Below are positions 1-64,000 of a stretch of DNA of 64,000 nt, one piece after another. A program made the position numbers and the translations under genes. The stretch's first letter is position 1, and the number at the start of each line of letters is the position of its first letter. The stretch spans positions 2,728,001-2,792,000 of the forward strand of contig NZ_RKHG01000001.1 of NCBI RefSeq assembly GCF_003752415.1. The letters run 5' to 3'. The notes under the pieces were generated by a model, which was not told where the DNA came from, made no database searches, and was given only the letters and a program-made list of their open reading frames with translations. This DNA comes from Luteococcus japonicus (GTDB lineage: Bacteria > Actinomycetota > Actinomycetes > Propionibacteriales > Propionibacteriaceae).

Positions 1-2
1 AG

Positions 3-32
3 CAGTGGCGAGGCCTTCGGGCCTCGCCACTG
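3..32 (-). terminator. Intrinsic terminator hairpin after the SDR gene
   Basis: A perfect 12-bp inverted repeat (3-14 with 21-32) encloses a CTTCGG loop, which forms an extra-stable UUCG-type tetraloop. It lies 17 nt beyond the stop codon of the minus-strand dehydrogenase. The stem is symmetric, so it could also stop transcription arriving from outside the window. Confidence 0.75.
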
Positions 33-48
33 TGACGTTTCCGGGTGG

Positions 49-807
49 TCAGCCCTCGCGGTGGACCTTGAACTGCGAGGCCTGGGCCCGCGGGCGGATG
101 GTCATCCGGTCGATGTTCACGTGCCGCGGGCGAGTGGCCATCCAGGTGATGGCATCGGCGACGTCGTCGGCCACCAGGGGCTCGTCCACCCCGGCATAGA
201 CCTTGTCCGCCTTGGTCTGGTCCCCGTGGAAGCGGGTCAGGCTGAACTCGTCGGTGTGCACCATGCCGGGGGCGATCTCGGTCACCCGGACGGGCCTGTC
301 GAAGAGCTCGAGCCGGCAGGCCTCGACGATCGCGCGCTCGGCCGACTTTGCGCCGCAGTAGCCGGCCGCGCCCTCGTAGGCACCGTCGGCGGCGGTCGAG
401 GTGACGAAGACGATGGTGCCCTCCGCCTGTTCCAGGGCCGGGAGCAGGGCCTTGGTCACCCGAGCGGTTCCGAAGACATTGACCTCGAACATGGTGCGCC
501 AGGCCTCCAGATCGGCTTCCGAGACCGGCTCCAGGCCGACGGCGCCACCGGCATTGTTCACCAGCAGGTCCAGCCGGTCACCAACCTCGCGGGCAAGGGT
601 GTCCACCTGCTCGGCGTCGGTCACGTCGCAGGCAAGGGCACGTCCACCGATCTCGTCGGCCACGGCCTGGATCCGGTCAATGCGCCGGGCGGCGCAGATC
701 ACGTGGTAGCCCTCACCGGCCAGATGGCGGGCGGTGGCCGCCCCGATGCCGGAGGAGGCACCCGTCACGAGGGCAATCTTTCGCTTGCTGTTGGCGTCGC
801 TGCTCAT
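49..807 (-). CDS. Short-chain dehydrogenase/reductase (SDR family)
   Basis: This 252-aa protein is a classical cytosolic SDR that probably uses NADP(H) to oxidise or reduce a small hydroxy/keto substrate. The Rossmann glycine motif TGASSGIGAA is near residue 15, NNAGG near residue 90, and the catalytic pair appears as YCGAK (YxxxK). The length is normal for classical SDRs, and the sequence resembles the YdfG/serine-3-dehydrogenase-like group, but the substrate cannot be read from it. The frame stays open upstream into gpmA. The ATG at 807 is chosen because the protein begins there with MSSDANSKRK directly before the first beta strand. It is divergent from gpmA. Confidence 0.85.
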   Translation of the reverse strand: MSSDANSKRKIALVTGASSGIGAATARHLAGEGYHVICAARRIDRIQAVADEIGGRALACDVTDAEQVDTLAREVGDRLDLLVNNAGGAVGLEPVSEADLEAWRTMFEVNVFGTARVTKALLPALEQAEGTIVFVTSTAADGAYEGAAGYCGAKSAERAIVEACRLELFDRPVRVTEIAPGMVHTDEFSLTRFHGDQTKADKVYAGVDEPLVADDVADAITWMATRPRHVNIDRMTIRPRAQASQFKVHREG

Positions 808-885
808 GCCTTGATTCTTCCATTCCGACGCAGAAGGGCAAGCCCTGCGCCGGTGCGGACGTGCCGCGATCGGTAGGGTGGGGGC

Positions 886-1635
886 ATGACCTACAAGCTC
901 ATCCTGCTCCGCCACGGCGAGAGTGAGTGGAACCAGAAGAACCTGTTCACCGGCTGGGTGGACGTCGACATCAATGAGAAGGGCGTCGGCGAGGCCAAGA
1001 AGGCCGCCGAGCTGCTCCAGGCCGAGGGCCTGCTGCCGGAGAAGCTGCACACCTCCCTGCTGCGCCGCGCCATCCACACCGCCTACCTGGCCCTTGACGG
1101 TTGCGACCGTCACTGGATCCCCGTCGAGCGCAGCTGGCGCCTCAACGAGCGTCACTACGGCGGTCTGCAGGGCCTGGACAAGGCCGAGACCCTGTCCAAG
1201 TACGGCGAGGAGCAGTTCATGGCGTGGCGCCGCAGCTACGACACCCCGCCGCCCGTGCTGGACAAGGACGCCGAGTACTCGCAGTTCCATGACGCCCGCT
1301 ACGCCGACATCCCCGAGGCCGAGCGTCCCCAGACCGAGTGCCTGAAGGACGTCGTGGCGCGCATGCTGCCCTACTGGGAGAGCAACATCAAGCCCGATCT
1401 GGCCGCCGGCAAGACCGTCCTGGTCACCGCCCACGGCAACTCGCTGCGCGCCCTGGTCAAGCACCTGGACGGCATCAGCGACTCGGACATCGCCGGCCTG
1501 AACATCCCCACCGGCATCCCGCTGTACTACGAGCTGGACGACAACTTCAAGCCCGTCACCAAGGGTGGCAAGTACCTGGACCCGGAGGCCGCCAAGGCGT
1601 CCATCGAGGCCGTCAAGAACCAGGGCAAGAAGTGA
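886..1635 (+). CDS. gpmA: 2,3-bisphosphoglycerate-dependent phosphoglycerate mutase
   Basis: A 249-aa glycolytic and gluconeogenic enzyme that interconverts 3- and 2-phosphoglycerate in the cytosol. The phosphohistidine motif [10 protein letters not shown] (His10) opens the protein, RHYGGLQG follows, and the second catalytic histidine lies in [15 protein letters not shown]. Length is typical of dPGM. A TAGGGT box (874-879) ends 6 nt before the ATG, so the transcript may be leaderless, although the G-run between them could also act as a weak Shine-Dalgarno. The gpm-senX3-regX3 neighbourhood, here interrupted by inverted phoU, is conserved in mycobacteria. Confidence 0.96.
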
Positions 1636-1665
1636 CCCTGCGGGACTGACACCTGCCCAGCAATG

Positions 1666-1699
1666 CACGAGGCCCGGACCATCAGGTCTGGGCCTCGTG
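1666..1699. terminator. Bidirectional terminator between gpmA and phoU
   Basis: A 15-bp inverted repeat (1666-1680 with 1685-1699) with one G-U wobble and a 4-nt ATCA loop lies between two convergent genes. It probably serves both. Confidence 0.8.
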
Positions 1700-1716
1700 T
1701 CGTGAGGATGGGTTGA

Positions 1717-2382
1717 TCAGGCGTTCGGCCAGTTCTCGCCGTCGGGGGCCTCGCCGGTGATCACGTAGATGATGCGGCGGCCCATGGCGACGGCGTGGTC
1801 CGCGATGCGCTCGTAGTAGCGGCCCAGCAGGGCGGCATCGACGGCCATCTCCACGCCGTGCTCCCAGTCATCGGCCAGCAGCACCTTGAACTGCTCGGCG
1901 CGCAGCTCGTCCATCTCCTCGTCGTTCTCGGCCAGCTTGCTGGCCTCCTCGACGTCCCGGTCGTCCAGGGTGCGGCCGGCGGCGGCGATCATGGCGTCGG
2001 CCAGCTGGGCCATCCGGGTGAAGTTGGCCTCCAGGGGTGCCGGCACGGCGTGCTCGGGGTAGCGCAGGCGAGCGATCTTGGCGACGTGGGCCGCGAGGTC
2101 ACCCATGCGGGCGAGCTCGAAGACCATGCGCAGGGCAGCGACGATGGTGCGCAGCTCCCCGGCGACGGGGGCCTGGCGGGCCAGGAGCTGGAAGCACTGC
2201 TTCTCGATCTGCTCGTGCATGGCGTCGAGACGGGCGTCATCGGCAATGACGCGCTCGGCGATGCGCAGGTCGGCCTCCAGCAGCGCCCGGGTGGCGTCAT
2301 GCACCTGGGTGCGCACATTGCTGCTCATGCTCACCAGCTGGTTGACGACGTCGTTGAGTTCTTCGTGATAGGTCTCGCGCAT
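1717..2382 (-). CDS. phoU: Phosphate signalling regulator PhoU
   Basis: A 221-aa, mostly helical cytosolic protein that links the Pst phosphate transporter to the histidine kinase and keeps the phosphate response off when phosphate is plentiful. Two PhoU three-helix repeats can be recognised: the first opens MRETYHEELNDVVNQLV, and the second contains a conserved acidic, probably metal-binding stretch near residues 160-180. The ATG at 2382 is preceded by a strong GAGGAAGG Shine-Dalgarno and begins with the usual family N terminus, so the longer open frame upstream is not used. It is divergent from the senX3-like gene. Confidence 0.93.
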   Translation of the reverse strand: MRETYHEELNDVVNQLVSMSSNVRTQVHDATRALLEADLRIAERVIADDARLDAMHEQIEKQCFQLLARQAPVAGELRTIVAALRMVFELARMGDLAAHVAKIARLRYPEHAVPAPLEANFTRMAQLADAMIAAAGRTLDDRDVEEASKLAENDEEMDELRAEQFKVLLADDWEHGVEMAVDAALLGRYYERIADHAVAMGRRIIYVITGEAPDGENWPNA

Positions 2383-2601
2383 GGCAGGGGTGCCTTCCTC
2401 GGTGGTGCGACTGGTCGCGTCATGACATCCTGCCACCCTTGGGCGCAGGCATCGTCAACGAGATTAGGGTCAGGCGGGGGACGAGATGCTGACTTCGGGT
2501 TTCCAGCAGGTGAACAGTCGGGAAATCGTTTCTGTGGCGCTCGGTGCGAGGGTCTGCATCGCGGCACATGGGCACTGACCGGGCCATATGCTGGGGCAGT
2601 G

Positions 2602-3765
2602 ATGACTGCCCTCTGGATACTGCTCGGCCTCGCGCTGGGTCTGGTGCTGGGGATCGGTGTCACCTGGTGGTGGATGCGTTCACTGTCCCGTTACGAGCAG
2701 GTGGCCCAACCTGAGCCGACGAAGCCGTCCGTCGTGGAGCCCCAGGTCGTGGAGGTGGTGAACCTGCTGCGTTCCGCCGCCCTGGTGATCGGCCCGCATG
2801 ACGAGGTGCTGCACAGCAATCCACAGGCCCGCACGCTCGGCATCTGCCGCGGGGACCGCGTGGTCATCGCCGAGGTGCTCGAGCAGATCCGCGCCGTGCG
2901 CCGCCAGCAGGAACCGGTCGTCTTCGACACCGAGGTGGGTCGCGGCATCGGGGCCCCGTCGCTGCACCTCAACGTGCGGGTCTCCCCGTTGGGGGACCGG
3001 CAGGTCCTGGTGCTGGCCGATGACCGCACGCCACTGCTGCGCGTCGACGAGACCCGCCGTGACTTCGTGGCCAATGTCGGCCACGAGCTCAAGACCCCGA
3101 TCGGGGCGGTCCGGCTGTTGGCGGAGGCCGTGGAGACCGCCGCCGATGATCCCGAAGCCGTGCGTCACTTCGCCGCCCGGATGCAGCGCGAGTCCGCGCG
3201 CCTGGGCGAGCTGGTCACCCAGATCATTGACCTGTCGCGCCTCCAGGCGGACGACCCGATGTTGCGTGCAGAGTTCGTCCAGGTGGGCGACATCCTCGAC
3301 GATGCCCTGGCCCGCAGCCGGGAGCTGGCCACCAAGCGCGCGGTGAATCTCGTCCGCACGGGCGACGAGGAGTTCACAGTGCTGGGGGACCGCACCCAGC
3401 TCACCGACGCGCTGGCCAACCTGGTGACCAATGCCATCGTCTACTCCGATGAGAAGGCACGTGTGGCCATCACCACGTCGCTCGTCGACGAGGACGGCGA
3501 CAATTTCGTCGAGGTCAGCGTTGCCGACAACGGCATCGGGATCAGCGACGAGAACCAGCAGCGCATCTTCGAACGCTTCTACCGTGTGGACTACGGACGG
3601 AGCCGGGACAATGGCGGCACCGGACTGGGGCTGTCCATCGTGAAGCACATCGCCGCCGTGCACGGCGGCACGGTCAATGTCTGGAGCAAGCTCGGACAGG
3701 GCTCCACCTTCACCATCCGGCTGCCCCTGCAGCCCTCAACGTTGGAATCGGAAAGGTTGTCATGA
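2602..3765 (+). CDS. senX3: SenX3-type sensor histidine kinase
   Basis: A 387-aa membrane kinase predicted to sense phosphate limitation with PhoU and phosphorylate RegX3. It has a single N-terminal membrane helix (about residues 3-25), a PAS-like region (about 55-140), the HisKA H-box with His161 in NVGHELKTP, and an ATPase domain with VTNAIVYSD (N box), DNGIGI and GGTGLGLSIV. SenX3 of mycobacteria has two N-terminal helices, but only one is evident here. An alternative GTG start lies one codon upstream at 2599. The stop codon overlaps the regX3 start (ATGA), so the two genes are translationally coupled. Confidence 0.92.
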   Translation: MTALWILLGLALGLVLGIGVTWWWMRSLSRYEQVAQPEPTKPSVVEPQVVEVVNLLRSAALVIGPHDEVLHSNPQARTLGICRGDRVVIAEVLEQIRAVRRQQEPVVFDTEVGRGIGAPSLHLNVRVSPLGDRQVLVLADDRTPLLRVDETRRDFVANVGHELKTPIGAVRLLAEAVETAADDPEAVRHFAARMQRESARLGELVTQIIDLSRLQADDPMLRAEFVQVGDILDDALARSRELATKRAVNLVRTGDEEFTVLGDRTQLTDALANLVTNAIVYSDEKARVAITTSLVDEDGDNFVEVSVADNGIGISDENQQRIFERFYRVDYGRSRDNGGTGLGLSIVKHIAAVHGGTVNVWSKLGQGSTFTIRLPLQPSTLESERLS

Positions 3766-4439
3766 CTCGCGTTTTGATCGTCGAGGACGAGGAGTCCTAC
3801 CGCGAGGCCACCGGCTACATGCTCCGCAAGGAGGGCTTCGAGGTCAGCGAGGCGCCCGACGGTGCCAAGGGCCTGGCCGAGTTCGAGAGGGTCGGTGCAG
3901 ACCTGGTGCTGCTGGACCTGATGATGCCGGGCATGCCCGGTACCGAGGTATGCCGCCAGCTGAGGACGAGCAGCAATGTGCCGATCATCATGGTCACGGC
4001 TCGCGACGCGGAGATCGACAAGGTGGTCGGCCTGGAACTGGGCGCCGACGACTATGTCACCAAGCCTTTCAGCCATCGGGAGCTGGTGGCGCGGATCCGG
4101 GCAGTGCTGCGTCGTGGTCAGGACCAGGAACTCGTTCCTGAGCTGATCGAGGCCGGGGGCGTGCGGATGGACGTGGAGCGCCACGAGGTCACCGTTGACG
4201 GGGAGCCGATCCGGCTGGCCCTCAAGGAGTTCGAGCTGCTGGAACTCTTGCTGCGCAATTCCGGGCGCGTGATGACCCGCGGACAACTGATCGACCGGAT
4301 CTGGGGAGCCGACTACGTGGGCGACACCAAGACCCTGGACGTGCACGTGAAGCGCCTGCGGGCCAAGATCGAGCGCGACCCGTCCAGTCCGACGCTGCTC
4401 GTCACGGTGCGCGGGCTCGGATACAAGTTCGAGGGCTGA
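3762..4439 (+). CDS. regX3: RegX3-type response regulator (OmpR family)
   Basis: A 225-aa DNA-binding regulator, probably the activator of phosphate-starvation genes. The receiver domain has the acidic pocket EDEE at 8-11, the phosphoacceptor Asp52 in LLDLMMPGMPG and the conserved lysine in YVTKPFS. It is followed by an OmpR-type winged helix (about 130-225) ending RGLGYKFEG. The start overlaps the senX3 stop by 4 nt, and an 'AAAGG' Shine-Dalgarno lies in the kinase tail. Identity rests on sequence plus the gpm-phoU-senX3 context. Confidence 0.94.
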   Translation: MTRVLIVEDEESYREATGYMLRKEGFEVSEAPDGAKGLAEFERVGADLVLLDLMMPGMPGTEVCRQLRTSSNVPIIMVTARDAEIDKVVGLELGADDYVTKPFSHRELVARIRAVLRRGQDQELVPELIEAGGVRMDVERHEVTVDGEPIRLALKEFELLELLLRNSGRVMTRGQLIDRIWGADYVGDTKTLDVHVKRLRAKIERDPSSPTLLVTVRGLGYKFEG

Positions 4440-4460
4440 TCCCCGCTGGACCCGGCATGA

Positions 4461-4494
4461 CGAAACCCCGACACCTCGCGGTGTCGGGGTTTCG
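4461..4494. terminator. Terminator after regX3
   Basis: A perfect 15-bp inverted repeat (4461-4475 with 4480-4494) with a TCGC loop sits between convergent regX3 and the LpqE-like gene. A TTTCG run on its 3' arm makes it U-rich. Confidence 0.85.
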
Positions 4495-4540
4495 TCTACC
4501 TGCGGCTTCCGGAGTGGCCGCGTGGTGGCCGAGCCCTTGC

Positions 4541-5041
4541 TCAGGCCGACGGAGTGGCGCTCGGAGTGTTGATCTGGTGGGCCTTGGCGTCGACGACCGG
4601 AACGGTCATGGTCAGCGGGCTGGCCTTGCCGAACTGCAGGGAGATCTGGGTCATGCCGCCCGGCTTGACGTCACCCTTGACGGTCATCTTGGAGTCCGCC
4701 AGCTTGACGCCCTTGTCGGCCGGGAGCTTGATACTGGTGGCCGGGCTGATGGTGAGCCCGCCGGCGGGATCACCGGATTCCGTCAGCGCGGTGCCGGAGA
4801 TCTTGGTCAGCGTGTCGTCGGCATTGGCGATCACGGTTCCGGCGAGGTGCATGGAACCTCCGTCGCTGACCACCATCAGGTTGCGCACCTTGACACCGGC
4901 GGCATCGGTCTGGACGCCGGCGGCGGGCTGGTACGGGTCGAGCGTGTCGTAGTTGGCACAGCCGGTCATGCCGAGACCAATCACCGCGACGGCGACGAGG
5001 GCAACGGGGCGGAGCCGGGAGGTGGGAGCAGGCAGGGTCAT
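4541..5041 (-). CDS. LpqE-like lipoprotein
   Basis: A 166-aa exported lipoprotein of unknown biochemical role. It has a hydrophobic signal (about residues 12-28) ending in a lipobox with MTGCANYD, so Cys28 would be acylated at the membrane. The mature domain is beta-rich, with several short GTxxxA-like strands. The carD-adjacent divergent position matches M. tuberculosis lpqE (Rv3584) next to carD (Rv3583c), and the length is similar. That family has been compared with periplasmic copper chaperones, but I see no clear Met/His metal motif here. A good AAAAGGAAAA Shine-Dalgarno precedes the ATG, and TAGTCT at 5082-5077 is a plausible -10. Confidence 0.75.
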   Translation of the reverse strand: MTLPAPTSRLRPVALVAVAVIGLGMTGCANYDTLDPYQPAAGVQTDAAGVKVRNLMVVSDGGSMHLAGTVIANADDTLTKISGTALTESGDPAGGLTISPATSIKLPADKGVKLADSKMTVKGDVKPGGMTQISLQFGKASPLTMTVPVVDAKAHQINTPSATPSA

Positions 5042-5205
5042 CGTCAGGTTTTCCTTTTCGGTGTCCGGATGCGATCAGACTAGCCATTTTCCTCATCCCG
5101 CGCCTACCACGCGCTCGGGTTGTGCCGCTGCGCGGGCGCGAAGAATGCTCATCACCCGCACACGAGGTCGAATTTGTCAACCCTTTCGCCAGATCCCAAT
5201 ACCGC

Positions 5206-5253
5206 TTGACAAGGCAAGATGCAAGTCAGGTCAACCTTTGTCCGTGCTAGAAT
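5206..5253 (+). promoter_or_regulatory. Candidate carD promoter
   Basis: TAGAAT (5248-5253) is a good -10 box, with its expected start point about 25 nt before the carD ATG. A consensus TTGACA at 5206-5211 is too far upstream (36 nt) to pair with it and may belong to another start site. The region is otherwise AT-richer than its surroundings. Confidence 0.4.
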
Positions 5254-5281
5254 GGACCCCGGGAAAGGGGTTGCGAACAAT

Positions 5282-5767
5282 ATGACGTTTACGGTCGGTG
5301 AGACGGTGGTGTACCCCAATCATGGGGCTGCAGTCATCGAGGACATTGAAACCCGCAAGATCAAGGGCGAGGACCGCCTGTACCTGGTTCTGAGGATCAT
5401 TGGGCAGACCGATCTGGTCGTGAGGGTGCCGGCGTGCAACCTTGACCTGGTGGGCGTGCGCGATGTCGTGGACCAGGCCGGACTGGAGAAGGTCTTCGCA
5501 GTGCTGCGTGCGCCGCACACCGAGGAGCCGACGAACTGGTCCCGTCGCTACAAGGCCAACCTGGAGAAGCTGCACAGCGGCAATGTCCTCAAGGTTGCCG
5601 AGGTGGTGCGAGACCTGTGGCGTCGCGAGAAGGAACGCGGTCTGTCCGCCGGCGAGAAGCGAATGCTCGCCAAGGCCCGTCAGATCCTGGTCTCCGAGCT
5701 CGCCCTGGCCGAGAAGGTTGAAGAGGACCGCGCCGAGGTCATGCTCGACGAGGTGCTGGCCTCTTGA
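5282..5767 (+). CDS. carD: CarD-type RNA polymerase-binding transcription factor
   Basis: A 161-aa global regulator that binds the RNA polymerase beta subunit and stabilises open complexes at ribosomal and housekeeping promoters. The N-terminal RNAP-interacting Tudor-like domain begins [19 protein letters not shown]. The C-terminal helical DNA-binding half contains [13 protein letters not shown] and the [18 protein letters not shown] helix. Length matches mycobacterial CarD (162 aa). The ATG at 5282 is preceded by GGGAAAGGGG, and the family always starts at this point, so the longer frame upstream is not used. It is followed by ispD-ispF as in mycobacteria. Confidence 0.96.
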
Positions 5768-5792
5768 TCTGAGGCCATCCCGAGTTCTCCAG

Positions 5793-5825
5793 GAACCGCC
5801 CCCATCATTGCGATGGGGGCGGTTC
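5793..5825 (+). terminator. Terminator after carD
   Basis: A perfect 14-bp inverted repeat (5793-5806 with 5812-5825) with a 5-nt loop, 25 nt after the carD stop and before ispD. It implies that ispD-ispF has its own promoter. Confidence 0.8.
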
Positions 5826-5888
5826 TTCGCGTTGCGGGCTGGGTACTGACGGGTCCATCGTCGACGACGGACTGGCATACTGGCGAGC

Positions 5889-6632
5889 ATGTCGGAGCCC
5901 GTCGTCGCCATCATCGTTGCTGCAGGTCTTGGTACCCGATTCGGGGGACAGACGCCGAAGCAGTTCCTCCGGCTCACCGGCCGTGCCGTGGTGACGGTGG
6001 CGGTGGAGGCCATGGCCGCGGGCGGATGCACCCACGTGGTCGTGGTGATCAACGAGAAGGCGAGCGAGCACTGGAGTGACTCCGGATCACCGATCCCCGT
6101 CTTCACCACCTTCGGCGGGTCCAGCCGGCAGGAATCCGTGAGGAAGGGGATCGAGTTCGTCCACGACCACCCGGAACTGCGCGGCGCGCGTGTGGTGCTG
6201 ATCCACGACGCGGTACGCCCGATGGTCCCCGCCCACGTCGTGCACAGTGTGGTCAAGGCCGTCGACGAGGGTGCGGCGGCCGTGGCACCCTACGTTCCGG
6301 TCACCGACACCATTCGTCGCGTCCGGGAGGATGGGCACGGCTCCGAGGTCCTCGACCGGAGCCAGCTGCGCTCCATCCAGACGCCACAGGGCTTCCCCCT
6401 GGACGTGATCGTTCGGGCCCACCGTGAGATGGCGGACCGCGACGTCCCCTTCACCGATGATGTGAGCTGTGTTGAGGCACTGGGCCACGAGGTGGTGCTG
6501 GTGGAGGGCTCTCGCCTGGCCATGAAGATCACCGAGCCAACCGACCTGACGGTTGCCAAGGCCTTGTGGAAGGTACGCCGCACGATCGGACACCACTCCG
6601 GCCGCCGTGTCTTCAGGCTGGGCCGACGATGA
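5889..6632 (+). CDS. ispD: 2-C-methyl-D-erythritol 4-phosphate cytidylyltransferase
   Basis: A 247-aa cytosolic enzyme of the MEP pathway that transfers CMP from CTP to methylerythritol phosphate. The nucleotide-binding loop [16 protein letters not shown] lies at about residues 11-26, HDAVRPMV near 107, and the family [13 protein letters not shown] and FTDDVS motifs follow. It has a short basic C-terminal extension. CATACT ends 7 nt before the ATG, a weak leaderless-type -10. The stop overlaps the ispF start. Confidence 0.95.
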
Positions 6633-7108
6633 GCATCCCCTTCCGCATCGGCATCGGCACGGACGTGCACCAGCTCGTCGAGGGCGAACAGATGCACTGC
6701 GCCGGCCTGTACTTCCCCGACGAGAGCATCGGCCTGTCGGGGCACTCCGACGGGGACGTCGCCTGCCATGCCGCCTGTGACGCGCTGCTCAGCGCCGCCG
6801 GGCTGGGAGACCTGGGCAGCAACTACGGCACCGCGGAACCGGAGTGGGCGGGGGCCAGTGGCACCGCCTTCCTCCAGGAGACCGCCCGCCGGGTCCGGGC
6901 CGCGGGCTACGAGATCGGCAATGTGGCGGTGCAGGTGATCGGGAACCGCCCCCGGATGGCGGCGCGCCGGGCCGAGGCGGAAGGCGTGATGTCCGGGGCT
7001 CTGGGCGCGCCGGTGAGCGTGTCGGCCACCACCACCGACGCCCTGGGGCTCACCGGCCGAGGTGAGGGCGTCGCGGCCATCGCCACGGCCCTGGTCGTGG
7101 CCTCCTGA
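6629..7108 (+). CDS. ispF: 2-C-methyl-D-erythritol 2,4-cyclodiphosphate synthase
   Basis: A 159-aa enzyme catalysing the next cytidylyl-dependent step of the MEP pathway, forming the cyclodiphosphate. The metal ligands are visible in GTDVHQL and [19 protein letters not shown], and TTTDALG is the conserved C-terminal loop. Start at 6629 overlaps the ispD stop as ATGA, giving a translationally coupled two-gene unit. The ORF frame extends upstream inside ispD, but the family start is here. The gene ends 1 nt from the convergent peptidase gene. Confidence 0.96.
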
Positions 7109-7109
7109 C

Positions 7110-8417
7110 TCAGCGAACCTTCTGTGCCGGGGCACTGAAGCTGTTGCACGCACCCACAGAGGTGCTCTCCAGACCAGTGCCGGTCCACGCCATCCGGCTG
7201 GCGCCGGAACCGTGGTTGCCCTCGTAGTTCTTGCGGCCGGTCAACACGTCGTCGCCGATCGAGTAGAAGAGCTTGCCCACATTGGCCAGTTCCTCGTCGC
7301 TCATCTGTGTCGACTGCTGGATGGAGCCCAGGAACTGCCCGGCGAAGCAGTCCGCCTGCACCTCCAGGCGACGGCTCAGCTGCAGACCCGTGGACTTGCT
7401 GGACTTCTCCTCCCACGCGAGTTCGGAGATGAGGATGGCACTGCGTGCCTGCACGGCGTGCCCGAACTCGTGGGCCACGACGGCCTCGGTGATGAAGCGG
7501 GAACCGCGCAGTGAGCGGGGCACGACCGTCGGGAGGTCCTCCGCGTAGTAGACCTGCTGGTCCGCCCCGCAGTAGACGGCATTGGCGGCCGGCAACTTCC
7601 CACACTTGGTGGTCACGCTGCCCGAATAGACGGTCACGCTGGGGCGGACCGGTTTGAAGCCGGCATCGGTCAGGGGCTGCTCCCAGACGCGCATCAGGCA
7701 GCCCATCATGTCGTTCAGGTGCGTGGTCAGCTCTGGCTTGGAGGCATTGTCCACGTCGATCTCCCGCATGTCGCAGCGCACCGGGCGCGGCACCGCGGTG
7801 GCATACAGCGGGTTCGCCTTCAGCAGGCTGGTGGCCTCCTCGTAGGTCTCGGGCTCCGGGAGGCCGGGCGGGCGAGTGTCGGCAGGGGGCACGGCATAGT
7901 CGTCATTCTGGTAACCGCCCGGGGGCGCGGAGGCCGCTGATGTCGGTTGCACCGACGGTTGGTTCGACGGCAGTTGGCTGGCCTCTGAGGCGGGCGGCTG
8001 TGCCATCGTCGCAACCTCGGTGGGGGCGGGCACCGGCATGGTCTCGACCACCTTGGTCAACACCCAGCCCAACAGAAGCAGGCCAAGGAAGCCCATCACG
8101 GCCAGCACCAGCAGTGCCTTGAGCAGTGTCACCAGCGGGTTGCGACGACGACGCGGAGGACGCCCGTAGGTCTGGCCCGGGTATGGCGGCCTGCCCACCG
8201 GGTACTGGTAGGGGGGACGCTGTTGGTACCCCTGCTGCCCGAAGACCTGCCCGGGATGCCCCAACTGTGCCTGCTGCCCGCCGGACGGCCGCTGGCGCGC
8301 GCCACCAGTGCCCCACGGGCTTCCCTGGGGCGGTCCCCACGGGTTGTCCTGCCGGCCGGGCCACTGCTGCTGCGTCACAGTGCGAGGATATCCGGCCCCC
8401 CTGTCAGAACCGGTCAT
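7110..8417 (-). CDS. Membrane-anchored neutral zinc metallopeptidase
   Basis: A 435-aa protein. Residues 1-92 are rich in Pro, Gln and Gly and end in a basic RRRR stretch; one membrane helix follows (about 94-122), then a Ser/Pro-rich linker to about 190, then an extracellular YpfJ-like metallopeptidase domain. The zinc motif HEFGH is at 316-320, with a downstream glutamate ligand in LEVQADCFAGQF near 352. The substrate is unknown. A second member of the same peptidase family occurs at 62212. The ATG overlaps the upstream VanZ gene stop (ATGA), which favours this start. A GTG at 8378 is the alternative. Confidence 0.85.
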   Translation of the reverse strand: MTGSDRGAGYPRTVTQQQWPGRQDNPWGPPQGSPWGTGGARQRPSGGQQAQLGHPGQVFGQQGYQQRPPYQYPVGRPPYPGQTYGRPPRRRRNPLVTLLKALLVLAVMGFLGLLLLGWVLTKVVETMPVPAPTEVATMAQPPASEASQLPSNQPSVQPTSAASAPPGGYQNDDYAVPPADTRPPGLPEPETYEEATSLLKANPLYATAVPRPVRCDMREIDVDNASKPELTTHLNDMMGCLMRVWEQPLTDAGFKPVRPSVTVYSGSVTTKCGKLPAANAVYCGADQQVYYAEDLPTVVPRSLRGSRFITEAVVAHEFGHAVQARSAILISELAWEEKSSKSTGLQLSRRLEVQADCFAGQFLGSIQQSTQMSDEELANVGKLFYSIGDDVLTGRKNYEGNHGSGASRMAWTGTGLESTSVGACNSFSAPAQKVR

Positions 8418-9526
8418 GCCGGGCGTTCCCGCTTGTCGGAGTAGTCAAGGCCGAGCGCAAGCCCGCTCAGTCCGCGGCGTGACAGGAGGATGGACAGCAC
8501 AGCCAGGGCTGCCCAGGCCAGGCCCACGAGCCGTCCGGTCCCCGTCGGCTGACCGAAGACCAGGACCGCCACCGGAACCATCGTCACGAAGGGGCGCAGC
8601 AGCCGTCGCCGGCCCGACGGTGCCCGCTTGCTGCCCCGAACGACCGGCCGCAGGAAGGTGGTGCGCTGGCCCAACGACGAACCGTCACCGGTGAAGGAGA
8701 GCACCGCGAAGACCAGCGCCAGCAGGTCGGCGGCCACCATCACGACGGTCCACAGCCGCGACGGGTCCTGTCGCGTGGCCAGTCCGGCGGCGGACATCAC
8801 CAGCGCCAGACCAAAGCCCGCCGCCGCCAGCGCGATGACGAAGTAGGCGGCATCCAGGACCTGCCCCAGCCAACGTCGACCACGGTCCACCTCGCGCGCA
8901 CGGTCCGCATCGGCCTCCAACTGGTCCGAGGTGGGGAAGAGCCGGGGAAAGAGCATGGCGAGGGCAATGCCCACCACAGTGCCGGTCGTGTTCGTGACCA
9001 GGTCCACCACGTCGGCCAGTCGGTAGGCGCAGGGGAAGATCCCGTAGATGCCGGTGTACTGGGTCAGCTCGATCAGCAGGCAGACGCCCACGCCCACGGC
9101 CAGCGTCGTCAAGACCTTCCACTCGAGGATCCGGCGGCCGAACCAGCCCAGTGGGACGAAGAGCACGACGTTGAAGACGAGTTCCAGCACGGTGTGGTCC
9201 AGCAGCGTCTGTCGGTGTGGCAGCCCCTGCGTCGCGCGCGCCACCCGTCGTACACCGTCCATCGGGTCGGGGTTGAAGCTGACGCGCCGGGCACACCAGG
9301 CGTCGGTCAAGGTGGACGGATCCGGCAGCGGGAACATCGTGTAGGCCACCAGCGCCGAGCAGTAGACCAGCAGTGCCCCGATCAGCCCCAGACGCACCTC
9401 GGCGATCTCGCCATAGCGTCGGTACTGCCACACCACCACGGGGATGAGGAGCACGACGGACAACAGGGCGCCCGCGGCGAGCGAGTTAAGGGCATTGGTG
9501 AGCACTGCACCACCCTGCCCGGACAC
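8414..9526 (-). CDS. VanZ family membrane protein
   Basis: A 370-aa protein with about eight predicted membrane helices. The VanZ domain (roughly residues 45-200) shows VFNVVLFVPLGWFGRR, LIELTQY and the DVVDLVTNTTGTVVG motif typical of the family. VanZ-type proteins are linked to teicoplanin resistance or to unknown cell-envelope roles. The C-terminal half adds further helices, with a short TM pair near 255-290. The start is uncertain: GTG at 9526 gives this length and GTG at 9505 would trim 7 residues. It is translationally coupled to the downstream peptidase. Confidence 0.82.
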   Translation of the reverse strand: MSGQGGAVLTNALNSLAAGALLSVVLLIPVVVWQYRRYGEIAEVRLGLIGALLVYCSALVAYTMFPLPDPSTLTDAWCARRVSFNPDPMDGVRRVARATQGLPHRQTLLDHTVLELVFNVVLFVPLGWFGRRILEWKVLTTLAVGVGVCLLIELTQYTGIYGIFPCAYRLADVVDLVTNTTGTVVGIALAMLFPRLFPTSDQLEADADRAREVDRGRRWLGQVLDAAYFVIALAAAGFGLALVMSAAGLATRQDPSRLWTVVMVAADLLALVFAVLSFTGDGSSLGQRTTFLRPVVRGSKRAPSGRRRLLRPFVTMVPVAVLVFGQPTGTGRLVGLAWAALAVLSILLSRRGLSGLALGLDYSDKRERPA

Positions 9527-9626
9527 GGGTCAAGGCTTCCAGCCGAGACGCCGGTGTTCGCTGCAGGCTGTGCAAAGCTGGTGTCGGTCACCGGTCCGCA
9601 AGGGGCCATGGCAGAAAGGTCAGCGC

Positions 9627-11336
9627 GTGTCACGTCTGTTCACCCGCCCCTCGCGACTGCTCGCAGCGGGACTGCTGGGCGCCACCCTCGGCCTGGGCGG
9701 CCTCGCGGCTCCTGCGCATGCGGAGACCGGCGGCAACACGATGCAGGTCGACGGACGGGTCCTTCCCGATGGTCGCCTCGAGGTCACCGAGACGATCACC
9801 TTCGCCGGTGACCTCCCACGCCAGTTCGAACAACGCTTCGCGCTCACCGAGGACACGCTGGACAGGGCGCACTACAGCTTCGACGTCGACTCCGTGACGG
9901 CCAAGGCCGGCGGCAAGGACCTCGGCCTCACCATCACCACCCAGGACGAGGCCAAGACGGTGGCGGTGAACACCTCCGGCGCCAAGGGGCCGGTGACGAT
10001 CAGCTATGTCGTGACCGGGGCCGCGCGTGAGGCCGCACCGGTCGCGGGCGAGCCCGCCCGCACCGAGGTCACGTGGAATGTTCTGCAGGGCTTGGACGTC
10101 CCGCTGTCCCAGGTCAGCGGCGGCATCGACACTCCCGGCGCCATCAGCTTCGTCAACTGCGAGTCCGGACCCGTCCAGCGGCTCAGCCCCTGCACCACCT
10201 TCGGTGGTGGCACCCACGGATCGCCGCAACCGAGCTTCACCGACGGGCCCCGCGCCGCGGGCGAGGTGATCACCCTGGACTTCGCCGTGCCCGGGAGCGT
10301 CGTCGCACCCAACGCGCGGATCGAGCACAAGTGGTCCCTGGACCGCGCCTTCAGCGTGAACCGCAACACCCTGCTCGCCTCCCTGCTGCCGCTGTTGCTG
10401 GGTGGTGCCCTGCTCTTCTGGCTGCACCGGCGCGCCGGCCGTGACCTCGAGGAACACCAGATCACCCCTGTGGCCGAGTTCACCCCCGTAGGACCGGGGG
10501 AGAGCAGCTTCACGGTCCTGCATGACGTGCGGCCCGGCCATGTCGGCACCGTCGCCGACGAGCGCGTCGACCCGATCGACGTCACCGCCACCCTGCTGGA
10601 CCTCGCCGTGCGCGGCTGGCTGCGGATCGTCGAGCTACCCCGTGATGGCGCCCACAAGGCACTGGACTGGACCTTTGAGCGCACCGCCGGGGGAGAGGGC
10701 GACCTGAGGCCCTTCGAGCTCCACCTGCTCGATGCCGTCGCGCCGGCCGAGGGTCCCGCGGCCGTGGTGTCCACCATCTCGGAGGCCGTCACCCCCGTCG
10801 TCGAACGCGTCCAGCACGAGCTCTACGCCGACGTGGTGCGGCGCGGCTGGTTCGACCGGAGCCCAGAACAGACCCGCAGCCGCTGGACGATGCTCGGCTG
10901 GGCGACGCTGGTCCTGGCGATCATCGCCACGATCGGCCTGGTGACCTTCACCACCTTCGGCCTGGTGGGCTTCGCGCTGACCGCCCTCGCCCTGGGGGCA
11001 CTGCTCATCGCCCAGGAGATGCCGCGCCGCACCACCCACGGCTCGGCACTACTGGCCGGTCTGTCCGCGCTCGCCTCGCAGTTGCGCACCCAGCCCACCG
11101 CCCAGCTGCCGACCGGACGCGAACTGGCCGAGCTGTCCCGGATCCTGCCCTATGCAGTGGTGCTCGGCGGGCGGGAACGTTGGGTCGACGCCCTGGTGGC
11201 CGCCGATGACGATGACACCCCGGACGGCGACGACCTCGACTGGTACCGGGCGCCCGGTGACTGGCACCTGAGAGACCTGCCCGACTCGCTCAATGCCTTC
11301 ATTGTCAGCGTCCAGGGGCAGCTATTCGGCCGCTGA
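9627..11336 (+). CDS. DUF2207 predicted membrane protein
   Basis: A 569-aa protein with a signal peptide (residues 1-32, ending AAPAHA), an extracellular beta-rich DUF2207 domain (about 33-245), a membrane helix near 248-268, a cytoplasmic region, and a helical hairpin near 428-470. No catalytic function is known for this family. The GTG at 9627 is chosen because the signal peptide starts there and GAAAGGT lies at Shine-Dalgarno distance; the longer open frame upstream would bury the signal. Confidence 0.85.
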   Translation: MSRLFTRPSRLLAAGLLGATLGLGGLAAPAHAETGGNTMQVDGRVLPDGRLEVTETITFAGDLPRQFEQRFALTEDTLDRAHYSFDVDSVTAKAGGKDLGLTITTQDEAKTVAVNTSGAKGPVTISYVVTGAAREAAPVAGEPARTEVTWNVLQGLDVPLSQVSGGIDTPGAISFVNCESGPVQRLSPCTTFGGGTHGSPQPSFTDGPRAAGEVITLDFAVPGSVVAPNARIEHKWSLDRAFSVNRNTLLASLLPLLLGGALLFWLHRRAGRDLEEHQITPVAEFTPVGPGESSFTVLHDVRPGHVGTVADERVDPIDVTATLLDLAVRGWLRIVELPRDGAHKALDWTFERTAGGEGDLRPFELHLLDAVAPAEGPAAVVSTISEAVTPVVERVQHELYADVVRRGWFDRSPEQTRSRWTMLGWATLVLAIIATIGLVTFTTFGLVGFALTALALGALLIAQEMPRRTTHGSALLAGLSALASQLRTQPTAQLPTGRELAELSRILPYAVVLGGRERWVDALVAADDDDTPDGDDLDWYRAPGDWHLRDLPDSLNAFIVSVQGQLFGR

Positions 11337-11341
11337 ACGCG

Positions 11342-11376
11342 AGAACGGGCCCCGTCGTCATGACGGGGCCCGTTCT
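11342..11376. terminator. Bidirectional terminator
   Basis: A perfect 15-bp inverted repeat (11342-11356 with 11362-11376), loop GTCAT, between the convergent DUF2207 and glyA genes. Confidence 0.85.
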
Positions 11377-11388
11377 GGTCTTCCTGGC

Positions 11389-12840
11389 TCAGAGCTCCAG
11401 GCCGGGGTACAGCGGGAACTTGCCCAGCAGCTCGGCCGAGGCGTCCTTGGTGCGCTGTGCGACACCGTCGGCCACGGCGTACTTGGCCTTGCCCGGCTTG
11501 CCGGTGCTGGCGGTGACGGGCGTGGTGTTCTTCAGCACGTCGACGATCAGCTCGGCGACGGTGTCGAACTCGTCGGCACCGAAGCCGCGCGAGGTCAGGG
11601 CCGGGGTGCCGATCCGCACGCCGGAGGTGTACCAGGCACCGTTCGGGTCGTTCGGGATCGAGTTGCGGTTGGTCACGACGCCCGAGTCGAGGAGGGCGCT
11701 CTCGGCCTGGCGACCGGTCAGCCCGAAGCTGCTGGTGACGTCGAGCAGGTTCAGGTGGTTGTCGGTGCCACCGGTGACCAGCTTCACGCCGCGCCTCATC
11801 AGGCCCTCGGCCAGACTCTGCGCGTTGTCGGCGACGTTCTGGGCGTAGGCCTGGAAGCTCTCCTGGCGCGCCTCGGCGAAGGCGACGGCCTTGGCGGCCA
11901 TCACGTGGCTCAGCGGGCCACCCAGCACCATCGGGCAGCCCTTGTCGATCGACGGGGCGTATTCGGCGGTGCTCAGCACGAAACCACCGCGGGGGCCGCG
12001 CAGCGACTTGTGGGTGGTGGAGGCGACCACGTCGGCGTAGGCGATGGGGTTCTCCTCGCCGGTGAAGACCTTGCCGGCCACCAGACCCGCGAAGTGAGCC
12101 ATGTCGACGAACAGGGTGGCGCCCACCTCGTCGGCGATCTCGCGCATCTTGGCGAAGTTCACGCGACGCGGGTAGGCGGAGTAGCCGGCAATCAGGATCA
12201 GCGGCTTGAACTCCTTGGCATCGGCCCGCAGCTTGTCGTAGTCGATCAGTTGGGACTCGGGGTCGGTGCCGTAGGAGCGCTGGTGGAACATCTTGCCGGA
12301 GATGTTGTGGCGGAAGCCGTGGGTCAGGTGGCCGCCGGCGTCCAGGCTCATGCCCATCACGCGCTGGGAGTTGAAGGTCTTGCGCAGCGTCTCCCAGTCC
12401 TCCTCGGACAGGTCGTTGACGGTCTTGGCGCCCAGGCGCTCCAGCTCGGGGCTCTCGATCCGCTTGTTGAGGATCGCCCAGTAGGCCACCAGGTTGGCGT
12501 CGATGCCGGAGTGGGGCTGCACATAGGCGTACTCGGCGCCGAAGAGCTCGCGGGCGTGCTCGGCGGCGACGGACTCGACGGTGTCGACGTTCTGGCAACC
12601 GGCGTAGAAGCGGTGACCGACGGTGCCCTCGGCGTACTTGTCACTGAACCACGTACCCATGGTCATCAGCGTTGGCAGGCTGGCGTAGTTCTCGCTGGCG
12701 ATCAGCTTGAGGCTCTCGCGCTGGTCGGTCAGCTCCTGACGGGTGGCGTCCGCGATACGCGGCTCCACTCCGCCGATGATGTCGAGCATGGTGCGGTAGG
12801 CGCTGGCGGCAGTGCTGTTGGTGGACGCGACGTCGGTCAC
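11389..12840 (-). CDS. glyA: Serine hydroxymethyltransferase
   Basis: A 483-aa PLP enzyme interconverting serine and glycine with tetrahydrofolate, the main source of one-carbon units. The schiff-base lysine sits in [13 protein letters not shown], and LIASENYAS and [10 protein letters not shown] are present. It is longer than the common 420-aa form, with extra segments such as the stretch around [15 protein letters not shown]; similar long forms occur in related actinobacteria. The GTG at 12840 follows a CAGGAG Shine-Dalgarno by 7 nt and is preferred to an ATG 12 codons upstream. Confidence 0.94.
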
Positions 12841-12967
12841 TAGGACTCCTGAGGCAGGAAGGCGGCTGGGGACCATCCCAATCTATCGCCTCGGGTGTCT
12901 CGGTCCACGGACCTGCCCAAAGTCCCCTGGAGTCCCTGCCCCACGGGCGGGGATCCACAACAGACGC

Positions 12968-13010
12968 GGGGCGGGCCTCCGACGCTGGAAGTGCGTCGGA
13001 GGCCCGCCCC
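12968..13010 (-). terminator. Terminator after rlmB
   Basis: A perfect 18-bp stem (12968-12985 with 12993-13010) with a 7-nt loop, 17 nt downstream of the minus-strand rlmB stop. It separates rlmB from the glyA promoter. Confidence 0.85.
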
Positions 13011-13027
13011 GGCCCTGTCACATGGCG

Positions 13028-13996
13028 TCAGCGGCAGCGGCTGATCTCGTAGAGCGCGATCGAGGTGGCGACGCTCGCGTTGAGCGATTCAACCGTCGAG
13101 GTGATCGGGATGCTGACCAGGTGGTCGCACTTGTCCCGGGTCAGGCGGGCCAGGCCGTCGCCCTCGGAGCCGACCACGACCACAAGCGGGCCGTCGACAC
13201 CGGGGATCCCGCCGATCTCCACATCGCCCTCACCGGCCAGACCGACGACGGTGAAGCCGGCCTTCTGGTAGCTCTCGATGGCTCGGTTCAGGTTGGTGGC
13301 CATCGCGACGGGGATGCGGGCGGCCGCACCGGCCGAGCTCTTCCACGCCACCGCGGTCATCGACGCGCTGCGACGCTCGGGGATCAACACCCCGTTGGCA
13401 CCGAAGGCAGCTGCGGAACGGATGATGGCGCCCAGATTGTGCGGGTCCGTGATGCCGTCGCAGAAGACCACCAGGGGGGCAGTCTCGCCCTCAAGCGAGT
13501 CCGCCATCAGGTCGTCGGGGTGGGCGTAGTCATAGCTGGGCAGCTGCAGGGCCAGGCCCTGGTGGACGGCACCGCCGGTCATCCGGTCCAGCTCACCCCG
13601 GGTGATCTGCAGCAAGGGCAGGGAGTTCTCCGCCGCCAGCTTCAGCACGTCGGCCAGCCGGGAGTCACGCTCGGCGCCCTCGGCGACGTAGATGCCCTTG
13701 ACCGGCATGCCCGCCTGCAGCGACTCATAGACGGGATTGCGGCCCACGACCCACTCGGCGCCGACCTTGCCTGCAGGCCTGGACGCGGTCCGGCTGCCGC
13801 CCTGGCGACGGGCCAGCTGCTCCTTGGTGGTGCCGGGCTTCACCTGCTTGGCCTTGTAGGCCTTGTGGTAGGTGCGTTCCTCGGCCTTGGGTGTCGGGCC
13901 GCGGCCCTCAAGGCCCTTGCGGACCCGTCCGCCCGATCCGGCGGTCTTGCCCTTGCCCTTGGTGGTGGCGCCTCGACGAGAAGAGTTTCCGGCCAT
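13028..13996 (-). CDS. rlmB: 23S rRNA (guanosine-2'-O)-methyltransferase RlmB (SpoU family)
   Basis: A 322-aa SAM-dependent rRNA ribose methyltransferase. A basic, disordered N terminus (1-80) precedes the SpoU substrate-binding domain (about 85-160) and the knotted catalytic domain with DPHNLGAIIRSA, VVVVGSEGDGL and IPITSTVESLNASVA, the three family motifs. The ATG at 13996 lies 1 nt after the cysS stop, with GGAGAA in the cysS tail as Shine-Dalgarno, so cysS-rlmB is an operon. This pairing is common in actinobacteria. Precise G2251 specificity is inferred. Confidence 0.9.
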   Translation of the reverse strand: MAGNSSRRGATTKGKGKTAGSGGRVRKGLEGRGPTPKAEERTYHKAYKAKQVKPGTTKEQLARRQGGSRTASRPAGKVGAEWVVGRNPVYESLQAGMPVKGIYVAEGAERDSRLADVLKLAAENSLPLLQITRGELDRMTGGAVHQGLALQLPSYDYAHPDDLMADSLEGETAPLVVFCDGITDPHNLGAIIRSAAAFGANGVLIPERRSASMTAVAWKSSAGAAARIPVAMATNLNRAIESYQKAGFTVVGLAGEGDVEIGGIPGVDGPLVVVVGSEGDGLARLTRDKCDHLVSIPITSTVESLNASVATSIALYEISRCR

Positions 13997-13997
13997 G

Positions 13998-15461
13998 TCA
14001 GTTCTCCAGTTCCCAGCGAGCACCCTCGGGGGTGTCGGTGATCTTCAGGCCGGTGGTGGCCAGGGTGTCGCGGATCGCGTCGGCAGCGGCCCAGTCCTTG
14101 TGGGCGCGGGCCTCGGCCCGCTGGGCCAGCAGCTTCTGCACCAGCGCGTCGACGACGGGCTCCAGGTCGGAGCCCTTGTCAGAGGACAGGTGCGCCCACT
14201 CGTCCGCCTCGGGGTCCAGCCCGAAGACGTCCAGCATGTCGCGGACCGCCATCAGGTGCCGGCCCACCGCGGTCAGATCCTTGGCGGCCAGCGCCTTGTT
14301 GCCCTGGCTGATCTCCTCGAAGAGCACGGCGACGGCCTTGGGGGTGCCCAGGTCCTCATTCATCGCGTCGGCAAAGGCCTGCGGCAGAGCCCGCTCGGCA
14401 AACCACTCGTGGGTGGCACCCAATTCCTCGGCGTGTGCCTGGTTGAAGGCGACGGCCCGCTCCAGGAAGGAGTCGATCCGCTCGATCGCCTTCTCCGCCT
14501 CCACCAGGGAGCCGCGCGACTCCTCGTCGGCGGGGGAGAACTCGATCATGCTGCGGTAGTGCGGCGCCAGCAGGAAGAAGCGCACGGCGCGCGGGTTGTA
14601 GGTCTTGGTCACCTCGGTCACCAGCGCCGTGTTGCCCAGCGACTTGCTCATCTTCTCGCCCGCCATGGTGACCCAGGCGTTGTGCATCCAGTACTTCGCG
14701 AAGGGGCGTCCGGCCGCGGTCGACTGAGCCAGCTCGTTCTCGTGGTGCGGGAAGCGCAGGTCAAGGCCACCACCGTGGATGTCGAAGGCGTCGCCGAGGT
14801 ACTTGCCGGCCATCGCGGAGCACTCGATGTGCCAGCCCGGACGGCCGCGTCCCCAGGGCGAGGGCCAGGAGGCGGTGGTCGGTTCGCCCTGCTTCCAGCC
14901 CTTCCACAGCGCGAAGTCGCGGGGATCCCGCTTGCCGCGCGGATCGGAGTCCGCGGCGGCCTCCATGTCGTCGGCCTTCTGGTGGCTCAGGCTGCCATAG
15001 GCGGGCCAGCTCTTCACGTCGAAGTAGACGTCACCGGACTCGTCGGGGGCAGGGTAGGCGTGGCCCTTCTCGATGAGCTCACCGATCAGCTCGACCATCT
15101 CCGGGATGTGACCGGTGGCGCGCGGCTCGTAGGTGGGCGGCAGGCATCCCAAGGACCGGTAGGCGGCGTGCAGCTCGTTCTCGAAGCGGTAGGCGTGGGC
15201 CCACCACTCGACGCCGGCCTCGGCAGACTTGGCGAGGATCTTGTCATCGATGTCGGTGACATTCGCGACGATCGTCACGTCGTAGCCGGAGAAGGCCAGC
15301 CAGCGACGCAGGACGTCGAAGACGACCTCCTTGCGGATGTGGCCCAGGTGAGGGGCGCTCTGCACGGTCAGGCCACAGTGGTAGATCGACACCTTGCCCT
15401 CTTCGAGGGGCTCGAAGTCGGTCAGCTGGCGGGTGGCGCTGTCATACAGACGGAAGTTCAC
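13998..15461 (-). CDS. cysS: Cysteinyl-tRNA synthetase
   Basis: A 487-aa class I aminoacyl-tRNA synthetase charging tRNA-Cys. The zinc cysteine in HCGLTVQ, the HIGH-type motif HLGHIR, GWHIECS and the KMSKS loop EKMSKSLGN are all present, followed by the DALR-like C-terminal domain. It starts with GTG at 15461. TAGACT (15473-15468 on the minus strand) ends exactly 6 nt before that GTG, a leaderless arrangement. rlmB follows directly. Confidence 0.96.
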
Positions 15462-15503
15462 CGCTCCAGTCTAGGGGACGTGACCGTCGCGCCCCGGACG
15501 CCG

Positions 15504-15755
15504 TCAGCGGCGGCCCCGACGGTCCTGGCGTTGGGCCGACCAGATGATCAGGGCCGCGAGCCAGCAGATGATCGCAAACAACCATGCCCCGGCGGGGATG
15601 GAGGCCTGGCAGAGCCGGTCAGGGGTGGGTGTCCCATTCTCCAGGGAGAGGCACTCGGTGCGTCGGGCTAGTGGCAGGGGCACGAGGCCGGTGACGAAGA
15701 GCATCGCGGGAACGACCCAGATCGGCATCTGGCCCTCGGGGTGACGAAGTGCCAT
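15504..15755 (-). CDS. Small two-helix membrane protein
   Basis: An 83-aa hypothetical protein with a hydrophobic helix near residues 9-28 and a second near 55-72, plus a strongly basic tail (QRQDRRGRR). Two cysteines (35 and 49) fall in the loop between the helices, probably outside the cell. The ATG lies 3 nt after the stop of the DUF4032 gene, so the two are co-transcribed. No family recognised. Good codon use and tight spacing support a real gene. Confidence 0.6.
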   Translation of the reverse strand: MALRHPEGQMPIWVVPAMLFVTGLVPLPLARRTECLSLENGTPTPDRLCQASIPAGAWLFAIICWLAALIIWSAQRQDRRGRR

Positions 15756-15758
15756 GGC

Positions 15759-17144
15759 TCAGCCCTTCGCCTTCGCGCGCAGGGCCGCGATGTCGAAGCC
15801 GCCGAAGGGTGCTGGGGGCAGGTCGTCGTCGACGCCGTCCTCCCAGGGGTCATAGGGCTTCTCCGCGGTGTCGTCGGCATAGCCCTGCGAGGGGTCGAAG
15901 GGGTTGGCCAGGATCCGGTTGCCATCGGCGATCTGGTCCATGGCGCTGTCCGCGATGGCCTCGTCGGGGAGATTGCGCAGCACGTCCTGCACATAGCCGT
16001 GGGCGGCGTCGATGGTGGAGACCTCGTGGCCGCGGTGCTGGCTGGCGTACCAGCGGTAGTCCAGCACCTCGTGGAAGAACTGTGCAGATTCACGTTTGCC
16101 CGCCAGGTCTGGAGGGATCACGGCGACGGTGGGCTCGAAGACCTGGGTGAGCCACTGGTGCGCCACCTGCGCCTCGTCCACATGCTGCTGGTTGGTGCGG
16201 GCCCGGAAGGTGTCCAGGTCATTGAGCAGCCGTCTGGCCTGGTTCTCCTCGGTGTCCAGACCGGTGAGCCGCATCAGCCGACGGGAGTGGTGGCCGGCGT
16301 CGACCACCTTGGGCTGGATCCGCACCGTCTCGCCATTGGGGGAGGTGGTGATGTCCAGCTCTGCCACGTCGAAGCCCAGGGCATTGAGTCGACGCACCCG
16401 GGACTCGATGCGGTGCAGCTCATTGCCGCCGAACTCCTCGACGCCGGTCAGCTCGGCCCACAACTCGCGGTAGCGGTTCTCGATGGTCTCGACGAGGTTC
16501 AGCGGGTCCAGCGCCTCGTCCAGCAGACCGCCGGCCTCCAGGTCCAGGAATTCGCCGAACAGGTTGGTGCGAGCAATCTGCAGGTCGTGCTCACGCTGTC
16601 CGTCGGTGAGCTCGTCGTGCAGCTCGCCGGTCTCCGCATCAACAAGGTAGGCCGCGAAGGCGCCGGCATCGCGACGGAAGAGCACATTGGACAGCGAGAC
16701 GTCGCCCCACAGGAAGCCGAGCAGGTGCAGGCGGGCCAGCAGCACCACCAGCGCGTCGATCAGCCGCAGCACCGTGTCCTGGCGCACGCCGGAGGTGAAC
16801 AAGCTGCGGTAGGGAAGGCTGAACTGCAGGTGCTTGGTGATGAGCACCGGGTCGAGCGGCTGGCCGTCGGGTCCGATCCTGCCGGTCACCACGCCCAGCG
16901 GCTCGACTGCGGGCGTGTTGAGCCGCATCAGGTCGTGCAGCATGCGGTACTCGTGGATCGCCGCATGCTCGATGACCTCCTTGGCCGCATAGACCTGGTC
17001 CCCGACGGTGATGAAGCGCACCACGTGGCGGGAGATGCCGCGGGGCAGCGCGACGAGCTGCTCGGTGGGCCACTCGGCCAAGGGGGTTCCCCAGGGCAGG
17101 GGGATCAGCCGGGCATCGGGTTTTGCGGACAGGAATCGAGGCAC
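15759..17144 (-). CDS. DUF4032 kinase-like protein
   Basis: A 461-aa cytosolic protein resembling lipopolysaccharide/RIO-type kinases. Kinase-like elements in order are a lysine in YAAKEVIEHA, a catalytic-loop-like LLGFLWGDVSLSNVLF (about 145-160) and a DFG-like metal site in LVDAETGEL. The DUF4032 C-terminal domain follows (about 215-400). The substrate is unknown. The GTG at 17144 is immediately preceded by GGGAGT. It sits upstream of the small membrane protein as a two-gene unit. Confidence 0.8.
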   Translation of the reverse strand: MPRFLSAKPDARLIPLPWGTPLAEWPTEQLVALPRGISRHVVRFITVGDQVYAAKEVIEHAAIHEYRMLHDLMRLNTPAVEPLGVVTGRIGPDGQPLDPVLITKHLQFSLPYRSLFTSGVRQDTVLRLIDALVVLLARLHLLGFLWGDVSLSNVLFRRDAGAFAAYLVDAETGELHDELTDGQREHDLQIARTNLFGEFLDLEAGGLLDEALDPLNLVETIENRYRELWAELTGVEEFGGNELHRIESRVRRLNALGFDVAELDITTSPNGETVRIQPKVVDAGHHSRRLMRLTGLDTEENQARRLLNDLDTFRARTNQQHVDEAQVAHQWLTQVFEPTVAVIPPDLAGKRESAQFFHEVLDYRWYASQHRGHEVSTIDAAHGYVQDVLRNLPDEAIADSAMDQIADGNRILANPFDPSQGYADDTAEKPYDPWEDGVDDDLPPAPFGGFDIAALRAKAKG

Positions 17145-17193
17145 ACTCCCATGGTGCCACCTGACGTGGGGCGATGCCCGGCTCGGGGGCGGT

Positions 17194-18381
17194 TCAGGCC
17201 CGTCCAGCGGCGTCCAGACCGTGCCGCAGATCGGCCACGAGGTCGTCGACCCCCTCGATCCCGACGCTCATCCGGACCAGTGAGTTCGTGATGCCCGCGG
17301 CCTGCTGCACCTCGGGGGGCATGCTGGCATGGGTCATCGTGGCCGGATGACAGACCAGGCTCTCCACGCCGCCGAGGCTCTCGGCGAGCAGGGCCACCTG
17401 GAGATTCGCGACGAAGGCATGGACGGCAGGCATGCCACCGGCCAGTTCGAAGCTGAGCAGGGAGCCGAATCCGCCCACCTGCTGGCGGACGGCGAGCTCG
17501 TGGCCGGGGTGCTCGGGCAGCGACGGGTGGTGCACCCTGGTGACGGCGGGGTGGCCGGCCAGCAGGTCCACCACGGCTCGTGTGTTCGCCTCGTGCACGC
17601 GGATCCGTGCATCGAGTGTGCGCAGGCCGCGCAGGACCAGGTAGGAGTCGAAGGCCCCGGCCGTCAGGCCCAGGCAATTGGCCCAGCCCGCGAGCCGTTG
17701 TGCGTGGTCCGGGTCACGGGAGATGACGGCACCGCCGATCACGTCGGAGTGCCCGTTGATGAACTTGGTGGTGGAGTGCAGCACGATGTCGGCACCCAGC
17801 TCCAGGGGCCGCTGCAGGAGGGGTGAGCAGAAGGTATTGTCGGCCACCACCACGGCCCCCGCCGCGTGGGAGAGCTCGGCGACGGTCTCGATGTCTGTGA
17901 GCCGCAGCAGGGGGTTCGACGGGGTCTCCAGAAGTACCAGGTCCGCCGGGGCGGACAGTGCCGCACGCGCGGCCTCGGGGTCGGTCAGGTCGACGAAGTC
18001 GACGCTCAGCTGGCCCTTTTCGGCCAGCCAGTGGAGTTGGCGCCAGGTGCCGCCGTAGCAGTCGTGGGGTGCCACGACGCGGCCCGCGGTGGGCACGAAG
18101 CTGTTGATGCACAGGGTGACGGCGGCCATCCCGGAGGTGGTGACCACCGTGTCGGTGCCATGTTCCAGCGTCGCCAGCGCCTCTCCCAGCAGGTCCCGCG
18201 TCGGGTTGCCGCTGCGGGAGTAGTCGTACTCGCCGCGTCCGTCGAGCCCGCGGAAGGCGTAGTTGGTGGACATGTGGATGGGTGGGACCACCGACTGCTT
18301 GGCGGGGTCGCTGTCGAGACCGGTACGCAGGCCGCGCGTCTGGCGGCTGGGGGTGGGAGAGGGCTGGGATGGGGCGGTCAT
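17194..18381 (-). CDS. metB: Cystathionine gamma-synthase / trans-sulfuration PLP enzyme
   Basis: A 395-aa Cys/Met-metabolism PLP enzyme, most like cystathionine gamma-synthase, which joins O-activated homoserine with cysteine for methionine synthesis. YSRSGNPTRD, TSGMAAV and the PLP lysine in HSTTKFINGHSDVIGG are present. Cystathionine gamma-lyase or O-acetylhomoserine sulfhydrylase activity cannot be excluded from sequence alone. The ATG at 18381 is preceded by TAGTCT (18394-18389) at 7 nt and no Shine-Dalgarno, so it is probably leaderless. The longer frame upstream is not conserved-looking. Confidence 0.85.
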   Translation of the reverse strand: MTAPSQPSPTPSRQTRGLRTGLDSDPAKQSVVPPIHMSTNYAFRGLDGRGEYDYSRSGNPTRDLLGEALATLEHGTDTVVTTSGMAAVTLCINSFVPTAGRVVAPHDCYGGTWRQLHWLAEKGQLSVDFVDLTDPEAARAALSAPADLVLLETPSNPLLRLTDIETVAELSHAAGAVVVADNTFCSPLLQRPLELGADIVLHSTTKFINGHSDVIGGAVISRDPDHAQRLAGWANCLGLTAGAFDSYLVLRGLRTLDARIRVHEANTRAVVDLLAGHPAVTRVHHPSLPEHPGHELAVRQQVGGFGSLLSFELAGGMPAVHAFVANLQVALLAESLGGVESLVCHPATMTHASMPPEVQQAAGITNSLVRMSVGIEGVDDLVADLRHGLDAAGRA

Positions 18382-18471
18382 GACGTCGAGACTAGGCACA
18401 ACGCGGCGTCGGCTGGTGAATTGTCCAGATTCTCGGACGCTCGACGCGGGCCGGAGACTCACAGCGAAGTC

Positions 18472-18593
18472 ATAAATTATGTGAATTCCTCAGTATTCGT
18501 TGGGTCCTCAGGAAAGCCTGGTTTCGACGACACGGCTGGAGAGTCCAGCCGGGAAGATCCCCAGTCCGGAGCGATCCGGCGCCAGGAGCAACC
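18472..18593 (+). promoter_or_regulatory. Structured leader of the secreted peptidase-like gene
   Basis: An AT-rich -10-like element (TAAATT, about 18472-18477) is followed by a leader with three potential stems: CCTGG (18517-18521) with CCAGG (18582-18586), an 8-bp stem 18533-18540/18544-18551, and CCGGA/TCCGG (18566-18570/18575-18579). The outer stem includes the Shine-Dalgarno AGG, so folding could hide the ribosome site. No Rfam family recognised by eye. Confidence 0.4.
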
Positions 18594-19276
18594 ATGTCCA
18601 CCATCTCCACCCCCCCCGTCGGATCGCGGCCTCGTTGGCCACCACGGCCGTACTCGCCACCGGTGCCGCCTGCGCGGCCCAGGCCGCGACTGCCGCCGGC
18701 GACGCACGGTGCGGTGACTCTGCCGCCACCCGCAAGGCACCCGCCAGGCCAGCAGGCCCCGTCCGGAAGGCCACCGTCACGAAGCCGACGACCCAGCACA
18801 GGAAGTCAGTGGCCAGGAAGTCAGTGGCCCTCAGGTCCTCCCGGGTGACGGCCTCGCCGGCGGCCGGCACCACCCCGGCGAGGACCGTGGTCTCCACGGC
18901 CAGCACCAGCGCCGTCACCTACGCCGCATCCACCACCGTGAGCGCCTCCGGCCTGTCCGGCAATGCGGTGAAGGTGGCCAAGGCCGTCAACGCCAATTTC
19001 CCGCAGATCACCAGCATTGGCGGCCTGCGCTCCGGCGCCAGCGCGCAGGACCACGGCACCGGACACGCGGTGGACCTGATGACGGCCAACAAGGCGACCG
19101 GGGGCCAGATCGCCGCGTACATGAAGGAGCACGCCAGTGAGCTGGGCATCAAGTACGTCATCTGGCGCCAGCACATCTGGAGCGTGCAGCGGGCCGACGA
19201 GGACTGGCGCCCGATGGCCGACCGCGGCTCCGCCACCGCGAACCACTTCGACCACGTGCACGTCAGTGTGAACTGA
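18594..19276 (+). pseudogene. Secreted VldE/ARB-07466-like peptidase-fold protein, start out of frame at a C8 tract
   Basis: The C-terminal 110 residues (GGLRSGASAQDHGTGHAVDL through FDHVHVSVN) resemble the ARB-07466-type domain of actinobacterial secreted proteins, related to M15-like peptidases, with Asp/His residues that could bind zinc. A Ser/Thr/Ala-rich linker and a signal peptide (IAASLATTAVLATGAACAAQA) precede it. The only ATG with a Shine-Dalgarno (AGGAG, then ATG at 18594) is in a different frame. A C8 run at 18610-18617 separates the two frames, and one extra C would give MSTISTPPRRIAASLATTA, a classic signal. It is either phase-variable, a true frameshift, or a sequencing error. 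Confidence 0.7.
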
Positions 19277-19338
19277 TCCGGCCGGGCTCGGCGCGAAGCT
19301 CCTTGCGCCGGGCCCATCGGACCCCGCAGACTGCGGGC

Positions 19339-19869
19339 ATGCCCCATGAACCCGTCCTGCGCCCGTGGCGCGTGACCGATGCGCCCACCCTCTTGCGGCA
19401 CCTGCGCGGCACGGCGGACCTCGCCACGCAGCTGCCCAGTTTCCAGGACACCGCCGAGGCGCGAGCCTGGATCGAGGAGCGGGCTGGCCTGTGGTACTTC
19501 GCCCTGGCCATCAACGGGGTGGCCATGGGCAATGTCAGCGTGGGGAATGTGGACCGGACCCACTCCACCGGCCGGATGGGCTACTGGCTTGCCCCGGCCG
19601 TTCGCGGCAAGGGATGGGCGAAGCGGGCCGCTTGCACCGTCGCCGACCACGTCCTGTTCACGGTGACGGAGCCGGTCTTTCGCCTCGAGCTGGGGCATCG
19701 CGTCGACAATCCCGTCTGCGGACGCATAGCCTTGGCCGCCGGCTTCGTGCACGAGGGCACGGAGCGCCAGAAACTGCAGTACGGCCGCCTGCGTGTGGAC
19801 ACCCACACCTACGGGCGGCTGCAGACTGATCCGCGGCCGGCTCACGAGCCCCTGGCCCTGGAGCCCTGA
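19339..19869 (+). CDS. GNAT family N-acetyltransferase
   Basis: A 176-aa RimJ/RimL-type acetyltransferase predicted to acetylate an N-terminal or small-molecule amine using acetyl-CoA. It opens PVLRPWRVTDAPTLLRHL, has GRMGYWLAPAVRGKGWAKRAA (the acetyl-CoA-binding A motif, R/Q-x-x-G-x-G/A type) near residues 77-95, and LGHRVDNPVCGRIALAAGF as the B motif. The ATG at 19339 is chosen over one 12 codons upstream because the family N terminus begins there. Substrate unknown. Confidence 0.85.
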   Translation: MPHEPVLRPWRVTDAPTLLRHLRGTADLATQLPSFQDTAEARAWIEERAGLWYFALAINGVAMGNVSVGNVDRTHSTGRMGYWLAPAVRGKGWAKRAACTVADHVLFTVTEPVFRLELGHRVDNPVCGRIALAAGFVHEGTERQKLQYGRLRVDTHTYGRLQTDPRPAHEPLALEP

Positions 19870-19903
19870 CGGCGGCCGGGCGGAGACAGGAGGGCAGCAA
19901 AGA

Positions 19904-19940
19904 CGAATGACCCCCGCCCGTGATGGGCGGGGGTCATTCG
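19904..19940. terminator. Bidirectional terminator
   Basis: A perfect 16-bp inverted repeat (19904-19919 with 19925-19940) with a 5-nt loop lies between the convergent acetyltransferase and ABC ATPase genes. Confidence 0.85.
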
Positions 19941-19956
19941 CTGGGTGAGGGAAAGG

Positions 19957-21078
<1,122 letters not shown>

Positions 21079-21334
21079 TGCCACACTTCCTTTCCACGGG
21101 CAGGTACGTGCCCGACGATCCGTAGTGGAATCGTGGACCAACTCTGTCCACCCGGAAAGACTCGCACATCGGTGGTGCACAGTGAAGGGCGCCCCCCGGT
21201 GTTTGCCATCGTCATCCGCTGTGGCTAGGGACGATGCTTCGCATTGTTACGAAATCGTGAACTATTCGGCCCCGGATGGCCGGATGGCATGCTTGGAGCG
21301 GGTGGCATCGGGCCACTCGCCGGGAGGAGAAGAG

Positions 21335-21619
21335 ATGTTGATCGTCCACTGCAATGTGCACACCACGCCGGATGGCGTCGGAGCCTTCAAGGCCGCGTCG
21401 TTGGCCAATGCCGAGGCGAGCCGGCTGGAGCCCGGGGTCGAGGTCTTCGAGCTGATCCAGTCCGATGAGGACCCGACGGTCTTCTGCTTGGTCGAGCACT
21501 ACACGGATCCGGCGGACCTGGAATTCCACAAGACCCAGAAGCACTACCTTGTCTGGCGGGAGGCCGTGGCGGACCTGATGGCGGAGCCGCGTCGCACCGT
21601 CAAGTACCACCGCGTCTGA
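21335..21619 (+). CDS. Antibiotic biosynthesis monooxygenase (ABM) domain protein
   Basis: A 94-aa single-domain ferredoxin-like protein of the ABM/YgiN family, which includes quinol monooxygenases and LsrG-like isomerases. LIVHCNVHTTPDGVGAFKAA is the first strand-helix, and VFCLVEHYTDPADLEFHKTQ carries the conserved His. It probably acts as a dimer, and its substrate is unknown. The ATG at 21335 follows a strong GGGAGGAGA Shine-Dalgarno. The frame is open far upstream but without family similarity. Confidence 0.83.
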   Translation: MLIVHCNVHTTPDGVGAFKAASLANAEASRLEPGVEVFELIQSDEDPTVFCLVEHYTDPADLEFHKTQKHYLVWREAVADLMAEPRRTVKYHRV

Positions 21620-21622
21620 CCT

Positions 21623-21660
21623 CTCGACAGGCTCGTGGACCGGTGCCCGAGCCCGTCGAG
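21623..21660. repeat. Inverted pair of the CGAGCCTGTCGAG repeat, probable terminator
   Basis: Two copies of a 13-nt dispersed repeat lie head to head (21623-21635 and 21648-21660, one mismatch) and can form a hairpin between the convergent ABM and sdaA genes. Single copies recur at 31633, 41624, 55631 and 58951. Confidence 0.65.
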
Positions 21661-21662
21661 GC

Positions 21663-23054
21663 TCAGCACTCGACGATGTTGACCGCCAGGCCGCCGCGGG
21701 CCGTCTCCTTGTACTTGGTCTTCATGTCCGCGCCGGTCTGCATCATCGTCTTGATCACCTGGTCCAGGCTCACGATCTGCTGGCCGTCGCCCTGCAGCGC
21801 CAACCGGGCTGCGGTGATCGCCTGCACGCTGGCGACGGCATTGCGCTCGATGCAGGGGATCTGCACCAGCCCGCCGACGGGGTCACAGGTGAGGCCCAGA
21901 TGGTGTTCCAGCCCGATCTCGGCGGCATTGGCCACCTGCTGAGGGCTGCCGCCCAGCACCTGGCACAGGCCGGCCGAGGCCATGGATCCGGCCACCCCGA
22001 CCTCGCCCTGGCAGCCCACCTCGGCACCCGAGATCGACGCACTCTGCTGGTAGATCCCGCCGATGGCACCGGCCGTGAGCAAGAAGTCCACCACGGTGTG
22101 GTCACAGGCTCCCGGCATGTAGGTGACGGCGTACTTGAGCACCGACGGGATGATCCCGGCCGCCCCGTTGGTGGGGGCAGTGACGACCCGTCCCCCGGAG
22201 GCATTCTCCTCGTTGACGGCCAGTGCCCACAGGTGCAGCCAGTCCATCGCCGCCAGCGGGTCGACCGGTCCCCGGGGCTGCTGCTCGCGAGCGGTCAGGT
22301 CCAGGTGCAGGCGGTGGGCGCGTCGTCGCACCTTCAGGCCACCGGGCAGGATGCCCGAGGTGGCGCAGCCCTCGGCGATGCAGGCATCCATCACGGACCA
22401 GAGCCGCAGCAGCCCGTCGCGAACCTCCTGCTCGGACCTGCCCAGGGCCAGCTCGTTGGCCATCTGCACCTCGGGAATGCTGAGCCGGTGGTCGCGGCAG
22501 TGCGCCAGCAGCTCCGCGCCGGTGCGGAAGTCGAAGGGCACCGGGGTCGAGTCGAGGGTGATCGACGGGCGGCCCGAGCCGTCGTCCTCCAGCACGAAGC
22601 CGCCGCCGATCGAGTAGAAGGTTCGACGGGCGAGCACCTCGCCGCCGCCGAAGGCCGTGAAGACCATGCCGTTGGTGTGGAAGTCCAGCCGGCGGGTGCG
22701 GTGCAGCACCAGGTCCTCGGCGACGTCGAAGTCGATCTCGGGGCCATCCACCGAGCCGAGGTGGATGCGCCGGCACTCCTCGATCTCGGCGGTGCGCACC
22801 GGGGCCTGTTTGGTGTCGACGGTCTCCGGGCTGGCGCCCTCCAGGCCGAGCAGGACGGCCGGACGCGAGCCGTGTCCGTGCCCCGTGGCACCCAGTGATC
22901 CGAAGAGCTCCGCCTTGACCCGCGTCACGCGCGAGATGACGTCGCTGGCGGCCAGGTCCCGCGAGAATTCGGCGGCGGCGCGCATCGGCCCGACGGTGTG
23001 CGAGCTGGACGGGCCGATACCGATCTTGAACATGTCAAACGATGAGATCGCCAC
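21663..23054 (-). CDS. sdaA: L-serine ammonia-lyase (iron-sulfur type)
   Basis: A 463-aa single-chain L-serine deaminase converting serine to pyruvate and ammonia with a 4Fe-4S cluster. The beta domain begins FKIGIGPSSSHTVGPM. The alpha domain has TAPTNGAAGIIPSVL and the cluster cysteines in GLTCDPVGGLVQIPCIERN, and the protein ends with the conserved C-terminal Cys. The GTG at 23054 is chosen by family alignment. A weak CACACT box 7 nt upstream hints at a leaderless start. It is divergent from tdh-kbl, so serine and threonine catabolism are side by side. Confidence 0.94.
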   Translation of the reverse strand: MAISSFDMFKIGIGPSSSHTVGPMRAAAEFSRDLAASDVISRVTRVKAELFGSLGATGHGHGSRPAVLLGLEGASPETVDTKQAPVRTAEIEECRRIHLGSVDGPEIDFDVAEDLVLHRTRRLDFHTNGMVFTAFGGGEVLARRTFYSIGGGFVLEDDGSGRPSITLDSTPVPFDFRTGAELLAHCRDHRLSIPEVQMANELALGRSEQEVRDGLLRLWSVMDACIAEGCATSGILPGGLKVRRRAHRLHLDLTAREQQPRGPVDPLAAMDWLHLWALAVNEENASGGRVVTAPTNGAAGIIPSVLKYAVTYMPGACDHTVVDFLLTAGAIGGIYQQSASISGAEVGCQGEVGVAGSMASAGLCQVLGGSPQQVANAAEIGLEHHLGLTCDPVGGLVQIPCIERNAVASVQAITAARLALQGDGQQIVSLDQVIKTMMQTGADMKTKYKETARGGLAVNIVEC

Positions 23055-23162
23055 GAGCCCAAGTGTGCATCCCCGGGAATGTTTTGGCCAGCGGTGAGCT
23101 TGCGTTGATCCAGTCTGTCCACACGAGTATTTTCGGCTCATCGGTGTCGTGAGGAGAGAATC

Positions 23163-24191
23163 GTGAAGGCACTAGTCAAGAGGGCTCCAGAGCCGGGGCT
23201 CCAGTTGGTGGACCTCCCGGAGCCCGAGCCGGGTCCCAACGAGGTGCTGATCAAGGTCATGCGCACCGGTATCTGCGGTACGGACCTGCACATCGACAAC
23301 TGGGATGCGTGGGCGCAGCGCGTCGTCCCCACCCCCTTGACCATCGGCCATGAGTTCTGCGGCGAGATCGTCGCACTCGGCTCCGCCGTCGAGGACCTGA
23401 CGGTGGGTCAGTTCGTCAGCGGCGAGGGCCACTATGTCTGCGGACGCTGCCGCGCCTGCCTGGCGGGCAAGAGGCACCTGTGTCGCAACACCCAGGGCAT
23501 CGGCTACATGGTGCCGGGTTGCTTCAGCGAGTACTTCGCCATGCCGGCAGGAAATGTCTGGGTGCACCACCGCCCGATCGACCCTGATGTCGCCGCGATC
23601 TTCGACCCCTTCGGCAATGCCGTGCACACCGCCCTGCAGTTCCCCAGCCTCGGGGAGGACGTCCTGGTCAGCGGTGCCGGACCGATCGGGATCATGGCTG
23701 CGCTGGTGGCCCAGCACGCGGGTGCTCGCCACGTCGTCGTGAGTGACCTGTCCGACGAGCGGCTCGAGCTGGCGCGCCAGCTGGGCCTGACCGACACGAT
23801 CAATGTCGGCCGGGAGAGCCTGGATGCCGTCTTCGAGCGGGCACGGATGAAGGAGGGCTTCGACATCGGGCTGGAGATGTCGGGCTCGGGCGCGGCACTG
23901 TCCAGCATGATCGACCACATGACCCATGGCGGCAGGATCGCGCTGCTCGGCACGCCCAGCCGTCCCACGGAGATCGACTTCTCCAAGATCATCTTCAACA
24001 TGCTGACCCTGCAGGGCGTCACGGGCCGCCAGATCTTCGAGACCTGGTATGCCATGAGCGTCCTGCTGGAATCCGGGCTCGACATCTCGGGAGTGATCAC
24101 CGACCGCTTCCACCACACCGACCACGTGGAGGCCTTCGCCACCGCCGGCAACGGCAAGGGCGGCAAGGTCGTCATGGACTGGAGCAACTGA
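23163..24191 (+). CDS. tdh: L-threonine 3-dehydrogenase
   Basis: A 342-aa zinc- and NAD-dependent medium-chain dehydrogenase oxidising threonine to 2-amino-3-ketobutyrate. The catalytic zinc site is GICGTDLHI plus GHEFCGEIV, the structural zinc cysteines are [15 protein letters not shown], and the Rossmann motif is [12 protein letters not shown]. Length matches E. coli Tdh. It starts with GTG at 23163 after GAGGAGA. The next gene, kbl, begins 1 nt after its stop, so the two form the threonine-to-glycine operon. Confidence 0.95.
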
Positions 24192-24192
24192 C

Positions 24193-25452
24193 ATGTACAC
24201 CAAGATCAAGGACACCCTCCTCGCGGAACTGGCCGAGCTCAAGGAGCAGGGCCTGTACAAGGTGGAGGTTCCGCTCAGCTCCGCGCAGAGCGCCCACATC
24301 GACGTCGAGGGCAAGCGTGTGGTGAACCTGTGCGCCAACAACTACCTCGGGCTGGCCGACGATCCCCGCCTGGTCGAGGCCGCCAAGAAGGCACTCGACG
24401 AGTGGGGCTTCGGGATGGCCTCGGTGCGCTTCATCTGCGGCACCCAGGACCTGCACAAGACCCTGGAGAGCAAGATCACTTCGTTCCTGCATCCTGTCGT
24501 CCAGGACGAGGGGGGACGACCCCCCTTCGAACCCCCCGCGCTCGCAGGCTCGCAGGTCCAGGACGAGGGGGGCCAGTGGGACACCATCCTGTACAGCTCC
24601 TGCTTCGATGCCAACGGGGGTCTGTTCGAGGTGCTCTGCGGGCCCGACGACGCCATCATCTCCGACGAGCTGAACCACGCCTCGATCATCGACGGCGTGC
24701 GCCTGAGCAAGGCGAAGCGGCTGCGCTACCGCAACCGCGACATGGCCGACCTCGAGGCCAGGCTGATCGAGGCCAAGGACTGCCGCTACCGGCTGATCGC
24801 CACCGACGGCGTCTTCTCCATGGACGGCTACCTGGCTCCGCTCGACGAGATCTGTGACCTGGCCGAGAAGTACGACGCCCTGGTGATGGTGGACGACTCG
24901 CATGCCGTCGGCTTCGTCGGACAGAACGGTGCCGGAACCCCGGAACGCTACGGGGTCCAGGACCGGGTGGACATCATCACCGGAACGCTCGGCAAGGCGC
25001 TGGGTGGCGCCTCCGGCGGCTACACCTGCGCCCGCGCTGAGATCGTCGAGATGCTGCGGCAGAAGAGCCGCCCCTACCTGTTCAGCAATTCATTGGCCCC
25101 CTCCATCGCTGGTGCGGCCCTCGCCACGATCGAGCTGCTGGAACAGTCCGGTGACCTGCGGGAGAAGCTCCATGCCAACACGGCCTGGTTCCGTGCGGAG
25201 ATGGGTCGGCAGGGCTTCGAGATCCCCGAAAGCGACCACGCCATCGTGCCCGTCATGATTGGGGATGCCGTGAAGGCCGCGAAGATGGCCGACATCATCT
25301 TGGCAGAGGGCATCTATGTCCGCGCCTTCAGCTATCCCGTCGTGCCGCAGGGCAAGGCCCGGATCCGCACCCAGATGTCCGCGACCCTGACGCAGGCCGA
25401 CCTGGAGGCCGCCGTCGCCGCCTTCGCGAAGGCCCGCGAGCAGGTGGGGTGA
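24193..25452 (+). CDS. kbl: 2-amino-3-ketobutyrate CoA ligase with an in-frame repeat insertion
   Basis: A 419-aa PLP enzyme that cleaves 2-amino-3-ketobutyrate with CoA into glycine and acetyl-CoA, completing the tdh pathway. [36 protein letters not shown] and the PLP lysine in [14 protein letters not shown] are intact. E. coli Kbl is 398 aa. The excess is a segment near residues 103-121, between SFLHPVV and [13 protein letters not shown], encoded by a short genomic repeat (see the repeat at 24499). The rest is collinear, so the reading frame survives. Activity with the insert is untested. The inserted loop falls before a conserved strand. Confidence 0.92.
24499..24572 (+). repeat. Repeat-derived insertion inside kbl
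   Basis: Two identical 17-bp copies (24499-24515 and 24556-24572) lie exactly 57 bp apart, so the block adds 19 codons in frame. Between them is a GGGGGG-ACGA-CCCCCC hairpin, a TTCGAA-C6 stretch and a doubled CTCGCAGG. This resembles a shortened copy of the 80-bp unit repeated at 59988-60147. Confidence 0.8.
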
Positions 25453-25479
25453 CTCGCGCGCGCAGGTAGCATCGGGGCC

Positions 25480-26262
25480 ATGACCAACAGCCCCGGTGAG
25501 CCGCCGGCCGAGGCCAGTTCCTGGCAGGCCCACAGCACGATGCCCCCGCCCGTGGGTGCCCCCTCCGCAACGGTGGAGGAGGAGAAGCCGTGGTGGGACC
25601 AGCCGGGGATGCCGTGGCGGCACGAGCCGAGCAAGGCGGACAAGCAGTGTCTGGGCTGGATCATGTTCATGGGCGTCTTCGGGCTGGCCATGCTGCCGCT
25701 GCGCGGATGGTTGCTGGGCCGGAGCCCGGAGTTGCTGGTGGCGCTGATGGGATCCCGCTCGGGCACCGCCGCACTCGGGGCGCTGGCCTCACAGGGGCTC
25801 TCGCACTGGTGGCCGCTGTGCATGGTGGCCGGATCCCTCATGTCAATCAAGTTCGACTGGGTCTTCTGGTGGGCCGGCAAACTCTGGGGCCGCGGCATGA
25901 TCGAGGTCTGGGCGGGCCAGTCCGCGCGGGCGACGAGGAACTACGCCCGGGCCGAGCGCTGGGCGCACAAGATGGGCTGGCTGGGCATGTTCGTCGCCTA
26001 TGTGCCCATCCCGCTGCCGCTGATGCAGGTGATCTTCGTCCTGGCCGGTGCCACGGGCATGGGGTGGAAGAAGTTCATGGCCCTGGACTTCCTGGCCAGC
26101 ACGCTGTGGCTGGGCCTCTACTTCGGCCTGGGCTGGTGGATGGGCGAGCCCGCCGTGCACGCCCTGAAGGTCTACGCCAGGTACGCGAACTACGTCGCGA
26201 TTGGCCTGGTGGTCTTCATCATCGGCTCGACGGTGGTCAACTCCAACAAGAAGCAGGGCTGA
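25480..26262 (+). CDS. DedA/VTT-domain family membrane protein
   Basis: A 260-aa membrane protein with a polar Pro-rich N terminus (1-60) and about five hydrophobic segments. The VTT (SNARE-associated) region contains RWAHKMGWLGMFVAYVPIPLP near residues 165-185, which resembles the DedA re-entrant motif with its conserved Pro residues. DedA proteins act in lipid flipping and membrane homeostasis, but the assignment here is by topology and motif only. TAGCAT (25467-25472) ends 7 nt before the ATG and there is no Shine-Dalgarno, suggesting a leaderless mRNA. Confidence 0.75.
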   Translation: MTNSPGEPPAEASSWQAHSTMPPPVGAPSATVEEEKPWWDQPGMPWRHEPSKADKQCLGWIMFMGVFGLAMLPLRGWLLGRSPELLVALMGSRSGTAALGALASQGLSHWWPLCMVAGSLMSIKFDWVFWWAGKLWGRGMIEVWAGQSARATRNYARAERWAHKMGWLGMFVAYVPIPLPLMQVIFVLAGATGMGWKKFMALDFLASTLWLGLYFGLGWWMGEPAVHALKVYARYANYVAIGLVVFIIGSTVVNSNKKQG

Positions 26263-26266
26263 CCGC

Positions 26267-26785
26267 TCAGCCGAGGGCAGCCCGGTAGCCCTGTTCCGCG
26301 GCCTCGTTGAAGGCCACCAGCAGCACCCGCTCGGCCTGCGTCGGGGTGGCCCGCACCGTTTCGACGGCAACCCTGGTGGCGTCTGCCATCGGCCATCCGT
26401 AGATTCCCGCGGAGATCGTCGGGAAGGCCACCGACGCGGCACCCAGCTCGTCACAGACGCGGAGGCACTCCCGGTAGCAGGAGACCAGCGTCTCGGACTT
26501 GTCGATGGTCTTCGCCCAGACGGGCCCGACGGTGTGCACCACCCAGTCCGCGTCCAGCCCGCCGGCCGTCGTCGCCACCGCGCTGCCTGCCGGCAGACCG
26601 TCCGGAAGGGTGGTGCGGCGCAGCTCACGGCAGGCCGCCAGGATCTCGGGCCCACCACGTCGGTGGATCGCGCCGTCGACACCTCCACCGCCCAGCAGTC
26701 CGGAGTTGGCGGCGTTCACGATGACGTCGACGTGTTCCCCGAGGGCCGTGATGTCAGCCCGGATGACCTCGATGCTGGGACTCAT
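26267..26785 (-). CDS. Macrodomain ADP-ribose hydrolase
   Basis: A 172-aa stand-alone macrodomain of the MacroD/YmdB class, likely to remove ADP-ribose or O-acetyl-ADP-ribose. VIVNAANSGLLGGGGVDGAI (catalytic Asn and Gly-rich loop) and FPTISAGIYGWP (second phosphate loop) are both intact. Upstream an IS481 copy has inserted exactly at the original boundary with the methyltransferase gene. The sequence left before the ATG includes TAGTCT at 7 nt, formed partly by the target duplication, and GGAG. The two genes were probably an operon before insertion. Confidence 0.9.
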   Translation of the reverse strand: MSPSIEVIRADITALGEHVDVIVNAANSGLLGGGGVDGAIHRRGGPEILAACRELRRTTLPDGLPAGSAVATTAGGLDADWVVHTVGPVWAKTIDKSETLVSCYRECLRVCDELGAASVAFPTISAGIYGWPMADATRVAVETVRATPTQAERVLLVAFNEAAEQGYRAALG

Positions 26786-26800
26786 GGGCTCCAGACTAGG

Positions 26801-27892
26801 TGTTGGTGGCAGGGACGTTCATGACAGTTTGCGGGTTGACGTGAAGGGAGGACCCCCGTTGGGTTGTGGCTTGTCGAAGGTCACAGATGAACAACGGAGG
26901 TCCTCATGGCCCACTCTAAAGCCCGTCTGAACGTCAACGGTCGGCGTCTGCTGGTCCAGCGCGTCCACGAGCAAGGCTGGAAGGTCGCCCACGCCGCCAA
27001 GGCGATGGGAATCTCACGCCAGTGCGCACACCACTGGCTCAAGCGCTACGACCAGCACGGCGAACCAGGTCTGCATGACCGCTCCAGCCGACCCCGAACC
27101 ATGCCCCGGCGCACCAACCACCAGGTCGAGGTCCGGGTCCTGGCGCACCGCGCGCTGCACCGGCAGGGCCCAACCCACACCAGCGCCGCGACCGGTGTTC
27201 CCGCGCGCACCGTCTCGGCGATCTGGAAGCGTCATCACATGCCCCCGTTGGCCCACCTCGATCCGATCACCGCAGCAGTGATCCGCGGCAGCCAGGCCAC
27301 CACCCGCCGCTACGAACGCGAACACCCCGGTGAGTTGATCCACCTCGATGTCAAGAAGATCGGCAAGATCCCCCACGGTGGAGGCTGGCGAAGCCGCGGA
27401 CGGGCCGCGACCAGCGCCGAGAGGAACAAGCGGGCAAAGATCGGCTACGACTACGTCCACGCAGCGGTCGACGACCACACCCGGCTGGCCTACATCGAGA
27501 TCCACGACGACGAGAAGGGACCCACCTGCGCTGGTTTCCTCACCCGCGCCGCGGCCTTCTTCGCAGACCACGGCATCACCCGTATCGAGCGGGTGATCAC
27601 CGACAATGCCTTCGCCTACCGCAACAGCAGCGACTTCATCGCCGCGGTCGAAGCCCTCGACGCGAAACAGAAGTTCATCAAGCCCCACTGCCCCTGGCAA
27701 AACGGCAAGGTCGAGCGCCTCAACCGGACCCTGGCAACCGAATGGGCCTACCGACAGCCCTTCACCAGCAACCAAGCACGCCGCGACGCCCTTGCCGACT
27801 GGCTCACGTTCTACAACACTGAACGAGGCCACAGCGCCCTCGGCGGGAAAGCTCCCATCACCCGAGTGTCATGAACCTGTCTGCCACCAACA
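26801..27892 (+). mobile_element. IS481-family insertion sequence, complete
   Basis: 1092 bp bounded by 26-bp terminal inverted repeats (26801-26826 and 27867-27892, 23 of 26 matching, ends TGTTGG/CCAACA). It is flanked by a 6-bp target duplication ACTAGG (26795-26800 and 27893-27898). It carries one transposase, whose stop codon lies inside the right repeat. The intact ends, duplication and open frame suggest recent insertion. Confidence 0.93.
26906..27874 (+). CDS. IS481 family transposase
   Basis: A 322-aa DDE transposase. The N terminus has helix-turn-helix segments (KVAHAAKAMGISRQCAHHWL, then a second HTH near 90-125). The rve-type catalytic core shows Asp in LIHLDVKKIG, Asp in RVITDNAFAY and Glu in PWQNGKVERLNRTL, the DDE triad of the family. 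GGAGGTCCTC before the ATG is a strong Shine-Dalgarno. No frameshift or stop is seen, so it looks active. Confidence 0.95.
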   Translation: MAHSKARLNVNGRRLLVQRVHEQGWKVAHAAKAMGISRQCAHHWLKRYDQHGEPGLHDRSSRPRTMPRRTNHQVEVRVLAHRALHRQGPTHTSAATGVPARTVSAIWKRHHMPPLAHLDPITAAVIRGSQATTRRYEREHPGELIHLDVKKIGKIPHGGGWRSRGRAATSAERNKRAKIGYDYVHAAVDDHTRLAYIEIHDDEKGPTCAGFLTRAAAFFADHGITRIERVITDNAFAYRNSSDFIAAVEALDAKQKFIKPHCPWQNGKVERLNRTLATEWAYRQPFTSNQARRDALADWLTFYNTERGHSALGGKAPITRVS

Positions 27893-27893
27893 A

Positions 27894-28526
27894 CTAGGCG
27901 CGGGAGAAGATGGCCACCAGGAAGTTGGAGTCCTCGCGGAAGGGCTTGAGGTCCCAGGTGGACAGGCCGAGCTCGAGCACCAGACCGCTGGCCTGGGCGT
28001 CGGTGATGAAGTCGTTGAACTCGTAGCCCCGGCCCTGGCCGAAGCCGAAGACCGCCCGTCCTTCGGGGGCCAGTGCCTTGGCCAGGTTCGTCAGGATCCG
28101 TCGGCGGCTGGAGGCTGCGGGGAAGGCGATCGCATTTCCGGCGCACAGGATGGCGTCGAATCCGGCCTCGACGCCGTGGCCGGCAAGATCAAGCAGTGTC
28201 AGGTCCTGGGCGAAGTAGACCGGTCCTGGGTGCTCGACCTTGGCGATCTCGATCAAGGTCTCGTCAAGATCAACTCCCACCACGTCGTGGCCACGAGCGG
28301 ACAGGTAGCCGGCGTGCCGGCCGGGGCCGCAGCCGGCGTCAAGGATGCGTGCATTGCGCTGCACCATTGCGTCGACGAAGCGGGCCTCACCGAGCAGGTC
28401 GGCGCCCTCGGCCTCCATCCGCCGGAAGCGCTCGGCGTAGTTCTGGGCGTGCTGGGGATTGGCCTCGACGACCTTCTCCCAGGTGCCGGGCTCGACGGGT
28501 TCGTTGGGTGCAGTGGTGTCGGTCAC
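27894..28526 (-). CDS. Class I SAM-dependent methyltransferase
   Basis: A 210-aa methyltransferase with motif I ILDAGCGPGRHAGYL (about residues 60-75), motif II VVGVDLDE and motif IV-like DAILCAGNAIAF. The acceptor is unknown. The GTG at 28526 gives a normal family N terminus. The TAG stop at 27894-27896 lies inside the IS481 target duplication, showing that the element landed exactly at the 3' end of this gene and spared it. Before insertion the macrodomain ATG would have been 10 nt after this stop. Confidence 0.82.
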   Translation of the reverse strand: MTDTTAPNEPVEPGTWEKVVEANPQHAQNYAERFRRMEAEGADLLGEARFVDAMVQRNARILDAGCGPGRHAGYLSARGHDVVGVDLDETLIEIAKVEHPGPVYFAQDLTLLDLAGHGVEAGFDAILCAGNAIAFPAASSRRRILTNLAKALAPEGRAVFGFGQGRGYEFNDFITDAQASGLVLELGLSTWDLKPFREDSNFLVAIFSRA

Positions 28527-28548
28527 GCCCGCCAGTCTTCCATGTCCG

Positions 28549-28600
28549 GAAAAGTGTGGATGGTGGCCACCGAGCTCGGTGGCCACCATCCACACTTTTC
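28549..28600 (-). terminator. 52-bp perfect palindrome, probable terminator
   Basis: The two 26-nt arms 28549-28574 and 28575-28600 are exact reverse complements with no spacer. It lies 19 nt beyond the stop of the persulfide-enzyme gene and ends in TTTT on the minus strand, so it probably terminates that transcript. The length and perfection are unusual. Confidence 0.75.
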
Positions 28601-28619
28601 GTCGAGCCCCTGACCTTGG

Positions 28620-31091
28620 TCAGATGAACAGCGTGGTCTGGGAGTCACCCGCCTCGTCGAGGAAGGTGGCCACGCCGCCGAAGTCCACGCCCGGCATCAG
28701 GTCTGCCTTGTCGATGCCCAGCAGGTCCATCGTCATGGTGCAGGCGATCAGCCGGGCACCGCCGTCGATGGCCGACTGGATCAGCTCCGGCACGCTGGGC
28801 ACATTGTGCTGCTTCATGACGTTCTTGATCATGGCCGTTCCGGCGCCACCCATGTTCATCTGGGACAGGGTCAGGGCGTCGGCGCCAGAGGGCATCATCG
28901 CCTTGAACATCTTGTCCATCGGCTTCATGTCCCGCTTGGGTGCCTTCGGGTCGCGCAACGCGTTGAGACCCCAGAAGGTGAAGAACATGCTGACGTCATT
29001 GCCCAGCGCCAGCGCCCCATTGGCGATGATGAAGGCCGCGATCATCTTGTCCATGTCTCCCGAGAAGACGACGAAGGAGTTCTTGGCCTTCGCGCTGGGG
29101 GCAGGGGCGGCGCTGGCTGCGGCTGCCTGGGCGACGACAGCACCCGAGTGCCGGAAGACCGCCCTCACCCCCGCGCCGGACTGCTCGAGGCTGACCAGCT
29201 CGTGGCCATTGCGCCGGGCCCAGGCCGGTCCGTCCGCGGCGAAGCCCATGTCGGAGACGGTGGCGACGATCTCGTCGCCGGGGCGCAGGCCCTTCATGGT
29301 CTCCGACAGCCGCATGATCGGGCCGGGGCAGGCCAGACCGGTGCAGTCGAGGTCGACGGTCTGGGTCTCGGTCGGGGCAGCGGTGAAGGGGGCGATGAGG
29401 GGCTCCTGGGAGATGATGGCGCTGAGGTCCACCACGTCCGGCTGGTCTCCGGTCCACGCGCGGTAGGTGGCCGAACCGCCGGACAGGAAGGCGATGTCGG
29501 TGAAGCCGCGTTGCACCAGGATCCGGTGTGCCAGGTAGCTGCGGAAGCCGACGGCGCACAGCAGCCGGACGGGCTGCTCGCGGTCCCAGTCGGTCAGCGC
29601 CTCACGCAGCGTGCCGAGCGGGACGTTCTCGGAGCCGTCGAGGTGCCAGACGTCGAACTCGGTGGGTTCGCGCACGTCGATGACGCGGCAGCCCTCCAGC
29701 GAATCGCCGGGGTACCAGAGCCGCGCGTCGCCCAGGATCGTGTTACTGGCCAGGAATCCGGCCATGTTCACCGGGTCCTTGGCGGAACCGTAGGGCGGGG
29801 CATAGGACAGTTCCAGCTTCTCCAGGTCGAAGACGCTTCCACCCATGCGCAGTGCGGTGGCGATCACGTCGATGCGCTTCTCGACGCCGTCGAAGCCGGC
29901 GCACTGGGCGCCCAGCAGCCGTCCGTCATCCGGGGAGAAGAGGACCTTGAGGTGCATCGGGGAGGTGCCGGGGTAGTAGCCGGCGTGGCCGGTGGGGTGG
30001 ACGTGCACCATCGAGAAGTCGATCCCCGCCGCTTGCAGCTGGCGGCTGTTGGCGCCGGTGGCCGCCACGGTCATGGTGAAGAGCTTGACCACAGAGGTTC
30101 CCTGTGTGGAGTCATAGCTGGTCTCGCGTCCGCAGATGTTCTCGGCGGCGACGCGTCCCTGTCGGTTGGCGGGGCCGGCCAGCGGCACCAGGTGGTGTCC
30201 GGGCAGCACGGTGTGTGGGCTCTCCACCACGTCCCCGGCGGCCCAGATGTGCTCGATGGTGGTGCGCTGATGGTTGTCGACCTTCACGCCACCGCGTGCC
30301 CCGAGCTCGACGCCGGCCGCAACGGCCAGCTCGGTCAGCGGGCGTACCCCGATGGCCAGCACCACGAGGTCCGCGGTGATCCGGCTGCCGTCGTCCAGGG
30401 TGGCGGTGATGGCGGGCCCGTCGGCATCGAAGGCGGTGGCGGCTGTGCCCAGGTGGAGCTTGATGCCGTGGCTGCGCATGGTGCGCTCGGCGTCGGCGGC
30501 GATCTCGCGGTCGACGGGCGGCAGGATCTGCGGTGCCATCTCCACCACGTGCACGTCGGATCCGCGCTCGCGCAGGTTCTCCGCGGCCTCAAGTCCGATG
30601 AAGCCGGCTCCCACGACCAGGGCCCGCAACCCGTGGGGGGAGGTCAGGGCCTTGTCGGCGCGCTGCTTGATCTGGTCCATGTCGCTGAGGCTGCGCAGTA
30701 CGTGAATGCCGGGCAGGTCCACCCCGGGGATCGGCGGGATGATGGCGCTGGCCCCCACGCACAGTGCCAGTTCGTCGTAGTGCTCGATGAATTCGCGGCC
30801 GGAGTCCAGGTCACGCACGGTGACATTGCGGGAGCCGGCATCCACGTCGATCACTTCGTGGCGCAGCCGCACGTCGAGGTTGAGGCTCTGCGCCAGGCTC
30901 TGGGGGGTCTGCAGCACCAGCCGGTCCCGGTCCTTGATCACCTCGCCGACGTGGTAGGGCAGGCCACAGTTGGCGAAGGAGACGTGGTGTCCACGTTCCA
31001 GGACGAGGATCTCGGCATCCTCGTCGAGCCTGCGGACTCGGGCGGCCAGGGACATTCCGGCGGCGACGCCACCGACGACGACCAGTTTCAT
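28620..31091 (-). CDS. CoA-disulfide reductase - rhodanese - TusA - DsrE fusion
   Basis: An 823-aa cytosolic multidomain sulfur-handling flavoprotein. Residues 1-445 form a pyridine-nucleotide disulfide oxidoreductase with FAD motif VVVGGVAAG, redox Cys42 in FANCGLPYH and NAD motif VVGAGFIGLEAAE. Residues 455-550 are a rhodanese domain with active Cys512 in LCAVGFRS. Residues 575-650 are a TusA domain with Cys588 in LACPGPI. Residues 670-823 are a DsrE/DsrF-like domain with Cys784. All four cysteines are present, so persulfide could be relayed along the chain. CoADR-rhodanese fusions are known to reduce persulfides. The ATG follows GGAAGGAAAA. An ATACCCC-type operator lies just upstream. Confidence 0.92.
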   Translation of the reverse strand: MKLVVVGGVAAGMSLAARVRRLDEDAEILVLERGHHVSFANCGLPYHVGEVIKDRDRLVLQTPQSLAQSLNLDVRLRHEVIDVDAGSRNVTVRDLDSGREFIEHYDELALCVGASAIIPPIPGVDLPGIHVLRSLSDMDQIKQRADKALTSPHGLRALVVGAGFIGLEAAENLRERGSDVHVVEMAPQILPPVDREIAADAERTMRSHGIKLHLGTAATAFDADGPAITATLDDGSRITADLVVLAIGVRPLTELAVAAGVELGARGGVKVDNHQRTTIEHIWAAGDVVESPHTVLPGHHLVPLAGPANRQGRVAAENICGRETSYDSTQGTSVVKLFTMTVAATGANSRQLQAAGIDFSMVHVHPTGHAGYYPGTSPMHLKVLFSPDDGRLLGAQCAGFDGVEKRIDVIATALRMGGSVFDLEKLELSYAPPYGSAKDPVNMAGFLASNTILGDARLWYPGDSLEGCRVIDVREPTEFDVWHLDGSENVPLGTLREALTDWDREQPVRLLCAVGFRSYLAHRILVQRGFTDIAFLSGGSATYRAWTGDQPDVVDLSAIISQEPLIAPFTAAPTETQTVDLDCTGLACPGPIMRLSETMKGLRPGDEIVATVSDMGFAADGPAWARRNGHELVSLEQSGAGVRAVFRHSGAVVAQAAAASAAPAPSAKAKNSFVVFSGDMDKMIAAFIIANGALALGNDVSMFFTFWGLNALRDPKAPKRDMKPMDKMFKAMMPSGADALTLSQMNMGGAGTAMIKNVMKQHNVPSVPELIQSAIDGGARLIACTMTMDLLGIDKADLMPGVDFGGVATFLDEAGDSQTTLFI

Positions 31092-31124
31092 GGGTTTTCC
31101 TTCCGGGGTGGGGACGCCACCAAT

Positions 31125-31140
31125 ATACCCCAAGGGGTAT
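31125..31140. promoter_or_regulatory. CsoR/CstR-type operator
   Basis: ATACCCC-AA-GGGGTAT, a 7+2+7 palindrome, lies between the divergent persulfide-enzyme and rhodanese genes. This is the shape of CsoR-family sites, and CstR paralogs use similar sites to sense persulfides. No csoR/cstR gene is in the window. Confidence 0.6.
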
Positions 31141-31176
31141 TGAGTGAGTCGAGTGGAAGGTGTGCAGAATAGGCAC

Positions 31177-31482
31177 ATGAGCGATGAGTTGCCGACGATC
31201 GGCCGCGACGAGCTGTCCGACGATGCCGTCATCCTGGACGTCCGTGCGGATGACCAGTGGTCCGCGGGTCATGCTCCGGGGGCGGTGCACATTCCCTTCG
31301 AACGGCTGCAGGCCCGACTGATCGACCTGCCGACGACACCGGGGCCGCTGCCGGTCACCTGTGGAGGGGGAACCAAGGCCGGCCGCGCGGTCGCGATCCT
31401 GCGCGAGAACGGCGTCGATGCCGTCGAGATCAAGGGCGGGATGCGCGGATGGAAGGCCGACGGGCGCCCGCTGGTCTCCTGA
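31177..31482 (+). CDS. Single-domain rhodanese
   Basis: A 101-aa sulfurtransferase-like domain. ILDVRADDQWSAGHAPGAVHIP is the CH2A-like region, the active-site Cys is in PVTCGGGTKAGRA, and GGMRGWKADG is the C-terminal motif. It probably transfers sulfane sulfur, and it is divergent from the large persulfide enzyme with a shared palindromic operator. The ATG at 31177 is preceded by CAGAAT at 6 nt, a possible leaderless -10. Confidence 0.87.
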   Translation: MSDELPTIGRDELSDDAVILDVRADDQWSAGHAPGAVHIPFERLQARLIDLPTTPGPLPVTCGGGTKAGRAVAILRENGVDAVEIKGGMRGWKADGRPLVS

Positions 31483-31500
31483 CCCGGGCGGGAAGTCTGG

Positions 31501-31573
31501 AGCCTCTGACAGGATTCGAACCCGCGACATCCTCTTTACAAGAGAGGCGCTCTACCGACTGAGCTACAGAGGC
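31501..31573 (-). tRNA. tRNA-Thr (anticodon TGT)
   Basis: Read on the minus strand, the 7-bp acceptor GCCTCTG/CAGAGGC is perfect, the D-arm is GCTC...GAGC, the anticodon stem is CCTCT/AGAGG with loop CTTGTAA, and the T-loop is TTCGAAT. The anticodon TGT reads ACA threonine codons. CCA is not encoded. Confidence 0.92.
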
Positions 31574-31632
31574 ACTGTCGGCGCCCGGGCAACGGGCGGG
31601 CCGACTGGTCAATTGTGCCGGGGGAGGGTGGC

Positions 31633-31645
31633 TTCGACAAGCTCA
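31633..31645 (+). repeat. Dispersed 13-nt repeat copy (TTCGACAAGCTCA form)
   Basis: A variant of the repeat found paired at 21623-21660. It lies between tRNA-Thr and manA in non-coding sequence. Confidence 0.45.
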
Positions 31646-31705
31646 GCCGGCCGAGCGGTCACATCCGGTCCGGCGGAGCGGTCGAAACCGTCTCTCTCCA
31701 GTACG

Positions 31706-32875
31706 TCACACGCCCGGGGCAGCCAGGAAGGCAATCCCGTCGCCGGACAGGGTGACCTGCTCCCCTGCGACGAGGAAAGCGGACTGGCCCTTGGTCAGCT
31801 CCGTTCCCTCCGTGTCGCGCACGGTGCCCTCGATCACCAGCAGGATGCGGCCGCTCTGGGTGGAGGGCAGCTCGACCTCGACGCCGTCACCGGGACTCAC
31901 CTGCCACAGCGCGAATTCCGGCGCCGGGGTGGGGAAGCGCAGCAGGCCGGGAGCAATTTCCACACCCCGCACCAGCTCGACGGGGGCGGCATCGAAGTCC
32001 ACGACGCGCACCAGCTCGTCGACGTCGATGTGCTTGGGGGTCAGGCCGCCGCGCAGCACATTGTCCGAATTGGCCATGATCTCGATGCCAGCGCCCTTGA
32101 GGTAGGCGTGCAGGTTCCCGGCGGGCAGGAAGACGCCCTCGCCCGGCTGCATGGTGAAGCGGTTCATCATCAGGGCGGCCAGGATGGAAGGGTCGCCCGG
32201 GTAGTACTCGTCGAGCATCACGGCGGTACGGCAGAAGTCGCCGACGGGGCCCTCCGCGTCGGCATGGGGGACGCAGGTGGCGACGGTCTGGTTGACCAGG
32301 TCACGACGTTCATCACTCTGGCCCAGGGCGTCCAGGAAGACCTCCGCCAGACCGGCCGAGCCCTCGCGCAGGCGCAGTGGGGCAACCATCTGGTCCAGTG
32401 CCGGGATCTCCAAGGCCTCGAAGAGCTCGGCGGTCTGCTTCGGGTCGCGGAAGCCGCACAGGGCGTCGAAGGGAGTCAGGGCGAGCATCAGCTCGGGCTT
32501 GGGCCAGGAGTCCTTGTAGGTGCGCTTGGGATCGTCGAGGGGGATCCCGGCGGCATTCTCGCGTGCGAATCCGGCCTCGGCCTGCTCCCGTGACGGATGG
32601 GCCTGCAGTGATAGCGGCCGGTTGGCTGCCAGCACCTTCAACAGGTAGGGCAGCTGGTTGCCGAAGCGCTCGATGCTCGCTCCGCCGATGATGCCGGGTT
32701 CGCGTTCGAGGCGCACAACGAGGCTCTCGCCGTCTACGACGGAGGGGGCGCTGGCATGCGCTCCCAGCCAGTACTCGGCCTGTGGCTGGTCGGTCTGCTC
32801 GACCCCCAGGATGCGAGGGATGTCGGTGGTTGACCCCCACGCGTAGTTCTGGATGGCTCCCGACATCGGCTGCAT
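31706..32875 (-). CDS. manA: Mannose-6-phosphate isomerase, class I
   Basis: A 389-aa zinc enzyme interconverting fructose-6-phosphate and mannose-6-phosphate for mannose use and mannosylated envelope molecules. Zinc ligands are visible in SLQAHPSREQAE (QxH) and in FLPAGNLHAYLKGAGIEIMA. The YAWGS motif near residue 12 and the active-site region NSDNVLRGGLTPKHID are present. A GAAGGG Shine-Dalgarno lies 9 nt upstream. Divergent from the DUF3263 gene. Confidence 0.93.
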   Translation of the reverse strand: MQPMSGAIQNYAWGSTTDIPRILGVEQTDQPQAEYWLGAHASAPSVVDGESLVVRLEREPGIIGGASIERFGNQLPYLLKVLAANRPLSLQAHPSREQAEAGFARENAAGIPLDDPKRTYKDSWPKPELMLALTPFDALCGFRDPKQTAELFEALEIPALDQMVAPLRLREGSAGLAEVFLDALGQSDERRDLVNQTVATCVPHADAEGPVGDFCRTAVMLDEYYPGDPSILAALMMNRFTMQPGEGVFLPAGNLHAYLKGAGIEIMANSDNVLRGGLTPKHIDVDELVRVVDFDAAPVELVRGVEIAPGLLRFPTPAPEFALWQVSPGDGVEVELPSTQSGRILLVIEGTVRDTEGTELTKGQSAFLVAGEQVTLSGDGIAFLAAPGV

Positions 32876-32985
32876 CGTGTCGCCCTTCGTAGTTGTGTGC
32901 GTGCTCTGCCAAGTCTGGCAGGTGGGGGCTCACCCGTGCGACGCGAGGCCTGAAGTCATGCTGAGTACGGCCTAGAATCGAGGCC

Positions 32986-33261
32986 ATGTCCGATGCCACA
33001 CAACCACTGCGCCCGCTGGACCTCGACGAGCGGAGTCTTGAGATCCTCGACTTCGAGCGTGGCTGGAAGGGATCCCGCGCAGCGAGGGAGCAGGAGATTC
33101 GTGAGCGCTTCGGGATGTCCACCCCGCGGTACCACCAGGTCCTGAACCAGCTCCTGGACGATCCCGCGGCACTCGCCCACGATCCGCTGTTGGTGAAGCG
33201 TCTCCGGCGTCTGCGGGAGCGTCGCCAAGAGGCCCGATCCGCCACGCGGCTGCCGCGTTGA
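32986..33261 (+). CDS. DUF3263 protein
   Basis: A 91-aa small basic protein of an actinobacteria-specific family. It contains a helix-turn-helix-like stretch, ILDFERGWKGSRAAREQEIR followed by RFGMSTPRYHQVLNQLLDD, and an Arg-rich tail, suggesting nucleic-acid binding, but no function is established. TAGAAT (32973-32978) ends 7 nt before the ATG with no Shine-Dalgarno, so it is probably leaderless. Confidence 0.8.
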   Translation: MSDATQPLRPLDLDERSLEILDFERGWKGSRAAREQEIRERFGMSTPRYHQVLNQLLDDPAALAHDPLLVKRLRRLRERRQEARSATRLPR

Positions 33262-33366
33262 GCCGCGTTACGCTCCCCGCGGATTTCGTTGTGGTGATGG
33301 ATCGGCGCGGCTAGCGTCATGCGCATCACTCCGGGGTCAGCCCGGTGCAGACGAATGGGAGACCAC

Positions 33367-33561
33367 ATGGGTATCGCAGACAAGTTCGAGAACGCCAAGG
33401 ACCAGGTCGTCGGCAAGGTGAAGGAAGCCGCTGGCGACGCCACCAACGACGAGAAGCTCCAGACCGAGGGCGCTGCCCAGAAGTTCGACGGTCAGGTTGG
33501 CGAGAAGGTTGAGCAGGGCAAGGACAAGCTCAATGACGTCGTCGACGACCTCAAGAACTGA
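33367..33561 (+). CDS. CsbD-like stress protein
   Basis: A 64-aa CsbD-family protein, highly charged and helical (Lys/Asp/Glu-rich). It begins MGIADKFENAKDQVVGKVKE and includes GQVGEKVEQGKDKLNDVVDD. The family is induced by general stress; its molecular role is unknown. GGGAGA precedes the ATG. Confidence 0.88.
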   Translation: MGIADKFENAKDQVVGKVKEAAGDATNDEKLQTEGAAQKFDGQVGEKVEQGKDKLNDVVDDLKN

Positions 33562-33579
33562 GTCGTCTGACAGCTCTCC

Positions 33580-33611
33580 GGGCCCGTTCCGCATCACTGC
33601 GGAGCGGGCCC
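33580..33611 (+). terminator. Terminator after csbD-like gene
   Basis: A 14-bp stem (33580-33593 with 33598-33611, one G-U pair) and TCAC loop, 18 nt after the stop. Confidence 0.8.
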
Positions 33612-33887
33612 TGGTGCATTCCGGGGCTGGCGCTCCGGGTGGTATCCGCCATCAGCGAGGTCTGCCTGGCATTCGAAGAAGTTCGCGCTGGCCGGGTTCC
33701 CGTGCCTCACTGCCGACCATGCCGCACACGCGGCGTAGAGCGGAAGGAAGGGCAGGCCGGCGCACAGGGTCCACTGCCAGGAATGGCTCTCCTCGTCCGC
33801 GCGGCCCCCGACGGATGCGCGCCCATCCTGCCGCCTCCTCGGCTCTGCGTTTGCTGTTTGCACTCGCTTGGGGAGAGTGCTAAACAT
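33594..33887 (-). CDS. Possible small hydrophobic protein, doubtful
   Basis: A 97-codon open frame in the otherwise non-coding gap before groL. It has one hydrophobic stretch (WTLCAGLPFLPLYAACAAW) with GC-rich third positions, but its ATG lies next to the groL CIRCE operator and its 3' end runs into the csbD terminator. No family recognised. If real, it may start further downstream. The rest of the 33612-33856 stretch shows nothing else. Confidence 0.25.
   Translation of the reverse strand: MFSTLPKRVQTANAEPRRRQDGRASVGGRADEESHSWQWTLCAGLPFLPLYAACAAWSAVRHGNPASANFFECQADLADGGYHPERQPRNAPGPAPQ
33857..33883 (+). promoter_or_regulatory. CIRCE operator 1 (HrcA site)
   Basis: TTTGCACTC-N9-GAGTGCTAA matches the CIRCE consensus at 17 of 18 arm positions with the exact 9-nt spacer. 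HrcA would repress groL here. Confidence 0.9.
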
Positions 33888-33889
33888 GA

Positions 33890-35662
<1,773 letters not shown>

Positions 35663-35720
35663 TCCACGCACCACAACCCCTGGCTCGGCCTGATCACGAT
35701 CGCTGAGCCCCTCGAAGGGA

Positions 35721-35758
35721 CACGAGGGCGGTTCCCCACTCGGGGAGCCGCCCTCGTG
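35721..35758 (+). terminator. Terminator after groL
   Basis: A 17-bp stem (35721-35737 with 35742-35758, one G-U wobble), 58 nt beyond the groL stop. A variant of the dispersed GAGCC...TCGA repeat lies just 5' at about 35704. Confidence 0.8.
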
Positions 35759-35795
35759 GCATTCCCGCGCGACGCCGGCATGGCACGATGAATCC

Positions 35796-36497
35796 ATGCC
35801 CGGACTGTTGGAGATCATCTGCCTGCACGACGCCGACGCGCGGCGCGCCGAGGAGGGCGGTGCCGATCGCGTCGAACTGCTCGGCACGCTCGACGACGGC
35901 GGCATGTCCCCCGAACCGGCCATGGTGGAGAAGGTCCGTACGGCCACCAGCCTGGCCGTGCGGCCCATGGTGCGGTTGCGGGCTGGCTTCGGCACCGACG
36001 GAGGAGAGTTCGTCCGGCTCCAGGGCCTGGTGAATGCCTACCGCGACGCGGGGGCTGACGGTGTCGTCTTCGGCTTCCTCAACGGATACGACGAGGTCGA
36101 CGCCGAGGTGTGTGCCGCCCTGGCCGCCACCGCGGACTGCCCGTGGACCTTCCATCGCGCCATCGACCAGGTGCTGGACCTGGACAAGGCATGGCGCCTG
36201 GTGCCCCGCCTTCCCCGTGTCGACCAGGTGCTCACGGCCGGGAGCGCCCGCGGGGTCGAGTTCGGCCTGGATGACCTGGTGGCTCGCTGCCGGGCCGACG
36301 CACAGGTCGCTGCACTGGTGATGGCCGGCGGCGGGCTACACGCCGAGCACGTGCCGTGGCTGGCCCGCGCCGGCGTGCGCGCCTTCCACATCGGCCGAGC
36401 GGCGCGCCCACTGGGCCAGTACAAGGCCTATGTGGACGCGCCGCTGGTGCGCACCTGGCGCGAACTCATCGACGACGAGGTCAGCCGAGCAGCCTGA
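35796..36497 (+). CDS. cutC: CutC family protein
   Basis: A 233-aa TIM-barrel protein of the CutC family, once linked to copper homeostasis though the function is disputed. LLEIICLHDADARRAEEGGA, RVELLGTLDDGG near residue 25 and TFHRAIDQVLD are conserved family motifs. Its end overlaps the convergent secreted-hydrolase gene by 17 bp with no terminator between them. Confidence 0.85.
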   Translation: MPGLLEIICLHDADARRAEEGGADRVELLGTLDDGGMSPEPAMVEKVRTATSLAVRPMVRLRAGFGTDGGEFVRLQGLVNAYRDAGADGVVFGFLNGYDEVDAEVCAALAATADCPWTFHRAIDQVLDLDKAWRLVPRLPRVDQVLTAGSARGVEFGLDDLVARCRADAQVAALVMAGGGLHAEHVPWLARAGVRAFHIGRAARPLGQYKAYVDAPLVRTWRELIDDEVSRAA

Positions 36498-38490
36498 ATC
36501 CCGCCAGCGAGGTCCCGGACAGCCGAGCCGCCAAGGGGCGCCCACCACGCGAGATGGGGTAGGTCACCAGCCGGGTGCCGGACTGGTAGCAGACATCCTC
36601 GATCCCGTCGCCGGTGGTGTCTCCGCAGCCGCTCATCAGAGACGGGCTCCAGTTGCCGGCAACCTGGGTGCCACGGTTCAGGGTCGCTCCCGCCGATGTG
36701 TAGGCGTACAGCCTGCCGTCCCCTCGCAGGGCGAGGACATCGGCCTTCAGGTCAGTGTTGACCCCCAGGGCGCCCATGATCCTCGACATCCCGCCCCAAC
36801 CCGTGCCCAGGCTTGCGGCTTTCACCGGGTTCCCGGTGGCGGGCAGTGCATAGCGGACCAGGCTCCCGTCGGCGCGGCGTGCCAGCAGATCCGGCGTCCC
36901 ATTGGCATCGAAGTCCCCGACGGCCGTCACGGAGGTCAGTCCTGCCCATCCGGTTCCCAGATGGCGCGAATAGCTCAGGGTGCCGTCGCCATTTCCCCGC
37001 CACAGGTGCAGGCTGCCATCGGTTCGACGGGCAACAAGGTCTTGACGGCCGTCCTTGGTGACATCGCCGACCACCCCGATCCAGTTGGTCTGTCCCCAGC
37101 CGCGGCCCAATGGCTGGGGGGCCGCCATCCGGCCCTCGCCCAGACCCTGCACGAGGTAGAGGGTCTCCTGCTTGATCGCGATCAGGTCGGTGCGGCCGTC
37201 ACCTGTGAAGTCGCCACGGCGCGGTGACCTCACGTCGGGAGCCGGCTGGGTGGTCGCGCGCTTGTTCCAGATGATCCGGGAGGCGCCCTCGATGGTGGCA
37301 ATCTGGGTGCTCATGCCCGCCGACGAGGAGTGGGTCAGGGCCGCGACGCTGTAGGGCACCGGCGTCTTGTGGCTGTACCCGATGCTGTTGACGTGCCAGC
37401 CGTCGCTGCGCGGAAGCCAACCGTTCTTGACGGCGATGTCGTCGCCGGGCCCCGAGGTCACGCCCCAGTCCTGGTCCGAGGCGACGCTGCGCATCAGGGA
37501 CAGGCCATAGGCGCGATTGGTGTTGTTGATCACCGGGTTGGCACGGGAGAAGTGGTCCATCAGCACCACCTGGTCCGGGGCGCTGGTGACGGTCAGCCCC
37601 CAGTAGCCCGCGTAACCCGGCGTGGTCTGGCGCAGCCCCATCTTGCCGAGGACGGCTCCGACGGCCGGTCCGCGGCCCACATGGTTCCACAGCCTGGTCG
37701 TCGCGGCATTGTCGCTGTAGCGGATCATCGGCACCATCTGGGACTTCTCCCAGCTGCTCAGTGCCCGTCCCTCGCGCTGCGCCTTGTCCATCACGGTGGC
37801 CATCACCGCCACCTTGACGATGCTGGCCGTCACATTGGTGGCGGAGCCCTTGACGTGGCTGTAGATCGTGCTACTGCCCATTGAACGGTAGGCGAGCGCG
37901 ACCGAACCGGACCGGCTCGCCGTGTAGGAGGACAGCTGGCTGGCGTAGGGGAAGGCCTCGACCTTGCCGTAGCCAGCCGGGTCATTGGCGGCAGCGGCCG
38001 CGGTGACCACATTGTCGGCGGCGGCGCGCACGACGGCATCGGTGTCGAAGGTCACGTCGACCTGCAGCGTCGCGTCGACCGACTGTGCCGCGGTCATCCC
38101 GGCGGCTGCGACCTTGGTTCCGTCGCCCAGCTGGCCGGCGGTGGTGCGCACGGTCACCGGCTCGCAGCGCAGGCCCTTGGTCTTCACGGCGCGCTTCTCC
38201 AGCGCCGCGGCGCGGCGGGCGGCGCCCGAGCGGGCCACCACGCGGATGGCGGAGGCATTGCTCACGGTGACGGGACCCTTGCCGGCCACCCGGACCCCAC
38301 CGGGGCCGTCCAGGCGTCCGGTGACCTCGAGGGGAACCTCGCCGAGCTGGTCACAGACCACCGTCGTGGTCCTGGGAGTGGCCGGGTCCGGCGCGGCCTG
38401 TGTGGGTGCCGCGACGCCTCCGGCGAGGCCGAGCGCCCCGGCCGTGACGAGCACGGTGATCTGTCGAACGGGATGGGAGGGAGAGGGCAT
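36481..38490 (-). CDS. Secreted class A beta-lactamase-fold hydrolase with FG-GAP repeats
   Basis: A 669-aa exported protein. A signal peptide (1-32, ending PTQAA) is followed by a region with no clear fold (about 35-200), then a serine-hydrolase domain with SIVK (Ser223-Lys226), SDN (259-261) and KNG (355-357) in the order of class A beta-lactamases and D-Ala-D-Ala-type enzymes. The C terminus (about 420-669) carries about five FG-GAP/VCBS-like repeats such as GDFTGDGRTDLIA, which may bind carbohydrate or protein. Antibiotic hydrolysis is not implied. The second of two tandem ATGs (38490) has the better AGGAG spacing. Confidence 0.78.
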   Translation of the reverse strand: MPSPSHPVRQITVLVTAGALGLAGGVAAPTQAAPDPATPRTTTVVCDQLGEVPLEVTGRLDGPGGVRVAGKGPVTVSNASAIRVVARSGAARRAAALEKRAVKTKGLRCEPVTVRTTAGQLGDGTKVAAAGMTAAQSVDATLQVDVTFDTDAVVRAAADNVVTAAAAANDPAGYGKVEAFPYASQLSSYTASRSGSVALAYRSMGSSTIYSHVKGSATNVTASIVKVAVMATVMDKAQREGRALSSWEKSQMVPMIRYSDNAATTRLWNHVGRGPAVGAVLGKMGLRQTTPGYAGYWGLTVTSAPDQVVLMDHFSRANPVINNTNRAYGLSLMRSVASDQDWGVTSGPGDDIAVKNGWLPRSDGWHVNSIGYSHKTPVPYSVAALTHSSSAGMSTQIATIEGASRIIWNKRATTQPAPDVRSPRRGDFTGDGRTDLIAIKQETLYLVQGLGEGRMAAPQPLGRGWGQTNWIGVVGDVTKDGRQDLVARRTDGSLHLWRGNGDGTLSYSRHLGTGWAGLTSVTAVGDFDANGTPDLLARRADGSLVRYALPATGNPVKAASLGTGWGGMSRIMGALGVNTDLKADVLALRGDGRLYAYTSAGATLNRGTQVAGNWSPSLMSGCGDTTGDGIEDVCYQSGTRLVTYPISRGGRPLAARLSGTSLAGFRLLG

Positions 38491-38554
38491 CATTGCTCCT
38501 GAGATGACGGGGTCGATGGCCGATGGACTCTTTTCGCATCCTAACCAGCGTCGT

Positions 38555-40591
38555 TCAGTCGAGTTCCGCAGGGAGTGAGTGCTCGTGCAGCACGACCATC
38601 GACGTGACGGCACGGGTGAGGCAGACGTAGAGCCGACGCAGGCCGGTGACCCGGTCTGCCTCCTGCGCCACCAGGGCAGCCGGTTCCAGCAGCAGGACGT
38701 GGTCGAACTCCAGACCCTTGGCCAGGCCAGCAGGCACCAGGTCCAGCCGGGTGCCGTCGGTCTGGGCACCCATCCGGTTGGCGGGGATGCCGGCGGACTC
38801 CAGGGCGAGGGCGACCTCCTCCACGTCGGCATCCGCGACGATGAGGCCCACGGTGCCCTCTCGTTCCAGCAGGCGCTTCGCCTCGTCAGCGGTGCGGGTC
38901 AGCAGGGCGTCGACGGCCGTGATGCGCAACTCGCCGCGATTGTGGCGGATCGAGGTGGGGGTGGCCAGCTGGGGTGCGATCGAGGGCAGCAGACGCGCGG
39001 CGTAGTCGATCACCTCACCCGGCACCCGGAAGCCCTCGGTCAGCTCTCGCACCTCGGCCTCGGGATGCCCGATGTGGGCCAGCGAGTCACTCCAGGAGCG
39101 TGAGGCCCACGGTGTGGTGGCCTGTGCCAGATCCCCCAGCAGGGTTACCGAACCAGTGGTGGCGCGACGCCCGGCGGCACGCAACTGCATGGCCGACAGG
39201 TCCTGTGCCTCGTCGATGATCACGTGCCCGAGGCTGGGGGTGCGGGTCAGCAGGTCAGCCACCTCGTCGGCCAGCACGATCTCGGCCGCCGTCCACCGGT
39301 GGGAACCGGGGGACTTCGTCGGCTTCGGTGCCAGCACCAGGCCCTGCTCCTCCTCGCTGAGGACTCCGTCCGCGCAGGAGGTCAGGAAGTCGGCGTCGGT
39401 GAGCAGCCGGTGCAGGAGCTTCGGCGTGGTCAGGGCGGGCCAGCACTCGTTCGTCATGGCCTTGACGTCCTTGCTGCGGGCCACCTCGTTCTGCACCCGG
39501 TCATCGGTCGTGGCGCCGGAGACCTCCATTCGCAGCAGCACCCGGTGGGCCAGCCGCTGCGGCACCATCTCGCGGCCGGCCAGGTAGCGCACGCCACGGC
39601 CACGCAGGCTGGTGACGGCGTCGCCGAGGCAGTGGGCGCTGATCCGCCACACCCGGGTGCCCATCGGCACCTCCAGCACGCGGCCCGGCACGCTGACGTG
39701 CCCCCAGACGGCGCGGGACAGGACCTCCGCCATCCGGGCATCGCCCAGCAGCACGGCCCGGGCAGGCTCGTCAACGGCCTTGGGGGTCAGCCCGGTGGCG
39801 GCGCGGGTCAGGCTCTCGATGGTCTCCTGCGTCGCGTCGATCTCGCCCAGCGCCGGCAGCACGTCACCGATGTAGCCCAGGAAGTTGTCATTCGGTCCGA
39901 TCACCAGCACGCCCTGGCGGCTCAACGTCTCCCGGAAGGCGTACAGCAGATAGGCGGCGCGGTGCAGGCCCACCGCGGTCTTCCCGGTGCCCGGAGCCCC
40001 CTGGATGGCCAAGGAGGTGGCCAGGTCCGCACGGACCAGGACATCCTGGTCGGGCTGGATGGTGGCGACGATGTCCCGCATCGGGCCGGTGCGGGGGCGT
40101 TCGATCTCGGCCTCCAGCAATGCGGACACGCCCTCGGAGAGCTCCGTCGGATCGGCCAGTTGCTCGTCCTCGTAGGCCGTCATCTCCCCGTGCTGGAAAC
40201 CGAAGCGACGCCGCAGGGAACACATCATCGGCTGACCGGCCCGCGCCCGGTAGAAGGGCAGGCTCATCGGGGCGCGCCAGTCGATCACCAGGGGATCGCC
40301 GCCCACCTCGCCGCTGACATGTCGACGTCCGATGTGGGCCACCTCGTCGAACTCGGCACCCAGCGACGTGGCGTAGTCGAGCCGCCCGAAGAACAGCGGG
40401 GTCTCGGGGTCCTTCTCCAGGCTCTCCATGCGGCGGTAGAGCATCTGGCGCAGGTAGGCGGTGCTGACGGAATCCCCACCGATACCCTGGGTCCAGTCGG
40501 CCGACTGTTCCCGCATGCGCTCCAGTGCTTCGTGGGCGGCGGCCAGGTGCGCGCGTTCGGCGTCGAGGACGTCACGGGTGGGTTCGGGCAT
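38555..40591 (-). CDS. HelD-type UvrD-like helicase
   Basis: A 678-aa superfamily 1 ATPase. The N-terminal region (1-90) is charged and probably coiled-coil, typical of the HelD arm that enters RNA polymerase. Walker A IQGAPGTGKTAVGLHRAAYL lies near 200, DEAQDLSAMQLRA is motif II, and GFRVPGEVIDYA and RLYVCLTRAVTSM are later helicase motifs. HelD proteins release stalled or rifamycin-bound RNA polymerase. It lacks features of UvrD/RecB repair helicases. A GCAGGAG Shine-Dalgarno precedes the ATG. No rifamycin-associated element is seen upstream. Confidence 0.87.
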   Translation of the reverse strand: MPEPTRDVLDAERAHLAAAHEALERMREQSADWTQGIGGDSVSTAYLRQMLYRRMESLEKDPETPLFFGRLDYATSLGAEFDEVAHIGRRHVSGEVGGDPLVIDWRAPMSLPFYRARAGQPMMCSLRRRFGFQHGEMTAYEDEQLADPTELSEGVSALLEAEIERPRTGPMRDIVATIQPDQDVLVRADLATSLAIQGAPGTGKTAVGLHRAAYLLYAFRETLSRQGVLVIGPNDNFLGYIGDVLPALGEIDATQETIESLTRAATGLTPKAVDEPARAVLLGDARMAEVLSRAVWGHVSVPGRVLEVPMGTRVWRISAHCLGDAVTSLRGRGVRYLAGREMVPQRLAHRVLLRMEVSGATTDDRVQNEVARSKDVKAMTNECWPALTTPKLLHRLLTDADFLTSCADGVLSEEEQGLVLAPKPTKSPGSHRWTAAEIVLADEVADLLTRTPSLGHVIIDEAQDLSAMQLRAAGRRATTGSVTLLGDLAQATTPWASRSWSDSLAHIGHPEAEVRELTEGFRVPGEVIDYAARLLPSIAPQLATPTSIRHNRGELRITAVDALLTRTADEAKRLLEREGTVGLIVADADVEEVALALESAGIPANRMGAQTDGTRLDLVPAGLAKGLEFDHVLLLEPAALVAQEADRVTGLRRLYVCLTRAVTSMVVLHEHSLPAELD

Positions 40592-40723
40592 TGCAAGGCT
40601 CCTGCGAAGGCGGTGCTGCCGGCCCGACGGCTTGGTCCCGGCGGGCGGTCCGCGGCATCCGGGTGGACGGCGAACGCTGGAAGGGGCAGACGGGTGAGAC
40701 TACCGCACCCCTAGGCTGGACGC

Positions 40724-41605
40724 ATGACCATCACACGACGGCGAGCGCTGGGACTAGGTGCGGCAGGCGCCGCGGTCGGCGGCGCCGGCGTGGCGACGGG
40801 GGTCTGGACGCGGAAACTGCCGGGGCGCACGCGTGTCGGCTACTGGCTCGGGTTGGGTGGTGATCCCGAGCCGATGCCCACGGATCCGGCCGGGGCGGTG
40901 CGACAGGCCACCTTCAGCAGCGACGCGCGCCCCGGCGTCTTGGAGAAGTGGGCACTGGCGCTGCCACCCGGCGTGGAGGCGGAGGGCTTGCCCGTGGTGA
41001 TCGTGCTGCACGGTTGGGGCGACGACCACCGCTTCTGCTTTGACGAGCTGGGCCTGCACCACTACCAGGCCCGGCTGGTGGCCGAGGGCTGCCAGCCCTT
41101 CGCCCTGGTCAGCCTGGATGGGGATCATTCCTACTGGCACAGGCGTGCCGACGGGGTGGACTGGGCACGTCTGGTCTCCGAGGGACTGGTGCAGGAGTTG
41201 GCCAAGCTGGGTCTGGACATCTCCAGACTGGGGTTGATCGGATGGTCCATGGGCGGCTATGGGGCCCTGCGGCTGGCCGCGGAGGAACTGCACGGCAAGG
41301 TGCGGGCGGTCGCGTCCATGTCGACTGCCATCTATCCGGACTGGGAGCACTGTCCGCAGGGCGACGCCTTCGACAGCCCGGCCGACTTCGAGGCCAATGG
41401 CCTGGTCAACCGTCTCGACCGTCTCGACGGCCTGCCGATCCACCTGTCATGTGGGGTGAACGACTTCTACATCGACATGTCGAAGAGGATGGCCGAGGAG
41501 CTGTCTCCGGCTCCCCAGACCATGTGGCGGCGGGGCGACCACTCCGCCAACTTCTGGCGGCGCAGCGCGCCCGTCCAGCTCCGCTTCCTGGCCGACCACC
41601 TCTGA
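40724..41605 (+). CDS. Tat-exported alpha/beta hydrolase (copy 1)
   Basis: A 293-aa putative esterase with a twin-arginine signal (TRRRALGLGAAGAAVGGAGV, near residues 3-22). The fold resembles esterase D/antigen-85-like hydrolases, with nucleophile GWSMGG, acid CGVNDFY and histidine GDHSANFWRR. The substrate is unknown. TAGGCT (40712-40717) ends 6 nt before the ATG with no Shine-Dalgarno. The next gene is a paralog of the same length and layout. Confidence 0.82.
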   Translation: MTITRRRALGLGAAGAAVGGAGVATGVWTRKLPGRTRVGYWLGLGGDPEPMPTDPAGAVRQATFSSDARPGVLEKWALALPPGVEAEGLPVVIVLHGWGDDHRFCFDELGLHHYQARLVAEGCQPFALVSLDGDHSYWHRRADGVDWARLVSEGLVQELAKLGLDISRLGLIGWSMGGYGALRLAAEELHGKVRAVASMSTAIYPDWEHCPQGDAFDSPADFEANGLVNRLDRLDGLPIHLSCGVNDFYIDMSKRMAEELSPAPQTMWRRGDHSANFWRRSAPVQLRFLADHL

Positions 41606-41623
41606 GCCTCCCTCCTCGTTCCC

Positions 41624-41636
41624 CGAGCCTGTCGAG
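41624..41636 (+). repeat. Dispersed 13-nt repeat copy (CGAGCCTGTCGAG)
   Basis: An exact consensus copy in the 61-bp gap between the two Tat-hydrolase genes. Confidence 0.6.
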
Positions 41637-41666
41637 GGGACCCGCGCGCTCCGTAGAGTGGGGCAC

Positions 41667-42545
41667 ATGGCCATGACTCGCAGGCAACTGTTCGGACTCA
41701 CCGCCGGCGCCGCTGCCTTCGGGGGAGCTGGGGTGGGCGTCGGCGTCTGGGCCCGGGTGCTGCCGGGCCGACAGCGCATCGGGGAGACGATCGGGCTGGA
41801 TGGTGTGCCGGTGCCGATGCCCACCGACGAGCCCAGCGCGGTCACCTACGGCAATTTCCGCTCACCGCACCGGCCGGGTGTCGACGAGGCGTGGGCGCTG
41901 AGCGTGCCGGCGGGCATCCCGGCGAAGGGCCTGCCAGTGATCATCGTGCTGCACGGCTACGGGGACAGTCACGCCGTGCCCTTCACCCGCGTCGGCTACC
42001 AGAACTTCCAGACCCGCTGCGTCGCAGAGGGTGCCCAGCCCTTCGCCCTGGCCAGCCTCGATGGCGAGCACTCCTACTGGCACAAGCGTGCCGACGGGGT
42101 GGACTGGGCCCGGCTGGTCTCCGACGGCCTGGTGGGGGAGCTGGACAAGCTGGGACTGGACACCTCCAGCCTGGGGTTGATGGGCTGGTCGATGGGTGGC
42201 TATGGCTGTCTGCGGCTGGCGGCAGACGAACTGCACGGCCGGGTGAAGGCCGTGGCCTCCGTCGCCACCGCCACCTACGAGAAGTACGAGGACTGTCCGC
42301 ACCCGGATGCCTTCGACTCGAAGGCAGACCACGACGCCAACACCCTCAACACCCGGATCGGCCAGCTGCAGGGGCTGCCATTGCACCTGGCCTGCGGCGT
42401 CAATGACTTCTACTACGAACGCAACCAGTGGTTGGCCGAGCAACTGCACCCCGAGCAGACACTGTTCGTGAAGGGAGCGCACGACTTCGACTTCTGGCGG
42501 CGTGCGGCCTCGGTCCAGATGCGTTTCGTGGCCGACCGCCTCTGA
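41667..42545 (+). CDS. Tat-exported alpha/beta hydrolase (copy 2)
   Basis: A 292-aa paralog of the preceding gene. The Tat signal (TRRQLFGLTAGAAAFGGAGV) and the conserved blocks PMPTD, IVLHGYGDSH, HSYWHKRADGVDWARL, GWSMGGYG, CGVNDFYY and GAHDFDFWRR match copy 1, so tandem duplication is likely. Divergence is marked outside the core blocks. TAGAGT (41654-41659) ends 7 nt before the ATG. It ends 1 nt from the convergent OmpA-domain gene. Confidence 0.82.
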   Translation: MAMTRRQLFGLTAGAAAFGGAGVGVGVWARVLPGRQRIGETIGLDGVPVPMPTDEPSAVTYGNFRSPHRPGVDEAWALSVPAGIPAKGLPVIIVLHGYGDSHAVPFTRVGYQNFQTRCVAEGAQPFALASLDGEHSYWHKRADGVDWARLVSDGLVGELDKLGLDTSSLGLMGWSMGGYGCLRLAADELHGRVKAVASVATATYEKYEDCPHPDAFDSKADHDANTLNTRIGQLQGLPLHLACGVNDFYYERNQWLAEQLHPEQTLFVKGAHDFDFWRRAASVQMRFVADRL

Positions 42546-42546
42546 G

Positions 42547-43104
42547 TCAGGTGGCCCGGTAGCCGATCTCCACCCGACGGTTGCGCGCCCGGCTCGCCTC
42601 GTCACGGTTCTCCACCAGCGGCTGGTCCTCGCCCCGGCCCGCCACGCGGACGTCGTGCCGGTCCAGGGCCGTGCCGAGCGCGGTGCGCACGGCTTCCGCT
42701 CGCTGGCGTGACAGGACTGTGCCGTGTTCGGCGCTGCCCAGGTCATCGGTGTGGCCGGTGATGGTGATCTTGCCCGGTGATGCGCTCGCCAGGGCGCGGG
42801 CGATCTCGGACAGCCGGGTGTGGGCCTGCGGGCGGATCTTTGCCGAGTCCTTCGCGAAAGCGACATTGGCATCGATCCGCACGTCGATCCGACTTGGGGC
42901 GACGGCGCTCCTGGCCACCCCGGCCAGGTCCTGGGTGACGGGCGTCATCGGGAAGGATCGCTCGGCCAGAGGAACGGTGCGGTACTCATCGGGCGCCGGC
43001 AGGGGCGTTGGGGCGATGGTCTCGGCGTGTGCGATGGCGGGCCAGGTCACCGCCAGACCCAGGGCAACGGCCAGAACGCGTACGAGGTCACTGCAGCGGG
43101 ACAT
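42547..43104 (-). CDS. Secreted OmpA-domain protein
   Basis: A 185-aa exported protein with signal peptide (1-27, ending AIAHA), a short linker and a C-terminal OmpA-like peptidoglycan-binding domain (about 75-185). ITGHTDDLGS, LSRQRAEAVRTAL and ARNRRVEI are the family motifs, including the Asp and Arg that bind diaminopimelate. In a monoderm actinobacterium it would tether to the cell wall. Its start overlaps the end of the upstream lipoprotein gene by 17 nt. Confidence 0.86.
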   Translation of the reverse strand: MSRCSDLVRVLAVALGLAVTWPAIAHAETIAPTPLPAPDEYRTVPLAERSFPMTPVTQDLAGVARSAVAPSRIDVRIDANVAFAKDSAKIRPQAHTRLSEIARALASASPGKITITGHTDDLGSAEHGTVLSRQRAEAVRTALGTALDRHDVRVAGRGEDQPLVENRDEASRARNRRVEIGYRAT

Positions 43105-43669
43105 TGCCGAACCCTCCGAACTGCTGGGCCTGCACCATCAAGTGGTCGCGGTCCCCGGCTGGGACGGCGAACAGGCAACTGATCCATCGCACGTCGCCCC
43201 GCTTCCAGACGTGGTCATTGGACCGGGTGCAGGCGTCGACGCCGTCGATCCGGGCGGGGAGGTGCACCACCTGGGCGGCGGGGTCCACCAGCTTGAACCC
43301 GCTGTCGAACGCGAAGTTGGGGTCGGTGGTGTCGTTGACGGTGTTCAGCAGGTTCCACCCATCGCCGATCTGTGCGCCGCCAGCCGGAACCTCGACGGCG
43401 GTCAGGCGGGCGGTGAGCAGCACCGCCTTGCCCTCCCTGCGCAGTGGGTACATGTCCAGGGTGAAGGTGATCCCGTCGTGGGCCGCCTTGCGGGTGGCGA
43501 CGGGGGCCTCGGTGGGCAGTGGCAGCGATGACGGCGTCTTCTGTGCGGCGGCAGTGGCAGCCGCCTCGGATGCCGGCGTGGGCAGGGACCCAGGTGTGGG
43601 CGGGGTGGTCCCGGAACAGGCGGCGAGCAGGAAGGTGGCGGTGGCCACGAGGATGACAGGAGGTCTCAT
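43088..43669 (-). CDS. Hypothetical lipoprotein
   Basis: A 193-aa protein with a signal and lipobox (FLLAACSG, Cys18), a Pro/Ala/Thr-rich stretch (19-55), and a beta-rich domain (about 60-193) containing GKAVLLTARLTAVEVP and two cysteines (155, 171) that could form a disulfide. No family recognised. It shares a translation-coupled overlap with the OmpA-domain gene downstream, so the pair probably works at the cell surface. The start is uncertain because no clear Shine-Dalgarno is present. Confidence 0.65.
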   Translation of the reverse strand: MRPPVILVATATFLLAACSGTTPPTPGSLPTPASEAAATAAAQKTPSSLPLPTEAPVATRKAAHDGITFTLDMYPLRREGKAVLLTARLTAVEVPAGGAQIGDGWNLLNTVNDTTDPNFAFDSGFKLVDPAAQVVHLPARIDGVDACTRSNDHVWKRGDVRWISCLFAVPAGDRDHLMVQAQQFGGFGNVPLQ

Positions 43670-43722
43670 GGCACGAGCCAAGCCGCACGACGACTCCTGG
43701 ACGAGCGTCCAAGGGGCAAAGG

Positions 43723-43753
43723 GTGTTGTCCTGGTGTTGTCCGAGTGTTGTCC
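43723..43753 (+). repeat. Three 11-bp direct repeats (GTGTTGTCC core)
   Basis: Copies begin at 43723, 43734 and 43745, exactly one helical turn apart, in the gap upstream of the Nudix gene and the divergent lipoprotein. This is the layout of a multimeric regulator site. Confidence 0.55.
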
Positions 43754-43773
43754 GCGCATGATTGGATCTCGTC

Positions 43774-44310
43774 ATGGTCAAAGACCCGCTCCCCGAACCC
43801 GCCCACCGGGGCCGCAAGAACCGCCGCGGCGCCCGCGTGCTGGTGCGCTGCCACGGCCGAGTCCTGCTGATGAGCGATTCGGACCCGGGGGTCCCCGGAT
43901 CCTCCTGGTGGGTGCTTCCCGGAGGCGGGATCGACGAGGGGGAGAGCCCGCGCGAGGCCGCAGCCAGGGAACTCGCGGAGGAGACCGGCCACCATGTGGT
44001 GCCGCAGGCTCTGACCGGGCCCATCGCCCACCGCGTCGTGACCCACGGCTATTCGGATCGGATCCTCGTCCAGGACGAGGACTTCTTCCTGCTCGACGTC
44101 GAGCAGGAATTCGACGTGGACACCTCCGCCTTCACCGCCACCGAGCGGACGCGGATGGGGCGCTGGGGATGGTTCTCGCAGCAGCAGATGTCCTCGATGG
44201 AGCTCTGGCCCCTCCAGGCCCGCGAACTCGCGGCCTGGAGGGGCCAGCCGTGCCGGGAACTGGGCACCATGGAGGAGTCCACGGTCCCGGTGACGGCTAC
44301 TCCATGGTGA
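43774..44310 (+). CDS. Nudix hydrolase
   Basis: A 178-aa Nudix protein. The box GGGIDEGESPREAAARELAEETG-like motif (GX5EX7REXXEEXG, about residues 50-72) is complete. RGARVLVRCHGRVLLMSDSD begins the fold. It may hydrolyse a nucleoside diphosphate derivative; the substrate is unknown. The ATG at 43774 is taken because the in-frame TTG at 43762 has no better context. Preceded by a three-copy 11-bp repeat. Confidence 0.85.
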   Translation: MVKDPLPEPAHRGRKNRRGARVLVRCHGRVLLMSDSDPGVPGSSWWVLPGGGIDEGESPREAAARELAEETGHHVVPQALTGPIAHRVVTHGYSDRILVQDEDFFLLDVEQEFDVDTSAFTATERTRMGRWGWFSQQQMSSMELWPLQARELAAWRGQPCRELGTMEESTVPVTATPW

Positions 44311-44349
44311 CGTGGAGTTCCACGTGTCGGCCCCTGCCGGGAACATGAC

Positions 44350-44383
44350 GATGCCTCGTTCCACTGGGCGGGAACGAGGCATC
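44350..44383. terminator. Bidirectional terminator
   Basis: A 13-bp stem (44350-44362 with 44371-44383), loop 8 nt, between convergent Nudix and aquaporin genes. Confidence 0.8.
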
Positions 44384-44405
44384 TACGGGGTGATGCGGAG
44401 GGGTC

Positions 44406-45169
44406 TCAGCCCTCCATGCGGCCCTCTGCGGCCTCGCTCAGGGAGACGCCCTCGTCGGTCAGGGTGTGGTGGAGCGCGCCGGCGATGACGGCGCCGATGA
44501 TCGGCGCAACCCAGAACATCCAGACCTGGCTCAGGGCCCAGCCACCCTGGAAGACGGCGGCGGCCAGCGAACGGGCCGGGTTCACCGAGGTGTTGGTGAC
44601 GGGGATGGAGATCAGGTGGATCAGGGTCAGGCCCAGGCCGATGGCGATCGGGGCGAAGCCCTGCGGGGCGCGGTCATCGATGGAGCCCAGGATGATGAAC
44701 AGGAAGATCGCGGTCAGGACGACCTCGATCAGGAAGCAGGCCAGCAGCGAGTACCCGGCGGGGCTGTGCGTACCGAAGCCATTGGAGGCGAAGCCCGACG
44801 CCCTGGCGTCGAAGCCGTCCTTGCCGGAGGCGACGGCGAACAGGATGCCAGCGCCCACGATGCCACCGATCACCTGGGTGATGATGTAGGGCAGCACGGC
44901 CTTGGCCTCGACGCGCCTGGCGACGAACAGGCCCAGGGTGACGGCCGGGTTGAAGTGGCCACCGGACAGGTGACCGAAGGCGTAGGCCGCGGTCATCACG
45001 GTGAGGCCGAAGGCCAGCGCGACACCGACGAAACCGATGCCCATGTTGACGGGGGTGGGATCGGTGCTCAGGACTTGGCGGCCAGCACGGCCGAGCCGCA
45101 GCCACCGAGGACGAGCCACAGGGTGCCGAGGAATTCGGCGACGAGACGGGACTTCATGGAAACGTGCAT
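44406..45169 (-). pseudogene. aqpZ: Aquaporin (AqpZ-like), single-base frameshift
   Basis: A MIP-family water channel gene read in two frames. The ATG at 45169, after AAGGAGTAGTAGTA, encodes [20 protein letters not shown] up to SAVLAAK and stops at a TGA. The next codon frame continues from 45074 as [20 protein letters not shown] with both NPA motifs ([16 protein letters not shown]) and the constriction His and Arg. Restoring one G near 45074 rejoins them to about 255 aa. The gene could be a recent mutation, a programmed -1 shift or a sequencing error. A TTGACT-N18-AAGAAT promoter lies upstream. Confidence 0.85.
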
Positions 45170-45245
45170 TACTACTACTCCTTGATGGTCCACCAAGCGG
45201 TGGGCCGGACGGAACTGGTTGCCCGCGGAGCATCATTGACCCGAA

Positions 45246-45275
45246 ATTCTTGATGGCAAGAAATCGAGCAGTCAA
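45246..45275 (-). promoter_or_regulatory. aqpZ promoter
   Basis: On the minus strand TTGACT (45275-45270) and AAGAAT (45251-45246) are 18 nt apart, about 75 nt before the aquaporin ATG. Confidence 0.5.
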
Positions 45276-45373
45276 CAATCGACCAGTCCTTCTCTGGTGA
45301 GCAGCAGAGAACAAGCGGCGCGTGGCCAAACACCGGGTGAATCCTCGCTCGAGGCCGCAGCCGTGGGTGCCCG

Positions 45374-47020
45374 TCAGCCCAGATCGTCGAGGTCCTCGGC
45401 GTCGACAATCCGGTAGGCGTAACCCTGTTCTGCCAGGAAGCGCTGGCGGTGCTGGGCGAAGTCCGCGTCGGGTGTGTCTCGCGCGACGACGGCATAGAAG
45501 CGGGCCGTCACGCCGTCCTTCGGGCGCAGCAGGCGGCCCAGGCGCTGTGCCTCCTCCTGCCGGGAACCGAAGGCGCCGGAGACCTGGATCGCCACCTGTG
45601 CGGTCGGCAGGTCGATGGAGAAGTTGGCCACCTTGCTCACGACGATCAGGTCGACCTCCCCGGACCGGAATCGGTCGCAGATCTCGCCGCGCCGCTTGTT
45701 CGTCGTGGAACCCGTGATCAGCTCCGCGTCCAGTTCCCGGGCAATCTCCTCCAGCTGGTCCACGTACTGCCCGATCACCAGCGTCGGCTGGCCCCGGTGT
45801 CGCGAGACGAGGTCCAGCACGGTCCGGGTCTTGCTCTCGCTGGTGGCGGCCAGCCGGTAGCGCACGTCGGGTTCCGCGGTGGCGACGGCCATGCGCTCGG
45901 AATCGTCCAGCGTGACCCGCACCTCCACGCAGTCGGCGGGCGCGATCCAGCCCTGCGCCTCGATGTCCTTCCATGGTGCGTCGTAACGCTTGGGCCCGAT
46001 CAGGCTGAAGACGTCTCCCTCCCTCCCGTCCTCGCGGACGAGGGTGGCGGTCAGCCCGAGCCTGCGTCGGGCCTGCAGGTGGGCCGTCATCCGAAAGACC
46101 GGCGCGGGCAACAGGTGCACCTCGTCGTAGATCACCAGGCCCCAGTCGCGGGCGTCGAAGAGCTCGAGGTGGGGATGCACCCCGCCACGCTTGGTCGTGA
46201 TCACCTGATAGGTGGCGATCGTCACCGGCCGGATCTCCTTGCGGCTGCCGGAGTACTCGCCGATTTCGTCGGGGGTCAGCGTGGTGCGGCGCAGCAGCTC
46301 GTCGCGCCACTGCCGCGCACTGACGGTGTTGGTCACCAAGATCAGGGTGGTGGCCTGCGCGAGGGCCATCGCATCGGCTCCGACGATGGTCTTGCCCGCA
46401 CCGCAGGGGAGCACGACCACCCCGGAGCCGCCGTTCCAGAAGCTCTCGGCCGCCTGCCGCTGGTAGGGGCGCAGTTCCCACCCGTCCTCGACGAGGTCGA
46501 TGGCGTGCTTCTCTCCGTCGACGTAGCCGGCCAGGTCCTCGGCCGGCCAGCCCAGCTTGAGCAGCACCTGCTTCAGGTTCCCGCGCTCCGACGGGTGCAC
46601 GATGACGCTCTCGTCGTCGATCCGGGCCCCGACCAGGCCCTTGACCTTAGCCGAGCGCAGCACCTCCACCAGCACAGCATTGTCCGTGCTGATCATCACC
46701 AGGCCGTGGGTGGGGTGCTTCTCCAGTCGCAGCCGCCCGTAGCGGCCCATCGTCTCCGTGATGTCCACCAGAAGGGAGCTCGCGACGGGGTAGCGGGAGA
46801 AACGCATCAGGACGTCGACGACCTGCTCCGCGTCGTGTCCGGCGGCGCGCGCATTCCACAGGCCAAGGGGCGTGAGCCGATAGGTGTGCACATGCTCCGG
46901 GGCGCGCTCCAGCTCCGCGAAGGGGGCGATCTCGACGCGGCACGCATCCGCGTCGGGGTGGTCCACCTCCAGCAGCAGGGTGCGGTCGGACTGGACGATC
47001 AGGGGGCCGGGGTTGTTCAT
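45374..47020 (-). CDS. XPB/Rad25-type DNA repair helicase
   Basis: A 548-aa superfamily 2 3'-5' helicase, the bacterial relative of the TFIIH XPB subunit. An N-terminal helicase-associated domain (1-180) precedes Walker [19 protein letters not shown]-box [14 protein letters not shown]-like [10 protein letters not shown] and C-terminal [15 protein letters not shown] (motif VI). Its in vivo role in bacteria is not settled. The ATG at 47020 gives the usual family length; the longer frame upstream overlaps the cobalamin riboswitch region. Confidence 0.92.
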
Positions 47021-47064
47021 CGCCTGCCAGTATCCCCCACTTCCCAAACCGGGGAAGACCCTGC

Positions 47065-47232
47065 CGGCCGGTACTCCCATGATGTTGGAAAACCCCTTGT
47101 GGGGGCGGGGAATCTGGTGAGAATCCAGGACTGACGCGCAGCGGTGAGGATGACGCAAAGGCACTGTGCCACTGGCGAGAGCGGGGAAGGCGCCCGAGCG
47201 GAGGAGTCCGAGTCCGAAAACCTGCCAACGCG
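47065..47232 (+). ncRNA. Cobalamin riboswitch (no evident target gene)
   Basis: The core GGGAATCTGGTGAGAATCC (47108-47126), followed by GACTGACGCGCAGCGGTGAGG, matches the conserved L5/J region of cobalamin riboswitches. AGTCCGAAAACCTGCC (47211-47226) is the B12 box. The GGT at 47070-47072 is the conserved 5' element. Boundaries are approximate. Downstream there is only a 23-codon ORF, a terminator and then a new promoter before rplY. Confidence 0.85.
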
Positions 47233-47354
47233 AGGTACGGCAAGGACCCGAAGGAGCTGTTGGGCAAGGATGGATGGTTCACGACGGTGGTGGCCCCCGC
47301 CACCCAGCACGGCGCAGTTGATCACCGAGGTTTCGGAGTAGGTCACGGCACAGG
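47233..47354 (+). other. Gene-free stretch between riboswitch and terminator
   Basis: No confident gene. An AAGGAG sequence precedes a 23-codon ORF (ATG 47270, stop 47339-47341; begins MDGSRRWWPPPP), which is probably chance. Confidence 0.3.
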
Positions 47355-47387
47355 CCGGGCCCGCTGCTTTGTGTGCAGTGGGCCCGG
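47355..47387 (+). terminator. Terminator downstream of the riboswitch
   Basis: A 13-bp stem (47355-47367 with 47375-47387, one G-U pair) and TTTGTGT loop. A U-tract is weak, so it could be the switching terminator or a transcript end. Confidence 0.6.
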
Positions 47388-47398
47388 TGCCCTATCCT
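47369..47398 (+). promoter_or_regulatory. Candidate rplY promoter
   Basis: TTGTGT (47369-47374) and TATCCT (47393-47398) are 18 nt apart, giving a leader of about 130 nt before rplY and bypassing the riboswitch. Confidence 0.4.
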
Positions 47399-47534
47399 TG
47401 GCTTGTTGCCTGGCGAGGGAACCGGAGTATTCCGGGGCCGTGATCGACGTGGTGCTGAGCGAGAGCTCGTCTCCTCCCTCGTGGGCGTTTACGTGATCTG
47501 GACGTCCCAGAGACGAAGGTTGAGGAAGACCGCA

Positions 47535-48164
47535 ATGGCCACCAATGAGCTGAAGATTTTCGCCGAGAAGCGCACCGAGTTCGGCAAGGGCGCTGCCCGT
47601 CGCATCCGTCGCGCTGACAAGGTGCCCGCCGTGCTGTACGGCCACGGCATGGAGCCCGAGCATCTGACGCTGCCCGGCCACGACATCCTGCTGGCCCTGC
47701 GCACCGCCAACGTGCTGCTGAGCCTGGACATCGCTGGCGAGAAGGAGCAGCTGTGCCTGCCCAAGCAGGTCCAGCGCGACCCGATCAAGGGCTTCATCGA
47801 GCACGTCGACCTGCTGCTGGTCAAGCGCGGCGAGAAGATCACCGTCGAGGTGCCCATCGTCCTGACCGGCGAGGCCGCCTCCGAGACCACCGTCAACCAG
47901 GACCTCACCGCACTGGCCCTCGAGGTTTCCGCCATGAACATCCCCACCGAGATCGAGGTCTCCATCGAGGGCCTGGAGGCCGGTGCGCAGATCAGCGTGG
48001 CCGACATCACCCTGCCCGAGGGCGCCACCTTCCACGGTGAGGCCGCCGAGACCCTGATCGTCGGCATCAATGCCGCCGAAGAGCTCGACGAGGGCGCCAC
48101 CGAGGGCGACGAGACCGCGGGTGCCGAGGTTGCCGCCGCTGAGGGCGAGTCCGAGGGCGAGTGA
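47535..48164 (+). CDS. rplY: 50S ribosomal protein L25 / general stress protein Ctc
   Basis: A 209-aa two-domain L25 (TL5/Ctc) that binds 5S rRNA. The N-terminal RNA-binding domain begins RTEFGKGAARRIRRADKVPAVLYG, the C-terminal beta domain follows at about 95-185, and the tail is acidic (Glu/Ala-rich). GAGGAAGA precedes the ATG. The stop overlaps the pth start (GTGA), and rplY-pth is a conserved pair. Confidence 0.95.
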   Translation: MATNELKIFAEKRTEFGKGAARRIRRADKVPAVLYGHGMEPEHLTLPGHDILLALRTANVLLSLDIAGEKEQLCLPKQVQRDPIKGFIEHVDLLLVKRGEKITVEVPIVLTGEAASETTVNQDLTALALEVSAMNIPTEIEVSIEGLEAGAQISVADITLPEGATFHGEAAETLIVGINAAEELDEGATEGDETAGAEVAAAEGESEGE

Positions 48165-48760
48165 CCAGCTGGCTCGTGGTGGGGCTGGGAAATCCCGGCC
48201 CCACCTACTCCAACACCCGGCACAATGTCGGGTTCATGGTCGTCGACGAACTGGCCCGCCGTGCGCGGGCCAGTTGGTCGGCTCCTCGGCTGATGCGCGC
48301 CGAGGTCGTCGAGACACGGATCAGCTCCGCCGGGGTGGGCGCTCCGGGGCTGGATGCCCACAAGGTCGTGCTGGTCAAGCCGCGCACCTTCATGAACGAG
48401 TCCGGACAGGCCGTCGGCAAGCTCGCGGGATTCCACAAGGTGGCTCCCTCGAATGTCATCGCCATCCACGACGAACTTGATCTTGACTTCGGCCAGCTCC
48501 GGCTCAAGATCGGTGGTGGCGACAACGGTCACAACGGGCTGAAGAGCCTGCGCAAGCACCTGTCCACCGGGGACTTCCACCGGGTGCGTTTCGGCATCGG
48601 GCGTCCCCCGGGACGGCAGGCGGCCGCCGACTATGTGCTGGCCCCCATCCCCTCCAGCCTCAAGCTTGATCTTGAGATCGAGGTCGGCCGGGCCGCTGAT
48701 GCCGTGGAGAAGCTGGTCCTGGACGGCCTCGAGGCCGCTCAGAACCGTTACAACTCCTGA
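48161..48760 (+). CDS. pth: Peptidyl-tRNA hydrolase
   Basis: A 199-aa enzyme that recycles tRNA by cleaving peptidyl-tRNA. VVGLGNPGPTYSNTRHNVGF contains the catalytic His and conserved Asn; KPRTFMNESGQAV and HDELDLDFGQLRLK carry Asp. GGGDNGHNGLKS is the substrate loop. GTG start overlaps the rplY stop. Confidence 0.95.
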   Translation: MTSWLVVGLGNPGPTYSNTRHNVGFMVVDELARRARASWSAPRLMRAEVVETRISSAGVGAPGLDAHKVVLVKPRTFMNESGQAVGKLAGFHKVAPSNVIAIHDELDLDFGQLRLKIGGGDNGHNGLKSLRKHLSTGDFHRVRFGIGRPPGRQAAADYVLAPIPSSLKLDLEIEVGRAADAVEKLVLDGLEAAQNRYNS

Positions 48761-48774
48761 GCCCGGACCGTCGG

Positions 48775-49432
48775 TCAGGCGGCGACGAGGCGGGCAATGA
48801 CCCGCGGCGGGGGAGTGCGCAGACTGCCCAGCGTGGGCAGCACGGTGCAGGCCGTCGTCGCGACCCAGATCACCACGCCCACCCAGACCATGGTCTGCGC
48901 AGGGGCCGCTCCCAGGCTCTCGTCGAGTGCCAGTTCCGCGACCGCTGCCGGGCCATCATCAGCAGGGCGGACAGACCACCCGCCACCGAGATCGCCAGAG
49001 GGGCACCGAGCAGGAGCAGCAGGCCGGGCAGGTCATTGCCGGCGAGCTCCCGCCCTCCTCCATGGCCTCCAGCGTCGCCTGGAAGGACTGGCCCAGACAC
49101 ATCATCGAGAACAGCAGAGACATCGTGACCATCACGGGGGCCACCGTGCGTTCGAGACGGTCCATCTTGCCCAGCACCGTGTTGCGCGCCAGGTGCCATG
49201 TTCCGCTGCGGCCGGGCACCAGCTTGGTCCAGCCGCGCGTCAGTAGCCCCGTCGTGACCGGAGAGTCCTTGGCCATGAAGGTTGCCAACAGGGGATCAGG
49301 AAGAAGGTGGCCTGCATGACGCTCTGCAGGGCGAACTTCTCAGCGTCCATCGTGCGCACCGTGGGGGGTGGCCCAGAAGATCAGTCCCACCAGGGCAGCG
49401 ATGACCAGGCACCAGATGACGCGTCCCACCAT
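48775..49432 (-). pseudogene. Decayed ABC transporter permease (FtsX/MacB-like)
   Basis: Pieces of one permease lie in successive frames: MVGRVIWCLVIAALVGLIFW at 49432, then MATFMAKDSPVTTGLLTRGW, then LERTVAPVMVTMSLLFSMM, then LAGNDLPGLLLLLGAPLAIS, then a C-terminal VWVGVVIWVATTACTVLP ending at the TGA of 48775-48777. At least four frame changes are needed (near 49375, 49289, 49050, 48945). The order and hydrophobicity fit an FtsX-type permease, so this is a pseudogene. Confidence 0.75.
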
Positions 49433-49459
49433 TCCCTTGCGCCTGCCCCTCTCTGCGGT

Positions 49460-49790
49460 GGACTGGCGCCGGCCAGACGCATGAACGCGACGCGGTCGCA
49501 CCGGCGGGCCACCACCGGGTCGTGGGTGACCATCAGCACGCAATGGCCCGGGTCGCGGGCGACGCGCTGCTGTTCACCACCGGACAGGGTGATGGGCAGC
49601 TTGCTGGCTAGATCAGCGATGCCCATGGACTCCATCCGGTCCATGATCAGCTCTCGGTCCGGGCGCTTTCGGTCCAGCCGCCACGGCAGGGCGATGGTCT
49701 CGTAGGCGGACAGGGTGGCACCAGGTTGTACTGCTGGAAGACGAAGCCACTGACAAGCGGCGGTGCGATGTTGGGCGTGACGGCCATGGT
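49460..49790 (-). pseudogene. Decayed ABC transporter ATPase (LolD/MacB-like)
   Basis: A remnant with FVFQQYNLVP (Q-loop), ATLSAYETIALPWRLDRKRP, the signature LSGGEQQRVA and the switch VLMVTHDPVVARRCDRVAFM. Walker A is missing and the stretch between signature and switch, including Walker B, is deleted. A frame change separates QYNLVP from TLSAYE. Paired with the decayed permease just downstream. Confidence 0.78.
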
Positions 49791-49822
49791 CTTCTCCTCG
49801 TGCAGGGGTTGACCACGGCGCT

Positions 49823-49857
49823 ACGCAGGCGGCTGGCGGGTCACATCCCGCCTGCGT
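49823..49857 (-). terminator. Hairpin downstream of zwf
   Basis: A 10-bp stem (49823-49832 with 49848-49857) about 70 nt past the zwf stop on the minus strand. Inner GGCGGG/CCCGCC can pair alternatively. Confidence 0.5.
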
Positions 49858-49928
49858 CACCCATTGCGTCGGCCCTACCCGTGACCGCAGTCATGGGTGG
49901 GGCCGGAGGGGGAGCTGAGCGGGCAGGC

Positions 49929-51293
49929 TCACATCCAGTTCGCGGGGCCGGAGGAGCCGGCCCGGTACTCGTCCATCGGGACCTTGTTGTCCTGCCAGGC
50001 CTGCAGCACGGGGCTGATGATCCGCCAGCACTGCTCGGCAATGTCGCCTCGCACGCTGAGCAGCGGGTCACCGTCAAGGATGCCCTCCAGAATTTCGCCA
50101 TAGGGCCGCACCGCGCTGCTGCCGAGTTCGGTGAACAGCACCGAGTCCTCAAGATCAAGGACGTCACCCTCGGCATTGGTGGTGATGCCCACGGCAATGT
50201 TCTCCGGCTTCATGCCGATGCTGATCACATTCGGGGCGGGCGTGTTCTTGAAGCCCTCCGGCAGGTGACCGACGGGCTTGAGGATCACGGTGATGCCATT
50301 GCGGGCATCACCCAGCGCCTTGCCGGAACGCAGGGTGATCGGGACATCGGCCCAACGGGAGGTCTTGACCCGCACCTTCAGTTCGGCGAGCGTCTCGGTC
50401 TTGTTCTCGGGGGTGACGCCCTCCTCATCGACGTAGTTGGGCACGTCACGCTGCCCGATCCGGCCAGCCGTGTAGCGGGCGCGCCGGGAATCGGCCACCG
50501 GATCGCCGCTCCACAGCTCGGTGGCGCGCAGCACATGCGCCATCAGGTCACGCAATTCCAGCTCGTCGACGCGGGCGGGCTCCTCCATCGCGAACATCGC
50601 CAGCACCAGCAGCAGGTGGCTCTGGATCATGTCCTTCATGGCGCCGGCCTTGTCGTAGTAGCCGGCCCGGCCCTCCAGGGCGAGGGTCTCGTCGGTCACG
50701 ATCACCACGTGGTCGATGTTCTGCGCATTCCAGATGGGTTCGAACAGGCGGTTCGCGAAGCGCAGGCCCAGCAGGTTCAGGACGGTCGACTTGCCCAGGA
50801 AGTGGTCGACGCGGAAGATCTGCCGCTCCGGGACGATCCGGGTCAGCAGCTGGTTGAGCTCGTGGGCGGTCTCGGCGTCGGCGCCGAAGGGCTTCTCCAG
50901 GCCAAGGCGCAGCGTGGGCGGCACCTCCATCGTCGCCAGTGCCTCGCAGGCTCTCATGGTGATGGCTGGCGGCAGCGCGAAGTAGAGCACCGGATCACTG
51001 GGGCAGGAGTCCAGCAGGGCCCTCAGCTCGTCCGGATTGGTGACGTCGATCTTGATGTAGCGGGTGGTGGCCAGGATCTGGTCGATCCTGCCCTGGGGGC
51101 AGCCGCTCTCGGACAGCGCGGACTGCACCACCTCCTTCCACTTCTCGTCGCCCATCTCATCGAAGGCGGCGCCGACCAGGGTCAGGTCTGGCCGGGAATG
51201 CTGCTTCAGCAGGGTCCCGAGGCCGGGAAGCAGGAGGCGGTGGGTCAGGTCGCCCGAGGCGCCGAGAATGACAAGGCTTGCTGGATTGCTCAC
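49929..51293 (-). CDS. zwf: Glucose-6-phosphate dehydrogenase
   Basis: A 454-aa NADP-type enzyme of the oxidative pentose phosphate pathway. The coenzyme motif GASGDLTHR is at the N terminus, and the active site RVDHFLGK is complete. It is somewhat shorter than the usual 490-510 aa, and no opcA or gnd neighbour is present, so it may be a second-type Zwf. It starts with GTG at 51293. TACAGT (51306-51301) ends 7 nt before it, suggesting a leaderless transcript. Confidence 0.9.
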   Translation of the reverse strand: MSNPASLVILGASGDLTHRLLLPGLGTLLKQHSRPDLTLVGAAFDEMGDEKWKEVVQSALSESGCPQGRIDQILATTRYIKIDVTNPDELRALLDSCPSDPVLYFALPPAITMRACEALATMEVPPTLRLGLEKPFGADAETAHELNQLLTRIVPERQIFRVDHFLGKSTVLNLLGLRFANRLFEPIWNAQNIDHVVIVTDETLALEGRAGYYDKAGAMKDMIQSHLLLVLAMFAMEEPARVDELELRDLMAHVLRATELWSGDPVADSRRARYTAGRIGQRDVPNYVDEEGVTPENKTETLAELKVRVKTSRWADVPITLRSGKALGDARNGITVILKPVGHLPEGFKNTPAPNVISIGMKPENIAVGITTNAEGDVLDLEDSVLFTELGSSAVRPYGEILEGILDGDPLLSVRGDIAEQCWRIISPVLQAWQDNKVPMDEYRAGSSGPANWM

Positions 51294-51398
51294 CCTCGAA
51301 ACTGTAGGTCAGCCCGTCGGGCCCTGTCAGCGCACGCCCGATTCTCGCGCTGAGGGCCGAATCGGGCAGCGGCTTGGGTGGGCGGCTAGATTTGTCCG

Positions 51399-54300
51399 GT
51401 GACTCTGACCGGCCTGACCGACCTGCTTGCCTCCGATCCCGTCGTGGCACGGGCCATCGAACAGTCGACGGCCACGACCACTCTGGACCTGACCGCGCCT
51501 ACTGCTGCGCGGGCTGCGCTGACCGCCACCCTCTCGCGTGGGCTCGGCCGGCCCGTCCTGCTGGTCACCTCCACCTACCGCGAGGCGGAGCAGCTGGTCG
51601 CGGAGCTGGGCAGCTGGACGGGCGCCGACGAGGTGGCCTACTACCCGGCCTGGGAGACCCTGCCGCACGAACGGCTCAGCCCCCGTTCCGACACCGTCGG
51701 CCGGCGTCTGGCGGTGCTGCGTCGGCTGGCCGGCAATGATCCGGCCGGTGTGCCGCGGATCGTGGTCGCTCCCGTGCGCTCTGTGCTCCAGCCGCAGGTC
51801 AAGGGCCTGGCCGAGCTCACCCCGGTGCGGATCGCAGTGGGGGAGGAGGTTGACATTGCGGAGCTGTCCGCCGCCTTGGTGGGCGCCGCATACCACCGAG
51901 TTGATCTTGTGGAGCGCCGCGGCGAGTTCGCGGTGCGTGGTGGCATCGTGGACATCTTCCCGCCGACCGAGGAACACCCGGTGCGGGTGGACTTCTTCGG
52001 TGACCAGGTGGAGGAGATCCGCCACTTCACCGTCGCGGACCAGCGCTCCATGCCCAGCACCCGCGATGAGGTGATCGCCTCCCCTTGCCGGGAACTGCTG
52101 CTCGACGAGACCGTGCGTTCCCGGGCGCGTGCCCTGGTTCCGGACCACCCGGAGCTGGTGGAGATGCTGGACAAGATTGCCGAGGGACATGCCGTCGAGG
52201 GCATGGAGGCGCTGACCCCGGCCCTGGTGGACGGACTGGAGCTGCTGTTGGACGTCCTGCCGACGGACACGGTGGTGCTGGTGAGTGATCCGGAGCTGGT
52301 GCGCACCCGCGCGCATGACCTGGTGCAGACCAGCCAGGAATTCCTGCACGCCTCCTGGGCGGCCGCGGCGGCGGGCGGCAAGGCGCCGATTGATCTTGGT
52401 GCGACGGCCTACTGGAGTCTGGCGGACGTGCGTGCCCATGCCTTGGAACGTGGCCAGTCCTGGTGGAGCCTGTCGAGCTTCAGCGCCGCCCCTGTCGACC
52501 AGGGGCCGGTCTTCGCCGACGACGGCCAGCGGGTTGATCTTGCCGGGCTGACGGTGACGGGTGTGGACAGTCGCAACCTGTCCTGGAAGGCCGCCGAGAA
52601 TTGGAAGGGCGACACGGAGGGGGCAGTTGCCGAGATCGGGCAGGCCGTGGCATCGGGTGAGGCCGTCGTGCTCAGCGTCGAGGGCAAGGGGCTGGCCAGC
52701 CGGATGGCGGAGGTCCTGACGGACCACGAGATCGGCTCACACGTCGCCGATGCCCTCGTCGAGGCGCCCGAGAAGGGCACCGTGACGATCATCCCCACCA
52801 GCCAGCGGCACGGATTCCGGGTGCCCGGACTGGGCCTGAGCCTGTTCACGACGGGGGATCTGGCCGGCAACAAGCCCGCCGACAAGTCCGAACGCCGGAT
52901 GCCGAGCCGTCGCAAGAACCAGATCAGTCCCTTGGAGCTCAAGGCGGGTGATCCCGTGGTGCACGAACAGCACGGCGTGGGGCGGTATGTGGAGATGATG
53001 CAGCGCACCGTTGCCGGCTCCACTCGCGAGTACCTCGTGATCGAGTATGCGGCCAGCAAGAAGGGTCAACCGGGTGACCGGCTCTTCGTCCCGATGGACC
53101 AGCTCGACCAGGTCACCCGATACGTCGGTGGTGAGTCTCCGACCCTGGACAAGATGGGTGGCGCGGACTGGAACAAGCGCAAGTCCCGTGCCCGCAAGGC
53201 CGTCAAGCAGATTGCCGCGGAGCTGATCAAGCTCTACGCGGCGCGTCAGGCAACCCGTGGACACGCCTTCGGCCCAGACACCGCCTGGCAGCGCGAGCTG
53301 GAGGACGCCTTCAACTACGTCGAGACCCCGGACCAGCTGGTCTGCATCCAGGAGGTCAAGCACGACATGGAGCAGGTGGTCCCGATGGACCGGCTGATCT
53401 GTGGCGACGTGGGCTACGGCAAGACCGAGATCGCCGTGCGGGCCGCATTCAAGGCGGTGCAGGACGGCAAGCAGGTTGCGGTGCTGGTGCCCACCACGCT
53501 GTTGGTCACCCAGCACCACGCCACCTTCAGTGAGCGCTATGCAGGATTCCCGGTCAACGTCGCGCAATTGTCGCGTTTCCAGACCGACACCGAGGCAAAG
53601 GCGGTCATCGAGGGCGTCGCCTCCGGCAAGGTCGACGTCGTGGTGGGCACGCACCGGCTCTTCGGCGGGGAGGTGCAGTTCAAGGACCTCGGTCTGGTGA
53701 TCATCGACGAGGAACAGCGTTTCGGCGTCGAGCACAAGGAGTCGTTGAAGAAGCTGCGGCTCAATGTCGACGTGCTGGCAATGTCCGCCACCCCCATCCC
53801 GCGCACCCTGGAGATGGCCATAACCGGAATCCGGGAGATGAGCGTCATCGCCACGCCGCCAGAGGAACGTCACCCGGTGCTCACCTTCGCAGGCCCTTAT
53901 GACGAGGCGCAGGTGGTTGCCGCCGTCCGCCGTGAGCTGGCGCGTGAGGGCCAGGTCTTCTACGTCCACAACCGGGTGCAGTCCATTGAGAAGACCGCTG
54001 CCCGGCTGCGGGAACTGGTGCCCGAGGCGCGCGTGGTCACGGCGCACGGCCAGATGAACGAGCACCAGCTCGAAGACGTGATGCAGCAGTTCCTGGACCG
54101 GCAGGCCGACGTGCTGGTCTCCACCACCATCGTCGAGGCCGGCATCGACATCTCCACGGCCAATACCTTGCTGATCGAGCGGGCAGACCTGATGGGCCTG
54201 TCCCAGCTGCACCAGCTGCGCGGGCGCGTGGGCCGTGGCCGGGAGCGAGGCTATGCCTACTTCCTGTACCCGCCGGACAAGCCGCTGACCGAGACGGCCC

Positions 54301-55001
54301 ATGACCGGCTGGCGACGATGGCCGCCCACACGGACCTGGGGGCCGGCATGCAGATCGCCATGAAGGACCTGGAGATCCGCGGCGCCGGAAACCTGCTGGG
54401 CGGCGAGCAGTCCGGCCACATCGCCGACGTCGGTTTCGACCTCTACATCCGGCTGGTGGGGGAGGCGGTCGCGGACTTCCGGGGTGGCCCCGAGGCCGAG
54501 CCCGAGCCGGAGATGCGGATCGAACTGCCGGTGGACGCCAATCTGCCGAATGACTACGTGGAGTCCGAGCGGCTGCGGTTGGAGATGTACAAGCGGCTGG
54601 CGGAGGTGCGCAGCGAGGAGGACATTGCCGAGGTGCGCGCGGAGCTGGAGGACCGTTACGGCCCGCTGCCGGGGCCCACCCGGGTTCTGCTGGAGGTGGC
54701 GCGCTTCCGTCTGCTGTGCCGCAGCGTGGGCGTCACGGAGGTGGTGGGGCAGGGCAACAACATCCGGTTCAGCCCCGCGAATCTTCCCGATTCCCGCCAG
54801 CTGCGGCTTGGGCGCCTGCACCCGGGCAGTGTGATCAAGCACCAGGCCGGGTTCGTGCTGATTCCGCGGCCCACGACCGCGCCCGTCCTGGGCCAGCCCC
54901 TGACCGGGCATGACCTGCTGGAGTGGGCGACGCGGGTGCTCGTGGACATCTTCGATGCGAAGCCGCCGGCAGCGGGCGAGCCGGTCACGGCCGCCCGCTA
55001 G
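51399..55001 (+). CDS. mfd: Transcription-repair coupling factor Mfd
   Basis: A 1200-aa translocase that removes RNA polymerase stalled at DNA damage and recruits UvrA. The UvrB-like module (about 30-250) is followed by an RNAP-interacting CarD-like domain (about 505-575, beginning LKAGDPVVHEQHGVGRYV). The RecG-like translocase has Walker A DVGYGKTEIAVRAAF, DEEQ box IIDEEQRFGVEHK and VGRGRERGYAY; the regulatory D7 domain closes the protein. It starts with GTG at 51399, 6 nt after TAGATT. Confidence 0.96.
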   Translation: MTLTGLTDLLASDPVVARAIEQSTATTTLDLTAPTAARAALTATLSRGLGRPVLLVTSTYREAEQLVAELGSWTGADEVAYYPAWETLPHERLSPRSDTVGRRLAVLRRLAGNDPAGVPRIVVAPVRSVLQPQVKGLAELTPVRIAVGEEVDIAELSAALVGAAYHRVDLVERRGEFAVRGGIVDIFPPTEEHPVRVDFFGDQVEEIRHFTVADQRSMPSTRDEVIASPCRELLLDETVRSRARALVPDHPELVEMLDKIAEGHAVEGMEALTPALVDGLELLLDVLPTDTVVLVSDPELVRTRAHDLVQTSQEFLHASWAAAAAGGKAPIDLGATAYWSLADVRAHALERGQSWWSLSSFSAAPVDQGPVFADDGQRVDLAGLTVTGVDSRNLSWKAAENWKGDTEGAVAEIGQAVASGEAVVLSVEGKGLASRMAEVLTDHEIGSHVADALVEAPEKGTVTIIPTSQRHGFRVPGLGLSLFTTGDLAGNKPADKSERRMPSRRKNQISPLELKAGDPVVHEQHGVGRYVEMMQRTVAGSTREYLVIEYAASKKGQPGDRLFVPMDQLDQVTRYVGGESPTLDKMGGADWNKRKSRARKAVKQIAAELIKLYAARQATRGHAFGPDTAWQRELEDAFNYVETPDQLVCIQEVKHDMEQVVPMDRLICGDVGYGKTEIAVRAAFKAVQDGKQVAVLVPTTLLVTQHHATFSERYAGFPVNVAQLSRFQTDTEAKAVIEGVASGKVDVVVGTHRLFGGEVQFKDLGLVIIDEEQRFGVEHKESLKKLRLNVDVLAMSATPIPRTLEMAITGIREMSVIATPPEERHPVLTFAGPYDEAQVVAAVRRELAREGQVFYVHNRVQSIEKTAARLRELVPEARVVTAHGQMNEHQLEDVMQQFLDRQADVLVSTTIVEAGIDISTANTLLIERADLMGLSQLHQLRGRVGRGRERGYAYFLYPPDKPLTETAHDRLATMAAHTDLGAGMQIAMKDLEIRGAGNLLGGEQSGHIADVGFDLYIRLVGEAVADFRGGPEAEPEPEMRIELPVDANLPNDYVESERLRLEMYKRLAEVRSEEDIAEVRAELEDRYGPLPGPTRVLLEVARFRLLCRSVGVTEVVGQGNNIRFSPANLPDSRQLRLGRLHPGSVIKHQAGFVLIPRPTTAPVLGQPLTGHDLLEWATRVLVDIFDAKPPAAGEPVTAAR

Positions 55002-55053
55002 ACTCCCCCTGACAGCCCATGGCCTGCGGCAGGGCCTCCCGGAAGGAAATCAG

Positions 55054-55581
55054 ATGAAGTCGTCTCGCGTGGCAGTTTCGGTGGCAGCGCTCGCCCTGGT
55101 CGCCGGGTGCAGCACCCCGTCGGGTGGCACCGCCTTCGAGGTCAACGGCAGCGATGTCTTGATGCAGCAGGTCGACGATTCCGCGGCGGCCTGCGCCACG
55201 CTCATCGAGCAGCAGCCCGCCGTCATCCGTGGCGAGATCGGCCGCATGCTGCTGGCCGGTGAGCTCTCGGACGAGCTGGCCAGGACCACCGGTGTCGAGG
55301 TGACGCCCGCCATGCAGGGCGCCTCCCTGGACAAGCTGCAGGGACGTCCGCTGCTGGCCGACGCGGAGTGCGGCAAGGCCATCACCGGCTTCGCCAATTA
55401 CGCCGCCATCTCGGAGAAGCTCGGTGCCAAGAAGCTGGCCGACGGCCTTGGCAGGCTGGACGTGCAGGTCAACCCCGCCTTCGGCGCATGGGACGCCTCC
55501 CGCGGCACCTTCACCGGCGGTTCGGGTTCGCTGTCCATGCAGGACCTGAGTCAGGGCAAGGTGCTGGGTACCGGGGCCTGA
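55054..55581 (+). CDS. LpqU-position lipoprotein
   Basis: A 175-aa lipoprotein with signal and lipobox (LALVAGCSTPSGG, Cys17). The mature part resembles the N-terminal helices of SurA-like chaperones, with FEVNGSDVLMQQVDDSAAAC. The position between mfd and mazG-eno matches mycobacterial lpqU only loosely, and orthology is not established. GGAAGGAAA precedes the ATG, and TAGACT at 55000-55005 is a possible promoter -10. The mazG gene starts 2 nt after its stop. Confidence 0.72.
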   Translation: MKSSRVAVSVAALALVAGCSTPSGGTAFEVNGSDVLMQQVDDSAAACATLIEQQPAVIRGEIGRMLLAGELSDELARTTGVEVTPAMQGASLDKLQGRPLLADAECGKAITGFANYAAISEKLGAKKLADGLGRLDVQVNPAFGAWDASRGTFTGGSGSLSMQDLSQGKVLGTGA

Positions 55582-55583
55582 GC

Positions 55584-56252
55584 ATGATCCCCGTCCCCAC
55601 CCCGGACCCCGAGCAGCACCCCACGGTGGCCGAGCCTGTCGAAGGGCCCGTCGAGGCCCTCGTACGCCTGCTCGACGTGATGCGCCAGCTGCGGGTCGGG
55701 TGTCCGTGGGATGCAGAGCAGACCCACCGGAGTCTTGCCACCTATCTGGTGGAGGAGACCGGAGAGGTGCTGGATGCCATCGAGACGGGGGATGACACGG
55801 ACCTCGTGGAAGAGCTGGGGGATCTGCTCCTCCAAGTGGTCTTCCACGCGGAGATTGCTCGCCAGGAGGGCCGCTTCGGCATCGCCGAGGTTGCCGGTGG
55901 CATCACCGAGAAGTTGGTGCGTCGCCATCCCTATGTCTTCACCGATGCCGACATCCCGCAGGACCTGATGACCTCGTGGGAGGCGCGCAAACGGGCCGAG
56001 AAGGGCCGCACCTCATCCCTGCAGGGGATCCCGGAGCACCTGTCCGCTCTCGCGCGTGCCACCAAGGTCACTTCCCGGGTGCGCAGCCATGGTGTCGAGG
56101 TGCCGATGGCTGACGAGCCGATCACGGCCGACGAGCTGGGGCGTCAGGTCCTCGCGCTGGTCCAGCGGGCGCAGGCCAGCGGCGTCGACGCAGACCAGGC
56201 CACCCGCGATGCCGTGCGGGCCTTCGAGGAAGCGGTCCGTGCCGCGGAGTGA
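55584..56252 (+). CDS. mazG: Nucleoside triphosphate pyrophosphohydrolase MazG
   Basis: A 222-aa house-cleaning NTP pyrophosphohydrolase. The MazG core (about 30-125) begins LLDVMRQLRVGCPWDAEQTH, with the metal-binding EETGEVLDAIE and ELGDLLLQVVFHAEIA. The N-terminal tail (VAEPVEGPVEAL) is encoded partly by a copy of the dispersed CGAGCCTGTCGA repeat at 55631-55645. ATG 2 nt after the lipoprotein stop, hence co-transcribed. Confidence 0.92.
   Translation: MIPVPTPDPEQHPTVAEPVEGPVEALVRLLDVMRQLRVGCPWDAEQTHRSLATYLVEETGEVLDAIETGDDTDLVEELGDLLLQVVFHAEIARQEGRFGIAEVAGGITEKLVRRHPYVFTDADIPQDLMTSWEARKRAEKGRTSSLQGIPEHLSALARATKVTSRVRSHGVEVPMADEPITADELGRQVLALVQRAQASGVDADQATRDAVRAFEEAVRAAE
55631..55645 (+). 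repeat. Dispersed repeat copy inside mazG
   Basis: CGAGCCTGTCGAAGG, followed by a second GTCGAGG, within the mazG N-terminal coding region, read as EPVEGPVE. Confidence 0.55.
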
Positions 56253-56340
56253 ATGGGTGTCCAACGGGTGACCAACATCCGAACTGGGTGGGGCAATTCG
56301 GGGCCGCGGCCTTTGTGGGCTGGGCGGCCCGCTAGGCTGA

Positions 56341-57660
<1,320 letters not shown>

Positions 57661-57690
57661 GCACTGGTTCGGACCTGTAACACTGGGTAG

Positions 57691-58392
57691 ATGGTCAACA
57701 AGCCCACACACAACGGTCCGGGTCGCGGTACGCCGCGTACCCGGGCCGTTGCGTCTGCCCGGAACCGTTCCGCCGACTCGCCCAGGGCCAGGACCGCGGC
57801 CCGGGCGGCCGAACGAGGCGGGCGCAGTACGCAGCGTCTGGTGCGCCCGGAGAATGTCGAGGCCGCCACGGCGGCCGTGGCCTCGGTACCCCGTCTGATC
57901 CGTGGGGTGGGTTTCACCCGTCGGGCCATCGTGCTGCTGGTGGTGTGCGCAATCCTGCTGCTGAGTTTCGCCTCCAGCCTGCGGGTCTACCTGCGCCAGG
58001 AACGTGATCTGGCCCTGGCCCAGCAGCAGATCGCGGAGCGCACCGTGGCCAATGCGGAGCTGGCCGACGAGATCGACCGGTGGCGGAACCCGGAATTCAT
58101 CAAGGCGCAGGCGCGCGAGCGTCTCGGCTGGGTGGTGCCGGGAGAGGTCGGCTACCGCGTCGTCGACGCGAACGGCAAGCCCCTGGGCGGGGGAGTGAGC
58201 ATCACCTCCACCAGTACCGTTCCCGAGGGAGAGCACGCGACGGCCTGGTGGGATCGCCTGAACGGATCCGTCGCCACCGCCGACGAGCCACTGGTGGCCG
58301 ACGAGAAGACCGATCCCGTGATCACGGTGGAGGGCTCCGAGAGTCCGTCTCCCACACCCACCCCCAAGCCCACCCCGACGAAGAAGCGATAG
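57691..58392 (+). CDS. FtsB/DivIC-type septum formation initiator
   Basis: A 233-aa single-pass membrane protein. A basic N terminus (1-72) is followed by one membrane helix (about 76-100, RAIVLLVVCAILLLSFASS), then a coiled coil (about 100-135, LRQERDLALAQQQIAERTVA), then a conserved RWRNPEFIKAQARERLGW block and a Pro/Thr/Ser-rich tail. It fits the DivIC/FtsB divisome family, and its position between eno and DUF501 is the mycobacterial one. TAACAC at 7 nt is a weak leaderless-type box. Confidence 0.88.
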   Translation: MVNKPTHNGPGRGTPRTRAVASARNRSADSPRARTAARAAERGGRSTQRLVRPENVEAATAAVASVPRLIRGVGFTRRAIVLLVVCAILLLSFASSLRVYLRQERDLALAQQQIAERTVANAELADEIDRWRNPEFIKAQARERLGWVVPGEVGYRVVDANGKPLGGGVSITSTSTVPEGEHATAWWDRLNGSVATADEPLVADEKTDPVITVEGSESPSPTPTPKPTPTKKR

Positions 58393-58405
58393 AAGAAGCG
58401 AACTG

Positions 58406-58972
58406 ATGGCAATCCTTGAACCGATGAGCACCTCCGACGAGCAGGCCATCCATGAACAGCTCGGCCGGATGCCTCGCGGCGTCGCCGGGGTCGCCTGGCG
58501 CTGTCCTTGTGGCAAGCCCGGTGTCGTGGCCACCGAGCCTCGGCTGCCCGACGGCACTCCCTTCCCCACCACCTATTACCTGACCTGCCCTCGCGCGACC
58601 TCGGCCTGCTCGACGCTGGAGGCCTCGGGTCTGATGGCGGAGATGAGCCAGCGCCTGCTGGACGACGAGGAGCTGGCCGCCGCCTACCGGGGTGCCCACG
58701 AGGCCTACCTGGCCGATCGGGCCCGGTTGGGCGAGGTGCCCGAGATCGACGGGATCAGCGCCGGCGGCATGCCCACCCGCGTCAAGTGCCTGCACGTGCT
58801 GGTGGGGCATTCGCTGGCGGCCGGTCCGGGAGTCAACCCGCTGGGCGACGAGGCCGTGGCCAAGCTGGGCGATTTCTGGACCCGCCCCTGCCTGCAGGAC
58901 TCCCCGTCGCCCGACGCGTCCTCCACGTCGCCCGAGCTCTCCACGTCGCCCGAGCCTGTCGAGGGCCACTGA
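58406..58972 (+). CDS. DUF501 protein with repeat-derived tail
   Basis: A 188-aa protein of a family usually next to ppx. The core contains QLGRMPRGVAGVAWRCPCGKPGVV (two Cys) and TYYLTCPR with another Cys, and ISAGGMPTRVKCLHVLVGHSLA. The last about 23 residues (SPDASSTSPELSTSPEPVEGH) come from a tandem of TCCACGTCGCCCGAG and a copy of the dispersed repeat. Its stop overlaps the ppx ATG by 1 nt. Confidence 0.87.
   Translation: MAILEPMSTSDEQAIHEQLGRMPRGVAGVAWRCPCGKPGVVATEPRLPDGTPFPTTYYLTCPRATSACSTLEASGLMAEMSQRLLDDEELAAAYRGAHEAYLADRARLGEVPEIDGISAGGMPTRVKCLHVLVGHSLAAGPGVNPLGDEAVAKLGDFWTRPCLQDSPSPDASSTSPELSTSPEPVEGH
58951..58963 (+). repeat. Dispersed 13-nt repeat copy at the DUF501 C terminus
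   Basis: CGAGCCTGTCGAG, exact consensus, encoding the EPVEG end of the protein. Confidence 0.6.
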
Positions 58973-59883
58973 TGCGCGTCGCCGCCATCGACTGCGGCAC
59001 CAATTCCATCCGTCTGCTGGTGGCTGAGTCCGGTCCGGACGGCCGGATGGTGGAGCTGGACCGTCGCTTGGAGCTGGTCCGGCTGGGGCAGGGCGTGGAC
59101 GCGACGGGGGAGTTCCACCCGGAGGCCCTACAGCGCACCTTCACCGCCGTGGACTCCTTCGCCGAGGTCATCCGCGGCTTTGGCTGCGAGCGGATTCGAT
59201 TCGTGGCCACCTCCGCCGCACGTGACGCCCACAACCGGGAACTCTTCTTCGCCGGCATCCGCGAGAGGCTGGGCATCGACCCTGAGGTGATTCCCGGCGA
59301 TGAGGAGGCCCGGCTGAGCTTCAGCGGCGCCCTGTCGGGAGTCGCCCCGGATGCGGAGCCCGTGCTGGTGATCGACATCGGCGGCGGTTCCACGGAACTC
59401 ATCGTCGGTGGTCGCGGGGGAGAGATCGCCGATGCCATCAGCCTGGACGTCGGCTCGGTGCGCCTGCGGGAACGCTTCCTGCACTCCGACCCGCCCTCGG
59501 CCGAAGAGGTGGCTGGCGCGACGTCCTTCATCGACGGACTGCTGGAGTCCAGTGAGGTCGAATTCGGCTCGGTGCGCCGCTTCATCGGTGTTGCCGGAAC
59601 CGCGACGAGCCTGTCCGCCATCCACCAGGGGCTGGCCGAGTACCAGCGAGAGAGGGTGCACGGCTCGACCCTGCAGCCCGACGAGATGAGGCAGCTGGCA
59701 CAGGACCTGCTGGCCACGCCGGTGGCGCGGATCGAGGCCACGACCTGCCTGCCGGTCAAGCGCGCCGAGGTGATCTGCGGTGGCGCGCTGGTGCTGGCCC
59801 GGATCGCCGAACGCGTGGGCGAGCCGATGGTGGTCAGTGAGTCCGACATCCTCGACGCCCTCGCGCAAGTGCTCCTGTCCTAG
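58972..59883 (+). CDS. ppx: Exopolyphosphatase / guanosine pentaphosphatase family (Ppx/GppA)
   Basis: A 303-aa ASKHA-fold phosphatase. P1 motif AIDCGTNSIRLLV, P2 motif VIDIGGGSTELIVGG and GVAGTATSLSAI are complete. The short single-domain form, about 300 aa, is the actinobacterial Ppx2-type, which may act more on short polyphosphate or pppGpp than on long chains. The ATG overlaps the DUF501 stop. Confidence 0.93.
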   Translation: MRVAAIDCGTNSIRLLVAESGPDGRMVELDRRLELVRLGQGVDATGEFHPEALQRTFTAVDSFAEVIRGFGCERIRFVATSAARDAHNRELFFAGIRERLGIDPEVIPGDEEARLSFSGALSGVAPDAEPVLVIDIGGGSTELIVGGRGGEIADAISLDVGSVRLRERFLHSDPPSAEEVAGATSFIDGLLESSEVEFGSVRRFIGVAGTATSLSAIHQGLAEYQRERVHGSTLQPDEMRQLAQDLLATPVARIEATTCLPVKRAEVICGGALVLARIAERVGEPMVVSESDILDALAQVLLS

Positions 59884-59896
59884 ACTCGGAGATCGG

Positions 59897-59970
59897 GCCC
59901 CCGTAGCCCAACCGGCAGAGGCAGGCGGCTTAAACCCGCCACAGTGTGGGTTCGAATCCCATCGGGGGTG
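59897..59970 (+). tRNA. tRNA-Leu (anticodon TAA), short variable arm
   Basis: Acceptor GCCCCCG/CGGGGGT (one G-U), D-arm GCC/GGC, anticodon stem GGCGG/CCGCC with loop CTTAAAC (anticodon TAA), T-arm GTGGG/CCCAT with TTCGAAT, discriminator G. The variable arm is only 5 nt, unlike the long arm typical of tRNA-Leu. CCA is not encoded. Confidence 0.85.
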
Positions 59971-59987
59971 CTCTCGCCATCCGGCAA

Positions 59988-60165
59988 GGGGGACGACCCC
60001 CTTGAACCCCCGCGGCACTCGTGCGCACCGCTGCTCGCTGGCTCGCAGCTGCGCTCGTGTCAGGAGAGGGGGACGACCCCCTTGAACCCCCGCGGCACTC
60101 GCGCGCACCGCTGCTCGCTGGCTCGCAACTGCGCTCGTGTCAGGAAGCAGGTGACAACCCCTTGG
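59988..60165 (+). repeat. Tandem 80-bp repeat, two full copies and a partial third
   Basis: Units 59988-60067 and 60068-60147 differ at only a few positions. A degenerate start of a third is at 60141-60165. Each unit contains GGGGGACGACCCCC, a C-rich stretch, GCGCACCGCTGCTCGC and CTCGTGTCAGGA. The unit begins 18 nt after the tRNA-Leu and a shortened copy lies in kbl. Confidence 0.9.
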
Positions 60166-60183
60166 ACGTGTGACCCAGGGTTG

Positions 60184-60253
60184 GGTCAGGGGCAACCGTG
60201 GAATGCGGGGGAGTGGTGGCGTCGTTGCATACACTGAAGGCACGCCCCTGACC
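60184..60253 (+). promoter_or_regulatory. Promoter and flanking inverted repeat of the Bax-inhibitor gene
   Basis: GGTCAGGGGC (60184-60193) and GCCCCTGACC (60244-60253) are perfect 10-bp inverted repeats that flank TACACT (60230-60235), a possible -10. The right arm abuts the AGGAGG Shine-Dalgarno. Confidence 0.45.
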
Positions 60254-60270
60254 AGGAGGAACCAGCCACC

Positions 60271-61104
60271 ATGGCAAACCCGATCCTTTCCCGCCCCGAC
60301 GCGTTCACCCCGCGCGCCCAGCAGGGCCACGCGCAGCTCCAGTACGGCCAGCAGCAGTGGGGCCAGCAGGGCTACGCCCCCTACGGACAGGCTCCGCAGC
60401 AGTTCCAGGCTCCGCAGGGCACCATCGAGCCCCCGATGACGCTGGATGACGTGATCGGCAAGACCGGGGTCACCATGCTGACCCTGGTGGCCGCCGCGGC
60501 CGCCACCTTCTTGTACCTGGGCACGCTGGCCTGGCCACAGGTGCAGACCACCACCTACGGCGCACTGGTGCTCAGCGGCCTGGTGGGCTTCGTGACGGTG
60601 CTGCTGGTCAGCTTTCGCAAGAAGGTCAGCCCGGCGATGGTCTTGGCCTACTCCGTGATCGAGGGCATCTTCATCGGCGCCTTCAGCTTCATGTTCGAGG
60701 CCTCCTATCCCGGCATCGTCACGCAGGCCGTGATGGGTACCTTCGCCGCCGCCGGCTGTGTGCTGGCCGCCTACAAGTTCTTCAACATCCGGGTCAGCAA
60801 CAAGATGCGCCGGATGGTCTTCATCACCACCGCGGCCTTCGCCGGCGTGATGCTGGTGAACTTCCTGCTCTCCCTGGCCGGCATCAACATGGGCTTCCGC
60901 TCTGGTGCCATCGGTCTGGTTGCCGCCCTCCTGGGCGCCGGTCTGGCGGTCTTCAACCTGCTGATCGACTTCGACGACATCGAGCGCGGCATCGCGATGA
61001 ATGCCCCGAAGTCCGAGGCCTGGCGCGCCGCCTTCGGCATCACGGTCACCATGGTGTGGCTATACACCGAGATCCTGCGTCTGCTCAGCTACTTCCGTCG
61101 CTGA
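60271..61104 (+). CDS. Bax inhibitor-1 / YccA-like membrane protein
   Basis: A 277-aa protein with a Gln/Pro/Tyr-rich N terminus (about 1-55) followed by seven hydrophobic helices. Family features include EGIFIGAFSFMFE and the C-terminal DFDDIERGIAMNAPKSEAWRA with paired acidic residues that gate pH-dependent calcium leak in YetJ-type proteins. Function in actinobacteria is not known. AGGAGG Shine-Dalgarno, 11 nt before ATG. Confidence 0.86.
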   Translation: MANPILSRPDAFTPRAQQGHAQLQYGQQQWGQQGYAPYGQAPQQFQAPQGTIEPPMTLDDVIGKTGVTMLTLVAAAAATFLYLGTLAWPQVQTTTYGALVLSGLVGFVTVLLVSFRKKVSPAMVLAYSVIEGIFIGAFSFMFEASYPGIVTQAVMGTFAAAGCVLAAYKFFNIRVSNKMRRMVFITTAAFAGVMLVNFLLSLAGINMGFRSGAIGLVAALLGAGLAVFNLLIDFDDIERGIAMNAPKSEAWRAAFGITVTMVWLYTEILRLLSYFRR

Positions 61105-61115
61105 CCTGACGAAGC

Positions 61116-61149
61116 GATGGCCCGCGCCCCCACCGGGGTGCGGGCCATC
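61116..61149 (+). terminator. Terminator after the Bax-inhibitor gene
   Basis: A 15-bp stem (61116-61130 with 61135-61149, one G-U pair) and 4-nt loop, 11 nt after the stop. Confidence 0.8.
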
Positions 61150-61180
61150 ATCGTTCCCGTCGGGAGCCTGCTCCGGCTCG

Positions 61181-61263
61181 GATCCCACGTAGCTTGGTAT
61201 TGCAGTACCCAGCGTGTCGGACATCCCAAGCTGGGTACTCCAAGGTCAAGCTACGTGGGGATC
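61181..61263. repeat. Nested imperfect palindrome
   Basis: Outer arms 61181-61196 and 61247-61263 match over 16 nt (one extra G), and inner arms 61204-61213 and 61230-61239 are perfect. The arms include ACGTAGCTTG and AGTACCCAGC. It sits between the Bax-inhibitor terminator and the Nudix gene and encodes nothing. Confidence 0.7.
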
Positions 61264-61325
61264 GGGCCCCCGGGAACCGCCGGACGGCGTGACGAACGCA
61301 GCGCCGATGTGGAAGCGTCGGCCTC

Positions 61326-62021
61326 TCACCATGTGGGGACGGAGTCCAGGTGCTTGTCCAGCAGGGACCTCGCGCCCGAGGTCCAGGGCAGCGAGCGCCA
61401 GCTGCGAAGCGGAACCCAGGCGGCACGCGAGGTGGTGCCGTCGATGTCGATCACGCTGGGGGTGGTGGGCTCCAGACAGGTGGCGGTGTAGATGATCCGC
61501 AGCGCGTGGAAGTCCTCCAGCACGCCATTGGGGGCGCGTCCCACCCAGTGGTCGCTCTGCAGGTCGATCAGGCGGTTGATCCGGACCTCCTGGCCAGTCT
61601 CTTCGGCGACCTCGCGGATCAGGGCCTCCGACGGGGACTCACCGGGGTTGAGTCCGCCGCCAGGCAGCTGCCACAGGCCGGGCACGGCGGTCTTGTCACT
61701 GCACTCTGTGCCCAGGACGCCACGGCTGGAGCGGACGACAGCATAGGCGGCCAGCCGCTGGTTGGGGACGGGCTGCTCGCCGGGGGCGATCACCAGGTCG
61801 GGGTCAACGCCGCGGTGCTTGATCCGTGGCGGACGCGAGGACGGGGTGCGCGGCTGGACACGGGCCGTCAGCACCACCTCGCACTCCTCCAGGCGAGCGC
61901 TGAGCAGGTCCGTGATCACCAGACCTCGGCGCCACAACTGCTGGTGGGGATGCTGTCCGTGGTCGACATGGAGGCGCACCAGCTCCCCGGTTCCCGGTGA
62001 ACCGATCCCAATGATGCGCAT
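61326..62021 (-). CDS. Nudix hydrolase
   Basis: A 231-aa Nudix protein with an N-terminal extension (1-85). The box is GGGLNPGESPSEALIREVAE plus ETG, matching GX5EX7REXXEEXG. AAYAVVRSSRGVLG begins the fold. Substrate unknown. The ATG at 62021 (MRIIGIGSPG) is preferred to the frame open upstream. It belongs to a different group from the Nudix at 43774, judging by length. Confidence 0.85.
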   Translation of the reverse strand: MRIIGIGSPGTGELVRLHVDHGQHPHQQLWRRGLVITDLLSARLEECEVVLTARVQPRTPSSRPPRIKHRGVDPDLVIAPGEQPVPNQRLAAYAVVRSSRGVLGTECSDKTAVPGLWQLPGGGLNPGESPSEALIREVAEETGQEVRINRLIDLQSDHWVGRAPNGVLEDFHALRIIYTATCLEPTTPSVIDIDGTTSRAAWVPLRSWRSLPWTSGARSLLDKHLDSVPTW

Positions 62022-62211
62022 TGATCCATTGTGGCATCTGCCACGCGTGGACCCCAGTTGCCACCCCGCCCCGACTGCTCCCGAGGACGGCTGGCCAAGC
62101 CGTGAGCGATGCCCCGGGCGTCCGCGCACCCGGGCAGTGCCGGTTCGGTACTCTGGTGGGGTCGTGACGGACGGGTGCCGTCGTGCCGGCAGAGCCTAGG
62201 GAAGGGCAACG

Positions 62212-63096
62212 ATGCAGTTCAATGAGAATGCGACGCTGGACAGCTCGCAGATGTCCCCGTCGGGCAGCGGTGGCGGCGGTGGCGTGGCCATCGGTGGTGG
62301 CCTGGGCCTGATCATCATGATCCTGGGCCTGATCTTCGGCTTCAATCCCAGCGACGTTCTGGGAGGAGCAACCACCGACAGCACGAACCAGTCGGCCTCG
62401 GGTAGCAACCAGTACGCCGAGTGCAAGACCGGCGCGGACGTCCAGACCAATCGCGAGTGCCGCTGGGTGGCCTATGTGAACTCCATCAACAGTTACTGGG
62501 CCACGCAGTTCCAGCAGGGCCAGTACAAGATGGCCCAGACGGTTCCTTTCAGTGGTCGCGTGAACACCGCCTGCGGTGCGGCCTCCTCGCAGGTGGGGCC
62601 CTTCTACTGCCCGGCGGACCAGCAGGTCTACATCGACACGGCCTTCGCGGACCAGCTGTTGCAGCAGCTCGGCGCCCAGGGCGGCGACGCGGCGGAAGCC
62701 TACATCCTGGCCCACGAGTACGGCCACCACATCTCCAACATCACCGGCCAGCTGCAGAAGGCCCAGTCGGCGGGCAACCAGACCGGCCCCACGTCGATGG
62801 CCGTTCGCTCTGAGCTCCAGGCCGACTGCTACGCCGGTGTGTGGTTCAAGAATGCCGCCTCCGGGCAGGACGCCATCGTCTCCGGCGTCACCCAGGATGA
62901 CCTGAACCGGATCGTCGACGCCGCCGCCGCGGTGGGCGATGACCGCATCCAGGAAAGCACCTCCGGCCAGGTGAACCCGGAGAGCTGGACCCACGGTTCG
63001 GCCACGATGCGCCAGAACTGGGTGGGCAAGGGCTTCACCTCGGGCAACCCGCAGATCTGTTCCACCGCCTTCACCGCGCAGGACCTGGAGGCCTGA
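62212..63096 (+). CDS. Membrane-anchored zinc metallopeptidase (YpfJ family)
   Basis: A 294-aa protein: short cytoplasmic N terminus, Gly-rich stretch, one membrane helix (about 25-45), and an extracellular neutral zinc metallopeptidase domain with HEYGHH near 164-169 and glutamate in SELQADCYAGVWF near 202. Four or more cysteines may form disulfides. Cell-wall or surface protein substrates are possible but unproven. AGGGAAGG precedes the ATG. Same family as the longer protein at 7110. Confidence 0.9.
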   Translation: MQFNENATLDSSQMSPSGSGGGGGVAIGGGLGLIIMILGLIFGFNPSDVLGGATTDSTNQSASGSNQYAECKTGADVQTNRECRWVAYVNSINSYWATQFQQGQYKMAQTVPFSGRVNTACGAASSQVGPFYCPADQQVYIDTAFADQLLQQLGAQGGDAAEAYILAHEYGHHISNITGQLQKAQSAGNQTGPTSMAVRSELQADCYAGVWFKNAASGQDAIVSGVTQDDLNRIVDAAAAVGDDRIQESTSGQVNPESWTHGSATMRQNWVGKGFTSGNPQICSTAFTAQDLEA

Positions 63097-63124
63097 GAAC
63101 CCAGGACAGGTCACGACGGCCGGG

Positions 63125-64000
63125 TCACCCGCCGACGGAGTCGGTGATCTGGGTCCCGGAGAGCGTGGTCACCACCTTCTGGCCGCCTACGTCGAAGGTG
63201 ATGACCGGCAGCGCCATCTGGTGCTTGCGCGCGATCTCGAAGCTGACGTCCGCACCGGGACGACCGGTGCTTTCGGGCAGGGTGCGGACCAGTTGGGCCA
63301 GCACATCGGCGTCGACCATCGCCGGGGGGAAGGTGGGGCCGTGGGAGTTGGCCTTGCGGTCGGACTGCCAGGCCGGGACCCGTGCCTGGCGCGTGCGGCG
63401 GGTGATGACACCGTCCTCCTTGCCCGGGGTGTCCGCCCAGAAGCCGCTCTCGGTCTCCCAGCCCATCGCCAGCACGCGTTGGCTGCCGGAGGTCGCATCG
63501 GCGATCGCCTCGGTGAAGCCACGAGCGGTGCCGAAGTCGAGCCTGTTGATGGGGGTGCCGTCGGCGCGGAAGAAGGCGGGCATGGACTCGGGCCGGGTGG
63601 TGACCGTCATCACGACCTCGCCGTGGTCGTACTCGACGATCTGCAATTGCTGGTTGTGCGCCGAGCCGGAGATCCGTGCCGCCTCCTCGAAGGTCTCGCC
63701 CAGGTCGTCCAAGTCGTAGTCGACCGGCTTGAAGGTGGCCTGTTCGATGTAGGCGATGTCGCTCTCGACGGGCGTCACGACACCGTCCTGCCAGTGCCAG
63801 GCCAGCACCTTGTCGTCCTTCAGGGCGCTGAGGGTGGCCTGGGTGGCACTGAGGTCCACCTTGATCACGGGGAGGCCGTCAGCGGCCTTGACGAGCTGGT
63901 TGACGGCCTTGCGGGCAGCACCGGGGCGGGTCAGGTCTGCATTGGGGGAGGCGCTTGTGCTGGTGCTCGGCGACGGGCTGGGGGAGGGGCTCGGAGTGGC
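63125..64000 (-). CDS. Hypothetical secreted or surface protein, 5' part outside the window
   Basis: At least 292 codons on the minus strand, running off the right edge. The visible N-terminal part is Pro/Ser/Thr-rich (repeating SPSPSP), a typical linker after a signal or lipobox. It is followed by a domain from about residue 36 containing LPVIKVDLSATQATLSAL, LDDLGETFEEAARISG and ITFDVGGQKVVTTLSGT. The frame continues open to base 64000, so an in-frame GTG at 63868 is not the real start. No family recognised. Confidence 0.7.
   Translation of the reverse strand, partial: ATPSPSPSPSPSTSTSASPNADLTRPGAARKAVNQLVKAADGLPVIKVDLSATQATLSALKDDKVLAWHWQDGVVTPVESDIAYIEQATFKPVDYDLDDLGETFEEAARISGSAHNQQLQIVEYDHGEVVMTVTTRPESMPAFFRADGTPINRLDFGTARGFTEAIADATSGSQRVLAMGWETESGFWADTPGKEDGVITRRTRQARVPAWQSDRKANSHGPTFPPAMVDADVLAQLVRTLPESTGRPGADVSFEIARKHQMALPVITFDVGGQKVVTTLSGTQITDSVGG

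Follow-up and report, generated by a model that had tools for sequence, protein, structure and literature searches.

The cobalamin riboswitch that lies between an XPB-type helicase gene and rplY in Luteococcus japonicus is best read as an orphan. With a probability of roughly 0.7, we take it to be an aptamer that has lost its target gene and its switching hairpin P13, sits on a scar joining XPB to rplY, is little transcribed and controls nothing. The lost target was probably an importer operon. The host genome (G000) measures 3.45 Mb in one contig, and the window, that is, the whole stretch of DNA analysed, covers 64,000 nucleotides of it (NZ_RKHG01000001.1, positions 2,728,001 to 2,792,000). 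In coordinates of the window, the features are as follows.

45374–47020, minus strand: XPB-type helicase gene, the divergent neighbour; its promoter region is sister-like up to about 47035 (by eye)
47069–47243, plus strand: cobalamin riboswitch aptamer RF00174, core intact (cmscan)
47072–47077, plus strand: TACTCC at the position of the –10 box, six bases 5′ of P1; the final T of TAnnnT is missing
47084–47088, plus strand: 5′ strand of P1, GTTGG, pairing with 47225–47229 (sequence and covariance-model alignment)
47130–47145, plus strand: subtype core ACTGACGCGCAGCGGT, with loop L5 = ACGCG (exact-match search)
47168–47175, plus strand: B12-box core GCCACTGG (covariance-model alignment)
47225–47232, plus strand: 3′ strand of P1, CCAAC, overlapping CGCG at 47229–47232; no P13 hairpin around the CGCG
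47270–47341, plus strand: short ORF, 23 sense codons and a stop (sequence)
47354–47388, plus strand: 14-bp GC-rich hairpin without a T-run, overlapping the rplY promoter (fold)
47393–47398, plus strand: –10 box of rplY, TATCCT, with the spacing to the leader that TATTGT has in the sister locus L046 (by eye)
47412–47448, plus strand: conserved rplY leader motif, GGCGAGGG-hairpin-CCGTGATCGAC
47535–48164, plus strand: rplY, ribosomal protein L25
48161–48760, plus strand: ORF (from the ORF list) which we take to be pth, peptidyl-tRNA hydrolase

That the element is a real cobalamin riboswitch aptamer, as a preliminary description had proposed from its conserved core and B12 box, is confirmed: cmscan matches RF00174 over the full length of the model (1–189) and sets the boundaries at 47069–47243(+), and the score of 72.9 bits (gathering score 31.5; E-value 4.8e–16) excludes chance. 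Membership of the family rests on this score and on the alignment of both B12 box and core, and the aptamer is probably still able to bind its ligand. Ten RF00174 matches in the host genome, the focal copy included, exceed the cut-off, and behind seven of the nine others stands a B12-related protein supported by Pfam: a ChlI/ChlD-type chelatase protein, methylmalonyl-CoA mutase, CbiQ, CobN, two tetrapyrrole methylases and a CobB-type protein with an aminotransferase domain. An eighth copy is followed by an NrdH-like start (named by eye) that runs into a stop, and a ninth by a CobD-like ORF (also by eye) that starts about 0.7 kb behind. The focal riboswitch is the clearest exception among the ten to the rule that a B12 gene follows; in a blastn search within the genome, the focal stretch matches itself alone. 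At the highest-scoring cobalamin riboswitch of this genome (L185, near 4656) the NrdH-like frame stops after 20 codons, which reflects either a natural frameshift or an assembly artefact.

The preliminary description was also right that no cobalt or cobalamin gene follows: rplY comes next, then pth, neither of them a gene of cobamide transport, synthesis or use. Importer, SBP_bac_5 and cobG queries gave no match within 7 kb of the focal aptamer. A gene misread here through sequence error would find little room, as the aptamer ends 292 bases before the start of rplY and much of this distance belongs to the rplY leader. The 23-codon ORF mentioned earlier does exist, and it is probably not a gene; it has no Pfam match (tested from 47273, 22 aa), and three short stretches of DNA similarity that cover or adjoin it, in G005, G045 and G049, were judged by eye to be chance. 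A remnant of a lost gene was sought in 47244–47385, with no Pfam match for this ORF, for the 65-aa frame enclosing it or for a 78-aa ORF starting with TTG. The terminator of the preliminary description stands in part: there is a strong 14-bp hairpin, but it has no T-run and a consensus scan of 46700–48200 returned no intrinsic terminator. The fold of 47244–47404 is mildly more stable than that of shuffled sequences (z = –1.59), and when 47060–47404 is folded the hairpin forms a closed 14-bp stem without strands of the aptamer, about six expected pairs joining 47345–47390 to the rest. Elsewhere in the host genome there are two importer loci (PF01032 and PF01497, FecCD and Peripla_BP_2), one of them adjoining a siderophore-interacting protein. 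Neither is at a riboswitch, the nearest riboswitches being tens of kilobases away, and their permeases share 29–41% identity with the riboswitch-linked proteins of relatives, while the best solute-binding match reaches 25% (E = 0.001); a close counterpart of the riboswitch-linked importers was not found in this genome. Two further observations concern the window itself. Frames at 48790–49860(–) look by eye like those of an ABC transporter split over several frames, two fragments having no Pfam match, and represent either a decayed gene or indel errors; an msiK RNA (RF01747, 56.6 bits) lies at 21083–21139(–).

The exact 16-base core ACTGACGCGCAGCGGT defines the subtype to which the focal copy belongs. 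An exact search, which misses variants, finds it 48 times, in 33 of 198 genomes of the family, and not at all in G001, the sole other member of the genus compared. We compared the focal copy with the 47 others (L229–L275), many of which, being from related genomes, are not independent of one another. According to tblastn, counting same-strand genes that start within 1.8 kb behind the riboswitch, 32 of these copies precede importers (Peripla_BP_2, FecCD or ATPase), six precede SBP_bac_5 operons and four cobG, leaving five with none of these (L230, L232, L233, L234 and L244); the labels "importer", for the BtuF/FecCD type, and "cobG" are our interpretation of Pfam domains. Spot checks with Pfam returned FecCD at L266, and on the opposite strand at L233, Peripla_BP_2 at L270 and L260, SBP_bac_5 at L240 and, for cobG, a NIR/SIR half domain at L254. 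In the group of five, Pfam finds a ribbon-helix-helix protein behind L230, lactate dehydrogenase behind L232 (G100) and a GNAT protein behind L234 (G004), while L244 (G182) is followed by a short broken frame. L230 and L233 (G027, G100) precede related ribbon-helix-helix proteins of 76–78 aa with 58% identity over 76 residues, so these two copies probably have a target of their own, unusual for a cobalamin riboswitch. At L233 an importer sits further downstream in opposite orientation. In pairwise alignments the focal aptamer is 63–76% identical to the 47 copies, and the top eight by alignment score include four of the five copies without a listed target (L233, L244, L234, L230) together with the importer copies L266, L249 and L265 and the cobG copy L235, although the scores differ little. 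L013 is another good DNA match of the focal aptamer.

With the same core and a similar layout of P1 and B12 box, the focal copy nevertheless lacks two elements that its relatives carry. Corrinoid riboswitches rely, according to the available text of PMC10653944, on a kissing loop between L5 and L13, and a hairpin with CGCG in its loop would fit L13 as the expected partner of L5. Such a P13-type hairpin (at least four pairs, CGCG at the first or second loop position, 12–60 bases after the aptamer) is present in 44 of the 47 relatives, compared with 6.4% of random windows from the same loci (n = 8275) and 6.4% of mononucleotide shuffles, by a rule which, like that for the –10 box, was drawn up after the sequences had been seen. 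The three relatives without it are L234, which has none of the listed targets, L269 (importer) and L271 (cobG). By the same rule the focal copy has no P13. Its single CGCG in the next 300 bases, at offset 8, begins on the last base of the P1 3′ strand and gives at most a 4-bp stem with a 12-base loop, so the expression platform with an L13 able to kiss L5, as expected of a working gene-control unit, is absent. The second element is TAnnnT starting 35–70 bases 5′ of the core, found in 45 of the 47 relatives and in 4.0% of random 41-base windows; the exceptions, L231 and L269, both have importers behind them. The focal copy has no TAnnnT in that stretch and shows TACTCC just before P1 instead, other promoters being possible. 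L232, L234 and L244 resemble it in having no importer, SBP_bac_5 or cobG on the same strand, and L234 also in having no P13, whereas L232 and L244 have kept theirs.

The position of the aptamer points to a rearrangement. XPB and rplY are about 0.5 kb apart here. Among 57 genomes searched with both proteins, G000 included, ten others of the family (G004, G005, G006, G014, G019, G020, G022, G027, G028 and G029, with G027 counted across contig ends) have the two genes on one contig, and by coordinates they are divergent and 36–144 kb apart in all ten; in G037, a member of another family outside this count, they face each other at 12 kb. Each gene has a usual upstream neighbour on the same strand. 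For XPB this is the helicase-like helC3, in 17 of 29 genomes (20 of 33 loci with repeats), at a spacing within 700 bases in 14 of the 20 loci and of 873–1060 in the other six; the XPB flanks of the remaining genomes showed no helC3. For rplY it is prs, within 2.5 kb at 61 of 79 loci. In the host genome helC3 and prs stand tail to tail, with 171 bases between them, at 1.440 Mb (G000:C1:1440026–1440196, L303), so that the two junctions, XPB to rplY and helC3 to prs, match the expected outcome of a single exchange involving the XPB–helC3 gap and the prs–rplY gap. Similarity to the sister, traced by eye, ends near 47035 on the XPB side and resumes near 47393 on the rplY side, which places the riboswitch within the scar. 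In the sister, a MAG of 79% completeness whose XPB contig breaks off some 160 bases ahead of XPB, both XPB and rplY adjoin other genes than here. The genus comparison comprises these two members and contains no orthologue of the exact focal locus by which the loss could be dated.

We infer that the whole XPB–rplY segment moved, its two ends having been traced. A simple inversion was considered, and the gene order of the ten relatives, divergent with 36–144 kb between, fits excision and relocation better; several inversions are a further alternative. At the helC3–prs junction a long inverted repeat is seen by eye, its arms separated by about 68 bases. A search that allowed up to two mismatches located the first arm a single time in the genome, which speaks against a copy of the riboswitch serving as a repeat at that junction. 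Nor does the riboswitch appear to be ancestral on either side, since none was found before XPB at the 20 of 29 loci scanned with flanks of about 1.5 kb, or before rplY at the 8 of 79 scanned, the sister included. Antisense action on XPB was rejected as well, because the aptamer lies outside this gene and is transcribed away from it.

On the other side of the scar rplY has upstream signals of its own. The separate promoter claimed for it in the preliminary description is backed by TATCCT, placed like TATTGT in the sister, but not by the consensus scan (46700–48200), which found no sigma-70 site. Behind the promoter, the motif GGCGAGGG-N(6–60)-CCGTNATCGRC is present in 68 of 80 sequences, namely 67 of 79 rplY loci and the window, and on both strands of the 79 loci it occurs 68 times in all, compared with 67 loci that have it before rplY. 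The motif spans Propionibacteriales, Jiangellales, Kineococcus, Streptomyces and Actinomycetospora (L046–L124); in an alignment of 35 chosen leaders both flanks are invariant save one position, and 45 of the 59 distinct middles form a stem of at least four pairs, against 30% of shuffles. Taken alone, the leader of the window (47404–47540) folds no better than shuffles (z = –0.49). Rfam gave no match above cut-off at the rplY leader, in the window or at eight rplY loci, and its best weak match in the window was Scr4115 (20.6 bits, cut-off 58). The L25 leader described in the available text of PMC7247131 is enterobacterial; that of the window matches no Rfam leader family, and a literature search showed no actinobacterial L25 leader among the papers listed. 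The conserved leader is offered as a candidate actinobacterial L25 leader RNA, which may serve autoregulation of L25.

The likely working mode of the subtype in relatives can be read from the hairpin, from where it stands ahead of the start codon and from what is published for other riboswitches: the ligand-bound aptamer would form the L5–L13 kissing contact and stabilise P13, and the stabilised P13 would mask the ribosome-binding site and turn the importer off. In the focal copy this chain would break after its first step, the binding of ligand. XPB and rplY would have been brought together while the former flanks of the two gaps, helC3 and prs-glmU, came to meet at 1.44 Mb, and rplY would run from its own promoter. 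The aptamer would have no output, and since its –10 box is off the usual form it is probably little transcribed. Of three options left by the preliminary description, loss of the regulated gene is the best supported, as the subtype mostly precedes importers (32/47), no close importer was found in the genome and the locus is a rearrangement junction; the interpretation given there is partly supported as a whole. Some points weigh against the orphan. That the aptamer core is so well kept calls for a loss in the recent past or for some constraint. Nor does either lesion by itself prove decay, since L269 and L271 without P13, and L231 and L269 without TAnnnT, still precede an importer or cobG. Within the orphan explanation the lost target may have been cobG, an SBP_bac_5 operon or a small ribbon-helix-helix gene, a possibility that we hold as a tentative minority view. 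Ten of the 47 copies precede cobG or SBP_bac_5 operons and two the related ribbon-helix-helix genes, such copies are placed high when all are ranked by similarity to the focal one, and L013 sits before another gene; on the other hand BtuF/FecCD-type importers follow 32 of the 47, and a search near the focal aptamer gave no match to the ribbon-helix-helix protein. The resemblance to copies without a listed target weighs against naming an importer firmly, and L230 and L233 show that the lost target need not be an importer and that a copy without one need not be dead.

The same ranking slightly weakens the case for an orphan and slightly raises that for other targets and for a short RNA, the second option of the preliminary description. 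The riboswitch might still control a stand-alone short RNA or the 23-codon ORF, with the ligand deciding termination at the 47354–47388 hairpin. We regard this as unlikely, even though the aptamer is intact, a strong hairpin lies downstream and other importer-less copies are similar; there are also precedents, in the available text of the respective sources, in translated short ORFs on mycobacterial B12 riboswitches (PMC11260477) and in the antisense-acting pocR B12 riboswitch of Listeria (PMC9943018). Apart from the hairpin, the locus yielded no positive evidence of premature termination: L5 has no P13 partner, on which corrinoid riboswitches are described to rely, the TAnnnT box is missing, the hairpin lacks a T-run and folds as a closed stem apart from the aptamer strands, and the short ORF gives no sign of conservation. 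That the aptamer is kept as a B12-binding short RNA ending at 47354–47388, with an output changed so as to dispense with L5–L13 kissing, seems to us quite improbable. Still less credit goes to the last option, partial control of rplY-pth through read-through from an upstream start. The strand is the same and the distance short, but rplY has its own conserved promoter and leader, the strong hairpin stands between, the riboswitch has no P13, and neither the sister's rplY nor seven other rplY loci scanned have a riboswitch.

Returning to the probable orphan, it is a new case of a known phenomenon in the light of these precedents and of Cutibacterium acnes, for which cobalamin riboswitches that precede pseudogenes or unknown genes have been described (PMC9600381, in its available text). 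The described propionibacterium aptamer is like ours in having no known cobamide gene behind it, and differs in that adhesin fragments and thrombospondin-repeat proteins follow, while the focal copy meets a ribosomal protein gene across a scar. Like other members of RF00174, ours spans the whole aptamer, B12 box included, and scores above the curated threshold; what was not found is an expression platform carrying L13 or a target gene. The case illustrates a way in which riboswitches may be orphaned, with the sensor kept after hairpin, usual promoter box and target have gone. A single Rfam match beside a gene is no evidence of regulation, and for copies of this subtype we suggest the presence of the CGCG loop partner as a test of whether they are live or dead. 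The rplY leader, shared across several actinobacterial orders, may be an undescribed autoregulatory RNA of L25.
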